Source: Betaproteobacteria bacterium (lineage in GTDB: Bacteria; Pseudomonadota; Gammaproteobacteria; Burkholderiales; SG8-41). From it: a DNA stretch of 48,861 nucleotides. The notes below the pieces were generated by a model. It had not been told where the DNA came from and searched no databases. It saw nothing but the letters and a program-made list of their open reading frames with translations. The stretch lies in contig VGIF01000004.1 in assembly GCA_016868015.1 (NCBI GenBank), positions 1 through 48,861 on the forward strand, written 5' to 3'. Positions 1-48,861 of this stretch are shown one piece after another; positions within the stretch are counted from its first letter, which is position 1; each line of letters begins with the position of its first letter. Both the position numbers and the translations under genes were made by a program.

Positions 1-185
1 TGAACATTTACAAATGGGATAGGCCGCTCACGGGATAAGTGCGTGCAGCGGAAGCCTAAAACGGCGAAAAACACCGAATTAAACATCGAAAGCGCCTTCG
101 GCCTGATGAAATCAGCATTCATTTCGCCTAATCGGCATCATCGCTTTCCTCGGGCGCACCTTTTACCTACTTGATCAGCGTATCC
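1..185 (+). mobile_element. IS end: C-terminus of IS5-like transposase (…VNIYKWDRPLTG*, stop 36-38) plus non-coding IS terminus; truncated by window edge
   Basis: Positions 1-183 are the reverse complement of 48643-48825 (x <-> 48826-x) with one mismatch seen at 128; the translation resembles IS5-type transposase C-termini (NRAFAML..VN.Y). Confidence 0.75.
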
Positions 186-479
186 TAAACGCATAACCTT
201 TGTGTTTCGCAGTGAAGTGACGGCCCGATGTTACCTCGAATGACTGTCGCGCTGGTTGTGGCGGATGAACGATGGGCCGACTGAAAATCACCCCTACCCT
301 AACCGATGTTCGCACATCCCCATCCTCGCCCCCCGCCGCCCGCGTACGCCACCCAGTCGGTGCGCATCGTCACCTTCGCGCTGCCGGACGATACTTGCGA
401 CACACGGGTGCGTTGAGTCGGTCAAAAAATGGGGGAAAAATTCGCCCAGCAATTCGTGATCAACTATCGCGTCGGCGCA

Positions 480-2150
480 TCACACCTCACCAAAATGTAT
501 CCGCCGATAAGGTGCCGAGGGAATCATGTCATCGACATGCAAGTCCCATAGTTCAGCCACGCCGCCTTTTTCGTGCGCGGTGAATAATTCCTTGAAGCGG
601 CCGAGCGAGTTGACCTTCTCACCGCGTAACCCAAAGCCGCGCGCAATCGCCGCGATGTCGCCGCGGCCGTGTTGCGAATCGGTGGGGTCGTAGCCCTGCG
701 CGCGGAATTTGTGCACTTCAGCGCCGTAGCCACCATCGTTGACCGCGCAGATCAGCATTTTGATGCCGTGGCGGCGCACGGTTTCGAGTTCCTGGATGTG
801 CATCATCAGGCTGCCGTCGCCCTCGATCAGCAAGAGCTTGCCGTCGCCGCGCGCGGCCGCCATGCCCACCGCTTGTGAAAACGCGCTGCCAATGGCGCCG
901 AAATCGTTGAGGATGTGGATGTTCTCGGCGTGCCGGCCATGGATATGCGTGACCGCGATGCCGGCGAAGTGCGCACCGCCGGACACCACTGTCCAGTCTT
1001 TCGGAATCGCCGCGTCAAGCTCCAGCATCGCCGGCCGCGGATCGACCACGCCGGCTTGCACCAGGAACTCTTTGTTGTCGGGCCGCGCCGCCGTCGCCGC
1101 GATTTGATGGGCGAGCGTGGGCGAGCGTGCGCCGGCGGACGAAAAGTTTTGCGCGGCGAGTTTCGCCAGCAGCGCTTCTGCCGTGGCCTTGGCATCAGCC
1201 TTGATGTGCATGTCGGCGATGCGCAAACCTTGATACAGCCCGCGCGGGTTGAGATCGATTTGCACCGTCTTGGCGTTGGGATACAAATAGCCCGCCTCGG
1301 TGGTGTAGTGACCCAAGCCCGCCGCCACGCCGATCAGCAAATCACACGCGGCGAATTGCTCGCGCGCGAGCGGGCTGGCGTAGGCGCCGGCGACGCCGAT
1401 GCCGTAGCGATTGTGATCGAACAGGCCTTTGGCAAATAACGAAGTCGCAAGCAGCGCGCCGCAGCGTTCGGCCAATGCCTCCAGCGCCGGCGCGGCACCG
1501 GAGCGGATGCAGCCGCGGCCGGCGAGAATGATCGGGTGCCTGGCTTCTCGGATCATCGCCGCGAGTTGTTCGACCAACGCCGGGTCAGGCGCGGGGCGTT
1601 GCGGCGTGGGCATCAACTCGGTCGAGGGCGAATACTCGGCGCCCCACGGGAATGGCTGCTTTTGTAAATCCAGCGGCACACCGAGCACCACGGGGCAGCG
1701 CTCCTGGCGTGCGGTGTAAAACGCTTCGCGCACGGTGTCGAGCATGCGATCCACGCTTTTCACCGGCAGATAACGCGCGCCGGTGGCGGTGGCGAGCGGC
1801 CCCAGATCGAGCTGTTGCACATACCACGCGGCGGAGGTCGGCGAATCGCCGGCGAACACCACCAGCGGAATGCTGCCGCGCGCCGCCGTGGTCAACGCCG
1901 TCATGATTTGCGTGAAGCCCGGCCCGCAGGTGACGGTGGCCACACCCACCTTGCCGGTGTGGCGCGCATACCCATCGGCCATCGCCACCGCGCAATGCTC
2001 GTGCCGCGCATGCACCACGCGCACGTTGTATTTTTGCGCCATCATCGCGCCCCAATACATGTTGGCGTCGCCCAGTAGCGCGTACAGCGTATCGACGCCT
2101 TCCGCGACAAACGCTTGCGACAGGACTTCGTAACCGGTGGGATCGCTCAT
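480..2150 (-). CDS. Thiamine pyrophosphate-binding protein (acetolactate synthase-like)
   Basis: MSDPTGYEVLSQAFVAEGVDTLYALLGDANMYWGAMM…; TPP enzyme motifs (GDGSLMMHIQELETVRRHGIKMLICAVNDGGYG); start set at MSDP because the upstream ORF extension overlaps a REP-like palindrome. Confidence 0.9.
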   Translation of the reverse strand: MSDPTGYEVLSQAFVAEGVDTLYALLGDANMYWGAMMAQKYNVRVVHARHEHCAVAMADGYARHTGKVGVATVTCGPGFTQIMTALTTAARGSIPLVVFAGDSPTSAAWYVQQLDLGPLATATGARYLPVKSVDRMLDTVREAFYTARQERCPVVLGVPLDLQKQPFPWGAEYSPSTELMPTPQRPAPDPALVEQLAAMIREARHPIILAGRGCIRSGAAPALEALAERCGALLATSLFAKGLFDHNRYGIGVAGAYASPLAREQFAACDLLIGVAAGLGHYTTEAGYLYPNAKTVQIDLNPRGLYQGLRIADMHIKADAKATAEALLAKLAAQNFSSAGARSPTLAHQIAATAARPDNKEFLVQAGVVDPRPAMLELDAAIPKDWTVVSGGAHFAGIAVTHIHGRHAENIHILNDFGAIGSAFSQAVGMAAARGDGKLLLIEGDGSLMMHIQELETVRRHGIKMLICAVNDGGYGAEVHKFRAQGYDPTDSQHGRGDIAAIARGFGLRGEKVNSLGRFKELFTAHEKGGVAELWDLHVDDMIPSAPYRRIHFGEV

Positions 2151-2176
2151 AGGGCTTGCCTTTCTCTGAAAATCAG

Positions 2177-2234
2177 TAGGGTGCGCAACGCGCACGAGCA
2201 TGCTTCGCGGCACGCGTACGCGTTGCGCACCCTA
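2177..2234. repeat. REP-like palindrome, perfect 16-bp arms TAGGGTGCGCAACGCG / CGCGTTGCGCACCCTA
   Basis: Inverted repeat read directly; same GTAGGGTGCGC…GCGCACCCTAC type as 35896-35965. Confidence 0.85.
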
Positions 2235-2258
2235 ATGACAATGGATTTATGCAGAATT

Positions 2259-2285
2259 AAAAATATCAATTAAATCAGATACTTA
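2259..2285 (-). repeat. Dispersed AT-rich IHF-like repeat, copy A (aaaaatatcaattaaatcagatactta)
   Basis: Member of 11-copy family; AATCAGATACTTA, one mismatch to WATCAANNNNTTR. Confidence 0.85.
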
Positions 2286-2322
2286 CGATGTATCGCGCTG
2301 CGACTTGCTGGGGAAAACGCCA

Positions 2323-2889
2323 TCACGTCGCCTTATCACCCTTACCGATAATGCTGCGCGCGCCATCCACCAACGCGCGCCCCAAAATTTTCGCGCCCGA
2401 CGCGGGCTGCGCTTGTTCCGGCACCGCTTCACCACCACCGGCGCGGCGCTGTTCGATCACACGCAAAATGTTCGCTGCGAATTCCGCGAGCAGCACGCGC
2501 GCCACATGCACGCCACCGGCGGAAGCAAACATTTCCAGCGGGCCGGCGACTTCGTAGCCGCCATCAAGGGTGATTTCTGTCGCATCGCCGCCACTCGCCG
2601 CCACATCGAATTTCGCGCGCGCGCGCGAAGCGCCTCGTTGATCGATGCCGCGCGCTTCGATCAAACAGCGTTTCGCCGCATGATCGTAAGTGAGCTTGGC
2701 TTCGCCGCGAAACACCGCCACCGTGGGGCCGAACTTAAACGTGATTTTGCCGCGATGCGCGCCGTCGGGCGTCAATTCGTTCAACTCCGCGCCGGGAATG
2801 CACGCGGCGACCACCGCCGGGTCGGACATCAGCGGCCACACTTCATCCGGCGGCGCGGCCACCGCGAAATTTTCTTTGAGTTGAATCAC
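2323..2889 (-). CDS. CoxG/SRPBCC family protein (CO dehydrogenase subunit G-like)
   Basis: MIQLKENFAVAAPPDEVWPLMSDPAVVAACIPGAELNE…. Confidence 0.85.
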   Translation of the reverse strand: MIQLKENFAVAAPPDEVWPLMSDPAVVAACIPGAELNELTPDGAHRGKITFKFGPTVAVFRGEAKLTYDHAAKRCLIEARGIDQRGASRARAKFDVAASGGDATEITLDGGYEVAGPLEMFASAGGVHVARVLLAEFAANILRVIEQRRAGGGEAVPEQAQPASGAKILGRALVDGARSIIGKGDKAT

Positions 2890-2919
2890 AGCAATTCCTT
2901 CACGCCGACACGCGCGGCG

Positions 2920-3774
2920 CTACGCGCCCGCCACCGCCTTGAACTTGCGCAAGAGGTCGACTTGTTCTTCGAGCTTGGGCGTGCGAAACATCGGATACAG
3001 CATCACATAATTCGCGCCGAGCTTACGCCAAGCCTCGGCCGCGGCGCCCCAGCGCTGCGGGTCGGGCTCTTGCATGCGCAGCCACGCTTCGAGGCCGAAC
3101 TTCGCCGCGTCGCGGCCATGCGCTTTCATTTCGGCGCGCAACAAAGCGAGCTTGGGCTCCGCTTGATCCGGCGCAATGATCGGCATCCAGCCGTCAGCCA
3201 ATCTCGCCGTGCGCTTGATCGCGCCTTCCGACACGCCGCCGAGCCAGATCGGGATCGGCCGCTGCACCGGCGGCGGCACCACCGTCACTTTTTCCAGCCG
3301 ATGAAAGCGGCCGATGAAATCGACCACCTCGCCGCTCCACAAGCGGCGCAGCACTTCGATTTGCTCCGCCTGCCGCGCGCCGCGGGTTTTCCACTCGGTG
3401 CCGAGCGCTTCATATTCGACGTGATTCCAACCCACGCCGATGCCCAGCCGCAAGCGGCCGCCGCACAACACATCGACCTCGGCCGCTTGCTTGGCGATCA
3501 AGCCGGTTTGGCGCTGCGGGGAAATCAACACACCGCTCGATAGCCCGATACGTTTGGTGACGCCGGCCAAAAAACCCAGCATCACAAAGGTTTCGTGAAA
3601 CGGGTCGAGCTCGTTGTACGTCGGCACCCAATCGCCGCGCGCGGCGGCGCCGAACACGTGATCGGGCACTTCGATGTAGGCAAAGCCCAGATCCTCGGCG
3701 GCTTGCGCCCAATCGCGGATCTTCGCCGGATCGTTGCCGATGTCGCGCGTGGGAAAAATCGCGTTTAGTTGCAT
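2920..3774 (-). CDS. LLM class (luciferase-like) F420-dependent oxidoreductase
   Basis: …AEDLGFAYIEVPDHVFGA…RIGLSSGVLISPQRQTGLIAKQAAEVDVLCGGRLRLGIGVGWNHVEYEALG. Confidence 0.9.
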   Translation of the reverse strand: MQLNAIFPTRDIGNDPAKIRDWAQAAEDLGFAYIEVPDHVFGAAARGDWVPTYNELDPFHETFVMLGFLAGVTKRIGLSSGVLISPQRQTGLIAKQAAEVDVLCGGRLRLGIGVGWNHVEYEALGTEWKTRGARQAEQIEVLRRLWSGEVVDFIGRFHRLEKVTVVPPPVQRPIPIWLGGVSEGAIKRTARLADGWMPIIAPDQAEPKLALLRAEMKAHGRDAAKFGLEAWLRMQEPDPQRWGAAAEAWRKLGANYVMLYPMFRTPKLEEQVDLLRKFKAVAGA

Positions 3775-3810
3775 GGCATCACGCCGTGTGTTTGACCGTC
3801 ACGCGCAGGC

Positions 3811-4575
3811 TTAGTGTGCGACCGCCACCGGGCAATGCGCGCGCAGGAAGGTGCGCACATGCCGCACCGCCAGCGGTATGGTTTCCTTTTCTTCCTTCCA
3901 CGGATACAGGCTCACTTGCGCGTTGGGCGCAAGGCGCACCGACTCCATCGCCACTTTATACGGGTGCGCGGCTACGTCATCGGGCAGCACCAGGATTGGC
4001 GTTTTACACGTGCGCACAAAATCGCGCGTCACGGTGAACACGAAATCCGGGTTCGCTTGATACATCTTTTTCAAGAACGCATCGATCATCGACATGGTGA
4101 TGTCGGACCGCTGCGCCGTGAGCCCCGGCGCCCAGCCCTTGATATTGTTTTGATAAAAGAGATCCGGTTTTTCCGGACGATAGCCGCTCGGCTGCGCCAG
4201 CACCGCAGCCACCACACGGTTCGGCACGCGTTTCAACAAATTCCAGATAAACGGTCCGCCGATACAAAAACCCATCACCATGAATTGATTGATGCCCAGA
4301 TGATCCATCAGGCCGATGTGGTCGTCGGTGTACGCATCCCACGGCCGGTCGATTTCCAACGGGCCGGTGGATAACCCGCCGTTGGCGTTGCGCAAGTCCG
4401 CAGCGATGCAGCGGTACTCGCCCTTGAATTCCTCCATCGCGTGAAACGGCGCGCTGCTGGTGAAAAACCCGAGCGTCGAATTCAAGCCGCCGCCGGGAAT
4501 GATCATCAGTGGGAAACCGTCGCCGCCGGTGTCTTGGTAGTTAATGCGGACGTTACCTTTTTGATAGACGGACAT
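3811..4575 (-). CDS. Alpha/beta fold hydrolase
   Basis: GGGLNST…MDHLGINQFMVMGFCIGGPFIWNLLKRVPNRV. Confidence 0.88.
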   Translation of the reverse strand: MSVYQKGNVRINYQDTGGDGFPLMIIPGGGLNSTLGFFTSSAPFHAMEEFKGEYRCIAADLRNANGGLSTGPLEIDRPWDAYTDDHIGLMDHLGINQFMVMGFCIGGPFIWNLLKRVPNRVVAAVLAQPSGYRPEKPDLFYQNNIKGWAPGLTAQRSDITMSMIDAFLKKMYQANPDFVFTVTRDFVRTCKTPILVLPDDVAAHPYKVAMESVRLAPNAQVSLYPWKEEKETIPLAVRHVRTFLRAHCPVAVAH

Positions 4576-4710
4576 GGCGGTCTCCTTTGGGTTGCGTTCG
4601 GTTGTGTTCGGTAACGATGAGTCGAACGGTAGCGTAGCACATCACACCGTTCGTCGGCAGCGGCGAACTCTGCAATAATCACCGCCACTACCTCCATCGG
4701 AATCCACATC

Positions 4711-5814
4711 ATGCCCAACAAAATCCGCTTAGGTTTTATCGGCGCCAACGTGAAGTCGACGTGGGCTTCCCAGTCGCACTTTCCGGCGATCGCCGCGCAC
4801 CCCGACGTCGAGATGACAGCGGTGTGCACTCGCAACGCCGACAGCGCGGAAGCGGCGCGCAAGGCCTTCGGCGCCAAGCTCGCGTTCACCGATTACCGCA
4901 CGATGATCGCGTCGAACGAAATCGACGCGGTGGCGGTGGTGGTGCGCGTACCCTCGCACTACGAACCGACCAAGGCGGCGATCGAAGCGGGCAAACACGT
5001 CTACACCGAGTGGCCGCTGGGCCGCACCACCGCCGAAGCGGTGGAACTCACCGCGCTCGCTAAGGCCAAGGACGTGCAAACCGCGGTGGGTTTGCAATCG
5101 CGCGTGAGCCCCGCGCTGCTCTATATCAAGGAACTCATCGCCACCGGCTACGTCGGCGAGGTGCTCGCGTGCCACGTCTCCACGCATCGCGACGGGCCTT
5201 TAGAACGCCCGTCGAGCCGCGCCTGGCAGCGCGATGTGACGCTGGGCGCGAACCCGCTCACCATCGCCAACGGCCATGTGATCGACGCGCTGCGTTTTGT
5301 CGCCGGCAATTTCACGCGCGTGTCGAGCATGGTCACCACGCAGGTGAAGCAATGGTACGAAACCGATACTAAGAAAATGGTCGACGTGACTTCGCCCGAC
5401 AATATTCAAGTGAATGGCACGCTGGCAGGCGGCGCGGCGGCCTCGGTTCACGTGGGCGCCGTGCCGTGGGCCGGCCCCGGCTTTCGCATGGAGATTTTCG
5501 GGCGCGAAGGCACACTGATCGCCACTGGCAGCATTTCCTCGCAGCGCGGTGAAATGTTGCGCGTGCGCGGGGCGCAAAAAAGCCACGAGTTAAAAGACTT
5601 GCCGCTGCCGGATCGCTTTGCGCACGTGCCGGCGAATTTCCCGCAAGGCGACCCGTATAACGTAGGGCAGTTGTATGCGCTGTTCGCCGACAGCATCCGC
5701 AGCGGCAAAGCGCACGCGCGCTTGCCGACGTTTGACACGGCGGTGGAGCTGCATCGGTTTCTCGATACAATACAGCAGGCCTCGGATGCGGAGCGCACGT
5801 TGCCGGTGGCTTAA
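4711..5814 (+). CDS. Gfo/Idh/MocA family oxidoreductase
   Basis: IRLGFIGANVKSTWASQSHFPAIAAHPDVEMTAVCTRN…HVYTEWPLGRTTAEA. Confidence 0.92.
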   Translation: MPNKIRLGFIGANVKSTWASQSHFPAIAAHPDVEMTAVCTRNADSAEAARKAFGAKLAFTDYRTMIASNEIDAVAVVVRVPSHYEPTKAAIEAGKHVYTEWPLGRTTAEAVELTALAKAKDVQTAVGLQSRVSPALLYIKELIATGYVGEVLACHVSTHRDGPLERPSSRAWQRDVTLGANPLTIANGHVIDALRFVAGNFTRVSSMVTTQVKQWYETDTKKMVDVTSPDNIQVNGTLAGGAAASVHVGAVPWAGPGFRMEIFGREGTLIATGSISSQRGEMLRVRGAQKSHELKDLPLPDRFAHVPANFPQGDPYNVGQLYALFADSIRSGKAHARLPTFDTAVELHRFLDTIQQASDAERTLPVA

Positions 5815-5954
5815 GGCGTGCACTAAAATGTGCGTTCAGCCCCTCCAACAAGCCCGGCGCGAACGGTAAATTTGAGCGCCGTTCGTGCCGCGCCTGTCCA
5901 GGCATCATCAGCGACTTGATCCTTCGCTACACGCTCGCAAAAAGACCCCAGCCC

Positions 5955-6187
5955 ATGCCCATCTTCGAATATGCCTGTCGCTCTTGCGGCAATGAATTTG
6001 AAACGCTGGTGCGCGCCTCCGCGCCGGCGCCGCAATGCCCGTCGTGCCAAGGCGCTGATTTGCACAAAAACTTTCCGGCTTTGCGGTGGCAACTTCCGCG
6101 GCCTCCAGCGCAATGGGAAGCGCCGACGCCGGCGCCTGCGGCGCCTGTGGTCACCCCGGCGGGCCGGGGGCCTGCCAGCTCAACTGA
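5955..6187 (+). pseudogene. FmdB-family zinc-ribbon protein with a 1-nt frameshift near 6079-6083
   Basis: Frame 1 gives MPIFEYACRSCGNEFETLV…CPSCQGADLHKNFPA; adding one T gives FAVATSAASSAMGSADAGACGACGHPGGPGACQLN*, the family's usual CGxCGxPxGPGxC tail. Confidence 0.8.
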
Positions 6188-6208
6188 ATCGAGGTGCGGC
6201 TGCCTTGG

Positions 6209-6823
6209 CTAATTTCCCCGGCGTTGCCGGGTTGAGAAACGCGGCCCGCGCACCGCCGGCTTCACATGCCGCGTCCAGCGCTCGGCGTGCGGGCGTTGTT
6301 CGTAAACTCGATCGAAAATCCGCTCCAGCCGCACATGCGTGCCGCGAAAACTGTCGACAACCGCCTTTGCCCAATCGAAATATTCGATCTGGCGTTTCAA
6401 CGACCAGCGCGTGGGCGGGTTGGCTGCCACATCGCGCAGGTTGCAGATTTTGTCGGCGAGTTTCACCAGCCGCGCTTTGCGCGTGAGATGCGGGCCGTGT
6501 TTGATTTGCAGCTCCTTACGTTTGCGCCGTTTGAGTTTTGTGTTATCGGTGAGCTCGAGCACGATGTCGCGAATTTCGCCGCCGAAATTCACGGCCAACT
6601 CGGCGGGCGTGGTCTCGGTGTCTTCCAGCGTATCGTGCAAGATCGCAGCAATCAGCACCGTGGTGTCGCGCACGCCGCCTTCGTGCAGCAGCACGTTGGC
6701 AAGGTCGATCGGATGATTGATATAAGGTGAAGCTTGCGGGTCCTTGCGCCGCTGATGGCGATGCTTTTGTGCCGCGAAGGCAATCGCTTTCAACAACTGG
6801 GCGTGGCGAAATTGCATGGACAA
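6209..6823 (-). CDS. HD-domain (p)ppGpp hydrolase-like protein (SpoT/MESH1-type)
   Basis: QFRHAQLLKAIAFAAQKHRHQRRKDPQASPYINHPIDLANVL…LIAAILHDTLEDTETT…KLADKICNLRDV. Confidence 0.88.
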   Translation of the reverse strand: MSMQFRHAQLLKAIAFAAQKHRHQRRKDPQASPYINHPIDLANVLLHEGGVRDTTVLIAAILHDTLEDTETTPAELAVNFGGEIRDIVLELTDNTKLKRRKRKELQIKHGPHLTRKARLVKLADKICNLRDVAANPPTRWSLKRQIEYFDWAKAVVDSFRGTHVRLERIFDRVYEQRPHAERWTRHVKPAVRGPRFSTRQRRGN

Positions 6824-6845
6824 ACGTGAAACCAGCCTATAAACG

Positions 6846-6873
6846 TAAGCGTTTGATTTAATTGACTATTTTT
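6846..6873 (+). repeat. Dispersed AT-rich IHF-like repeat, copy B (taagcgtttgatttaattgactattttt)
   Basis: Opposite strand reads AATCAAACGCTTA, perfect WATCAANNNNTTR; lies between divergent genes. Confidence 0.8.
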
Positions 6874-6943
6874 CATGACCCGCGAGCGCCATTTAAAACC
6901 CCCCGCTCCGTATAATAGCGCGCTCAATTGACTGGAGTACCCC

Positions 6944-7159
6944 GTGAGATTGCCACCCTTCACCCGCGATTTTTGCACGCAGTTGGTGGGCGGCAATCAT
7001 CGCGTGAGCGACGCCACGTATTGCGCGGCCGTCAAACCATTCGGCGTGCCACTGACCGTGCAAATAGCGGCTTCACTCGGCTACATCGCCATGATGGCGT
7101 GCGTGGCCAACGCCTCCGAAATCGCGCCGCAAACCGACGAATCACGGCCCGCGTCATGA
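6944..7159 (+). CDS. Small ORF resembling only the C-terminal part of a carboxymuconolactone decarboxylase-like protein
   Basis: GTG start; …HRVSDATYCAAVKPFGVPLTVQIAASLGYIAMMACVANASEIAP…; overlaps the next gene by 4 nt (ATGA). Confidence 0.5.
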   Translation: MRLPPFTRDFCTQLVGGNHRVSDATYCAAVKPFGVPLTVQIAASLGYIAMMACVANASEIAPQTDESRPAS

Positions 7160-7515
7160 CCACCACGCCCGACACCCTGGAAAAGCTGCGCGTCGCACTC
7201 GAGGAGTTCGCCCACGAGCACGACTGGAACCAATTCCACAACCCCAAAAATCTCGCGATCGCGCTAAGTGTGGAGGCGAGCGAACTCCTTGAACATTTTC
7301 AGTGGTTAACGCCGACGCAAGCGGCCAACCTTTCGCCCGAAACCCAAGACGCGGTGGCACTCGAATGCGCGGACGTGCTGTTGTTTTTGATTCGGCTCGC
7401 CGACAAACTTAACATCGATCTCGCCACCACGGCCACGCGGAAAATGGAACTTAATGCGCAAAAATATCCCGTCGAGAAAGCGCGGGGCCTTTCCACCAAG
7501 TATGATCGATTGTGA
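7156..7515 (+). CDS. MazG-like nucleotide pyrophosphohydrolase
   Basis: EEFAHEHDWNQFHNPKNLAIALSVEASELLEHFQWL…ECADVLLFLIRLADKLNIDL. Confidence 0.92.
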   Translation: MTTTPDTLEKLRVALEEFAHEHDWNQFHNPKNLAIALSVEASELLEHFQWLTPTQAANLSPETQDAVALECADVLLFLIRLADKLNIDLATTATRKMELNAQKYPVEKARGLSTKYDRL

Positions 7516-7516
7516 T

Positions 7517-7588
7517 CAGTAAACCGTAAACAGTGAACAGATAACTGCGTCGCCTCCACTGTTTACGGTTCACCGTTTACTGTTCACC
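7517..7588. repeat. Imperfect inverted repeat made of GTAAACAGTGAACAG-type units (possible bidirectional terminator)
   Basis: CAGTAAACCGTAAACAGTGAACAG … CTGTTTACGGTTCACCGTTTACTGTTCACC. Confidence 0.75.
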
Positions 7589-7597
7589 CCCAAAAAA

Positions 7598-8437
7598 ATG
7601 CTCTCCTACCGCCACCTGTTCCACGCCGGCAACTTCGCCGATGTCTTCAAACACCCGTTGCTAACGCGCCTGCTGCTAGCACTCAACCAAAAAGACAAGC
7701 CCTACTTTTACCTCGACACCCACGCCGGCATCGGCCGCTACGATTTATCCAAGCCGTGGGCGCAAAAAAACCGCGAGTTTGAAACTGGCATCAAAAAGTT
7801 GTGGGCGCGCGACGACGTTCCCGCCGCGCTAAAGCCCTACCTCGACATCGTACGCGCCGAAAACGCCGACGGCCATGCGCGCTTTTACCCTGGCTCGCCG
7901 CTGATCGCACGGCGCTTGATCCGCCCGATCGACCGCATCGTCGCCACCGAACTCAATAAAACCGATTGCGCCGAACTGCAAACCCTGTTCGCGCGCGACC
8001 GCCGCGTGACGGTCAAACTGATGGACGGCTACCAATCGTTAAAAGCCCATCTGCCGCCAAAGGAACGCCGCGGCTTGGTGCTGATCGACTCCTCGTTCGA
8101 CCGGGCGCGCGAATTCGCACGTATCGCCGCCGCACTACGCGAAGCGCACCAGCGCTGGGAAACCGGCATCTACGCGCTGTGGTACCCGCTGATGGGCGCG
8201 GGCGTGATACGCGGTTTCGAGCGCGACCTGCTCGCAACGGGCATCAAAAAAGTGCTGCAGTTCGAACTCAGAATCCTGCCCGACGATGCGAGCACCATCC
8301 CCGGCTGCGGCATGATCATCATCAACCCGCCGTGGAAATTCGACACCGAAATGCGTACTCTGTTGCGGTGGCTGTGGTCCGCCTTGAGTATTAACGGCGC
8401 TGGCGGGGTGAAAGTGGAGTGGCTAGCGCGAGAGTAA
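7598..8437 (+). CDS. rlmJ: 23S rRNA (adenine(2030)-N(6))-methyltransferase RlmJ
   Basis: MLSYRHLFHAGNFADVFKHPLLTRLLLALNQKDKPYFYLDTHAGIGRYDL…MIIINPPW. Confidence 0.96.
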   Translation: MLSYRHLFHAGNFADVFKHPLLTRLLLALNQKDKPYFYLDTHAGIGRYDLSKPWAQKNREFETGIKKLWARDDVPAALKPYLDIVRAENADGHARFYPGSPLIARRLIRPIDRIVATELNKTDCAELQTLFARDRRVTVKLMDGYQSLKAHLPPKERRGLVLIDSSFDRAREFARIAAALREAHQRWETGIYALWYPLMGAGVIRGFERDLLATGIKKVLQFELRILPDDASTIPGCGMIIINPPWKFDTEMRTLLRWLWSALSINGAGGVKVEWLARE

Positions 8438-8457
8438 CGCCCGCCTCCCAGAAAAAC

Positions 8458-8535
8458 CGTAGGATGGGTGAAGCGCAGCGTAACCCATCAATGTGGTGCG
8501 ATGGGTTACGGCCTGCGGCCTGCACCCATCCTACG
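8458..8535. repeat. REP-like palindrome CGTAGGATGGGTG…TAACCCATC…GATGGGTTA…CACCCATCCTACG
   Basis: Nested outer and inner inverted arms read directly; intergenic. Confidence 0.88.
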
Positions 8536-8549
8536 ATCGCTGTAATCGA

Positions 8550-9596
8550 TTACGCATACCGATTCGGCATCGCCGCCGTAGCATGTCCCTTCTGATGCGC
8601 GTAGTTGGCGCGAAAAAACTCCAGGATCAAATCAGCGGACAGCGCCGGCGCGTATTTCGCCGGGCGATCCGCGCTGATGCACGAGGGCAGCACTTCAATC
8701 GTGCGATACGGGTTCGGGCTGTGAAAATAAGCGAGCGAATAGCGGTCGGCCTTGCCGTCGACGATCACGCCGTGCGGCGTGGAGCGGAATCGATCGTTCG
8801 ACATGCGCCGCATCATGTTGCCGAGGTTGACCAGGAACGTGCCGGGGATCAGCGGCGGCGCCACCCATACGCCCGAGGGTAATTGCACACCGAGCCCCGG
8901 CACCTCCATGCGCGCGAGGATGGTGAGGAAGCTGTTATCGGTGTGCGGCCCCTGGCCGAACGCGTTATCGGCGCCCGCGCCCGAGGTCGGCGGGTAATGC
9001 AGCATGCGCAACGTGGCGTGGTTGTCGTCATCAAACAGCGGCGTGAAATAATCGGCTGGCATGCCCAGCGCCACCGCAAACGCCGGCAACATGCGTTGGC
9101 CCAGCGCGTTCAATGCGCTGAAGTACGCCATCACGTTTTCGCGAAAGCCGGGTAAACCGTCGGGCCATTGATTCATGCCGCGCAGCGGCTTGCCGGCGCG
9201 CACGTCCGGGTGATCGGCGGGCCGGTCGACGATGACAAAAAAAGATTCGTTTTCGTTGGGGCGCGTCGCCTGATGCACGGTCGAATGTTTTTGCGTGCTC
9301 GAATTCATCGGCAAGTAGCCGACGTTGTTTTGGTCGAGCGACAGATTTAGTTTCGTTTCCAGCGGCAGCGCGTGAAAACGCTTCGATTCCGCGAACGCGC
9401 GGTCGATCAACACCTGCGGTACACCGTGGCCCTTGATGTAAAGAAAGCCCACGCGCTCGCAGGCATCGCGCACTTCATCGGCAAGCGGCGCCAAGGCACC
9501 GGCGCGTCCGGCAAAGTACGGGCCGAAATCGATGATCGGGATTTGGCCGATGGCGGCGTTAAGATCGGCGGGGGCGTGTTGTTGGAACAGGTGCAT
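8550..9596 (-). CDS. Isopenicillin N synthase-like 2OG-Fe(II) oxygenase
   Basis: IPIIDFGPYFAGR…CERVGFLYIKGHGVPQ…GQGPHTDNSFLTIL…FLVNLGNMMRRMSNDRFRSTPHGV. Confidence 0.9.
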   Translation of the reverse strand: MHLFQQHAPADLNAAIGQIPIIDFGPYFAGRAGALAPLADEVRDACERVGFLYIKGHGVPQVLIDRAFAESKRFHALPLETKLNLSLDQNNVGYLPMNSSTQKHSTVHQATRPNENESFFVIVDRPADHPDVRAGKPLRGMNQWPDGLPGFRENVMAYFSALNALGQRMLPAFAVALGMPADYFTPLFDDDNHATLRMLHYPPTSGAGADNAFGQGPHTDNSFLTILARMEVPGLGVQLPSGVWVAPPLIPGTFLVNLGNMMRRMSNDRFRSTPHGVIVDGKADRYSLAYFHSPNPYRTIEVLPSCISADRPAKYAPALSADLILEFFRANYAHQKGHATAAMPNRYA

Positions 9597-9686
9597 GATG
9601 GCGCTCCTATTCAGAACCCGGCGGCATCGGCGCAGCCGGCATGTTCGCGTCAGTGTAGCGGATTGTAGACGCCGAATACAGCGGCG

Positions 9687-12600
9687 CTAAACACTCGCGC
9701 GCATGCCGTTCCAGAATTTCTCCAGCCGCTTGTATGACACCGGATACGGCGTTTTGAGTTCCTGCGCAAACAGCGACACACGCAGTTCCTCCAGTTGCCA
9801 GCGCAGTTCCTGCAAGCGCTCATCCGCCGCGCCGGCTTTTTGCTGTTTTTCCACCGCCGCCTCGTAGCGTTGCCACCACTCGGTGAGGCTTTGCGTGTGG
9901 CGCGCGTCGCGCGCGGGATCGCGCGGGTATTTCTCCAGCCGCCGCTGCATCGCCTGCAAATAGCGCGGCAAGTGGGTTAACTGCTCCCACGGCGTTTGAC
10001 TGACAAACCCCTTATAGGTGAGGCGTGCGAGCTGCGCGCGGATGTCTGCCGCGGGGCGCGTGAGCAACCCTTTGGCACCATTGAGCGCCGAAGACAACTG
10101 GTGATACTCGGCCGCGATGGTGGTCAACAGCCGGCACGCGCCCTCGCTCACCGCCGGCAGGCGCGTGCGCGCGCGCTTGATTTGCGCCTGAAAGTCTTTC
10201 TGCGTGCGCGGCAATTCATCCTCGCCGATGAATGCGCGATCTGTAATGGCGGCGATCACGTCTTCGCGCAGGTCGTCCACGCTCGCCACGCCGCGCAGTT
10301 GCAGCGCCGCCTGATCGAAACCTTTGAGGCTTTTTTCCAACTGCTTCATCTGCTCTTTCAGCGCGAGGCGCATTAGCCGCACCACGCCCGCGCGCATCGC
10401 CGCATCCGCCGCGGCCCGGGTGTCGAACAAGCGGATCGCCACACTCTCGCGCTCATCGGCAAGCGCCGGATAACCGGTAAGCTTCCTGCCGCTGCGCGTG
10501 AACGACAATTCTTTCGGCAAATCGCCGAAATCCCACACACGGATGTTGTCGCGCTCGATGCCGGTTTCTTTTTTACCCGCCTCGCCAAAGGTCAACTGCG
10601 CCGCCTGCCCCAGTTGCGCTTTCAGCGCGGCAAGGTCGCGCCCGCTGGCAAGTTCGCGGCCGGCGTCGTCGATGACGCGGAAATTCATGTTCAGATGTGC
10701 GGGTAGGTCGGCACCGCTCCACACATCCGTGTTCACCTGCTGGCCGGCGCGGCCGCGCACAAAATCCGCCAGCGCCTGCACAAACGGTTTGCTCGCATTA
10801 TGTTCGCTGAGAAACGCCGTCACCTGCTCCGGCAGCGGAAACAAATTGCGCCGCAGGTTTTTGGGCAAGGCTTTCAAATACGCGCTGACTTTGTCGCGCA
10901 CCATGCCGGGCACCAGCCAATCGAACGGCGTATCGTCCAACGTGTTCAACACATGCAGCGGCACGGTGACGGTGACGCCATCCAATGCATGCCCCAACTC
11001 GAAGCGGTAACGCAGCTTGTAAGTGACATCGCCCACACGCAGCGTTTCGGGAAACTGCGCTTCGCTTATATCCAGCGCCGCGTGGCGCATCAAATATTCG
11101 CGCGTTAAAAACAGCAGCTTGGGATCTTTTTTCTCGGCCTCAATGCGCCATTGCTCGAACGCCGCGCCGTTGTATATGCCCAGGGGAATGCGCTCGTCGT
11201 AAAACGCGAACAGCGTTTGTTCGTCGACCAGCACATCGTGCTTGCGCGCCTTGTGTTCGAGCGCTTGAATGTCTTTTATAAGCACTTGATTTTGTATATA
11301 AAATTCTGCTTTGCTCTGGTAGTCACCCGCGGCCAACGCGCGGCGGATAAAAATCTCGCGCGCTTCCAACGGATTGATCGGGCCGTAATTCACGTTGCGA
11401 CGCGCGACGATGGTGAGGCCGTAGAGCGTCACACGCTCATACGCCATCACGCACGCACGGTCTTTTTCCCAACGTGGGTCGAAGTAATGGCGCCTTACCA
11501 TCGCGCCCGCGATGTGCTCGATCCAATCCGGATTGATTTGCGCGGCGCAGCGCGCGTAAAGCCGCGTGGTGTCGACGAGTTCCGCCGCCATCACCCAGCG
11601 CGGCTGCGACTTACGCAACACCGAGCCGGGAAAAATCGCGAACTTGATGCCGCGCGCGCCGAGGTATTCGCCTTCGTCGTTTTTTAATCCGAGATTGCCG
11701 AGCAAGCCCGCCAGCAGCGCGCGATGGATTTGATCGTAAGTCGCGGGCGTTTCGCTTTCCTTAAAACCCATCTCACCCGTCAGCGCGGCGAGCTGGCCGT
11801 GGATATCGCGCCACTCGCGCAGGCGCCGCTGCGACAAAAAGTGTTCGTGCAGTTGGTCGGCAAGCTTGCGATTGGATTTTTTATGCTTCAACGCCTCGTC
11901 GAAAAATTGCCACAGCTTCAAATAGCCCATGAAATCCGAACGCTCGTCGGCGAACTGCTGATGCGCGCGGTCGGCGGCCTCGGCGCGCTCGAACGGCCGG
12001 TCGCGCGGGTCTTGCACCGACAAGGCGGAGGCGATGATCAGCACTTCACGCAAACAGTTCTCGGCTTTCGCCGCGAGGATCATGCGCGCAATGCGCGGAT
12101 CGATCGGGAACTTGGCAAGTTGCCAGCCGATATCGGTAAGCTGATTGTCGTCATCCACCGCGCCGAGCTCGGCCAGCAACTGGTAGCCGTCGGCGATCAT
12201 GCGCGGCGTGGGCGGCTCCAAAAACGGGAAATCCTCCACGTCGCCGATCTTCAGCGACTTCATGCGCAAGATCACCGAGGCGAGCGAGGAACGTAGAATC
12301 TCCGGCTCGGTGAATTCGTCGCGCGCATTGAAGTCTTTCTCATCGTAAAGCCGCACGCACACGCCCGCCGCCACGCGCCCACAGCGCCCCGCGCGTTGGT
12401 TGGCCGAGGCGCGCGAGATTTTTTCGATTTGCAGTAACTCGACCTTGTTGCGGTAGCTGTAGCGATTGATGCGCGCCAAGCCCGGATCGATCACGTAACG
12501 AATACCCGGCACGGTGAGCGAGGTTTCCGCCACGTTGGTGGCGAGCACAATGCGCCGCCCGCTGTGCGGTTTGAATATGCGTTCCTGCTCCTCGAATGAC

Positions 12601-13484
12601 AAGCGCGCGAACAGCGGCAGGATTTCGGTGTGGGCGGGGTGGTGTTTGCGCAGGGCTTCCGCCGTGTCGCGGATTTCGCGTTCACCGGGGAGGAACACCA
12701 AGATGTCGCCGCCCGCTCTTTCGCGGGCTAGATCGTCTACGGCATCGACGATGGCAGCTTCTACATCCTCATCTTCGTCGGGGATGGGCTCCCCTCTCCC
12801 GTGAACGGGAGAGGGGCTGGGGGAGAGGGCAGACGCCGACTTCAACGGCCGATACCTCACCTCCACCGGATACATCCGCCCCGACACCTCGATCACCGGC
12901 GCCGGTGTACCCAAATGAGTAAAGTGTTTGGAAAACCGCTCGGCATCAATCGTCGCCGAAGTCACAATCAATTTCAAATCCGGCCGCCGCGGCAGCAGCC
13001 GCTTCAAATACCCTAGCAAAAAATCGATATTCAGACTGCGCTCATGCGCCTCGTCGATGATCAGCGTGTCATAGGCGTGCAGCTCACGGTCGCCCTGCGT
13101 CTCCGCCAGCAAAATGCCGTCGGTCATCAGCTTGATATACGAGTTGCGCGACACCTTGTCCGAAAAGCGCACCTTGTATCCGACGGCCTGCCCCAACGGC
13201 GTTTTCAATTCCTGCGCAATGCGCGCCGCCACCGTGCGCGCGGCAATACGCCGCGGCTGGGTGTGGCCGATCAGGCCGTTGACGCCGCGCTGCAATTCCA
13301 AACAGATCTTGGGCAACTGCGTGGTCTTGCCCGATCCGGTTTCGCCGCAAACGATCACCACCTGGTTTTCGCCGATCGCGCGCGCGATCTCCTCGCGCCG
13401 CGCCACCACCGGCAAATCGTCGGGGTAGGCCGGCCGCGGTAGATTGCGCAGGCGTTGTTCGGCGTCGAGCATACTCACGGGCAT
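9687..13484 (-). CDS. hrpA: ATP-dependent RNA helicase HrpA
   Basis: DEAH helicase motifs GETGSGKTTQ, DEAHERS, QRAGRCGR; HrpA C-terminal region; 1265 aa. Confidence 0.96.
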   Translation of the reverse strand: MPVSMLDAEQRLRNLPRPAYPDDLPVVARREEIARAIGENQVVIVCGETGSGKTTQLPKICLELQRGVNGLIGHTQPRRIAARTVAARIAQELKTPLGQAVGYKVRFSDKVSRNSYIKLMTDGILLAETQGDRELHAYDTLIIDEAHERSLNIDFLLGYLKRLLPRRPDLKLIVTSATIDAERFSKHFTHLGTPAPVIEVSGRMYPVEVRYRPLKSASALSPSPSPVHGRGEPIPDEDEDVEAAIVDAVDDLARERAGGDILVFLPGEREIRDTAEALRKHHPAHTEILPLFARLSFEEQERIFKPHSGRRIVLATNVAETSLTVPGIRYVIDPGLARINRYSYRNKVELLQIEKISRASANQRAGRCGRVAAGVCVRLYDEKDFNARDEFTEPEILRSSLASVILRMKSLKIGDVEDFPFLEPPTPRMIADGYQLLAELGAVDDDNQLTDIGWQLAKFPIDPRIARMILAAKAENCLREVLIIASALSVQDPRDRPFERAEAADRAHQQFADERSDFMGYLKLWQFFDEALKHKKSNRKLADQLHEHFLSQRRLREWRDIHGQLAALTGEMGFKESETPATYDQIHRALLAGLLGNLGLKNDEGEYLGARGIKFAIFPGSVLRKSQPRWVMAAELVDTTRLYARCAAQINPDWIEHIAGAMVRRHYFDPRWEKDRACVMAYERVTLYGLTIVARRNVNYGPINPLEAREIFIRRALAAGDYQSKAEFYIQNQVLIKDIQALEHKARKHDVLVDEQTLFAFYDERIPLGIYNGAAFEQWRIEAEKKDPKLLFLTREYLMRHAALDISEAQFPETLRVGDVTYKLRYRFELGHALDGVTVTVPLHVLNTLDDTPFDWLVPGMVRDKVSAYLKALPKNLRRNLFPLPEQVTAFLSEHNASKPFVQALADFVRGRAGQQVNTDVWSGADLPAHLNMNFRVIDDAGRELASGRDLAALKAQLGQAAQLTFGEAGKKETGIERDNIRVWDFGDLPKELSFTRSGRKLTGYPALADERESVAIRLFDTRAAADAAMRAGVVRLMRLALKEQMKQLEKSLKGFDQAALQLRGVASVDDLREDVIAAITDRAFIGEDELPRTQKDFQAQIKRARTRLPAVSEGACRLLTTIAAEYHQLSSALNGAKGLLTRPAADIRAQLARLTYKGFVSQTPWEQLTHLPRYLQAMQRRLEKYPRDPARDARHTQSLTEWWQRYEAAVEKQQKAGAADERLQELRWQLEELRVSLFAQELKTPYPVSYKRLEKFWNGMRASV
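12786..12831. repeat. Palindromic repeat inside hrpA (CTCCCCTCTCCCGTGAACGGGAGAGGGGCTGGGGGAGAGGG)
   Basis: Inverted repeat CCCCTCTCCCG/CGGGAGAGGGG in frame, encoding ALSPSPSPVHGRGEP. Confidence 0.85.
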
Positions 13485-13586
13485 TTACGAGAGGGGGCGC
13501 ATTGTAACCCGGCGCCCTATCTGAAAAAGCCGGCTCACGGCAGGCTGCCGCACGATCCGCATTACAATGCCCGCCTCAATGCGTTT

Positions 13587-14195
13587 ATGCCCATGACCAA
13601 AGTAATCTGCCTGACCGGCGGCATGGCCTCCGGCAAATCCACCGCGGCGCGGTTTTTGAAGGAACAGGGCGCGTACGTAATCGACGCCGACGTGCTGGGC
13701 CATCGCACCTACGAACCCGGCTCGCCCGCGCACGCGCAAGTCGTCGCTACCTTCGGACGCGACATACTCGCCGCAGACAGTAAAATCGAGCGCAAGGCGC
13801 TGGGCGCCAAGGTATTCGGCAAACCCGCGGAGCTCAAAAAACTCACCGATATCGTGTGGCCGGCAATCCGCAAAATGGCGGAAGACGAGATTGCTGCCGC
13901 CTGCGCCGCCGGCACGCATCGCGTGGTGGTGCTCGAAGCCGCCGTGTTATTCGAAGCCGGTTGGGATAACGCGGGCGACGAAGTGTGGGTGGTGATCGTT
14001 GAACGCGCGATTGCCATTGCGCGCGCGATGCAACGCGACAACCTGTCGCAGGCCGCCGCAGAAGCGCGGCTTGATGCACAACTCTCCAACGCCGAGCGCA
14101 TCGCGCGCTCTGATGTGGTCATCGACAACAACGGCACGCTGGAGGCACTGCTCGATCAATTGCGCAAGCATTGGCAGCGCATCAGTGCCAACTGA
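13587..14195 (+). CDS. coaE: Dephospho-CoA kinase
   Basis: MTKVICLTGGMASGKSTAARFLKEQGAYVIDADVLGHRTYEPGSPA. Confidence 0.95.
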   Translation: MPMTKVICLTGGMASGKSTAARFLKEQGAYVIDADVLGHRTYEPGSPAHAQVVATFGRDILAADSKIERKALGAKVFGKPAELKKLTDIVWPAIRKMAEDEIAAACAAGTHRVVVLEAAVLFEAGWDNAGDEVWVVIVERAIAIARAMQRDNLSQAAAEARLDAQLSNAERIARSDVVIDNNGTLEALLDQLRKHWQRISAN

Positions 14196-14213
14196 CGCAA
14201 ACACCGTCTAAAT

Positions 14214-14240
14214 AAAAAAATTAATAAAATCAAATACTTA
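14214..14240 (-). repeat. Dispersed AT-rich IHF-like repeat, copy C (aaaaaaattaataaaatcaaatactta)
   Basis: AATCAAATACTTA with 5' A-tract; between convergent coaE and peptidase C26. Confidence 0.88.
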
Positions 14241-14267
14241 CGTAATATCCCGCCGTGGTAGACGGCT

Positions 14268-15044
14268 TCACTTGCGGCGCGCCGCACGCACATGCGCCGC
14301 CTTGCCAAACGCGGTATAAAGCGCGCCACCCAGCGCGTGCTCTTCGGGCTTCCACTCGGCGTGCCATTGCACGCCCACCACGAACTGTTCTTCATCCTGG
14401 TAACGCACGCCCTCGATCACGCCGTCGGGCGACTCTGCCTCGACCACCAGGCCTTTGCCTAATCGATCGACGCCCTGCCCGTGCAAGGAGTTGACCATCA
14501 TTTCTTTTTGGCCGGTCAACGCATTAAACAAGCCACCCGGCGTGAAGCGCACCAAATGATTGGGCCGGAACACCTCTTCCAGCGTGACATTGTCGCGCTG
14601 CGGGCGGCGATGATCGTTTTTGCCGTCGAGTTGGTGGATGCGGTAATGCAGCGAGCCGCCGAGTGCGACGTTGATTTCCTGTATGCCGCGACAGATGCCG
14701 AACACCGGCACACGCGCCTTGACGCACGCGCGTATCAACGGCAACACCAGATTATCTCGGCCCGGATCGATGATTTCGTCCTCGGGAAACGGCGGCCCGT
14801 CGTAGTGATGCGGCTCGACATTCGCGCGCCCGCCGGTCAACAAAAAACCGTCCATGCGCGACACCAAATCGGCGATATCCACTGCGCTGCCCACCGGCGG
14901 CAGCAACACCGGGATGCAATCGACCATGCGCAGCAGCGCATGGATATTGCGCTCGCCGGTGGCATGCACCAGATGGCGGCGCTCCGCCGCTTGCATGGCA
15001 TTGGCGGAAACGCCGATTAACGGTCGTGGCGCGGTTTTGCTCAT
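14268..15044 (-). CDS. Gamma-glutamyl-gamma-aminobutyrate hydrolase family (peptidase C26)
   Basis: RPLIGVSANAMQAAERRHLVHATGERN…FGICRGIQEINVALGGSLHYRIHQL…VGVQWHAEWKP. Confidence 0.92.
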   Translation of the reverse strand: MSKTAPRPLIGVSANAMQAAERRHLVHATGERNIHALLRMVDCIPVLLPPVGSAVDIADLVSRMDGFLLTGGRANVEPHHYDGPPFPEDEIIDPGRDNLVLPLIRACVKARVPVFGICRGIQEINVALGGSLHYRIHQLDGKNDHRRPQRDNVTLEEVFRPNHLVRFTPGGLFNALTGQKEMMVNSLHGQGVDRLGKGLVVEAESPDGVIEGVRYQDEEQFVVGVQWHAEWKPEEHALGGALYTAFGKAAHVRAARRK

Positions 15045-15118
15045 GATTGAAATAATGCACGCAGGGCGGGCATGACGCAGAGTACGTATATCACGGTTGA
15101 GCTGGTTTTCACACTGGA

Positions 15119-16522
15119 TTACGCCGGCATCTTGCGCGAAAGGTCCTCACAAGCGGCGACAAAGCGATCCATCTGCGCCGGCGAATTCCACACACAGGCG
15201 TTGGCGCGCAGCGTGACGCCGAAGGGCTTGGGCGCGAGCGTCCGCGGGTCGCGGTTGGGCACCAGGCCTTCGGGAAACGCCGCGGCCTGCGGGTCGGGTG
15301 CGCGCGTAAAGCCCTCGGGGCCGACGCCGCCGCCGGAGATGCGAAAGCCGTATTCCTGCAGTAGCCGTGCGCGGAATCTTTTGTTGAGCTCGGGGTCGGT
15401 GCGCCGCCGCGCATCGGGAAATGGGTTAAAACACACGATCGCCGATTTCAACGCGGGATCCACTGTGGGCTGCAGCAGCGCATCCTCGCCGAAGGTGGCC
15501 ACGAGACGCTGGCGCAAATAGTCCGCCAGGTTATGCGTCCACGCTTGGATGCGCGCGCGCCCGATCTCGTCCCACAACGCGCACACGTCACCCAGCGCGC
15601 GCCAATCGGCGGATTCCGGAAAGCCATAGCGGCTCATCGCAGCACCAATGTCGTAGCTCTCGGTGCGGCTGCCGTCAAACGGCACATCGCGCGCGGAGCT
15701 GCGAATGATGTGAAAACGCGGCAGCGGCGTGGGGTTCGCCGCGAGCGCACGATTGCGGATGTAAATGATGCCGGTGCCGCCCGGCCCGCACTGCCACTTG
15801 TGGCCGGAGATCGCCCAGAAGTCGATGCCGCTTTCGTCCAGGCGCGGATCGATCATGCCGCCGTAATGCGCGCCATCCGCCACGGTGATCGCGCCCGCGG
15901 CTTGCGCCAGCGCCGCGATGCGCCGCTCCGGCAGGCGCTCGCCGTTGGGCCACAACGGGCTCGAAAAAAACACCACGCGGGTGACACCGGGTTTCAAGCG
16001 TTTCTTCAACGCCTCGACCACTTCGTCCGCGGTGGCATTGCGATGCACCGGCACGCCCCACTGCACGATCTTTACGCCAAAACGGCCCGACACACGCAAC
16101 ACCGTTGCCAGCCCTGCCGGATGCTCCATCGGCGTCACCAGAATTTCGTCGCCGCGTTGCCACTCGATGCCCATCAGGATTTGTCCCAGCGCGTCGGTGG
16201 TGTTGCGCGAGATGGCGATTTCATCGACGCTCGCGCCATAGCCGCGAGCGATGCGTTCGCGCGTGGTGGCTGTCGGCTCCAGGTGCACCGGAAACGGATC
16301 GCGCGCGATTTGATCGAGCCCTTCTTGGTAGCGCTTACGCACGCTGTCGGGCTGCGAGCCTTTTTGCCCGGCCATCAGATAAACCACTTTAGGATCGAGC
16401 GAAAACTGCCGCGCAAACGCCTCGAACACCGGCGACTGGCGCGCGAAAAACGCCGCTTGCGCGGCGCTCATGCGCACGCTACTGGTGGCGGCTTCCGCGG
16501 ATGGACTGTCGGGGTCGGGCAT
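15119..16522 (-). CDS. Class V aminotransferase (PLP-dependent)
   Basis: EISRNTTDALGQILMGIEWQRGDEILVTPMEHPAG…WAISGHKWQCGPGGTGIIYIRN. Confidence 0.9.
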   Translation of the reverse strand: MPDPDSPSAEAATSSVRMSAAQAAFFARQSPVFEAFARQFSLDPKVVYLMAGQKGSQPDSVRKRYQEGLDQIARDPFPVHLEPTATTRERIARGYGASVDEIAISRNTTDALGQILMGIEWQRGDEILVTPMEHPAGLATVLRVSGRFGVKIVQWGVPVHRNATADEVVEALKKRLKPGVTRVVFFSSPLWPNGERLPERRIAALAQAAGAITVADGAHYGGMIDPRLDESGIDFWAISGHKWQCGPGGTGIIYIRNRALAANPTPLPRFHIIRSSARDVPFDGSRTESYDIGAAMSRYGFPESADWRALGDVCALWDEIGRARIQAWTHNLADYLRQRLVATFGEDALLQPTVDPALKSAIVCFNPFPDARRRTDPELNKRFRARLLQEYGFRISGGGVGPEGFTRAPDPQAAAFPEGLVPNRDPRTLAPKPFGVTLRANACVWNSPAQMDRFVAACEDLSRKMPA

Positions 16523-16533
16523 GGCGGCGTCGT

Positions 16534-16908
16534 TTATTCCGGCAACTTGGTCGACTGCCACACCACCATTTGCCAGCGCCCGCCGCGGTTGGCATAGACA
16601 TCGGTAAAACGCACGCCGAAGCTGTTGGGTTTGCCGTTGGACACCACGCTGATGCGCGCCACACCGGTTAACACCACCGCGTCGCCGCAATCGTGTGCCT
16701 TGACCTCGGAGGGCACGATCGAGGTATACACCGTTTCACCCGACACCATCGCACCGATCAGGCTTTGCTTGGTGTCTTGGCGCGCCGAGGAATGGGTGTA
16801 GACCAGATCATCGGCGATCAACTCGTTTAGCGCCGCGACATCCTTGCGCGCCGTTGCGTCCATGCGCTTTTTGTCGAGCTCGATGATCATTTGGGCGTTG
16901 CTGGCCAT
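16534..16908 (-). CDS. NTF2/SnoaL-like (DUF4440-type) protein
   Basis: MASNAQMIIELDKKRMDATARKDVAALNELIADDLVYTHSSARQDTKQSLI…. Confidence 0.85.
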   Translation of the reverse strand: MASNAQMIIELDKKRMDATARKDVAALNELIADDLVYTHSSARQDTKQSLIGAMVSGETVYTSIVPSEVKAHDCGDAVVLTGVARISVVSNGKPNSFGVRFTDVYANRGGRWQMVVWQSTKLPE

Positions 16909-16946
16909 GGCGGGCCTCCTTGACAGATGAAAATGTGCTTAGCCGT

Positions 16947-17933
16947 TCACTGTTGCGGTATGCCGGCGGCCTTCAACGCCGACTTCCACACCTCGAGCTG
17001 ATCCTTCATATACGCCGCGAGCGCTTGCGGCGTACTGGATCTCGCCACGAAGCCATGCTTGAGTTTGGCTTCCTTGACCGAGGGTTTGTCCAGCACCGCG
17101 ACCATTTCCTTGTTCATGCGCGCCACTATCGCGCTCGGCAATCCTGCCGGGCCGACCAGTCCGAACCAGGGGCCGATCGGAAATTTCTGCTGCCCTGCCT
17201 CGGGGAATGACGGCACATCGGGCATCAACGGGCTTCTTACATGCAAGGTGGTCGCCAGCGCGCGCAGTCTTCCCTCACGCACATGGGTCAACACACTGGT
17301 CGCGGTGCTGTTCATTACACTCACACGGCCGGACAACAAATCGGTCATGGCCTCAGGCTCGGAGCGATAGGGCACCGAAACCATTTTGATGCCGTTAATC
17401 GCCGAGAACAAATGCGTCGACACCAGCGCGTAGGTATTACCCGCGGCAAAGTAAAGCACATCCGGCTTGGCCTTGGCGTGGGCGATTAACTCGTTGAGCG
17501 TTTTTGCCGGCACCGAGGGATGGACCACGATAAAAAACGTGTTCTCGCCGATAAACGTCACGGGCGTAAAGTCCGTGAGCACGTTATACGGCGGCTCCCT
17601 GCGGATGTTGGGGACCACCGCGTAGGCGCTGTTGGTGCCGTAGAGGAAGGTGTGGCCATCGGCGGTGGCGCGCATGACCTCGACCGCCGAGATCGCACCG
17701 TCCGCGCCCGGTTTGGGAATGACTATGATCGGCTGGCCGAGCGATTGCGAAAGCTCCTGGCCCGTGATGCGGGCAAGCACGTCGCTTGCCGAGCCTGGGC
17801 CAAACGATATGATGAAGCGTATCGGCCTCGCGGGATAAGCTTGCCCCGCGGCTTTTGCGGCAGGTTGCGCGTACGACACAGCCTGCGGCAACAACAATGC
17901 CATCGCCAACAATGCGAATAGTCCCCTGTGCAT
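16947..17933 (-). CDS. Bug-family (TctC-like) solute-binding protein
   Basis: Signal peptide then AYPARPIRFIISFGPGSASDVLARITGQELSQSLGQPIIVIPKPGADG. Confidence 0.93.
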   Translation of the reverse strand: MHRGLFALLAMALLLPQAVSYAQPAAKAAGQAYPARPIRFIISFGPGSASDVLARITGQELSQSLGQPIIVIPKPGADGAISAVEVMRATADGHTFLYGTNSAYAVVPNIRREPPYNVLTDFTPVTFIGENTFFIVVHPSVPAKTLNELIAHAKAKPDVLYFAAGNTYALVSTHLFSAINGIKMVSVPYRSEPEAMTDLLSGRVSVMNSTATSVLTHVREGRLRALATTLHVRSPLMPDVPSFPEAGQQKFPIGPWFGLVGPAGLPSAIVARMNKEMVAVLDKPSVKEAKLKHGFVARSSTPQALAAYMKDQLEVWKSALKAAGIPQQ

Positions 17934-17977
17934 AATCTGGTTTCCTCCTTTGGGCCGGCTTGCATCAAGTCCGTTAG

Positions 17978-18607
17978 TTAAATTTTCACCGCCGGGTTCA
18001 AGCTATAAAGGCCGGTGATTGTTGCCTGCGCCAGCACATGGCCTTTGATCGCGTTACGCACGTCACCCCCCTTGAACGTGCCGCTCACGCCGCATTTCGC
18101 CACATCCAGCGCGTAAAGCGTGAACACGTAGTGATGCACGATGCTGTCGTTCCACGGCGGGCACGGGCCGTCGTAGCCGAAATAATCGCCCGACATATCC
18201 TTGTCGGCGGCGAACCACATCGTATAGTCGTTAACGCCCTGGCGCGCGCCGCGCGCCGCGTTGGGGCCGGCCTTGCCGCGCACCGTCACATCCTGCGAAA
18301 ACTCGCCCGCCTTGATCTCGCCGGCCTGCGGCGGCAAATCCACCAGCACCCAGTGAAAAAAATCCACCCGCGGCAGCGTGGCCGGTATGATGCGGCCCTC
18401 CTGATTGACGTCGTCGGGTTTACTCGGCACGTCGAAATCGTGGCAAATCAGCACCAGCGATTGCGCGCCCGCCGGCATCTCGCTCCACGCCAAATGCGGA
18501 TTGCGGTTTTGCCCGAGCGTGCAATGGGTCTTGGGATCCGGCGCGCAAAACGCGAATTCGGCGGGGATCGCGCTGTTGTCGCTAAAACTATTGCTGGTGA
18601 GTTTCAT
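17978..18607 (-). CDS. YbhB/YbcL-family (PEBP/Raf kinase inhibitor-like) protein
   Basis: MKLTSNSFSDNSAIPAEFAFC…NPHLAWSEMPAGAQSLVLICHDFDVP…YFGYDGPCPPWNDSIVHHYVFTLYALD. Confidence 0.92.
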   Translation of the reverse strand: MKLTSNSFSDNSAIPAEFAFCAPDPKTHCTLGQNRNPHLAWSEMPAGAQSLVLICHDFDVPSKPDDVNQEGRIIPATLPRVDFFHWVLVDLPPQAGEIKAGEFSQDVTVRGKAGPNAARGARQGVNDYTMWFAADKDMSGDYFGYDGPCPPWNDSIVHHYVFTLYALDVAKCGVSGTFKGGDVRNAIKGHVLAQATITGLYSLNPAVKI

Positions 18608-18634
18608 GGCGGGCTCCTCGGTGTTGTCGATAAA

Positions 18635-19750
18635 TTATAGCTTGCCTGCCGCCGTTGCGGGCTTGGTGAAATCGGGTGGCATGTGTTCTGGCGGCGCGTA
18701 GCCGCGCAGCGCCGCCTCGCGCGCGGGTTTTTCGAGCCGCGCCAGCGCCCTGACCGCCGCGTAAAAAGCCGTCAGCTCGCCGTTATGCTGCTGTAACAGC
18801 GCCTCAAACGCCGGCACGTGTTGCGTGTAAATCGACACCGACGCCAGCAGCGCGTTATTGGGCGTTTGTGCAAACCAGCGGTCGTAACCGGCGTAACCGC
18901 CCCACGCCGATTTCAGCGCGTCGTAATCGCGCCCCATGTCGGCAAACTGTTGCTGTTTGGCGGCGCGCATCGCCTCGGGCGCGATGCGCTGCGTATACAG
19001 TTTGGCCAAGCGCGCGCGATAGGCGTGCAGCAAGCGCAAAAAATCCGCGCGGTAGCGCTGCATTTTTTGGGCGGTTTCGCGTTCGGCGTCGCTGCCGTAG
19101 CGGGCAAGCCAGCGCCGCAGGCCCTCGCGCTCCACCGCCACCGCGAAGGATTCGTTAAACACCGTGTCATCCTTGACGTACACCACCTGGTGCGCTAACT
19201 CGTGAAAAATAATGCGCGCGACTTCCGCCGGCGGGTAATTCACAAAGGTGTTCAACACCGGGTCGGCGAACCAGCCCAGCGTCGAATACGCCGCAACGCC
19301 GCCGATGTGCACATCGTGCCCCTGCGCGGCGGCCGCGCGCGCGAACGCTTCGGCATCGGCCTTGGCGAAATAGCCGCGATAGTTCACGCACCCGGCGAAG
19401 GCAAAACACCATTGCACGGGTTGTATCGAAAATTCCGGCGCGGCGAACACGTTCCACACCACATACGAGCGCTCCAAATCGGCGTAGCGCCGGTAGCTGT
19501 CGTTTTGCGGCAGCGCGAGTTCGCTGCTGGCGAATTCGCGTGCTTTAAGTACTAACGCGAGTCTGTCATGCAGCGCCGGCGGCGTGGCCGTGTCTTCAAT
19601 CAACGCCGCGATCGGTTTTTCACGGCTCCAGATGTCGAGTTGGCCGCGCACCGATTGCGCGTAATAGGCGAGTTGCGCGCAGCCTGACAGCAGCAGTAAC
19701 AGCGGCAGGGCCAGCCACCAGCGTCGACGGTTGTGCCGCGTCTCGTTCAC
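18635..19750 (-). CDS. Putative zinc-dependent aminopeptidase (lipoprotein)
   Basis: Lipobox LLLLSGC; YYAQSVRGQLDIWSREKPI…IIFHELAHQVVYVKDDTVFNESFAVAVEREG. Confidence 0.9.
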   Translation of the reverse strand: MNETRHNRRRWWLALPLLLLLSGCAQLAYYAQSVRGQLDIWSREKPIAALIEDTATPPALHDRLALVLKAREFASSELALPQNDSYRRYADLERSYVVWNVFAAPEFSIQPVQWCFAFAGCVNYRGYFAKADAEAFARAAAAQGHDVHIGGVAAYSTLGWFADPVLNTFVNYPPAEVARIIFHELAHQVVYVKDDTVFNESFAVAVEREGLRRWLARYGSDAERETAQKMQRYRADFLRLLHAYRARLAKLYTQRIAPEAMRAAKQQQFADMGRDYDALKSAWGGYAGYDRWFAQTPNNALLASVSIYTQHVPAFEALLQQHNGELTAFYAAVRALARLEKPAREAALRGYAPPEHMPPDFTKPATAAGKL

Positions 19751-19765
19751 CAGGCAGCTCGCGGC

Positions 19766-20413
19766 TTAAGAGACGGCCTCGCCGCGCGCAAACTTGCCGT
19801 GCCGCAGGAATTCGCAGGTCTGGCGCACCACCAGCGGCGACAGCACCATTTGCGAATGCGTCACCGGCAGCACGATGTGATCGCGCGCATCGGGCACGAT
19901 CGTCTCCGACACGCAGATCGTGCCGTCGTGCGGCTTGGGCAAATCGCGCGCCACCAGCATGCCAAGGCCCACCGAGCGGCCGCCCGCGATGACGCCGATG
20001 TCGTAGTCGGCCAAATGCGTGGGCCGCTCGCCGTGAAACCAATCCGCCACCGTCGCCCCCATCGCCGCGCCGCCGATGCGCACGCGCGCCAGCCGCCGCG
20101 CGGCGTGGCTGCCGGTAAACGGCACGCCGATGAACACCACGCGCCCCACCTCCAGCCGATGCGGCTCATCAAGCATGCGCGCGATCAGCGCGCCGCCCAG
20201 GCTGTGTCCCACCAAATTGAGCGGGCGCGCGTCGAGCGCCTGGCAAAATGCCGTGAGCAGGCGCACGTTTTGCACGAGATTCATGCGCACCGAAGGGTAC
20301 GAATAGGTGTGCACCTCATAACCCGAACGCGCAATCCGCCGCGCCATCCAGCTCAACACAACCCCGTGCATCCACAAGCCGTGGACCAATACCACGTTTT
20401 CGTTCGCCGCCAT
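19766..20413 (-). CDS. Alpha/beta hydrolase
   Basis: MAANENVVLVHGLWMHGVVLSWMARRI…LNLVGHSLGGALIARML. Confidence 0.88.
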   Translation of the reverse strand: MAANENVVLVHGLWMHGVVLSWMARRIARSGYEVHTYSYPSVRMNLVQNVRLLTAFCQALDARPLNLVGHSLGGALIARMLDEPHRLEVGRVVFIGVPFTGSHAARRLARVRIGGAAMGATVADWFHGERPTHLADYDIGVIAGGRSVGLGMLVARDLPKPHDGTICVSETIVPDARDHIVLPVTHSQMVLSPLVVRQTCEFLRHGKFARGEAVS

Positions 20414-21051
20414 CACCAGAACCGCGTCACGCCCACATCCGCCAAATGCTCGACATCGGCCCACGACACTTGCACCCAGGTTTCGGGCTCTCGGCGAAAG
20501 GTGTTCAGGCTCGCATTGAGCAACGGCGCTTCGCGTTTGACTTGCAACGGCAGCTTGTTCGCTGCGCGATACAGCGTATCGAGCACCATGCCGTGCGTGA
20601 CGACAACGGCTTTTTCGCCCGGGTGCGCCGCGGCAATGGCTTCCAGGCCGGCGAGGCTGCGTTCGAAAAACTGCCGCGGGCTTTCGCCGCCAGGCACCGC
20701 ATACTCCGGGTCGCGCCGTGAAAAGCGCGCGTGCTCGGTGGGGTAACGCGTGGTCATTTCGTCGTAAGTCAGCCCTTCGAAAATGCCGAAGGTGCGTTCG
20801 CGCAAGCGCTGATCGCCGACGATGTCATGGCCGCTCGCATCGGCGATGGCACGCGCGGTGTCCCATGCACGCTTCAAATCGCTGCTGTAAATCGCGGCAA
20901 AAGTTTCGCGCGCCAGACGCTGCCCCACGGCCTGCGCTTGCCGCAAACCGATGTCGGATAACGGCGTGTCGGTTTGCCCCTGCATGCGCCGTTCGCGATT
21001 CCACGCGGTTTCGCCGTGACGCACGAGGATCAATTCGGTGTTTTTTTGCAT
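20413..21051 (-). CDS. Histidine phosphatase family protein
   Basis: MQKNTELILVRHGETAWNRERRMQGQTDTPLSDIGLRQAQAVG. Confidence 0.93.
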   Translation of the reverse strand: MQKNTELILVRHGETAWNRERRMQGQTDTPLSDIGLRQAQAVGQRLARETFAAIYSSDLKRAWDTARAIADASGHDIVGDQRLRERTFGIFEGLTYDEMTTRYPTEHARFSRRDPEYAVPGGESPRQFFERSLAGLEAIAAAHPGEKAVVVTHGMVLDTLYRAANKLPLQVKREAPLLNASLNTFRREPETWVQVSWADVEHLADVGVTRFW

Positions 21052-21106
21052 GCTCAAACGCGGCTCAGGACCGTTCGAAAGGTTTAGCGCCATTATAATG
21101 GCCGAT

Positions 21107-21133
21107 AAAAACATAAATTAAATCAAATACTTA
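21107..21133 (-). repeat. Dispersed AT-rich IHF-like repeat, copy D (aaaaacataaattaaatcaaatactta)
   Basis: Perfect WATCAANNNNTTR; overlaps the ATG of the longer histidine phosphatase ORF (21114). Confidence 0.87.
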
Positions 21134-21200
21134 CATCATATCTACAGCAGGCACCGATGGCCGGGGCGGACACCGCGCAAGCGTTCTCGGCATGGCGCCA

Positions 21201-21953
21201 TCAAAACCAGGATGATTTTTTTGCCGCCGCCTTTTCTGCCTCGCGTTTCTTTTGCGCGGCCTCGCGTTCGGCGGCTTGCGCCTCGCGCATTTTTTTAGCT
21301 TGCGCGCGCTCGGCGGCGGCTTGTTCGCGCTGCTCATTTTGCGCCTTGCGGATTTCATCGCCGCGCGCCTGCGCGGCTTCGCGCTCGGCCGGGTCTTCCT
21401 TGGACTTATCCTTCCCCGCGGCATTGGGGGCGGCGGCGGGGCGCCCCGCCGCTTGCGCCTCGCGCTGCGCGGTTGCAGCGGCTTTTTTCTGCGCTGCTTC
21501 ACGCTGCGCTGTTTCGCTGGCCGCGCGGCGTTGCTCACGCTCGGCGGCGTTGCGCGCGCGCGTTTTTTCGCGCTCGGCGCGAATCGCCTCACCGCGCGCC
21601 TTAGCGGCATCGCGCTCGGGTTTTTCCAGTTGCGCGAGCGCCCCCTGGCTTTGCCGCAACGCCTGCTGAGCGCGCGTGAACTGTTTTTGACTCGACCTGA
21701 CGGTGGCGCTGGCGGCGTCGATCCTGGCTTTGTCGCCGGTTTTGCGCGCCTGCTCGAACGCCTCGCGGTCGCCCTTTAACTGCGCGCGGGCGGCTTCCAT
21801 TTTTTGCCGCGCGGCCTCGACCTGCACCTGGGCTTGGGCGGCCGTGGCAGGCTGGGTGGTCGCTGGTGCCGGCGCCTGCGCGTGCGCCGCCGTGCCGGCG
21901 AACCAGAACAGGGCGCCGGTCAGTAACGTCAACAGGGCGTTCGAAGCAGGCAT
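21201..21953 (-). CDS. Secreted Ala/Glu/Lys/Arg-rich predicted coiled-coil protein
   Basis: Signal peptide MPASNALLTLLTGALFWFAGTAAHAQ then long A-E-K-R-Q low-complexity sequence. Confidence 0.7.
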   Translation of the reverse strand: MPASNALLTLLTGALFWFAGTAAHAQAPAPATTQPATAAQAQVQVEAARQKMEAARAQLKGDREAFEQARKTGDKARIDAASATVRSSQKQFTRAQQALRQSQGALAQLEKPERDAAKARGEAIRAEREKTRARNAAEREQRRAASETAQREAAQKKAAATAQREAQAAGRPAAAPNAAGKDKSKEDPAEREAAQARGDEIRKAQNEQREQAAAERAQAKKMREAQAAEREAAQKKREAEKAAAKKSSWF

Positions 21954-22069
21954 GACGGGCTTAACGCGAACGAGGCAATATGGGTGCACGCGCAATTGTA
22001 TACTCGGCGACGGATTCCTTTCGCGCACCGTTTTGGCGCATTTTGTTGCGCTTCGCTCACCGCCGCCAC

Positions 22070-22804
22070 ATGCCCAGTCTCGAAATCCTGATTTTTACGC
22101 CGCTGATCATTTTGCTCGCGTATTTGATCTTCGGCATGTCGGGCTTTGGTTCGACGCTGATCGCGGTGCCGCTGCTCACGCATGTGCTGCCGCTCAAATT
22201 CGTGATCCCGATGGTGATCATTCTCGATTGCATCAGCTCGGTGACCATGGGCGTGAAGCTGCGCGAGCAAGTGTGGAAGGCCGAGTTCATCCCGATGCTG
22301 CCATTTTTGCTGCTGGGCCTGGTGGCGGGGGCGTTTGTGTTGATGAAGCTGCCGCCGCAATGGCTGATTTTGACGCTGGGGTGTTTTGTGCTGATTTTCG
22401 CGGTGAATTTTTTAGTCAACCGCAAACCGCTGTTTCGCATGCCGCGCTGGACGGTGGCGCCGATCGGGCTGTTGGCCGGCACCACCTCGTCGGCCTTTGG
22501 CGTGGGCGGGCCGATTTACGTGTTTTATTTCACCGCGCGCGGCGCCACCGCGGAGCAAATCCGCGCCACCGTGCCGGCGGTGTTTTCGTTTACCTCGATC
22601 GCGCGCATTATCATCTTTGCCACCATCGGCTTGTTTAACCCGCAAGTGCTGATGGCCACGGCGGTGCTGTTAATCCCGATGGCGCTTGGGCTTTGGTGCG
22701 GCCACCGGCTGCACGGCACCTTGACGCGCGAACAGGCGCTGCGGGTGGTGGGCGTGCTGTTGTTGTTAAGCGGAGTATCGCTGATCGCGCGCGCGTTGGC
22801 CTAA
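22070..22804 (+). CDS. TauE/SafE family sulfite exporter-like membrane protein
   Basis: MPSLEILIFTPLIILLAYLIFGMSGFGSTLIAVPLL…; multiple hydrophobic segments. Confidence 0.9.
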   Translation: MPSLEILIFTPLIILLAYLIFGMSGFGSTLIAVPLLTHVLPLKFVIPMVIILDCISSVTMGVKLREQVWKAEFIPMLPFLLLGLVAGAFVLMKLPPQWLILTLGCFVLIFAVNFLVNRKPLFRMPRWTVAPIGLLAGTTSSAFGVGGPIYVFYFTARGATAEQIRATVPAVFSFTSIARIIIFATIGLFNPQVLMATAVLLIPMALGLWCGHRLHGTLTREQALRVVGVLLLLSGVSLIARALA

Positions 22805-23967
22805 CCCAGATAATTCGCCAGCCGATTGACGCCTTCTTGCAGCCGCGCCACCGGGCGGGTGTAGGCAAAACGCACGTGCTCGCGCGCGAGGTGCGCGCCG
22901 AAGTCAACGCCCGGCGTGATCGCGACGCCGGCTCTTTCCAGCACGTCAAGGGCAAAGGCGTAGCTGTCATCGGTCAGCCGCGAACAATCGGCGTAAACAT
23001 AAAACGCGCCTTGCGGCATTTGCGGTATGCCAAAACCGAGCTCGCGCAATGCCGGCACCAGATAATCGCGGCGCGAGCGAAACGCTTCGCGGCGCCGCTC
23101 GCAAATGGCCAGCGTTTCCGGCTCGAACGCGGCGAGCGCCGCGAGTTGCGACACGGTGGGTGGTGATAAAAAAATATTCTGTGCGAGTTTGTCGAGCTGC
23201 GGCACGTAAGCTTCGGGCGCGATCATCCAGCCCAGGCGCCAACCGGTCATGTTGAAATACTTGGAAAAGCTATTAATCACGAATACGTTGTCGCCGGCGT
23301 TGGCGGCGGTGTGTGTGTCACCATCGTAGACGAGCCCGTGATAAATCTCATCGACAATCAATGCACCGCCACGTGCTTTAGTAAACGCCGCCATCGCTTG
23401 CAGTTGCGCGTGCGCAATCAGCGTGCCGGTCGGATTCGACGGTGTCGCCACCAGCACGGCCTTGGTGCGGCTGCCCCAATGGTGTTCGACGAGTTCGGGC
23501 GTGAGTTGATAATGGCTATCGGGCCCAACCGGGATGCCCACGGCCTCCCCCTCGAGCAAGCGCACAAAATGGCGATTCGCCGGATAACCCGGATCGGCCA
23601 TCAACACTTGATCGCCCGCGTTCACCAGCGCGGCAATCGCCAGCAGCAACGCGCCCGACGAACCGGTGGTCACCACCACGCGCGCCGGATCAACCGTCAC
23701 GCCGTAACGCGTTTGATAGAACGCCGCGATCGCCGCGCGCAGTTGCGGCAGGCCCAGCGCCGCGGTGTAAAACACCGCGCCGCGCGCCAACGCCTTGGCG
23801 CCCGCATCGCACACCGGTTGCGGTGTTGCGAAATCCGGTTCGCCGATTTCCAAATGCACAATGTCGCGCCCCGCGGCTTCCAACGCCTTGGCGCGCGCGA
23901 GCAGCACCATCACGTGAAAGGGTTCGATGTCGCGCGCGCGTTGCGCCAGCAGCGCTCCGGGGCTCAT
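22801..23967 (-). CDS. Class I/II PLP-dependent aminotransferase
   Basis: VHLEIGEPDFATPQPVCDAGAKAL…SNPTGTLI…FVINSFSKYFNMTGWRLGWM. Confidence 0.95.
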   Translation of the reverse strand: MSPGALLAQRARDIEPFHVMVLLARAKALEAAGRDIVHLEIGEPDFATPQPVCDAGAKALARGAVFYTAALGLPQLRAAIAAFYQTRYGVTVDPARVVVTTGSSGALLLAIAALVNAGDQVLMADPGYPANRHFVRLLEGEAVGIPVGPDSHYQLTPELVEHHWGSRTKAVLVATPSNPTGTLIAHAQLQAMAAFTKARGGALIVDEIYHGLVYDGDTHTAANAGDNVFVINSFSKYFNMTGWRLGWMIAPEAYVPQLDKLAQNIFLSPPTVSQLAALAAFEPETLAICERRREAFRSRRDYLVPALRELGFGIPQMPQGAFYVYADCSRLTDDSYAFALDVLERAGVAITPGVDFGAHLAREHVRFAYTRPVARLQEGVNRLANYLG

Positions 23968-23976
23968 GCCAGCCTC

Positions 23977-24005
23977 AAAAAATATTCAATTAAATCAATT
24001 ACTTA
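23977..24005 (-). repeat. Dispersed AT-rich IHF-like repeat, copy E (aaaaaatattcaattaaatcaattactta)
   Basis: AATCAATTACTTA, perfect consensus; just upstream of the aminotransferase start. Confidence 0.87.
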
Positions 24006-24057
24006 CTATTAACCCCGCAAACTGCCCTCACGGCGCCTGCGCTATTCGCGGCACACC

Positions 24058-24939
24058 TCAGGCCACGCCATGCTGCTTGAACCAAGCCGTCGCACGCGCC
24101 CAAGCATCGTCCGCCTGCGGCTTGCGGTAACTTGGCCGATAGTCAGCGTAAAAAGCGTGCGGCGTATCGGGATAAGTGTGGATGACCGATTTTTTATTCG
24201 CGGCGGTTAACGCCGCGCGCATTCTGTCGACGGTGTCGTTGGGGATGCCCGCATCCGCGCCGCCATAAAGCCCCAGCACTGGCGCGTTGATTTTCGCCAC
24301 CACGTCGATCGGATGCGCGGGATTGTTCTCGGTTTTGTCGCCTATTACGCGCCCGTACCACGCCACGCCCGCCTTCACGTTTTGATTGTGCGCGGCATAA
24401 AGCCAGGTGATGCGCCCGCCCCAGCAAAAACCGGTGACGCCTAGTTTGCGGGCGTGCGCCATGCCCATACGCCGCGCGTAGGCCACCGTGGCATCCAGAT
24501 CGGCCATCACTTGGGCATCGGGCACCTTGCTCACTACGGTGGACAAAATTTCCTTGATGTCGGTGATCCGCGACACATCGGCCTGGCGGTAATACATTTC
24601 CGGCGCCGCAGCCACATAACCGAGCCGGGCGAAACGCCGGCACACGTCCTTGATGTGCTCGTGCACGCCGAAAATCTCCTGCACCACCAGAATCATCGGG
24701 AAATGCCTGCCCTTGTCCGGCATGGCGATATAGGCGGGGATCGAGCCTTGTTTGGTTTGCACACGCACTTCGCCCGCGTGCAAACCGTCGGCGGGCGTTT
24801 TGATCATGGTCTGCGCGCACACCGGCTGCGCGGCGAGCGCAAAACCGGCGGCGAGCGAACCGCCGACAAACTCGCGGCGGCTTAACCGTCCCTTGCCGCC
24901 GACCAAGGCCAACATGTCCTCGCGCACCCTGTCGTTCAT
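24058..24939 (-). CDS. Dienelactone hydrolase family protein with Tat-type signal
   Basis: RLSRREFVGGSLAAGFALAAQPVCAQ; GVTGFCWGGRITWLYAA; H/D catalytic contexts. Confidence 0.92.
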   Translation of the reverse strand: MNDRVREDMLALVGGKGRLSRREFVGGSLAAGFALAAQPVCAQTMIKTPADGLHAGEVRVQTKQGSIPAYIAMPDKGRHFPMILVVQEIFGVHEHIKDVCRRFARLGYVAAAPEMYYRQADVSRITDIKEILSTVVSKVPDAQVMADLDATVAYARRMGMAHARKLGVTGFCWGGRITWLYAAHNQNVKAGVAWYGRVIGDKTENNPAHPIDVVAKINAPVLGLYGGADAGIPNDTVDRMRAALTAANKKSVIHTYPDTPHAFYADYRPSYRKPQADDAWARATAWFKQHGVA

Positions 24940-25031
24940 AACGCCTCCGTGAGAAAAAACACCCCGCGCATCCCGCGGCGCGGCCATTATGGCACAGCCG
25001 GGTTTGCCACGAACACGCGTCACCGGCCCCG

Positions 25032-25547
25032 TTATTTGCCGCGATAGCGCCGCGCCGCCCTCGCCTCGCGCGCCTTACCCGGCAGCGGCAACGCGGTTTT
25101 GTATTTGACTTGTTTGAGCGCAAAGCTCGAACGAATGTTCGACACGCCGGGTATCTTCGCCAGGTAATCGACGATAAAACGTTCCAGCGACGGCATGTCC
25201 GGCACCACCACGCGCAGCAAATAATCCGAGTCACCGGTCATCAAATAACACTCCATCACTTCTTCGCGCGCCAGCACCGAGCTTTCAAACGTATCGAGCG
25301 CATTGCGCATTTGTTTTTCCAGGCTGACATTGATGAACACACTCACCGTAAGCCCGAGTTTTAGCGGATCGAGCAGCGACACATAGCGCTGAATCAGCCC
25401 CGCGCGCTCCAATTCGCGCACGCGGCGCAGACACGGCGAGGGCGACAAAAACACCTTCGCCGCCAGATCGCTGTTGGAAATGCGCGCATCCGCCTGCAGC
25501 GCGGCAAGGATGCGCCAGTCGGTGTCGTCGAGGGTAAGGCTGGGCAT
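25032..25547 (-). CDS. Lrp/AsnC family transcriptional regulator
   Basis: [55 protein letters not shown]. Confidence 0.95.
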
Positions 25548-25611
25548 ATTTTTGCTTTAACGTGGGTGCGGACGCAATCTTATTGCCTAAAACTCGAACA
25601 CCGCAAGCCAA

Positions 25612-26715
25612 TCACGTTGCGCGCTGCAAATCCTCGATCACCACATTCAAAAACCGCCCCGCCTCGCCGCCCGCCACGGCGCGATGATCGAAGGTAAGCG
25701 ACAGCGGCAGCACGCGGTGCACCACCGGCTTGCCCTCGGCCGCCACCACTTCTTGGCGGATTTTGCCCGCGCCGAGGATCGCCACCGTCGGCGGCACCAC
25801 CACCGGCGAGGCATAACGCCCGGCGATGGTGCCGTAGTTGGACAGCGTGATGGTGTTGCCGCGCAAATCTTCCGGCGGCACCTTGCGCGCGCGCGCATCG
25901 CGCAGCAAGCGATGCAAGCCTTGTTTTAAGTCTTCCGCGTCGCGCTCGCCGACGTTGCGCAACACCGGCACCAGCAAGCCGTCGGGCGTATCCACCGCGA
26001 TGCCCAGATCGACTTTTTTCAACACCCAGCGCCCGGCTTTTTCGTGGTCGTACCAGGCGTTTAACGCGGGCTCGGCTTTGCACGCGGCCACCATGGCGCG
26101 TATCAAACGCAGTATCACCGGTGTGTGCGTGGGCCAGGCGTCGATGTCGGCGTCATCCATGATGGTGGCCGACGCCACCTCGGCGTTGGCGAGTGTCATG
26201 TTCCGCGCCATGGCGCGGCGGATGCCGCGTAAGAGTTCGATCGGCCCTGCCTCCGCCAGCACACGCGCGGCGCGCTGCACGTCGTTGGCGGTGATCAAAC
26301 CGTCGGCGCCGGTGGGTGTCACCATCGACAAATCGACGTTAAGCTTGCGCGCGAGCGCGCGCACCGCGGGTGTGGCTTTGATACCGGCAGTGGTGGGCGC
26401 GGGCGCCGCCGGCGCGGCCGTCACCACGTTTTGCCCCGCTTCGACCACGCCCACCACGGTGCCGGTGTCCGCCGATGCACCTTCGCCTTCAAACGCCACC
26501 AGCGGCGCGTTCAGATGCGCAATGTCGCCGGGGTTGCCATAGAGTTTGACGATCTTGCCCGCGTACGGCGCGGGGATGTCGACGATCGCCTTCGCCGTTT
26601 CCACCGACACCAGCGGTTGATCGACCGCGACGGTGTCGCCGGCGGCAACGTGCCACTTGACGATTTCGGCTTCTTGCAAACCTTCGCCTAAGTCCGGAAG
26701 TTTGAATATTTTCAT
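25612..26715 (-). CDS. 2-oxo acid dehydrogenase E2 (lipoyl acyltransferase)
   Basis: MKIFKLPDLGEGLQEAEIVKWHVAAGDTVAVDQPLVSVETAKAIVDIP…; peripheral subunit-binding domain; C-terminal acyltransferase. Confidence 0.94.
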   Translation of the reverse strand: MKIFKLPDLGEGLQEAEIVKWHVAAGDTVAVDQPLVSVETAKAIVDIPAPYAGKIVKLYGNPGDIAHLNAPLVAFEGEGASADTGTVVGVVEAGQNVVTAAPAAPAPTTAGIKATPAVRALARKLNVDLSMVTPTGADGLITANDVQRAARVLAEAGPIELLRGIRRAMARNMTLANAEVASATIMDDADIDAWPTHTPVILRLIRAMVAACKAEPALNAWYDHEKAGRWVLKKVDLGIAVDTPDGLLVPVLRNVGERDAEDLKQGLHRLLRDARARKVPPEDLRGNTITLSNYGTIAGRYASPVVVPPTVAILGAGKIRQEVVAAEGKPVVHRVLPLSLTFDHRAVAGGEAGRFLNVVIEDLQRAT

Positions 26716-26740
26716 AAGTATTTGATTTTATTGAATATTA
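26715..26740 (+). repeat. Dispersed AT-rich IHF-like repeat, copy F, forming the E1beta/E2 intercistronic linker
   Basis: taagtatttgattttattgaatatta; E1beta stop at 26738-26740 and E2 start at 26713-26715. Confidence 0.88.
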
Positions 26741-27718
26741 TGAAAACGCTAAAACTTGCTTCACCGCCGCAACAATGCGTGCCTTATCCGGCATATAGCG
26801 CTGCTCCAGCTTCGCCAGCGGCACGACGGTGTCATACCCGGTGACGCGCCGCACCGGCGCCAGCAAATTGAGCAAACCTTCTTCCGCGAGATTGGCGGCG
26901 ATTTCCGATGCGAAGCCGCAACTGCGCGGCGCTTCACTGACGATCACGCAGCGCCCGGTGCGCGCCACCGAGGCTAAGATGGTTTCCATGTCGAGCGGCT
27001 TGAGCGTCACGACATCGATCACTTCCGCCACCACGCCTTCTTCCGCCAACGCATCGGCCGCGGCGAGCGTTTCGTGCACCATGCCGCCCCAGGTCACCAG
27101 CGTGATGTCGGTGCCTTCGCGCAGCGTCACGCATTGATCCAACACGGCGGCAACGCCGTTGTCGGCGACTTCTTCCTTGAACAAACGATAAAGCCGCGTC
27201 GGTTCGAGCACGATCACCGGATCGGGGTCGCGCATCGCCGCCAGCAGCAAACCATACGCGCGCTGCGGCGACGAGGGATACACCACGCGGATGCCGGGGA
27301 TATGCGCGAACATCGCTTCCGGGCTTTCCGAGTGATGCTCCGGCGCGTGGATGCCCGCGCCGCACGGCGTGCGCAGCACCATTGGGCAAGTGAGCCGCCC
27401 CTGCGTGCGATGGCGCATGCGCCCGGCGTGATTCAAAATCTGATCGATCACGGTGTAGCCGAAACCGGAGAATTGAATTTCGGCGACGGGCTTTAAACCT
27501 TCAGCGGCCATGCCGATCGCCATGCCGGCGATCAGCCCCTCGGCGAGCGGGGTGTCGATCACACGCTCCTTGCCAAAGCGCTTAAGCAAGCCGAGCGTTG
27601 CACGGAATACGCCGCCGTCGACACCGACGTCTTCGCCCAGCACCACCACATCGTTATCGCGCGCCATTTCGTGCGCGAGCGCGAGGTTGATGGCCTCGAT
27701 CAGCGTGATGGCGGCCAT
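26738..27718 (-). CDS. 2-oxo acid dehydrogenase E1 component, beta subunit
   Basis: MAAITLIEAINLALAHEMARDNDVVVLGEDVGVDGGVFRATLGLLKRFGKERVIDTPLAE. Confidence 0.95.
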   Translation of the reverse strand: MAAITLIEAINLALAHEMARDNDVVVLGEDVGVDGGVFRATLGLLKRFGKERVIDTPLAEGLIAGMAIGMAAEGLKPVAEIQFSGFGYTVIDQILNHAGRMRHRTQGRLTCPMVLRTPCGAGIHAPEHHSESPEAMFAHIPGIRVVYPSSPQRAYGLLLAAMRDPDPVIVLEPTRLYRLFKEEVADNGVAAVLDQCVTLREGTDITLVTWGGMVHETLAAADALAEEGVVAEVIDVVTLKPLDMETILASVARTGRCVIVSEAPRSCGFASEIAANLAEEGLLNLLAPVRRVTGYDTVVPLAKLEQRYMPDKARIVAAVKQVLAFS

Positions 27719-27721
27719 GCG

Positions 27722-28834
27722 CTAGATCTCCTCGCCCAAGGCTTCGGCGCGCTGCTTCGCCAACACCGCCGGCCACACCGCGTAATGATGATCGAACATC
27801 TGCGCGGGCCGCGGTGGCGGTGTGTCGAGATACGCCCGCACCGCGGTTTGCACCGTGTCGTTGCAATCCTTCAACAACGCTTCCTCGCGCGCCTTGTCCC
27901 AGGCGCCGCGCTCGGTAAGATGCGCCCGCAACCGCGCCACCGGGTCGAGCTTCCACGCGGCGGCCACTTCATCCGCGCTGCGATACCGCGTGGCATCATC
28001 CGCCGTGGTGTGATCCGACAAGCGATAGGTCAGCGCTTCAATCAGCGTCGGCCCGCCGCCCGCGCGCGCTTTTGCCAAGGCTTCATCCAGCACCTGGCGC
28101 AGCACGATCACATCGTTGCCATCGACTTGCAGCCCCGGCAGGCCGCCGGCAATCGCCTTTTGCGCCAGTGTTTCACAGGCACTCTGATGCGCGCGCGGCA
28201 GCGAAATCGCCCACTGGTTGTTGCTGACCACAAACACGATCGGCAGTTGCCACACGCCCGCGGCGTTTAGCCCCTCGTAAAAATCGCCCTTGGACGTCGC
28301 GCCATCACCCAAGGTGCACACCACGGCGCGATCTTGTTTGCGTAGCTTCATCGCGTAGGCCGCGCCCACCGCGTGCGTGCACTGCGCGGCGATGGTGACG
28401 CATATCGGAAAATCGCCGCGCGCGCCGGAGAAATTACTGCCGCGCTCATCGCCCGACCAATACAAAAACAGTTCGCGTAGCGTCACGCCGCGCATCCATT
28501 GCGCGCCGTTTTCGCGATAGGTCATCAGCAACACATCATCGGGCCGCATCGCCGAGCCGATGGCGGCGTTCACCGCCTCCTGCCCGATCAGCGGCGCGAA
28601 GGTGCCCAGTTGTCCGGTGCGCTGCAGCGCCACCGCCTTGGCATCGTACGCGCGCATCAGCACCATCGAGCGATACAGCGCCACCAGCGCGGCGGCGTCC
28701 TCGGCGAACGCCGGCAACGGCGCCAGCGCTTTGCCGTGTTCATCCAAAAACTGCCGGCGTTCGATCTCAAAACGGGCGACGATGTTCACGTTCGGGAACC
28801 TCCCACGCACGACACAGCCCCAATCTAGCGGCAT
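27722..28834 (-). CDS. 2-oxo acid dehydrogenase E1 component, alpha subunit
   Basis: YRSMVLMRAYDAKAVALQRTGQLGTFAPLIGQEAVNAAIGSAM…GDGATSKGDFYEGLNAAGVWQLPIVFVVSNNQWAIS. Confidence 0.94.
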   Translation of the reverse strand: MPLDWGCVVRGRFPNVNIVARFEIERRQFLDEHGKALAPLPAFAEDAAALVALYRSMVLMRAYDAKAVALQRTGQLGTFAPLIGQEAVNAAIGSAMRPDDVLLMTYRENGAQWMRGVTLRELFLYWSGDERGSNFSGARGDFPICVTIAAQCTHAVGAAYAMKLRKQDRAVVCTLGDGATSKGDFYEGLNAAGVWQLPIVFVVSNNQWAISLPRAHQSACETLAQKAIAGGLPGLQVDGNDVIVLRQVLDEALAKARAGGGPTLIEALTYRLSDHTTADDATRYRSADEVAAAWKLDPVARLRAHLTERGAWDKAREEALLKDCNDTVQTAVRAYLDTPPPRPAQMFDHHYAVWPAVLAKQRAEALGEEI

Positions 28835-28959
28835 TTTTTTGCGCAACGCTTGATTTTTCGCAATTTTATTGCCGAAACTTCCCGTTGGACTGCCCAATTC
28901 GCAATCCGTTCCCTGGGCAGACTGGATACCATGTCGCATCCCAATTCGGTCATCAACGC

Positions 28960-31620
28960 ATGAACTACCCCGCCGACCCCGATCCGCAAGAAACCCGTGA
29001 ATGGGTGCAATCGCTGCAATCGCTGATCACTCACGAAGGTGAAGCGCGTGCGGAATTCATTTTGCAGCAGTTGTTCGACATCGCGCGCCGCAGTTGCCGC
29101 GGCCTCAAATTTAACGCGACCACCGCTTACACCAACACCATCCCGCTCGCCGAGCAGCCGCCCTACCCCGGCGATCTGGCGCTCGAAGAACGCATTACCG
29201 CGCTGGTGCGCTGGAACGCGCTGGCAATGGTGGTGCGCGCCAATCGCGATCATCCGGAACTTGGCGGCCACATCGCCACTTACGCTTCGGCCGCGGATTT
29301 GTTCGAAGTGGGGCTGAATCATTTTTTCCGCGCCGGGCCCGATGGCGATCTGGTTTATTTTCAGCCGCATTGCTCCACCGGCATTTACGCGCGCGCTTAT
29401 CTCGAAGGGCGTTTGACCGAAGAACAGTTGATGAAATACCGGCAAGAAACGCGCGGCGGCGGTTTGTCGTCTTACCCGCATCCGTGGCTGATGCCGGATT
29501 TTTGGCAGTTCCCCAATGCCTCTATGGGCCTGGGGCCGATCAACGCGATTTATCAAGCGCGCTTTATGCGCTACCTCGAAGATCGCGGCATGAGCGCGCG
29601 CCCCGCCGCCGACCGCAAGGTGTGGGCCATTGTCGGCGACGGCGAGATGGACGAGCCCGAATCGCTCGCCGGTTTATCGCTCGCCGCGCGCGAGCGGCTC
29701 GACAATTTGATCTTCGTCGTCAACTGCAATCTGCAGCGGCTCGATGGCCCGGTGCGCGGCAACGGCTCGATTATTCAAGAACTCGAAGGTCTGTTCACCG
29801 GCGCCGGCTGGAACGTGATCAAGGTGCTGTGGGGCAGCGATTGGGATGCGCTGTTCGCGCGCGACCGCGACGGCATTCTGCTCAAACGCCTGCATGAAAC
29901 GGTCGATGGCGAGCTACAAAAATACGCCGCCACCGACGGGCGTTTTAACCGCGAACATTTTTTTAATAAATATCCGGAGCTGCAAGCGCTGGTCGCCGAT
30001 TTGTCCGACGCCGACATCGACCGCCTGCGCCGCGGCGGCCACGACCCGATCAAAATTTATTCGGCCTATCATGCCGCGACGCGCACGCGCGGCCGGCCGA
30101 CGGTGATCCTCGCCCAAACTAAAAAAGGCTACGGCATGGGCCACTGGGGCCAGGGCAAGATGACCGCGCACCAAGCCAAAAAACTCGAAACCGATGCGCT
30201 GCTGGCGTTTCGCGACCGTTTTGCGTTGCCGATTTCGGACGCCGACGTCGCCGCGCTGAAGTTTTACAAACCCGCCGAGGATTCGCACGAGCTCAAATAC
30301 CTGCGAGCGCGGCGCAAGGCGCTGGGCGGCGCGATGCCCGCGCGCTCGCGCGGCGTGGCCGCGTTGCCGGCGCCCAAGCTTGATCTCTTCGCACGTGTGC
30401 TCGAAGGCTCGCACGAGCGTGAAGAGTCAACCACGATGACCTTTGTCGCGCTGCTGTCGCAGTTGTTAAAACACAACGCGAATAACAATTTCGGCAAACA
30501 CGTGGTACCCATCGTCGCCGATGAGGCGCGCACCTTCGGCATGCAAACGCTGTTTCGCCAGTTCGCGATTTATTCGTCGGCGGGGCAAATGTACGAGCCC
30601 GAAGACCGCGACGAGTTGCTGTATTACAAAGAGGCGAAAAACGGCCAGATTCTCGAGGAAGGCATCACCGAGGCTGGCGCGATTTCATCGTGGATCGCCG
30701 CCGCTTGCGCCTACAGCGCGCATGGCGTGACCATGCTGCCGTTTTATATTTTTTATTCGATCTTCGGTTTTCAGCGCATCGCCGATTTGATCTGGGCGGC
30801 GAGCGACAGCCGCGCGCGCGGCTTTTTGATCGGCGCAACCTCCGGACGCACTACCCTCTCCGGCGAAGGCTTGCAGCATCAGGATGGATCGAGCCATGTG
30901 ATGGCCTCGACGTTTCCGAATTGCGTTTCATACGACCCCACCTACGGCTACGAACTCGCGGTGATGATTCAAGACGGCATGCGGCGCATGCTGGATGAGC
31001 AGGAGGACGTGTTTTATTACTTGACGGTTACCAATGAAAATTATCGAATGCCGGCGATGCCGAAAGATGCCGAGCCAGGCATCCTGCGCGGCATGTATTT
31101 GTTGAAATCTGGCGGCAAGCACAAACACCGCGTGCAGTTGATGGGCTGCGGTACCATCCTTCGCGAAGTGCTTGCGGCAGCCGAGGTGCTCGAAGCCGAA
31201 TACCAAATCGCCGCCGACGTGTGGAGCGTTACCAGCTTCACCGAGCTTGCACGCGACGGCACGGCGTGCGAGCGCTGGAATCGGCTGCATCCCGAAGCGC
31301 CGCCGCGCTTGACCTGGATCGAGCAACAGTTACGCGATCACGCAGGCCCCGTTGTCGCCGCCACGGATTACGTGCGCAACTATGCCGAGCCGATTCGCGC
31401 GTGGATCGATCGCCCTTATACCGTGCTCGGCACCGATGGCTTCGGCCGCAGCGACACGCGCGTGAATTTGCGGCGTTTTTTTGAAATCGATCGCGCGCAC
31501 ATTGCCGTGGCGGCATTAAAGGCACTCGCCGATCAGGAAGCGATCCCGGCCGCCACGGTCGCGGCCGCGATCGGGAAATTCGGCATCGACGTTGAAGCCA
31601 CGGCACCGTGGCTGGCGTAG
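28960..31620 (+). CDS. aceE: Pyruvate dehydrogenase (acetyl-transferring), homodimeric type E1
   Basis: MNYPADPDPQETREWVQSLQSLITHEGEARAEFILQQLFDIAR…AIVGDGEMDEPESLAGLSLAARERLDNLIFVVNCNLQRLDGPVRGNGSIIQELEG. Confidence 0.96.
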   Translation: MNYPADPDPQETREWVQSLQSLITHEGEARAEFILQQLFDIARRSCRGLKFNATTAYTNTIPLAEQPPYPGDLALEERITALVRWNALAMVVRANRDHPELGGHIATYASAADLFEVGLNHFFRAGPDGDLVYFQPHCSTGIYARAYLEGRLTEEQLMKYRQETRGGGLSSYPHPWLMPDFWQFPNASMGLGPINAIYQARFMRYLEDRGMSARPAADRKVWAIVGDGEMDEPESLAGLSLAARERLDNLIFVVNCNLQRLDGPVRGNGSIIQELEGLFTGAGWNVIKVLWGSDWDALFARDRDGILLKRLHETVDGELQKYAATDGRFNREHFFNKYPELQALVADLSDADIDRLRRGGHDPIKIYSAYHAATRTRGRPTVILAQTKKGYGMGHWGQGKMTAHQAKKLETDALLAFRDRFALPISDADVAALKFYKPAEDSHELKYLRARRKALGGAMPARSRGVAALPAPKLDLFARVLEGSHEREESTTMTFVALLSQLLKHNANNNFGKHVVPIVADEARTFGMQTLFRQFAIYSSAGQMYEPEDRDELLYYKEAKNGQILEEGITEAGAISSWIAAACAYSAHGVTMLPFYIFYSIFGFQRIADLIWAASDSRARGFLIGATSGRTTLSGEGLQHQDGSSHVMASTFPNCVSYDPTYGYELAVMIQDGMRRMLDEQEDVFYYLTVTNENYRMPAMPKDAEPGILRGMYLLKSGGKHKHRVQLMGCGTILREVLAAAEVLEAEYQIAADVWSVTSFTELARDGTACERWNRLHPEAPPRLTWIEQQLRDHAGPVVAATDYVRNYAEPIRAWIDRPYTVLGTDGFGRSDTRVNLRRFFEIDRAHIAVAALKALADQEAIPAATVAAAIGKFGIDVEATAPWLA

Positions 31621-31638
31621 CGCTGCGTCGGCGGGTTG

Positions 31639-32373
31639 CTACGCGTCTTGCCGATCGAGCCACTGCTCCAACTCGAGCAGATCCTTGACTGCCACCGGCG
31701 CGTCCGCACCGGTCCACGCGCCAGCGGCACGATTCATCCACACGCAGCGCAACCCCGCGGCGCGCGCCCCGCGCACATCGAGCTCGGCGTCATCGCCCAC
31801 GTGCACCACTTGTTCGGGCGCGCAATCGAGGCTGCGGCAAGCCAGATGAAACAACGCCGCCTCGGGCTTGCTCACGCCATGCACATGCGCAGAAATCGTG
31901 GCGCTGAAGAATTCGCCCAGGCCGATGCGCGCGACGTCGGCGTTGCCGTTGGTGAGTGAAGCGAGCGCATAACGGCGCTTGAGACGCGCGAGACTTGCGC
32001 GCACTTCGGGATACAGATCGACTTCGTTGCGCGCACTCATGTAGACGTGGAGCGCCTGCTCGATCAATGCCTGCGCGTGGGCACCGCTTAAGTTCGCCTG
32101 TTCGAACGCGGTGGTCAGCGCAAGCCGCCGCATGCGCAAAAAATCATGCCGGAGTTGCGGTTGCGCTTCGTAGATCGACATTCGCAGCGCGCGCAATTCG
32201 TTGATGGACCACATCGCCGCCACCGCCGGCGCATGCACTTGAAGCCATGCATGCGCGCGCTGCTCGGCGCGCACGAACGTGGGCGTGGCCGGCCACAGCG
32301 TGTCATCCAGATCGAGGGTAATGGCGCGTATGCGAGGCAAGAGCGTGAGTGCAGCGACGGAGCGAGGCGCCAT
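31639..32373 (-). CDS. HAD family hydrolase
   Basis: RIRAITLDLDDTLWPATPTFVRAEQRAHAWL…LASLTNGNADVARIGL…VVHVGDDAELDVRGARAAGLRCVWMNR. Confidence 0.92.
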   Translation of the reverse strand: MAPRSVAALTLLPRIRAITLDLDDTLWPATPTFVRAEQRAHAWLQVHAPAVAAMWSINELRALRMSIYEAQPQLRHDFLRMRRLALTTAFEQANLSGAHAQALIEQALHVYMSARNEVDLYPEVRASLARLKRRYALASLTNGNADVARIGLGEFFSATISAHVHGVSKPEAALFHLACRSLDCAPEQVVHVGDDAELDVRGARAAGLRCVWMNRAAGAWTGADAPVAVKDLLELEQWLDRQDA

Positions 32374-32427
32374 TTTACGGGCAGCGCGCGTTCGCAGAGT
32401 TTATCGAACGATATTGCGTCAAATTCA

Positions 32428-32454
32428 TAAGTATCTGATTTTAAACAATATTTT
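32428..32454 (+). repeat. Dispersed AT-rich IHF-like repeat, copy G (taagtatctgattttaaacaatatttt)
   Basis: One mismatch to IHF core; shares TTTAAACAATATTTT with copy J. Confidence 0.85.
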
Positions 32455-32592
32455 ATTTCGGCTTACGGAGAGCCAACAAAGGCCGCGGGCACGCCAGCGA
32501 ATGCAGTTGCGGTTTAATATCGGCACACCCGTCAGCAAAAATTTTCAGGCCTCAACCTGCCGAGCAAGCAAAACCCAAGCGAAAGGACAACC

Positions 32593-33243
32593 ATGCCCGC
32601 TACCCCCTACGTCCGCGCCACGCAATCGATGGCGCCCGCCATCCCGCCCGTGCTGCAGCCACAACCGCCGATCGCGCCGATGATCCCGCCGCTGCATGTG
32701 GTCGACCTGATGACCGACGCCGGCTCGGCCGCGTTTGGTGCGGTGTGGCGCGGCAAAGAAGCGAAGTTGATCGAAGTGCCCGCGCTCGGCGACTCGCGCC
32801 CGGAATACAAAACCACGTACGACGTCGAACCGCACGCCGAGGTAGTAGGGTACGACGATTCGAAATGGGAACTGGTGCCGCCTACCGATCTGGGTGGCAG
32901 GCGCGGCGGCGGCCTGGTGTCATTCTTCTGGTATCGCACGACCTTGACGATACCCGCGAACGCCACCGGTTTTGACACCAAGGGCGCGAAAGCGGTGCTG
33001 CACGTCACCGTCGACGACTACGCCGAAGTGTGGGTGAATGGCGCGCTGCCGCGCGCCTCCGGCCGCCCAAGCCCGGCGGCGATCCAGGGCTTTAACATGC
33101 CCAACCGCGTCGTACTCGGCGATAGCGTAGTGTCGCCCGGCGATAAATTCGAAATCGCGGTGTTCGCCATCAACGGGCCGATCTCGGTGGCGCCGGCGAA
33201 TTTTTTGTGGTTTCGCGATGCGCGGGTGGAGTTTTTTCGGTGA
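32593..33243 (+). CDS. Predicted jelly-roll (galactose-binding-like) domain protein
   Basis: FFWYRTTLTIPANATGFDTKGAKAVLHVTVDDYAEVWVNGALP…GFNMPNRVVLGDSVVSPGDKFEIAVFAINGP. Confidence 0.65.
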   Translation: MPATPYVRATQSMAPAIPPVLQPQPPIAPMIPPLHVVDLMTDAGSAAFGAVWRGKEAKLIEVPALGDSRPEYKTTYDVEPHAEVVGYDDSKWELVPPTDLGGRRGGGLVSFFWYRTTLTIPANATGFDTKGAKAVLHVTVDDYAEVWVNGALPRASGRPSPAAIQGFNMPNRVVLGDSVVSPGDKFEIAVFAINGPISVAPANFLWFRDARVEFFR

Positions 33244-33271
33244 CGGCGCGGCCGCACACTGCGGCGGCGGG

Positions 33272-33565
33272 TCATGCCGCTTTTAGCTTGACCTTCGCAA
33301 CCTTACCTAGGTGGACACGCCGGCGCGCATGCCACAGATCGTAGCTGTATTGCATCGAAAGCCAACTCTCCGGCGTTCGCCCCAGTGATTTTGACAGCCG
33401 CAGCGCCATCTCCGGCGTCACCGCGCTCGAACCCTTCAAGATGCGGCTTAACGTCGAAGCGGCCACACCGAGCTTGAGCGCGAGCTCTCGGCCGCTCAAG
33501 CCATTCGGCTCCAGATAAACACGGATGATAAATTCTCCCGGATGCGGCGGGTTGTGCATGGCCAT
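33272..33565 (-). CDS. higA: HigA-family antitoxin (XRE)
   Basis: MAMHNPPHPGEFIIRVYLEPNGLSGRELALKLGVAASTLSRILKGSSAVTPEMALRLSKSLGRTPESWLSMQ. Confidence 0.95.
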   Translation of the reverse strand: MAMHNPPHPGEFIIRVYLEPNGLSGRELALKLGVAASTLSRILKGSSAVTPEMALRLSKSLGRTPESWLSMQYSYDLWHARRRVHLGKVAKVKLKAA

Positions 33566-33849
33566 TAGTGATAATCCTCGTAATCCAACAGGTAAGCGTC
33601 ACCATCCCTGAACTCGAAGGTCAGTCGCCAGTTCGCGCTCACCCAGATCGACCAGCGGCCCTTATCGCGCCCCTTCAAGGAGTGAAGGCGAAAACCGGGG
33701 ATATCCATATCCTCGATCTGTTGCGCGGTGTCCAAGGCGGCCAGTTGCATTCGGAGTCGAGTCGCATGATCGGGCCGGATGCCGGCGACGCTGCCGGACT
33801 CATAAAACCTGCGCAGCCCCTTATGCCGGAGTGTCTTGATCACGGCCAA
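33565..33849 (-). CDS. higB: HigB-family RelE-like toxin
   Basis: MAVIKTLRHKGLRRFYESGSVAGIRPDHATRLRMQLAALDTAQQIEDMDIPGFRLHSLKGRDKGRWSIWVSANWRLTFEF. Confidence 0.95.
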   Translation of the reverse strand: MAVIKTLRHKGLRRFYESGSVAGIRPDHATRLRMQLAALDTAQQIEDMDIPGFRLHSLKGRDKGRWSIWVSANWRLTFEFRDGDAYLLDYEDYH

Positions 33850-34126
33850 TTATACTGTGTTGCGCAACACGCAACAAGCAGGGACAGGCGATGTAGGCGC
33901 GCACGCGACGGCGGCGCCCACGACACGCTTACTTACGGCCTGTATCTTCGTCGTTTAGGAACTCGCGATCCTTGATCGCTCAAGCGCCGCTCCTGCATGG
34001 CACCAAGGTGTATGGACAATTCCTTCGCCGGGACTTTAACCCGCTAGCTAAATTGCTTTTACTGCGAACTATTGCCCCCTACGAGTTCTTGGGTCGGCGC
34101 CAGTCGGCCCGATCAAGAGGTAGGCC

Positions 34127-34885
34127 TCATGCGCGACGCCGCAGCTCATGAGCAAGTTGGGGAAACTGGCGAAACAGGAACACGCGATCAAAGCCCGTGG
34201 AATACTCCACATCGAGAACCGTGGAGTCGAACTCGAACCATGTAGACATTGCCGCTAGATCGGCAACGACGACGAGCCATAGCTCACTACAGCGACTTTG
34301 ATATCTCGTTCGCTTAGTCTCCTTACGCGCAAGGACACGCACAATGTCCTCGCGTGTAAGCTGCGGCACGAATGTGGCGCCGGGGCAACCGAAGAACGTT
34401 TTAGTCACTCCTGAGAATCTTCCCACCGAGACCCTGCTCACATTCTCTGGAAAATACGAGCGGTTCTCCCAGTTGTAGTCCTCGTAAACCGTCTGGTCAT
34501 CCGCTACGGGTACGTTGCGTGCGACTAAGGTTGCTATTGAAGTTGCCAAACTCTCGACTTCGCCCTTGGAGATACTCTTTCGGCTATCAAGATGCACTGA
34601 AGCATGAACGGCAGGCAAGCCCCGAGCGACGTAGATGTCTTGCGCCCTGGCTACCACCCGTCGGCGCATTGCCTCGGCCGCCTGCGATGGCACTTCGCCA
34701 TCAGGCGTTGGGCGATGTAGCTCTGACACCTCAAGGCCCAGAGTGCGGTTCGGGAGGTGAACGAGGAAGTCCGGCTCCTCCGTCGCCTCGACTTCCCCGG
34801 CCGGGATTTCGCGTAGCGCGCGCACGAACTGTTCTAGGAGTGCACGCTCGATTCGCTTCTTGAGAGTAGGGATCGAAGCTTCCAT
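34127..34885 (-). CDS. Protein of unknown function (possible PD-(D/E)xK-like context)
   Basis: Complete ORF MEASIPTLKKRIERALLEQFVRAL…EEPDFLVHLPNRTLGLEVSELHRP…; no family recognised. Confidence 0.7.
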   Translation of the reverse strand: MEASIPTLKKRIERALLEQFVRALREIPAGEVEATEEPDFLVHLPNRTLGLEVSELHRPTPDGEVPSQAAEAMRRRVVARAQDIYVARGLPAVHASVHLDSRKSISKGEVESLATSIATLVARNVPVADDQTVYEDYNWENRSYFPENVSRVSVGRFSGVTKTFFGCPGATFVPQLTREDIVRVLARKETKRTRYQSRCSELWLVVVADLAAMSTWFEFDSTVLDVEYSTGFDRVFLFRQFPQLAHELRRRA

Positions 34886-34936
34886 GGGACCTAACAAAAA
34901 TTCACAAGTCGTAGATGCCAATAAGCGCAGCACCCA

Positions 34937-35989
34937 TCACTCCGGCCTCACATTAGCCAACTTAACCACCCGCCCCCACTTCGCAAGCTCCGTCTTAAGA
35001 TAAGCGGTCAATTCCTCCGGCGAACCCGGCGAGGGCAGCGCGCCGTCGGTGATCATGCGTTGCGCGGTGTCGGGTTGCTTTAGCGTATCGACAATCGCTT
35101 TGTTCAACGCGTTGACGATGTCGCGCGGCAGGTTCGCCGGCGCGATCATGCCGCCCCAGCCGAAGGCTTCGAAGCCGGCTACGCCGCTTTCCGCCACGGT
35201 AGGCGTATCGGGCAGCGACGGCATGCGCTGGGCGGTGCTCACGGCGAGGCCTCTGACGCGGCCCGCGCGCACATGCGGCAGCATGCCGGGGATGCTGCTG
35301 AAGGTAAGCTGGGTTTCGCCGGACACCAGCGATATCACCGAGGGCGCGTTGCCTTTGTAGGGGATGTGCAGCATGTCGAGCTTGGCCATCGAGGCAAACA
35401 AGGCGGTGGCCAGATGTTGGCCGTTGCCGGTGCCGGGGGAGGAATAGGCAAGCTCGCCGGGGCGCGCGCGCGCCAGCGCGATCAGCTCTTTCACGTTTTT
35501 CACCGGCAGCGACGGGTGCGCGACCAGGATGTACGGAAAGGTGGAGATCATGGCGACGTGGGTGTAGTCGCGCAGGCTGTCGTAGGGCAGCTTTTTGAAA
35601 ATGTGCGGGTTGATCGCCAGCGGGCCGTTGGAAGTGGCGGCGATGGTGTAACCGTCGGGCGGCGCGTTTTTGGTAGCTTCCATGCCGATGATAGCGGAAG
35701 CGCCCGCGCGGTTGTCGATCAGCACTTGTTGGCCGAGGCGATCGGACATGCCCTTGCCGACGATACGCCCGACGTAATCCACGCCGCCGCCGGCGGGGAA
35801 CGGCACGATCATGCGGATGGGTTTGGCGGGGTAGCTCTGTGCCTGCGTTGCCGCCGGGAGGACGGTCAACGCACCAAGCGCGAGCACCACCGACACGTAG
35901 GGTGCGCAGCGCGCACGCGTTAGGTGTGTGACGTGTGTTTGCGCGTGCGCGGCGCGCACCCTACGAAATTTTTTCTGATCGGTTTTCAT
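34937..35989 (-). CDS. Bug-family (TctC-like) solute-binding protein; N-terminus overlaps a REP-like palindrome
   Basis: SYPAKPIRMIVPFPAGGGVDYVGRIVGKGMSDRLGQQVLIDNRAGASAIIG. Confidence 0.93.
   Translation of the reverse strand: MKTDQKKFRRVRAAHAQTHVTHLTRARCAPYVSVVLALGALTVLPAATQAQSYPAKPIRMIVPFPAGGGVDYVGRIVGKGMSDRLGQQVLIDNRAGASAIIGMEATKNAPPDGYTIAATSNGPLAINPHIFKKLPYDSLRDYTHVAMISTFPYILVAHPSLPVKNVKELIALARARPGELAYSSPGTGNGQHLATALFASMAKLDMLHIPYKGNAPSVISLVSGETQLTFSSIPGMLPHVRAGRVRGLAVSTAQRMPSLPDTPTVAESGVAGFEAFGWGGMIAPANLPRDIVNALNKAIVDTLKQPDTAQRMITDGALPSPGSPEELTAYLKTELAKWGRVVKLANVRPE
35896..35965. repeat. REP-like palindrome CGTAGGGTGCGCAGCGCGCACGCG…CGCGTGCGCGGCGCGCACCCTACG
   Basis: Near-perfect inverted arms with two mismatched positions; related to 2177-2234. 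Confidence 0.87.
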
Positions 35990-36975
35990 TGTGCTTTCAA
36001 CCCCGCTTCTTTGACCAGCCGCGTATAGCGCTCATATTCGGTTTGCATGAGTTTGGCGAACACCGCCGTCGAGGTATCCGCCGGCACTTCGGCGCCGCCG
36101 CGCAGCAGGGTTTCCTTCATCTTGGCGTCCGCCAGCAGCCGCGAGACGTCGGCGCTTAATTTTTTCACCACCGCGCCCGGCGTGGCGGCGGGGCCGACCA
36201 GGCCGAACCAGCCGTCGGACGTGGCTTCGGGCAGGCCCGCCTCGCCCACGGTGGGCAAATCGGGCCACGCCGGCGAGCGGCGCGAGCCGCTGGTGGCGAG
36301 CGCACGCAGGCGCCCTTCGCGCACGATGCCGGAGGCCGAGGGTATGGTGAACAGAAAATAATGCACGCGGTCGTTGATCGCCTCGCCGAATGCGTCACCC
36401 AACAGCTTGAACGGCACGTGCACCTGTTTGGTGTTCGCCGCGCGGTTAAACAACTCGCCCGCGATGTGCGCGAGCGAGCCCACGCCGACCGAGGCGAAGT
36501 TGTATTTGCCGGGGTTCGCCTGCAGCAGCGCCACCAACTCCTTGACGCTTTTCGCCGGCAGCTTGGGCGAGACCACCAGGAGATTCGGCACCAGCGCCAC
36601 GCCCGCCACCGGCGTGAAATCCTTCACCGGGTGATACGGCGGGTTGGCGTTCAACAACGCCGCCATGGTGTGCGGCGGCGCCACCATCACCAGCGTGTAG
36701 CCATCGGGCGTGGCTTTGGCGCCGAGACTGCTGCCGATCAAGCCGCCCGCGCCGGGGCGGTTATCGACGACGACGGGTTGTTTGTACTGTTCGGTGAGCG
36801 GCGCAGCCAGTGTGCGCGCGATGAAATCGGTGGCGGTGCCCGGCGGCAGCGGCACGATCAAACGCACCGGGCGCGCGGGGTAGGCCTCTTGCGCCAGCGG
36901 CGCGCCCGCGGCAAGCGCGGCGGTTGTCGCAATAAATATATGTAAGTATTTGATTTTATTCACTATTTTCCTCAT
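35986..36975 (-). CDS. Bug-family (TctC-like) solute-binding protein; signal peptide encoded in a dispersed AT-rich repeat
   Basis: MRKIVNKIKYLHIFIATTAALAAGAPLAQEAYPARPVRLIVPLPPGTATDFIARTLAAPL; longer ORF start rejected. Confidence 0.9.
   Translation of the reverse strand: MRKIVNKIKYLHIFIATTAALAAGAPLAQEAYPARPVRLIVPLPPGTATDFIARTLAAPLTEQYKQPVVVDNRPGAGGLIGSSLGAKATPDGYTLVMVAPPHTMAALLNANPPYHPVKDFTPVAGVALVPNLLVVSPKLPAKSVKELVALLQANPGKYNFASVGVGSLAHIAGELFNRAANTKQVHVPFKLLGDAFGEAINDRVHYFLFTIPSASGIVREGRLRALATSGSRRSPAWPDLPTVGEAGLPEATSDGWFGLVGPAATPGAVVKKLSADVSRLLADAKMKETLLRGGAEVPADTSTAVFAKLMQTEYERYTRLVKEAGLKAQ
36943..36969 (+). repeat. Dispersed AT-rich IHF-like repeat, copy H (taagtatttgattttattcactatttt)
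   Basis: Perfect IHF core on the minus strand; codes KIVNKIKYL of the Bug signal peptide. Confidence 0.87.
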
Positions 36976-36977
36976 GG

Positions 36978-37850
36978 TTATTGAGGCCTTACGCCTCTTA
37001 TTGTTATGCGATGCATCACGCGCCGCTCGCCGTAATCGGCCAGCGCGTAGTGCTGCGTGATGCGATTGTCCCACACCACAACGTCGCCCTCGCGCCAGCG
37101 ATGGCGCACTTGAAATTCCGGCGTGCGCAAGTGCTCGAACAAGTAATTTAGCACCGCCTCGCCTTCCTTGCGCTCGACGCCGAGTAGCCGCGTGGTGTAG
37201 CCCTCGTTCACGTAGAGCAATTTTTTGCCGCTGACCGGGTGCGTGCAAATCACCGGATGTTCCGCGGGCGGCTGCGCCTTGATGCGTTCGAAGCGTTGCC
37301 TACCTGCCTGGTCTTTCCATAGATGGCTGCGAATATCGTCGCCGAAGGCCTTCACCGTTTCGTGCTGCGCGCGCAGGCCGGCGAGATACTGTTTCATGCG
37401 CGCGGAGAGCGCCTCGTACGCCGCGGCGAGGCTCACCCAAATGGTGTCGCCGCCGGAGGACGGCACTTGCAATGCGTAGAGCACCGAGCCCATGGTCGGT
37501 TCGGCGCGCCCGGAAAAATCGGTGTGCCACATTTCCTTGGTCACGTACGGCGGGCGCGTGGCGTCGTAATCAAGCACGTCGATTTCGGGAAAGCCTTCAA
37601 GTTTGCCGAACGACGATTCGCTCGCCGGCTGCGGCTCGCCGAAGCGCCGCGCGAATGCCACCAGTTGCGCCTGGCTTAACCGCTGGCCGCGCAAGAAAAT
37701 CACGTGATGCGTCATCAGCGCGGCGTGCACTTGCGCGAATTGCGTATCGCTTAGCGTGCCGGCATCGACGCCTTCGATCAACGCGCCGATGGCGGGCGTT
37801 GTGGGCGTGAGCTTAAAGCCGGCGCGGACGGCACTCGACGCGTGATTCAT
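36978..37850 (-). CDS. TauD/TfdA-family 2OG-dependent dioxygenase
   Basis: FLRGQRLSQAQLVAFARRFGE…EMWHTDFSGRAEPTMGSVLYA…GDVVVWDNRITQHYALADYGERRVMHRITI. Confidence 0.94.
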   Translation of the reverse strand: MNHASSAVRAGFKLTPTTPAIGALIEGVDAGTLSDTQFAQVHAALMTHHVIFLRGQRLSQAQLVAFARRFGEPQPASESSFGKLEGFPEIDVLDYDATRPPYVTKEMWHTDFSGRAEPTMGSVLYALQVPSSGGDTIWVSLAAAYEALSARMKQYLAGLRAQHETVKAFGDDIRSHLWKDQAGRQRFERIKAQPPAEHPVICTHPVSGKKLLYVNEGYTTRLLGVERKEGEAVLNYLFEHLRTPEFQVRHRWREGDVVVWDNRITQHYALADYGERRVMHRITIRGVRPQ

Positions 37851-37855
37851 GTATT

Positions 37856-37883
37856 AAAAAATATCAATTAAATCATATACTTA
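37856..37883 (-). repeat. Dispersed AT-rich IHF-like repeat, copy I (aaaaaatatcaattaaatcatatactta)
   Basis: One mismatch to IHF core; between divergent TauD and cupin genes. Confidence 0.86.
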
Positions 37884-37985
37884 TGTTTTCATTATAAAAC
37901 CACCTCCGATTTTGCACAAGCCTTTGCGCGGCGCCATCAACCTCGCTACAGTGGCGTCTCATCACAAAACCCGTCGAGGACAAAC

Positions 37986-38825
37986 GTGGCACTCACCATC
38001 AACGAAAGCACCATCACCCCCGAGCCCATCGCCGCCGGCGTCACCCGTCAGCGCTTGTTGACTGAAAAACACACCGACGGCGGCAAGGTGCTGCTCGACC
38101 GTTTGAACGTGGCGGCCAATACCATGCATCAAGTCAGCGTCGCGGCCGGTGACCTCGCGTGGCTGCAGATTCTCGAAGGCACGGCGGCGTTAAGTCACGG
38201 CGGCACGCAAGACGCACTGACCCACGCGCATATCGTGTTTTTGCCGCCGGGTTTCAGCGCTACGTTATCGACGCAAGACGGCGTGGCGCTCGTCTACGCC
38301 ACCGTGCCAGACGCCGCGCGCTTTGACGCGCAGTTCACCGCCGCGCCGCCGCCCTACAAAATCGTCGACTGGACGCGCGAGCCGATGCTGGATTCCGAGC
38401 ATGACGCGCGCAAGCGCATTTATGTCGCCACGCCCAAGCTCTTCGCTACCCGCGCCATCAAAGGCGAAATGATTATTTATCCGCCCGGCACCGAAGCCTC
38501 CAACCATCACCACGAAGGCGCGGAACATTTTATGTACGTGTTGAAAGGCCGCGGCACGGCGTATGCCAACGAATCGCCGATCCCGGTGCGCAAGGGCGAT
38601 CTGATTTATTACGCCGACCGCGAGCGCCACTATTTGCGCAGCGAGGGCGACACGGAAATGGCGTTTGTCGAATTTTTCGTGCCGGGCGAATACAAAACCA
38701 TCTGGGTGCCCGGCGCGCCGGTGTGCACCTGGACGCCCACCGGCAAGAGCTTAAGCGGCCAAAAACCGGTGCGCGAAATCGCCAAACACAGCTCGGCGGA
38801 CGTGGCGAGCCCGGTGGATGTTTAA
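37986..38825 (+). CDS. Cupin-domain protein
   Basis: GEMIIYPPGTEASNHHHEGAEHFMYVLKGRGTAYANESPIPVRKGDLIYYADRERHYLRSEG. Confidence 0.9.
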   Translation: MALTINESTITPEPIAAGVTRQRLLTEKHTDGGKVLLDRLNVAANTMHQVSVAAGDLAWLQILEGTAALSHGGTQDALTHAHIVFLPPGFSATLSTQDGVALVYATVPDAARFDAQFTAAPPPYKIVDWTREPMLDSEHDARKRIYVATPKLFATRAIKGEMIIYPPGTEASNHHHEGAEHFMYVLKGRGTAYANESPIPVRKGDLIYYADRERHYLRSEGDTEMAFVEFFVPGEYKTIWVPGAPVCTWTPTGKSLSGQKPVREIAKHSSADVASPVDV

Positions 38826-38861
38826 TCGCCCGCGTTCGCATCGCTGAAACAAGGAGCCCTC

Positions 38862-40253
38862 ATGCACGCATCCCCCCGTGATTACCACCGTACGCTCTAC
38901 GCCTCGGAAAACAACGACATCGACTTTGCGCTCGCGGGCGAGGCGCTGATCAGTCAGGGGCTGTCGATGTACACCGAGCCGCGTTATCTGGAACTCGTCA
39001 ATCTGATCCGCGGCGCCGATGCGCGTTACGTGCACCTGGAGATGCTGTTTCACGACTACGAGCACGCGCCCACCGACAAGCGCGTGGGCACGCACATGCG
39101 CTGCGATCCGAAATACATCGCCGACTTGCAGTGGATGGGCTTTCAGATGATGTCCACGGCGCACAACCATTCGATCGACTTCGGCGAAGGCGGGGTGATG
39201 AAAACCGTCGAGCATCTCTCGCGCGCGGGCGTCACGCACGCCGGCATGGGACGCAACCTCGCCCAAGCGCGCGCGCCGGCTTATCTCGAAACGGCAAAGG
39301 GCCGTGTGGCGCTGCTCTCGGGCACCACGTCGCTGTTCGCGTGGGGGCGCGCGGGCGATCAGCGCCGCGACATGATCGGCCGGCCGGGTGCGAACTACCT
39401 GCGGCACTACCTGGAGTGGACGGTCGATAAGCCGATGTTCGAACAACTGCGCGCGATCGGCGCCACGCTCGGCTGGACGCACCAAGCGGGCGCGCATCGC
39501 CCGATGGGCCACAACTCGCCGCCCGACACCGCCACCACCTTGCATCTGACGGGCTACGACAACTGCGCCTTCAAGTATCTGAAGGTGATCCTCGGCGACA
39601 AAATCGAAAAGCGCTGGTATCCGTATCAGCCCGATCTTGACGGCTTTTTGGAGCGCATCCGCGACGCGCGGCGCATGGCGCAGTGGGTGGTGGTGGCGAT
39701 GCACAACCAGGATTGGCCGGGCGACACGCCGCCGGAACACGCCATCACCATGTATCACGCGATGATCGATGCCGGCGCGGATATTCTGGTGGGCACCGGG
39801 CCGCACCAGGATCGCGGCATCGAGATTTACAAAGGGCGGCCGGTTTTTTATGGACTGGGCGACTTCATCCTGCAAAACGACAGCGTCTTGCTCACGCCGC
39901 AAGACGCGTACGAGTATCAAGGCCTTGGTTGGAACGGCACGCCGGCGGATTTTTACGACACGCGCGCGGGCTACCAAGGCGACAGCCCGGGCAAGCCCAG
40001 CAAGGGGCAAAGCGTCACGCCCCACAACTGGCAAAGCGGCATGCACCGCGTGCGGTTCGAAGGCGGCAAGTTAAAGGAAATCCGCATTTACCCGGTGGAT
40101 GTCGGCTATGGCAAGCCGCGCTGGCAGCAAGGCCGCCCGATGCTCGCCGAGGGCGAGGTGGCGGCGGAAATTCTCGAGCGCTACCAGCGGCTGTCCAAGC
40201 CGATGGGCACCCACGTGCAAATCGACGGCAACATGGGTTACGTGCGTTTGTAG
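38862..40253 (+). CDS. CapA-family (PGA_cap metallophosphatase-like) protein
   Basis: IDFALAGEALISQGLS…TAHNHSIDFGEGGVMKTVEHLSRAGVTHAGMGRNLAQAR…VVVAMHNQDWPG…GADILVGTGPHQDRGIEIYKGRPVFYGLGDF. Confidence 0.92.
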   Translation: MHASPRDYHRTLYASENNDIDFALAGEALISQGLSMYTEPRYLELVNLIRGADARYVHLEMLFHDYEHAPTDKRVGTHMRCDPKYIADLQWMGFQMMSTAHNHSIDFGEGGVMKTVEHLSRAGVTHAGMGRNLAQARAPAYLETAKGRVALLSGTTSLFAWGRAGDQRRDMIGRPGANYLRHYLEWTVDKPMFEQLRAIGATLGWTHQAGAHRPMGHNSPPDTATTLHLTGYDNCAFKYLKVILGDKIEKRWYPYQPDLDGFLERIRDARRMAQWVVVAMHNQDWPGDTPPEHAITMYHAMIDAGADILVGTGPHQDRGIEIYKGRPVFYGLGDFILQNDSVLLTPQDAYEYQGLGWNGTPADFYDTRAGYQGDSPGKPSKGQSVTPHNWQSGMHRVRFEGGKLKEIRIYPVDVGYGKPRWQQGRPMLAEGEVAAEILERYQRLSKPMGTHVQIDGNMGYVRL

Positions 40254-40266
40254 CGCGGCACCATGC

Positions 40267-42819
40267 TTACGCCGTGACGTCGGCTTGCGTGAGCGCGCCA
40301 AGCGTGTCCGCACAGATCGGTTTACCGCGCTGGTAATGATAGGCGACGGCTTCGAGTTGCCCCGATTTGGCGAGCCGTTCGAGTTCCGCGAACAGGTTGC
40401 CGAGCGCCTGCGCGCCCAGGCTGTGGCTTGACCCCTTTAACGAGTGCGCCGCGCGCGCCACGCCGGTGGCGTCCTGCTGGGCAAGCCGCGCGGCCAGCGC
40501 CGCGTCAAACGCCTCGAGATCTCTTTGCAGATTTTGCACCATGCCGCTCAATACGTCCGGGCCGGCCTCGCGGGTAAGCGATTTCACCTCTTCAAAACGT
40601 TGCCGGTCGAGCAACTCAACGCTGCCGGGTTCATCCGCCGCCGCCTCGGCCGGCGGCGCTTCCCGCGGCACGCCGGCGCCGTGGGCGCGCTGCGCTTCAT
40701 TGAGCACGGCTTGCAGTTCATTCATGGTAAACGGTTTACCGAGGAAGCTGTTCATGCCCGCGCGCACGTATTCCTGCCGGTCCTCGTAAAGCACATTGGC
40801 GGTGACCGCGATCACGTACGGCTGCCGGTGCGCCGCAAGCTGCGCGCGAATGCGGCGGGTGGCTTCCAGGCCGTCCATATTCGGCATTTGCACGTCCATC
40901 AGCACCACGTCGTAGGCACGGCGCTTCACCGCATCGAGCGCCTCGCCGCCGCTCGAAACGCCGTCGGCGCGATAGCCCAGTTTGTCGAGCATCACGTGCA
41001 CCAGACGCATGTTCACCGGATTGTCTTCCGCCACCAGAATTTTCACGCGCGCGCGCGCCGCGCGCTCCCCGGCGCTCACCAGGCGCTGCGGCGCCGTGCG
41101 CACCGTCACCACCTTACCGGCGAGCAAACCGTTTAACGTTTCGAACAATTGCGATTGGCGCAGCGGTTTCATCAGCTTTGCCGCGAACAACTGATCGACG
41201 TCGGCCGCGGCGCTCGCCGCCGTTTCCACCGAGGTGAACAGCGTCAGCGGCAATTTTTCGCGCCCGGCAATTCCGCGAATTTCACGGGCAAGCTCCACCC
41301 CGTTCATCTCCGGCATGTGATAGTCGATCACCGCCAGATCGTAAGCCGTGTCCTCGCGCAGGCGCGTTAACGCAAGCTGCGGCGACAGCGCCAGATCGCA
41401 GGTCAAGCCCCACCGGCGCAGCACCGAACTCAAAATGCGCAAGATGGTTTCGTTATCGTCGACCAGCAGCGCGCGCTTGCCGTGCACCGCGAAATGATCC
41501 GGCCGCACATCGCGCTCGCTTGCAACGGCGGCGCGGGTGGCCAACGTAAAGGTGAAGGTCGAGCCTTTGCCGGCTTCGCTGCTCACCGCAATGGCGCCGC
41601 CCATCAGCTCGACCAGGCGCGCGCAAATCGCAAGCCCAAGACCTGTGCCTTCGTACTTGCGCGCCGCGGTGGCGTCGACTTGCGAAAACGGCTTGAACAG
41701 CTTCTCTTGAGCCGCGGCGGGGATGCCGATGCCGCTGTCACGCACCGCGAAGCGCAAGACCTCGCGCGCGCGCTCCGCGCCCGCCACGGGTTCGCCGGCC
41801 TCGCGCGTGACGTGCACGAAGATTTCGCCCTGATGGGTGAACTTCACGCCGTTGTTCACCAGATTCACCAGCACCTGGCGCAGCCGCGCCACGTCGCCCT
41901 CGATCCACGCCGGCACGTCGCTCTCGATCAGATACAAAAGCTCCAGGCCTTTTCGCTGCGCGGCCATGGCGACGATGCTGAACACATCCTCGATGCAGCG
42001 CGCGAGTTCGAAGGGTTGCGTTTCGAACTCGAGCTTACCGGACTCCATCTTGGAAAAATCCAGCACGTCGTTGATCACAGTGAGCAGCTGGTTGCCGCTG
42101 GTGCGGATGGTCTCGACGTATTCCTGCTGTTCGCGGTTTAACGGCGTGCCGAGCAACAGCCCCGTCATGCCGATCACGCCGTTCATCGGCGTGCGGATTT
42201 CGTGGCTCATGTTTGCAAGGAAGATCGACTTCGCGGCGTTGGCCCGTTCCGCGCGCGCGCTTGCTTCGTGCATTTGCCCCATCGCGCGCTTCACCGCGTT
42301 TAGCGGCACGCTTTTCATCATGCCGAAGAGCGCAATACCGAGCAGCGCGCCAAGCGAAGCGGTAAGCGCCGTTTGCAGCAACAAGGGCTGCAATGTGCCC
42401 ACCACCTCGACATAACCCACGTCCAGCGCGCCGTGCACCAGCGGCACGCGCTGGGCCATACGCGGCCAGGGATTCGCCGGCCCCGCGGCCGCCAACACTT
42501 CGCCTTGCGCATCGAGCACGCGCGATTGAACACCGCGCTTTTCCAGCACGCCTTCGTTTAAACCGGCTTGAAGCTCCGCGCCGCGCGCGCGCCAGGCCTG
42601 CGGCTCGCGGTCAATCAACGCCTGAACCGCGCGCGCTTGAACCAGCGCCTGCACCCGCAAATCCGATTGCACGCGCGCCTGCTGCGATACGTAGTAGACC
42701 AAAGGCACGGTAAGCGCGAACACCGCGCAAGCAAACGCCACAATCACCATGATGCGCCGCAGCTCCGCCGCTTCGCCGGCGGCGGGATCGAGCGATCGAA
42801 GAAGGTTGCGTAGCGCCAT
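40267..42819 (-). CDS. Hybrid sensor histidine kinase (two receiver domains plus Hpt, BarA-like)
   Basis: [32 protein letters not shown]; two REC domains ([28 protein letters not shown]); Hpt [14 protein letters not shown]. Confidence 0.95.
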
Positions 42820-43106
42820 TAGGGGAAAAGGTTTAGCACGCCCCGAGCTTGCGCCGCGCGCTCGCGAGGCAGCTCACTGCACCGCAATCGCGGCAATCGC
42901 GCATGCCAAATCCTTGTGTTGACCGGTCTGCCGAACGCCAAAAACACGTGCACGTTCGCATGTGCGGTGGATGCCGGCATTCTAGCAAACCGGACTGCGG
43001 CAGACGCCACTAAGTCCTTGATTTTTAGCACATTTCCGCACGTTTCGCACAAAAATTCCGGCCTGCGCATGCGTGCAAACCGGTACGCACGCGCGCCGCC
43101 GCCGGC

Positions 43107-44525
43107 TTACGCGGGCGGCAGCGGTTCGCCACCCGCGTGGGCCGCCGTCTCGGGCAGCGCGCTTTGCGCCATCAAGCGCAGCAGCGCGCGCGCCTTGTCG
43201 AAACTTTCCTGATATTCGGCTTCGACTTGCGAATCGGCGACGATGCCGCCGCCGGCCCAGAAGCGCACGCTGCCGTGCGAATAGGTAATGGTGCGAATCG
43301 CGATATTGGTATCCATGCTGCCGTCAAAGCCGATGTAGCCGATGGCGCCGCAATACACCCCGCGGCGAAAGCGCTCGACTTCATCGATGATTTCCATCGC
43401 GCGCAATTTGGGCGCGCCGGTAATCGAGCCACCGGGAAAAGCGCCGCGCAACAGGTCGATGGCATCGCGGCCCGGCTTAAGACGCCCCACCACGGTGCTC
43501 ACCAAATGATGCACCGTGGCATAACTTTCGACTTCAAACAGCCGCGGCACTTTTACCGACCCCAGCTCGCAGTTTTTAGATAAATCGTTGCGCAGCAAGT
43601 CGACGATCATGACATTTTCCGCGCGGTCTTTTTCGGACACGCGCAGCGCCTCGGCCAGCTCGGCGTCGAGCCGCGGGTGGCCTGCGCGCGGGCGCGTGCC
43701 CTTGATCGGCCTGGTTTCGACTTCACCACGATGCACGCGCAAAAAACGCTCCGGCGAGGACGACAAAATATGCGCGTAGGGTGTCGCCAGATACGCCGAA
43801 AACGGCGCCGGGTTGATCACCCGCAAGGCTTGATACGCGAGCCATGCGTCACCGCCGGCCTCGGCGGCAAAACGCTGCGCGAGATTCACCTGATAACAAT
43901 CGCCATCATTGACATATTGCTTGATGCGGCGAAACGCGCGCGCGTAACTCTCGCGCGAGCGGCTCGATTGCACGCCCGAGGTCACGCGAAACGGCGCGCG
44001 CGCGCGTTCCGGCGGTGGCTGGGAAAAACGCGCAATTAACGCATTCCACTTGATATCGGTGTCGTGATCGCGCCCTTGGCCGACCAGCCAGCAGCGGCGC
44101 TCCAGGTGATCCACCACCACCGCCCAGTCGTAAATGCCGATCGCCATGTCCGGCACGCGCTCGCCGGCGGTGGCGCGCGAAGGCAGCCGCTCGATGCGGC
44201 GCGCGAGATCGTACCCGAAGTACCCGATGGCGCCGCCGCAAAACGGCAAGTCGCCGGCAAGCGTGGCGTCGATATCGAGGAGGCGTTTAAGCAACGCAAA
44301 CGGGTCTTCACGCGTGAGCGACACGCCTTCCGCGTGCACTTCGGTGAGATTGCCGCGCGTTATCAAGCGCACGTACGGCTCGGCGGCGATGATGTCGTAA
44401 CGCGACTGCCCCGCATCGTGCCGCCCGCTATCGAGAAACACCGCCCACGGGTGATCCGCCACCGCTTCGAATAACGCGGTGCTGTCTTCGCGATAAGGCA
44501 GTTCAGTGCGCAACGGCGTGGCCAT
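43107..44525 (-). CDS. pabB: Aminodeoxychorismate synthase component I
   Basis: FRRIKQYVNDGDCYQVNLAQRF…SSSPERFLRVHRGEVETRPIKGTRPR…IVDLLRNDLSKNCELGSVKVP…FPGGSITGAPKLRAMEIIDEVE. Confidence 0.93.
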   Translation of the reverse strand: MATPLRTELPYREDSTALFEAVADHPWAVFLDSGRHDAGQSRYDIIAAEPYVRLITRGNLTEVHAEGVSLTREDPFALLKRLLDIDATLAGDLPFCGGAIGYFGYDLARRIERLPSRATAGERVPDMAIGIYDWAVVVDHLERRCWLVGQGRDHDTDIKWNALIARFSQPPPERARAPFRVTSGVQSSRSRESYARAFRRIKQYVNDGDCYQVNLAQRFAAEAGGDAWLAYQALRVINPAPFSAYLATPYAHILSSSPERFLRVHRGEVETRPIKGTRPRAGHPRLDAELAEALRVSEKDRAENVMIVDLLRNDLSKNCELGSVKVPRLFEVESYATVHHLVSTVVGRLKPGRDAIDLLRGAFPGGSITGAPKLRAMEIIDEVERFRRGVYCGAIGYIGFDGSMDTNIAIRTITYSHGSVRFWAGGGIVADSQVEAEYQESFDKARALLRLMAQSALPETAAHAGGEPLPPA

Positions 44526-44612
44526 GAGTCGGTTTAGACAAGGGCTCAGACCAACAACAACGCAACACGTTTATGCCGCATCTAACGCCCGTGGCCTTAT
44601 TTCGAAGGAAAT

Positions 44613-44640
44613 AAAAATATTGTTTAAAATCAAATACTTA
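44613..44640 (-). repeat. Dispersed AT-rich IHF-like repeat, copy J (aaaaatattgtttaaaatcaaatactta)
   Basis: Perfect IHF core; subtype shared with copy G; between pabB and DUF924 gene. Confidence 0.88.
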
Positions 44641-44649
44641 AAGTAGCAG

Positions 44650-45231
44650 CTAAAAACGCGAATCGGGCCCCTGCAAGAACTCGATCTCGGCTGGCGTCGA
44701 GGCGCGCCCCAACGCCGCGTTGCGATGGGGGAAGCGCCCGAAGCGTTCGACGATCACCAAGTGCTTGCGCGCCCATTCCAGTAAATCCGCGCGGCCCGGC
44801 TCTAGCGCCAGTTGGCCGAACAAGCGCATCGATTCGTGCTGCATCGCCAAGTCTTCGCTGTGCTCAAAAGGCAGATAAACGAACTGCCGTTGCACGCCGA
44901 GCAAACGCCGATCCCAGTCGCGCGCTAACATCTTCCGCGCACACTCTAGCGCCATCGCATCGGACTCGAACGCGCGCGGCGAATCGCGAAACAAATTGCG
45001 CGCAAACTGATCGCACACGATGATCAACGCCAGCAGCGGCAACGGGCTCTCGCGCCAGTGCGCCAACGCGCCCGCGCGGGCTTGCTCGTACAGCGGCAAA
45101 AAACGCTCGCGGATCAGCGCATCGAACGCATCGGACTTTTTAAACCACTCGGCGCGCGATTGGCCGTAACTCACGCTGCCCGGCGCGCCGAACCAGAAGT
45201 CGAGCACCGCGCTCCAATTGCTCGCATTCAC
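44650..45231 (-). CDS. DUF924 family protein
   Basis: VLDFWFGAPGSVSYGQSRAEWFKKSDAFDALIRERFLPLYEQARAG…CDQFARNLFRDSPRAFESDAMAL. Confidence 0.93.
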   Translation of the reverse strand: MNASNWSAVLDFWFGAPGSVSYGQSRAEWFKKSDAFDALIRERFLPLYEQARAGALAHWRESPLPLLALIIVCDQFARNLFRDSPRAFESDAMALECARKMLARDWDRRLLGVQRQFVYLPFEHSEDLAMQHESMRLFGQLALEPGRADLLEWARKHLVIVERFGRFPHRNAALGRASTPAEIEFLQGPDSRF

Positions 45232-45233
45232 AC

Positions 45234-46124
45234 TCAGTACACCACCACGCTGCGTATCGATTTGCTCGCGTGCATCAAATCAAAGCCCTGGTTGATGTCG
45301 GCGAGTTTCAACTGGTGCGTGATCAAATCGTCGATGTTGATTTTGCCGTCCATGTACCAATCGACAATTTTGGGCACGTCGCGCCGGCCCTTGGCGCCGC
45401 CGACTTCCTTGGGATTCACAAAATGCGTCATGCCGAATTTTTGGGCAAGCGCCTCGCGCGCGGGATTCACATCCACGCCGACGATCATGTTGGCACCCGC
45501 CAGCAGCGCGCCTTGAATCACGTTTAAGCCTATACCGCCCAGACCGAACACCACCACGTTCGCGCCCGGCTCGACTTTCGCGGTGTTGATCACCGCGCCG
45601 ATGCCGGTGGTAACGCCGCAGCCGATGTAGCACACCTTGTCAAATGGCGCGTCCTCGCGGATTTTCGCCAGCGAAATTTCCGGCACCACGGTGTAGTTGG
45701 CGAAGGTCGACGTGCCCATGTAGTGAAACAATTTTTTGCCGCCGAGCGAAAAACGGCTTGAGCCATCGGGCATCACGCCTTGGCCTTGCGTGACGCGTAT
45801 CGATTGGCACAAATTGGTTTTTTCGGAGATGCAGTATTCGCACTCGCGGCATTCCGGCACGTAAAGCGGAATCACGTGATCGCCCTTTTTCAGCGACTTC
45901 ACGTTGGGCCCGACATCAACCACGATGCCCGCGCCCTCATGGCCTAAGATTGCCGGGAACAAGCCTTCGGGGTCGGCGCCGGAGAGCGTAAACTCATCCG
46001 TGTGGCATATGCCGGTGGCCTTGATCTCAACCAACACTTCGCCGGATTTCGGGCCGTCGAGATCAACCTCTTCAATGACGAGGGGCGCACCGGCTTTGTG
46101 CGCGACCGCGGCTTTGACTTTCAT
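45234..46124 (-). CDS. Class III alcohol dehydrogenase / S-(hydroxymethyl)glutathione dehydrogenase with internal in-frame deletion (296 aa)
   Basis: GICHTDEFTLSGADPEGLFPAILGHEGAG, PECRECEYCISEKTNLC, GCGVTTGIGAV, FGLGGIGL; NPKEV is joined directly to GGAKGRRDVPKIVDWYM. Confidence 0.9.
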   Translation of the reverse strand: MKVKAAVAHKAGAPLVIEEVDLDGPKSGEVLVEIKATGICHTDEFTLSGADPEGLFPAILGHEGAGIVVDVGPNVKSLKKGDHVIPLYVPECRECEYCISEKTNLCQSIRVTQGQGVMPDGSSRFSLGGKKLFHYMGTSTFANYTVVPEISLAKIREDAPFDKVCYIGCGVTTGIGAVINTAKVEPGANVVVFGLGGIGLNVIQGALLAGANMIVGVDVNPAREALAQKFGMTHFVNPKEVGGAKGRRDVPKIVDWYMDGKINIDDLITHQLKLADINQGFDLMHASKSIRSVVVY

Positions 46125-46299
46125 AAGCGCTCCTGGGAATTTTTTTGTGCGGCGCTGTTCGCCGCCAAGCGGAGAACGTTGCGTGAGATTGATTTAACCA
46201 ACGAACGCCGTGCGGCGCAACCGCAACTCGCGCCGCACGGCGTTGTGCTTGCATTAGCACAGTGCTAGGCTTGTCGCGCGTCTTAAACCAGGAGGCATC

Positions 46300-46728
46300 A
46301 TGAAACATAAGTATTTGATTTTATTAAATATTTTTATACTGAGCCTGGTGACTGGTTGTGCGCAGTTGCCGCCCACGCCAGCCGATATCCATGCAAAAAA
46401 ATTCGAGGCTCTGCCCGACAAGGCGGTGATCTACATCGTGCGTCCGCTGGTGGACGGCAACGTGCACGGACCGCTGTCGATACCCGGCGGCATGATCGCC
46501 ACACAGCCCGGCACCTACTACCGCTGGGAAGGTCCGCCGGGCACGCATCACATCAGCGGTGCGGCGGCGTGGGGCGCGTCCGTCACCCTGCAAACCAAAG
46601 CCGGCGAAATTTATTTTGTCGAACAAATCGCCACCGGCGACGCGCGCGACGGCTTGAAGACGATGTCGCTGCGGCGTATTGATGAAGCGCGCGGCCGGCG
46701 CATGGTCAACCAGGCCTCGCTGCTGTAG
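46300..46728 (+). CDS. DUF2846-like lipoprotein; signal peptide encoded by a dispersed AT-rich repeat
   Basis: AGGAGG RBS; MKHKYLILLNIFILSLVTGC lipobox; DKAVIYIVRPLVDGNVHGPLSIPGGMIATQPGTYYRWEGPPGTHHIS. Confidence 0.82.
   Translation: MKHKYLILLNIFILSLVTGCAQLPPTPADIHAKKFEALPDKAVIYIVRPLVDGNVHGPLSIPGGMIATQPGTYYRWEGPPGTHHISGAAAWGASVTLQTKAGEIYFVEQIATGDARDGLKTMSLRRIDEARGRRMVNQASLL
46308..46335 (+). repeat. Dispersed AT-rich IHF-like repeat, copy K (taagtatttgattttattaaatattttt)
   Basis: Perfect IHF core on minus strand; lies within the signal-peptide codons of the 46300 lipoprotein. Confidence 0.88.
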
Positions 46729-46732
46729 CGGC

Positions 46733-47197
46733 ATGGTTCGGCGCCCGCGCGGCCCTGGTTTCGCCGTGCTGTCGGGCCTGCTGGCGCTGCTGGCGGCGTG
46801 CGCTTCCACGCCGCAGGCCACGCACGAACGCGACCGCGAGGCCAAACAATTCGGCACGCATCCGGCGAGCGCCACACTGTATGTGTATCGCCTGGACAGC
46901 GGCGCCGAGGACAGCGCGCTATGGATCAACGAGCGGCTGATCGGCGCGACCTTGCCTTACACCTATTTTCGCGTGCACCTTGATCCGGGCCGGCACACCT
47001 TGAGCGGCGTGGGCGCGGACAACGGGCGGCTAACCCTCGATGTGCGCGCCGGCGCGCTTTACTTTGTGGCGCTGACGGTGCAGGCCGGGCAATCGTTTTA
47101 TCAGCCGGTGCCGCAGAGGGTTGGGCGCGAAGTGGTGGCCAAATGCTGCCATTTATTGGAAAACTGGGCGCCCGCGCAGCGGCCCTTGCTCTGGTGA
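46733..47197 (+). CDS. DUF2846-like lipoprotein (tandem relative of 46300)
   Basis: Lipobox [53 protein letters not shown]. Confidence 0.8.
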
Positions 47198-47262
47198 CGG
47201 AAATCGTTGATAATCCACGCCCTTTTGGCCCTCGGCCATTTTCAACCGCCTCCGGAAATGCC

Positions 47263-47490
47263 ATGAAAGTAGACGCTCACCCCGAATACAGCGAAATCAC
47301 CGTCACCTGCAGTTGCGGCGCGAGCTGGAAAACCGGCTCCACCATGGCGCGCGACTTGCACGTTGAAGTGTGCTCGTCGTGCCACCCTTTTTATACCGGC
47401 AAGCAAAAAATCGTCGACACCGCGGGTCGCGTGGAAAAATTCAACCAGAAATACGGCAAGCGCGTGCCGGGTACCAAAGCCGCGGCGTAA
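47263..47490 (+). CDS. rpmE: 50S ribosomal protein L31
   Basis: [67 protein letters not shown]. Confidence 0.94.
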
Positions 47491-47530
47491 GTTAATTCTG
47501 GCCGCAGCGTAAGTTTTTTTGTGTAACCTC

Positions 47531-47558
47531 AAGGGCAGCCATCGTGCTGCCCTTTGTA
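47531..47558 (+). terminator. Probable intrinsic terminator after rpmE
   Basis: AAGGGCAGC-CATCGT-GCTGCCCTT followed by TGTATTT. Confidence 0.6.
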
Positions 47559-47582
47559 TTTGTGTGATGAAAAGAGACGCCC

Positions 47583-48659
47583 ATGAAGCAATTTCGCATC
47601 GCAGTCATCCCCGGCGACGGCATCGGTAAGGAAGTGATGCCCGAAGGCTTGCGCGCCCTTGAGGCGGCCGGCCGTAAATTCGGCATCGAATTCAAATTCG
47701 ACGAATTCGACTGGAGTTGCGACTACTACGCCAAACACGGCAAGATGATGCCCGACGACGGCCTTGAGCAATTAAAGCAACACGACGCGGTGTATTTCGG
47801 CGCCGCGGGCTGGCCCGCCACCGTGCCCGATCACGTTTCACTGTGGGGGCTGTTGATCCCATTTCGCCGCGGCTACGACCAATACGTCAACCTGCGCCCG
47901 GTGCGCTTGATGCCCGGCATGAAATGCCCGCTCGCTAATCGCAAGCCCGGTGACATCGATTTTTGGGTGGTGCGCGAAAACTCCGAAGGCGAATATTCCT
48001 CGGTGGGCGGGCGCATGTACGCCGGCACCGAGCGCGAATTCGTCACCCAAAACGCGGTGTTCTCGCGCAAGGGCACCGATCGCATTTTGAAATACGCGTT
48101 CGACCTTGCCGCGTCACGCCCGAAAAAACATCTGACCTCCGCCACCAAATCCAACGGCATTTCAATCTCCATGCCGTACTGGGACGAGCGCGTCGCCGCG
48201 ATGTCGCAAAACTACCCCGGCATCAAGGTCGATCAATTCCACATCGACATTTTGTGCGCGCACTTTGTAATGCACCCGGATTGGTTCGACGTGGTGGTGG
48301 GCTCCAATTTATTCGGCGATATTTTGTCCGACCTAGGCCCCGCCGCCACCGGCACCATCGGCATCGCGCCCTCGGCCAACATGAATCCGGAAAAGGCGTT
48401 CCCCTCGCTGTTCGAGCCAGTGCACGGCTCCGCGCCCGACATCTACGGCAAAAAGATCGCCAATCCTGTCGGCATGATCTGGGCCGGCGCGATGATGCTC
48501 GATCACCTGGGCTGCCCCGAAGCCGGCGCCGCCATGGTGAAAGCGATTGAAAACGTGCTGCAGGAAGGCCCCAAAACGCCCGATCTCGGCGGCAGCGCCA
48601 AGACCGATGACCTGGGCAAGGCGGTGGCGGAGATGCTTAAGAATACGCTGATCAAGTAG
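47583..48659 (+). CDS. Tartrate dehydrogenase-like member of the isocitrate/isopropylmalate dehydrogenase family; C-terminus lies in IS end
   Basis: RIAVIPGDGIGKEVMPEGLRALEA…WVVRENSEGEYSSVGGRMYAGTEREFV…FEPVHGSAPDIYGKKIANPVGMIWAGAMML. Confidence 0.92.
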   Translation: MKQFRIAVIPGDGIGKEVMPEGLRALEAAGRKFGIEFKFDEFDWSCDYYAKHGKMMPDDGLEQLKQHDAVYFGAAGWPATVPDHVSLWGLLIPFRRGYDQYVNLRPVRLMPGMKCPLANRKPGDIDFWVVRENSEGEYSSVGGRMYAGTEREFVTQNAVFSRKGTDRILKYAFDLAASRPKKHLTSATKSNGISISMPYWDERVAAMSQNYPGIKVDQFHIDILCAHFVMHPDWFDVVVGSNLFGDILSDLGPAATGTIGIAPSANMNPEKAFPSLFEPVHGSAPDIYGKKIANPVGMIWAGAMMLDHLGCPEAGAAMVKAIENVLQEGPKTPDLGGSAKTDDLGKAVAEMLKNTLIK

Positions 48660-48861
48660 GTAAAAGGTGCGCCCGAGGAAAGCGATGATGCCGATTATGC
48701 GAAATGAATGCTGATTTCATCAGGCCGAAGGCGCTTTCGATGTTTAATTCGGTGTTTTTCGCCGTTTTAGGCTTCCGCTGCACGCACTTATCCCGTGAGC
48801 GGCCTATCCCATTTGTAAATGTTCACCATCGCCAGCATCGCAAAGGCGCGATTGGCGTTCT
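48643..48861 (-). mobile_element. Second IS copy in inverted orientation: transposase C-terminus NANRAFAMLAMVNIYKWDRPLTG* (stop at 48788-48790) and IS terminus
   Basis: Inverted copy of window start; partial transposase reading frame runs off the right edge. Confidence 0.78.

Follow-up and report, generated by a model that had tools for sequence, protein, structure and literature searches.

How does a lipoprotein gene come to open with a copy of a repeat that recurs throughout the genome around it? We address this question for a gene at 46300-46728 of a 48,861-nucleotide betaproteobacterial contig, analyzed in full and called the window here. A preliminary description had proposed that the repeat was recruited at this locus as a secretion signal.

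The lipoprotein gene and its repeat copy

The ribosome-binding site, the ATG at 46300 and the lipoprotein with a VTGC box that the preliminary description had read from the DNA are all present (Table 1). The lipobox is L-V-T-G-C, with the Cys codon TGT at 46357-46359, and by eye the cleavage point falls between MKHKYLILLNIFILSLVTG and C. Judged by rule, MKHKYLILLNIFILSLVTGC has the basic n-region, the hydrophobic core and the lipobox ending in Cys that are expected of a lipoprotein, and the signal peptide very probably still works, as far as its sequence indicates. The protein and its tandem neighbor at 46733 both match Pfam DUF2846 (PF11008), the first with 25.7 bits (E 1.2e-5), below the gathering cut-off of 34.3, and the second with 37.5 bits, above it. 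The neighbor has the ordinary GC-rich signal peptide that had been ascribed to it. Orthologues with 42-62% identity occur in the genus and the family, and the named relatives are betaproteobacterial metagenome assemblies, one of them filed under Burkholderiales. A plasmid search returned no match to the gene region.

The exact 18-mer TAAGTATTTGATTTTATT lies inside the gene, at 46308-46325. It is read in the motif's only stop-free + strand frame, AAG TAT TTG ATT TTA TTA AAT ATT TTT, and the hydrophobic core KYLILLNIF is thus indeed encoded by a repeat copy, which accounts for most of the signal peptide (n-region and core). The repeat had been given as 28 bp, which is too short: the motif is about 39 bp long and takes in the ATG region and the T-tract. 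This copy has the second-best profile score in the window, and at 64.9 bits it has not been weakened by sitting in a gene.

Table 1. Features of the window, and copies of the motif found in signal peptides at other loci.
Feature	Location	Strand	Basis
AGGAGG ribosome-binding site	46290-46295	+	direct reading
DUF2846-related lipoprotein gene, 142 aa, MKHKYLILLNIFILSLVTGC...	46300-46728	+	ORF call, Pfam, orthologues
Signal peptide, 19 aa before lipobox Cys	46300-46356	+	direct reading, aligned to orthologues' signal peptides
Full-length copy of the 39-bp motif (64.9 bits), with core TAAG...TTTT at 46308-46334	46300-46338	+	exact-word search, profile
Tandem DUF2846 lipoprotein, ordinary GC-rich signal peptide without motif	46733-47197	+	ORF, Pfam
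Motif copy, intergenic	2268-2285	-	word search
Motif copy, intergenic	6846-6863	+	word search
Motif copy, intergenic	14223-14240	-	word search
Motif copy upstream of gene 20413-21051 (- strand)	21116-21133	-	word search, profile
Motif copy about 20 bp upstream of ATG at 23967	23988-24005	-	word search
Motif copy; 5' edge (CTTATG on - strand) gives ATG of E2-like gene 25612-26715 (MKIFKLPDLGEGL)	26715-26732	+	
Motif copy, intergenic between divergent genes	32428-32445	+	word search
Motif copy; reverse complement encodes MNKIKYLHIFIATTAALAAGAPLAQ, signal peptide of TctC/Bug-like gene	36943-36960	+	
Motif copy directly upstream of ATG at 37850	37866-37883	-	word search
Motif copy directly after stop codon of gene 44650-45231	44623-44640	-	word search, ORF call
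Motif in signal peptide of efflux outer-membrane lipoprotein, MKSRKYLILLIFLFSLGGC	L047		
Motif in signal peptide of CcmH-like protein, MKIRKHWILLIFLFYAWGAAQAVHA	L114		
Reverse strand of motif in signal peptides of TctC/Bug-type binding proteins	L034, L049, L118 (twice)		
Reverse strand of motif in signal peptide of lipase-like lipoprotein	L046		

An abundant, evenly spaced motif

The motif is AT-rich and non-palindromic, and runs from an AT tract through YR-TAAGTATTTGATTTWATT-GA to a T tract (full consensus WWWWWWYR-TAAGTATTTGATTTWATT-GAWWTTTTTWW). We find no hairpin in this consensus and no terminal inverted repeats. Eleven sites in the window lie within three mismatches of the 18-mer, where shuffling predicts 0.01, and the 4.55 Mb genome holds 890 copies split almost evenly between the strands (444 +, 446 -), against a single match (1 + 0) for a reversed-pattern control. 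A 39-position profile built from 92 copies finds 105 sites of at least 30 bits in 446 kb and none with the reversed control. In 830 kb of the genome, on which our statistics for spacing, coding location and codon use rest, there are 192 copies and none in the control.

These copies stand about 4.3 kb apart with a coefficient of variation (CV) of 0.56, below all 500 shuffles of each of two null models, random intergenic placement (CV 1.05) and one copy per intergenic region (CV 0.76). Most of the 192 are intergenic (154), while 15 extend across the end of a gene and 23 lie inside called genes. Among convergent intergenic regions, about one in four contains a copy, and orientation relative to co-directional genes is without bias (52 same, 64 opposite). 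The motif carries 42.7 bits of information, versus the roughly 13 needed to mark 1000 sites. Its outer positions take A or T at random and avoid C and G, although the GC content of the genome is 61%. Flanks that are random A/T rather than fixed indicate a constraint on composition, and indicate that the copies did not arise by recent duplication of a single master.

Several side observations accompany the motif. By script, CTTATG, the motif's 5' edge on the other strand (window 26713-26717), supplies the ATG of 5 genes in the 830 kb that have no evident Shine-Dalgarno sequence, and TAAG of the motif supplies the stop codon of 6. Four viral contigs (L197-L200) hold an exact 21-base motif match, and are possibly phages or proviruses of motif-bearing hosts. 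A Methanofastidiosum contig reading MKHKYLIL (L056) was set aside as a chance match, since its genome is AT-rich, the protein that follows is unrelated and its motif scores are weak. Neither 17-base motif core was found in the papers that a literature search covered. The window, which is a whole contig, carries a 189-bp inverted repeat, 98% complementary, at 1-189 and 48637-48825; this is probably the repeat that broke the assembly.

Copies that arose in place

Conserved genes record how some copies came about. The copy in lysS (L048:13455, 37.8 bits) occurs only in the source genome, G000, and all 19 other alignable sequences have the same codon number there. At the murD copy (L044:10211, 35.8 bits), alignment with the 12 other genus members shows no gap, and several murD orthologues already hold AATAAAATCAAT, a partial motif match. 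The gap-free alignments indicate that at these two loci the copies arose in place, and Redfield and colleagues excluded insertion as the origin of USS by the same argument (PMC1626085).

At the 46300 gene, a lipoprotein signal peptide stands at the same place in nearly all orthologues (for example MRYVIFSLMVFVTAGC in G004 and MRYIILSLMVFVAAGC in G012), those of L009 and L013 being without a clear ATG in our extraction. Since motif-free orthologues have lipoprotein signal peptides of their own, the signal is older than the motif at this locus. The proposal of recruitment is thus supported as regards what the copy encodes, the n-region and core of the signal peptide, but not as an account of where the secretion signal came from. 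Only the G002 orthologue carries the motif at the same codons (ATGAAACATAAGTATTGGTTTTTATTGAGTTTTTTAG, MKHKYWFLLSFLVSAC; 53.3 bits in a dialect-neutral scan), and its signal peptide is the same length as the motif-free one of G004; that of G000 is 4 residues longer than either. In G010 and G018 a copy instead lies upstream of the orthologue, in the intergenic region, and G004, G012 and G008 have no copy near it. These differing positions suggest that in some species a copy is kept in the neighborhood while its place moves. The pattern that the preliminary description would have taken to refute its proposal, the same N-terminal amino acids under diverged DNA in distant orthologues, is not seen: the amino acids of distant orthologues differ.

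Signal peptides as hosts of the motif

Allowing for alternative starts, the 23 copies inside called genes become about 35 coding copies in the 830 kb. At least 9 of these encode signal peptides, far more than expected for N-termini that account for about 1.2% of coding bases (P ~2e-10); gene starts and protein classes in this count come from a simple gene caller and sequence reading, and one of the two L118 cases is a short ORF. The copies in TctC/Bug-type genes (L118:3460, L118:6377, L034:19776, L049:17003 and window 36943, the last in a - strand gene at 35986-36963 with a GTG start at 36963) use two frames, MNKIKYL and KKYSIKSN. The + strand of the motif reads Lys-Tyr-Leu-Ile-Leu-Leu and the other strand (Met)-Asn-Lys-Ile-Lys-Tyr-Leu. 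Because both strands read as basic and hydrophobic residues, signal peptides are the coding places where the motif is best tolerated. A genome-wide DNA motif superimposed on an existing, sequence-tolerant signal peptide is a better reading of the 46300 locus than recruitment.

Dialects and codon constraint

The motif differs among relatives at position 10, which is A in G000 (95%), T in G001, G010, G013 and G018, and mixed in G002, where the dialect is perhaps in transition. A frequent variant of positions 11-18, TTTTAAAC, also occurs in G002 beside the mixed position 10 (L107-L111).

The efflux lipoprotein shows what the motif does to coding sequence over longer times. Nine other genus members have the motif in its signal peptide in the same frame (23-52 bits), and four more distant relatives have ordinary signal peptides without it; the match in G006 stopped short of the N-terminus. 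In these signal peptides TTA or TTG makes up 94% of Leu codons, versus 30% in all genes and 34% in signal-peptide-like N-termini, and TTT makes up 96% of Phe codons, versus 47% genome-wide. That the motif is kept in such uncommon codons argues that the DNA is constrained, and not the peptide alone. The peptide reads YLILL in G000 and YLFLL or similar in relatives, matching the position-10 dialects, and this one locus would fit a concerted dialect change inside coding sequence.

Competence genes and distribution

ComEC and DprA are present in 13 of 13 motif-bearing genus members. The only motif-less genome among the 14 of the genus is G009, with 39 motif matches versus 17 in the control; in this assembly (97% complete) neither ComEC nor DprA was found, and ihfA, ihfB, lysS and murD were. 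Competence may have been lost in G009 before the motif decayed, as an uptake sequence predicts; as a single event, this is moderate evidence for one. Across the family, four genera (g1, g6, g7 and g8) carry the motif and others do not. Many family members have ComEC without the motif, which is compatible with an uptake function (competence without specificity) but does not inform on it.

Interpretation and alternatives

We consider it probable that the repeat serves self-recognition, as a DNA motif akin to the uptake sequences USS and DUS, and is not a mobile insert. Properties that mark those elements recur here, namely over-representation on both strands, origin by substitution, regular spacing, dialects, and competence genes with one joint loss. 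Competent cells, presumably with a receptor for the motif, would preferentially take up fragments that carry it, and recombination with such fragments, together with substitutions that improve the match, would build up and then maintain one copy every 4-5 kb at tolerant places. Most of these places would be intergenic and, within coding DNA, signal peptides; at 46300, the motif would have come to lie over the older lipoprotein signal peptide. We lean, with less assurance, towards the broader view that this is a third independent sequence-specific DNA uptake system, in a family known mainly from metagenomes, in which the motif rewrote signal peptides and some enzyme interiors, the protein following DNA uptake.

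Some features count against an uptake function. No known uptake sequence, to our knowledge, reaches the length or the AT content of this motif. About 80% of its copies lie between genes, a larger share than for USS or DUS. No ComEC was seen in one motif-bearing genome of the family, G046 (91% complete). Signal-peptide coding is enriched for the motif here, the opposite of Neisseria, where a gene set including phase-variable and signal-peptide genes is depleted of DUS (PMC2397512).

The strongest rival we found is that the roughly 900 copies are consensus sites for IHF or a similar nucleoid protein, evenly spread, organizing the chromosome and kept by selection. Even spacing and intergenic preference would suit such sites, and the reverse complement of the G000 consensus, AAAAW-9 nt-AATCAAATACTTA, fits the IHF consensus, WATCAANNNNTTR, exactly, with an A-tract upstream of the IHF-like core at nearly the lambda H' distance. 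However, the T dialect (TTTGTTTTTATT), which is that of most of the genus, breaks WATCAA, and motif-bearing genomes do not all keep the WATCAANNNNTTR core. IhfA and IhfB, for their part, have arms that are virtually the same in genomes of different dialects and in G009, which has no motif, and we reject IHF as the driver given this lack of covariation with dialect. Neither ihfA nor ihfB was matched in the motif-bearing G010 (91% complete), unlike in the 13 other genus genomes. Further conserved motif positions lie outside the IHF consensus, unlike in a site of the lambda H' type, and its 43 bits per site greatly exceed what selection on individual binding sites would require. We regard this explanation as unlikely. 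As an observation in its own right, the fit to the IHF consensus suggests that DNA bending may matter for the motif.

A dispersed mobile repeat (a MITE, REP or similar), one copy of which was captured at a start codon as a signal peptide, would account for the very high copy number and strong consensus, and the 4 extra residues of the G000 signal peptide relative to G002 and G004 would allow a small insertion at the 46300 locus alone. The motif nevertheless has no terminal inverted repeats, its flanks are degenerate A/T, it fits into G002 without a change of length, and its spacing is too even for random insertion. The absence of gaps at lysS and murD largely refutes insertion, and we hold this alternative to be very improbable. 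Least probable of all is a regulatory element (a promoter, part of a terminator or a leader) acting on adjacent genes, with the signal-peptide copies as a co-regulated set: many copies do lie some tens of bases or less from a start or stop codon, and some supply the ATG or TAA itself, but the lack of orientation preference and of a hairpin rejects a promoter or intrinsic terminator, copies occupy convergent regions and sit deep inside lysS, murD and other genes, and no single functional gene class is seen.

If a third uptake motif is indeed what we observe, its unrelated sequence, together with a sister species lacking both motif and competence genes, offers an independent test of how such motifs originate and decay. 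The signal-peptide cases would illustrate a drive at the level of DNA that changes proteins, as the hydrophobic segment is spelled in codons that these genomes use little elsewhere, since it is the DNA word, and not the peptide, that is kept. For annotation, care is warranted with start codons and N-termini that overlap the motif.

Comparison with known systems

High copy number and a mainly intergenic location are shared with REP, ERIC, BOX, RUP and Correia repeats, from which the motif differs in being non-palindromic, in having no terminal repeats, and in its in-place origin in conserved genes. Strong uptake-motif preferences have been described in two families, Pasteurellaceae and Neisseriaceae (PMC7811141). 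Like the USS of Pasteurellaceae (core AAGTGCGGT and two AT tracts in Haemophilus influenzae), the motif has many hundreds of copies on both strands, AT tracts flanking a core, dialects, gene-associated competence, an origin by substitution, and the anomalously strong consensus that is typical of USS (PMC1626085), as well as a bias to gene ends (PMC2346458). Unlike USS, it has an unrelated AT-rich core without a GC-rich center, extends over about 39 bp, recurs every 4.3 kb or so rather than about every 1 kb, is mostly intergenic, and belongs to a betaproteobacterial family. With the DUS of Neisseriaceae (ATGCCGTCTGAA and its dialects; PMC3630211) it has in common that its hosts are betaproteobacteria, that dialects occur within one family, that its locations are permissive (PMC2397512) and that some genes start at the motif (PMC2346458); it differs in its unrelated, longer and AT-rich sequence, and hairpin pairs are not seen here. 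Dialects (PMC3630211), permissive locations (PMC2397512), and gene-end bias with genes starting at the motif (PMC2346458) are thus already known for USS and DUS. What is new, we infer from these genomes, would be a motif resembling uptake sequences that occurs in betaproteobacteria of a family known largely through metagenomes and that uses signal peptides as its permissive coding sites.
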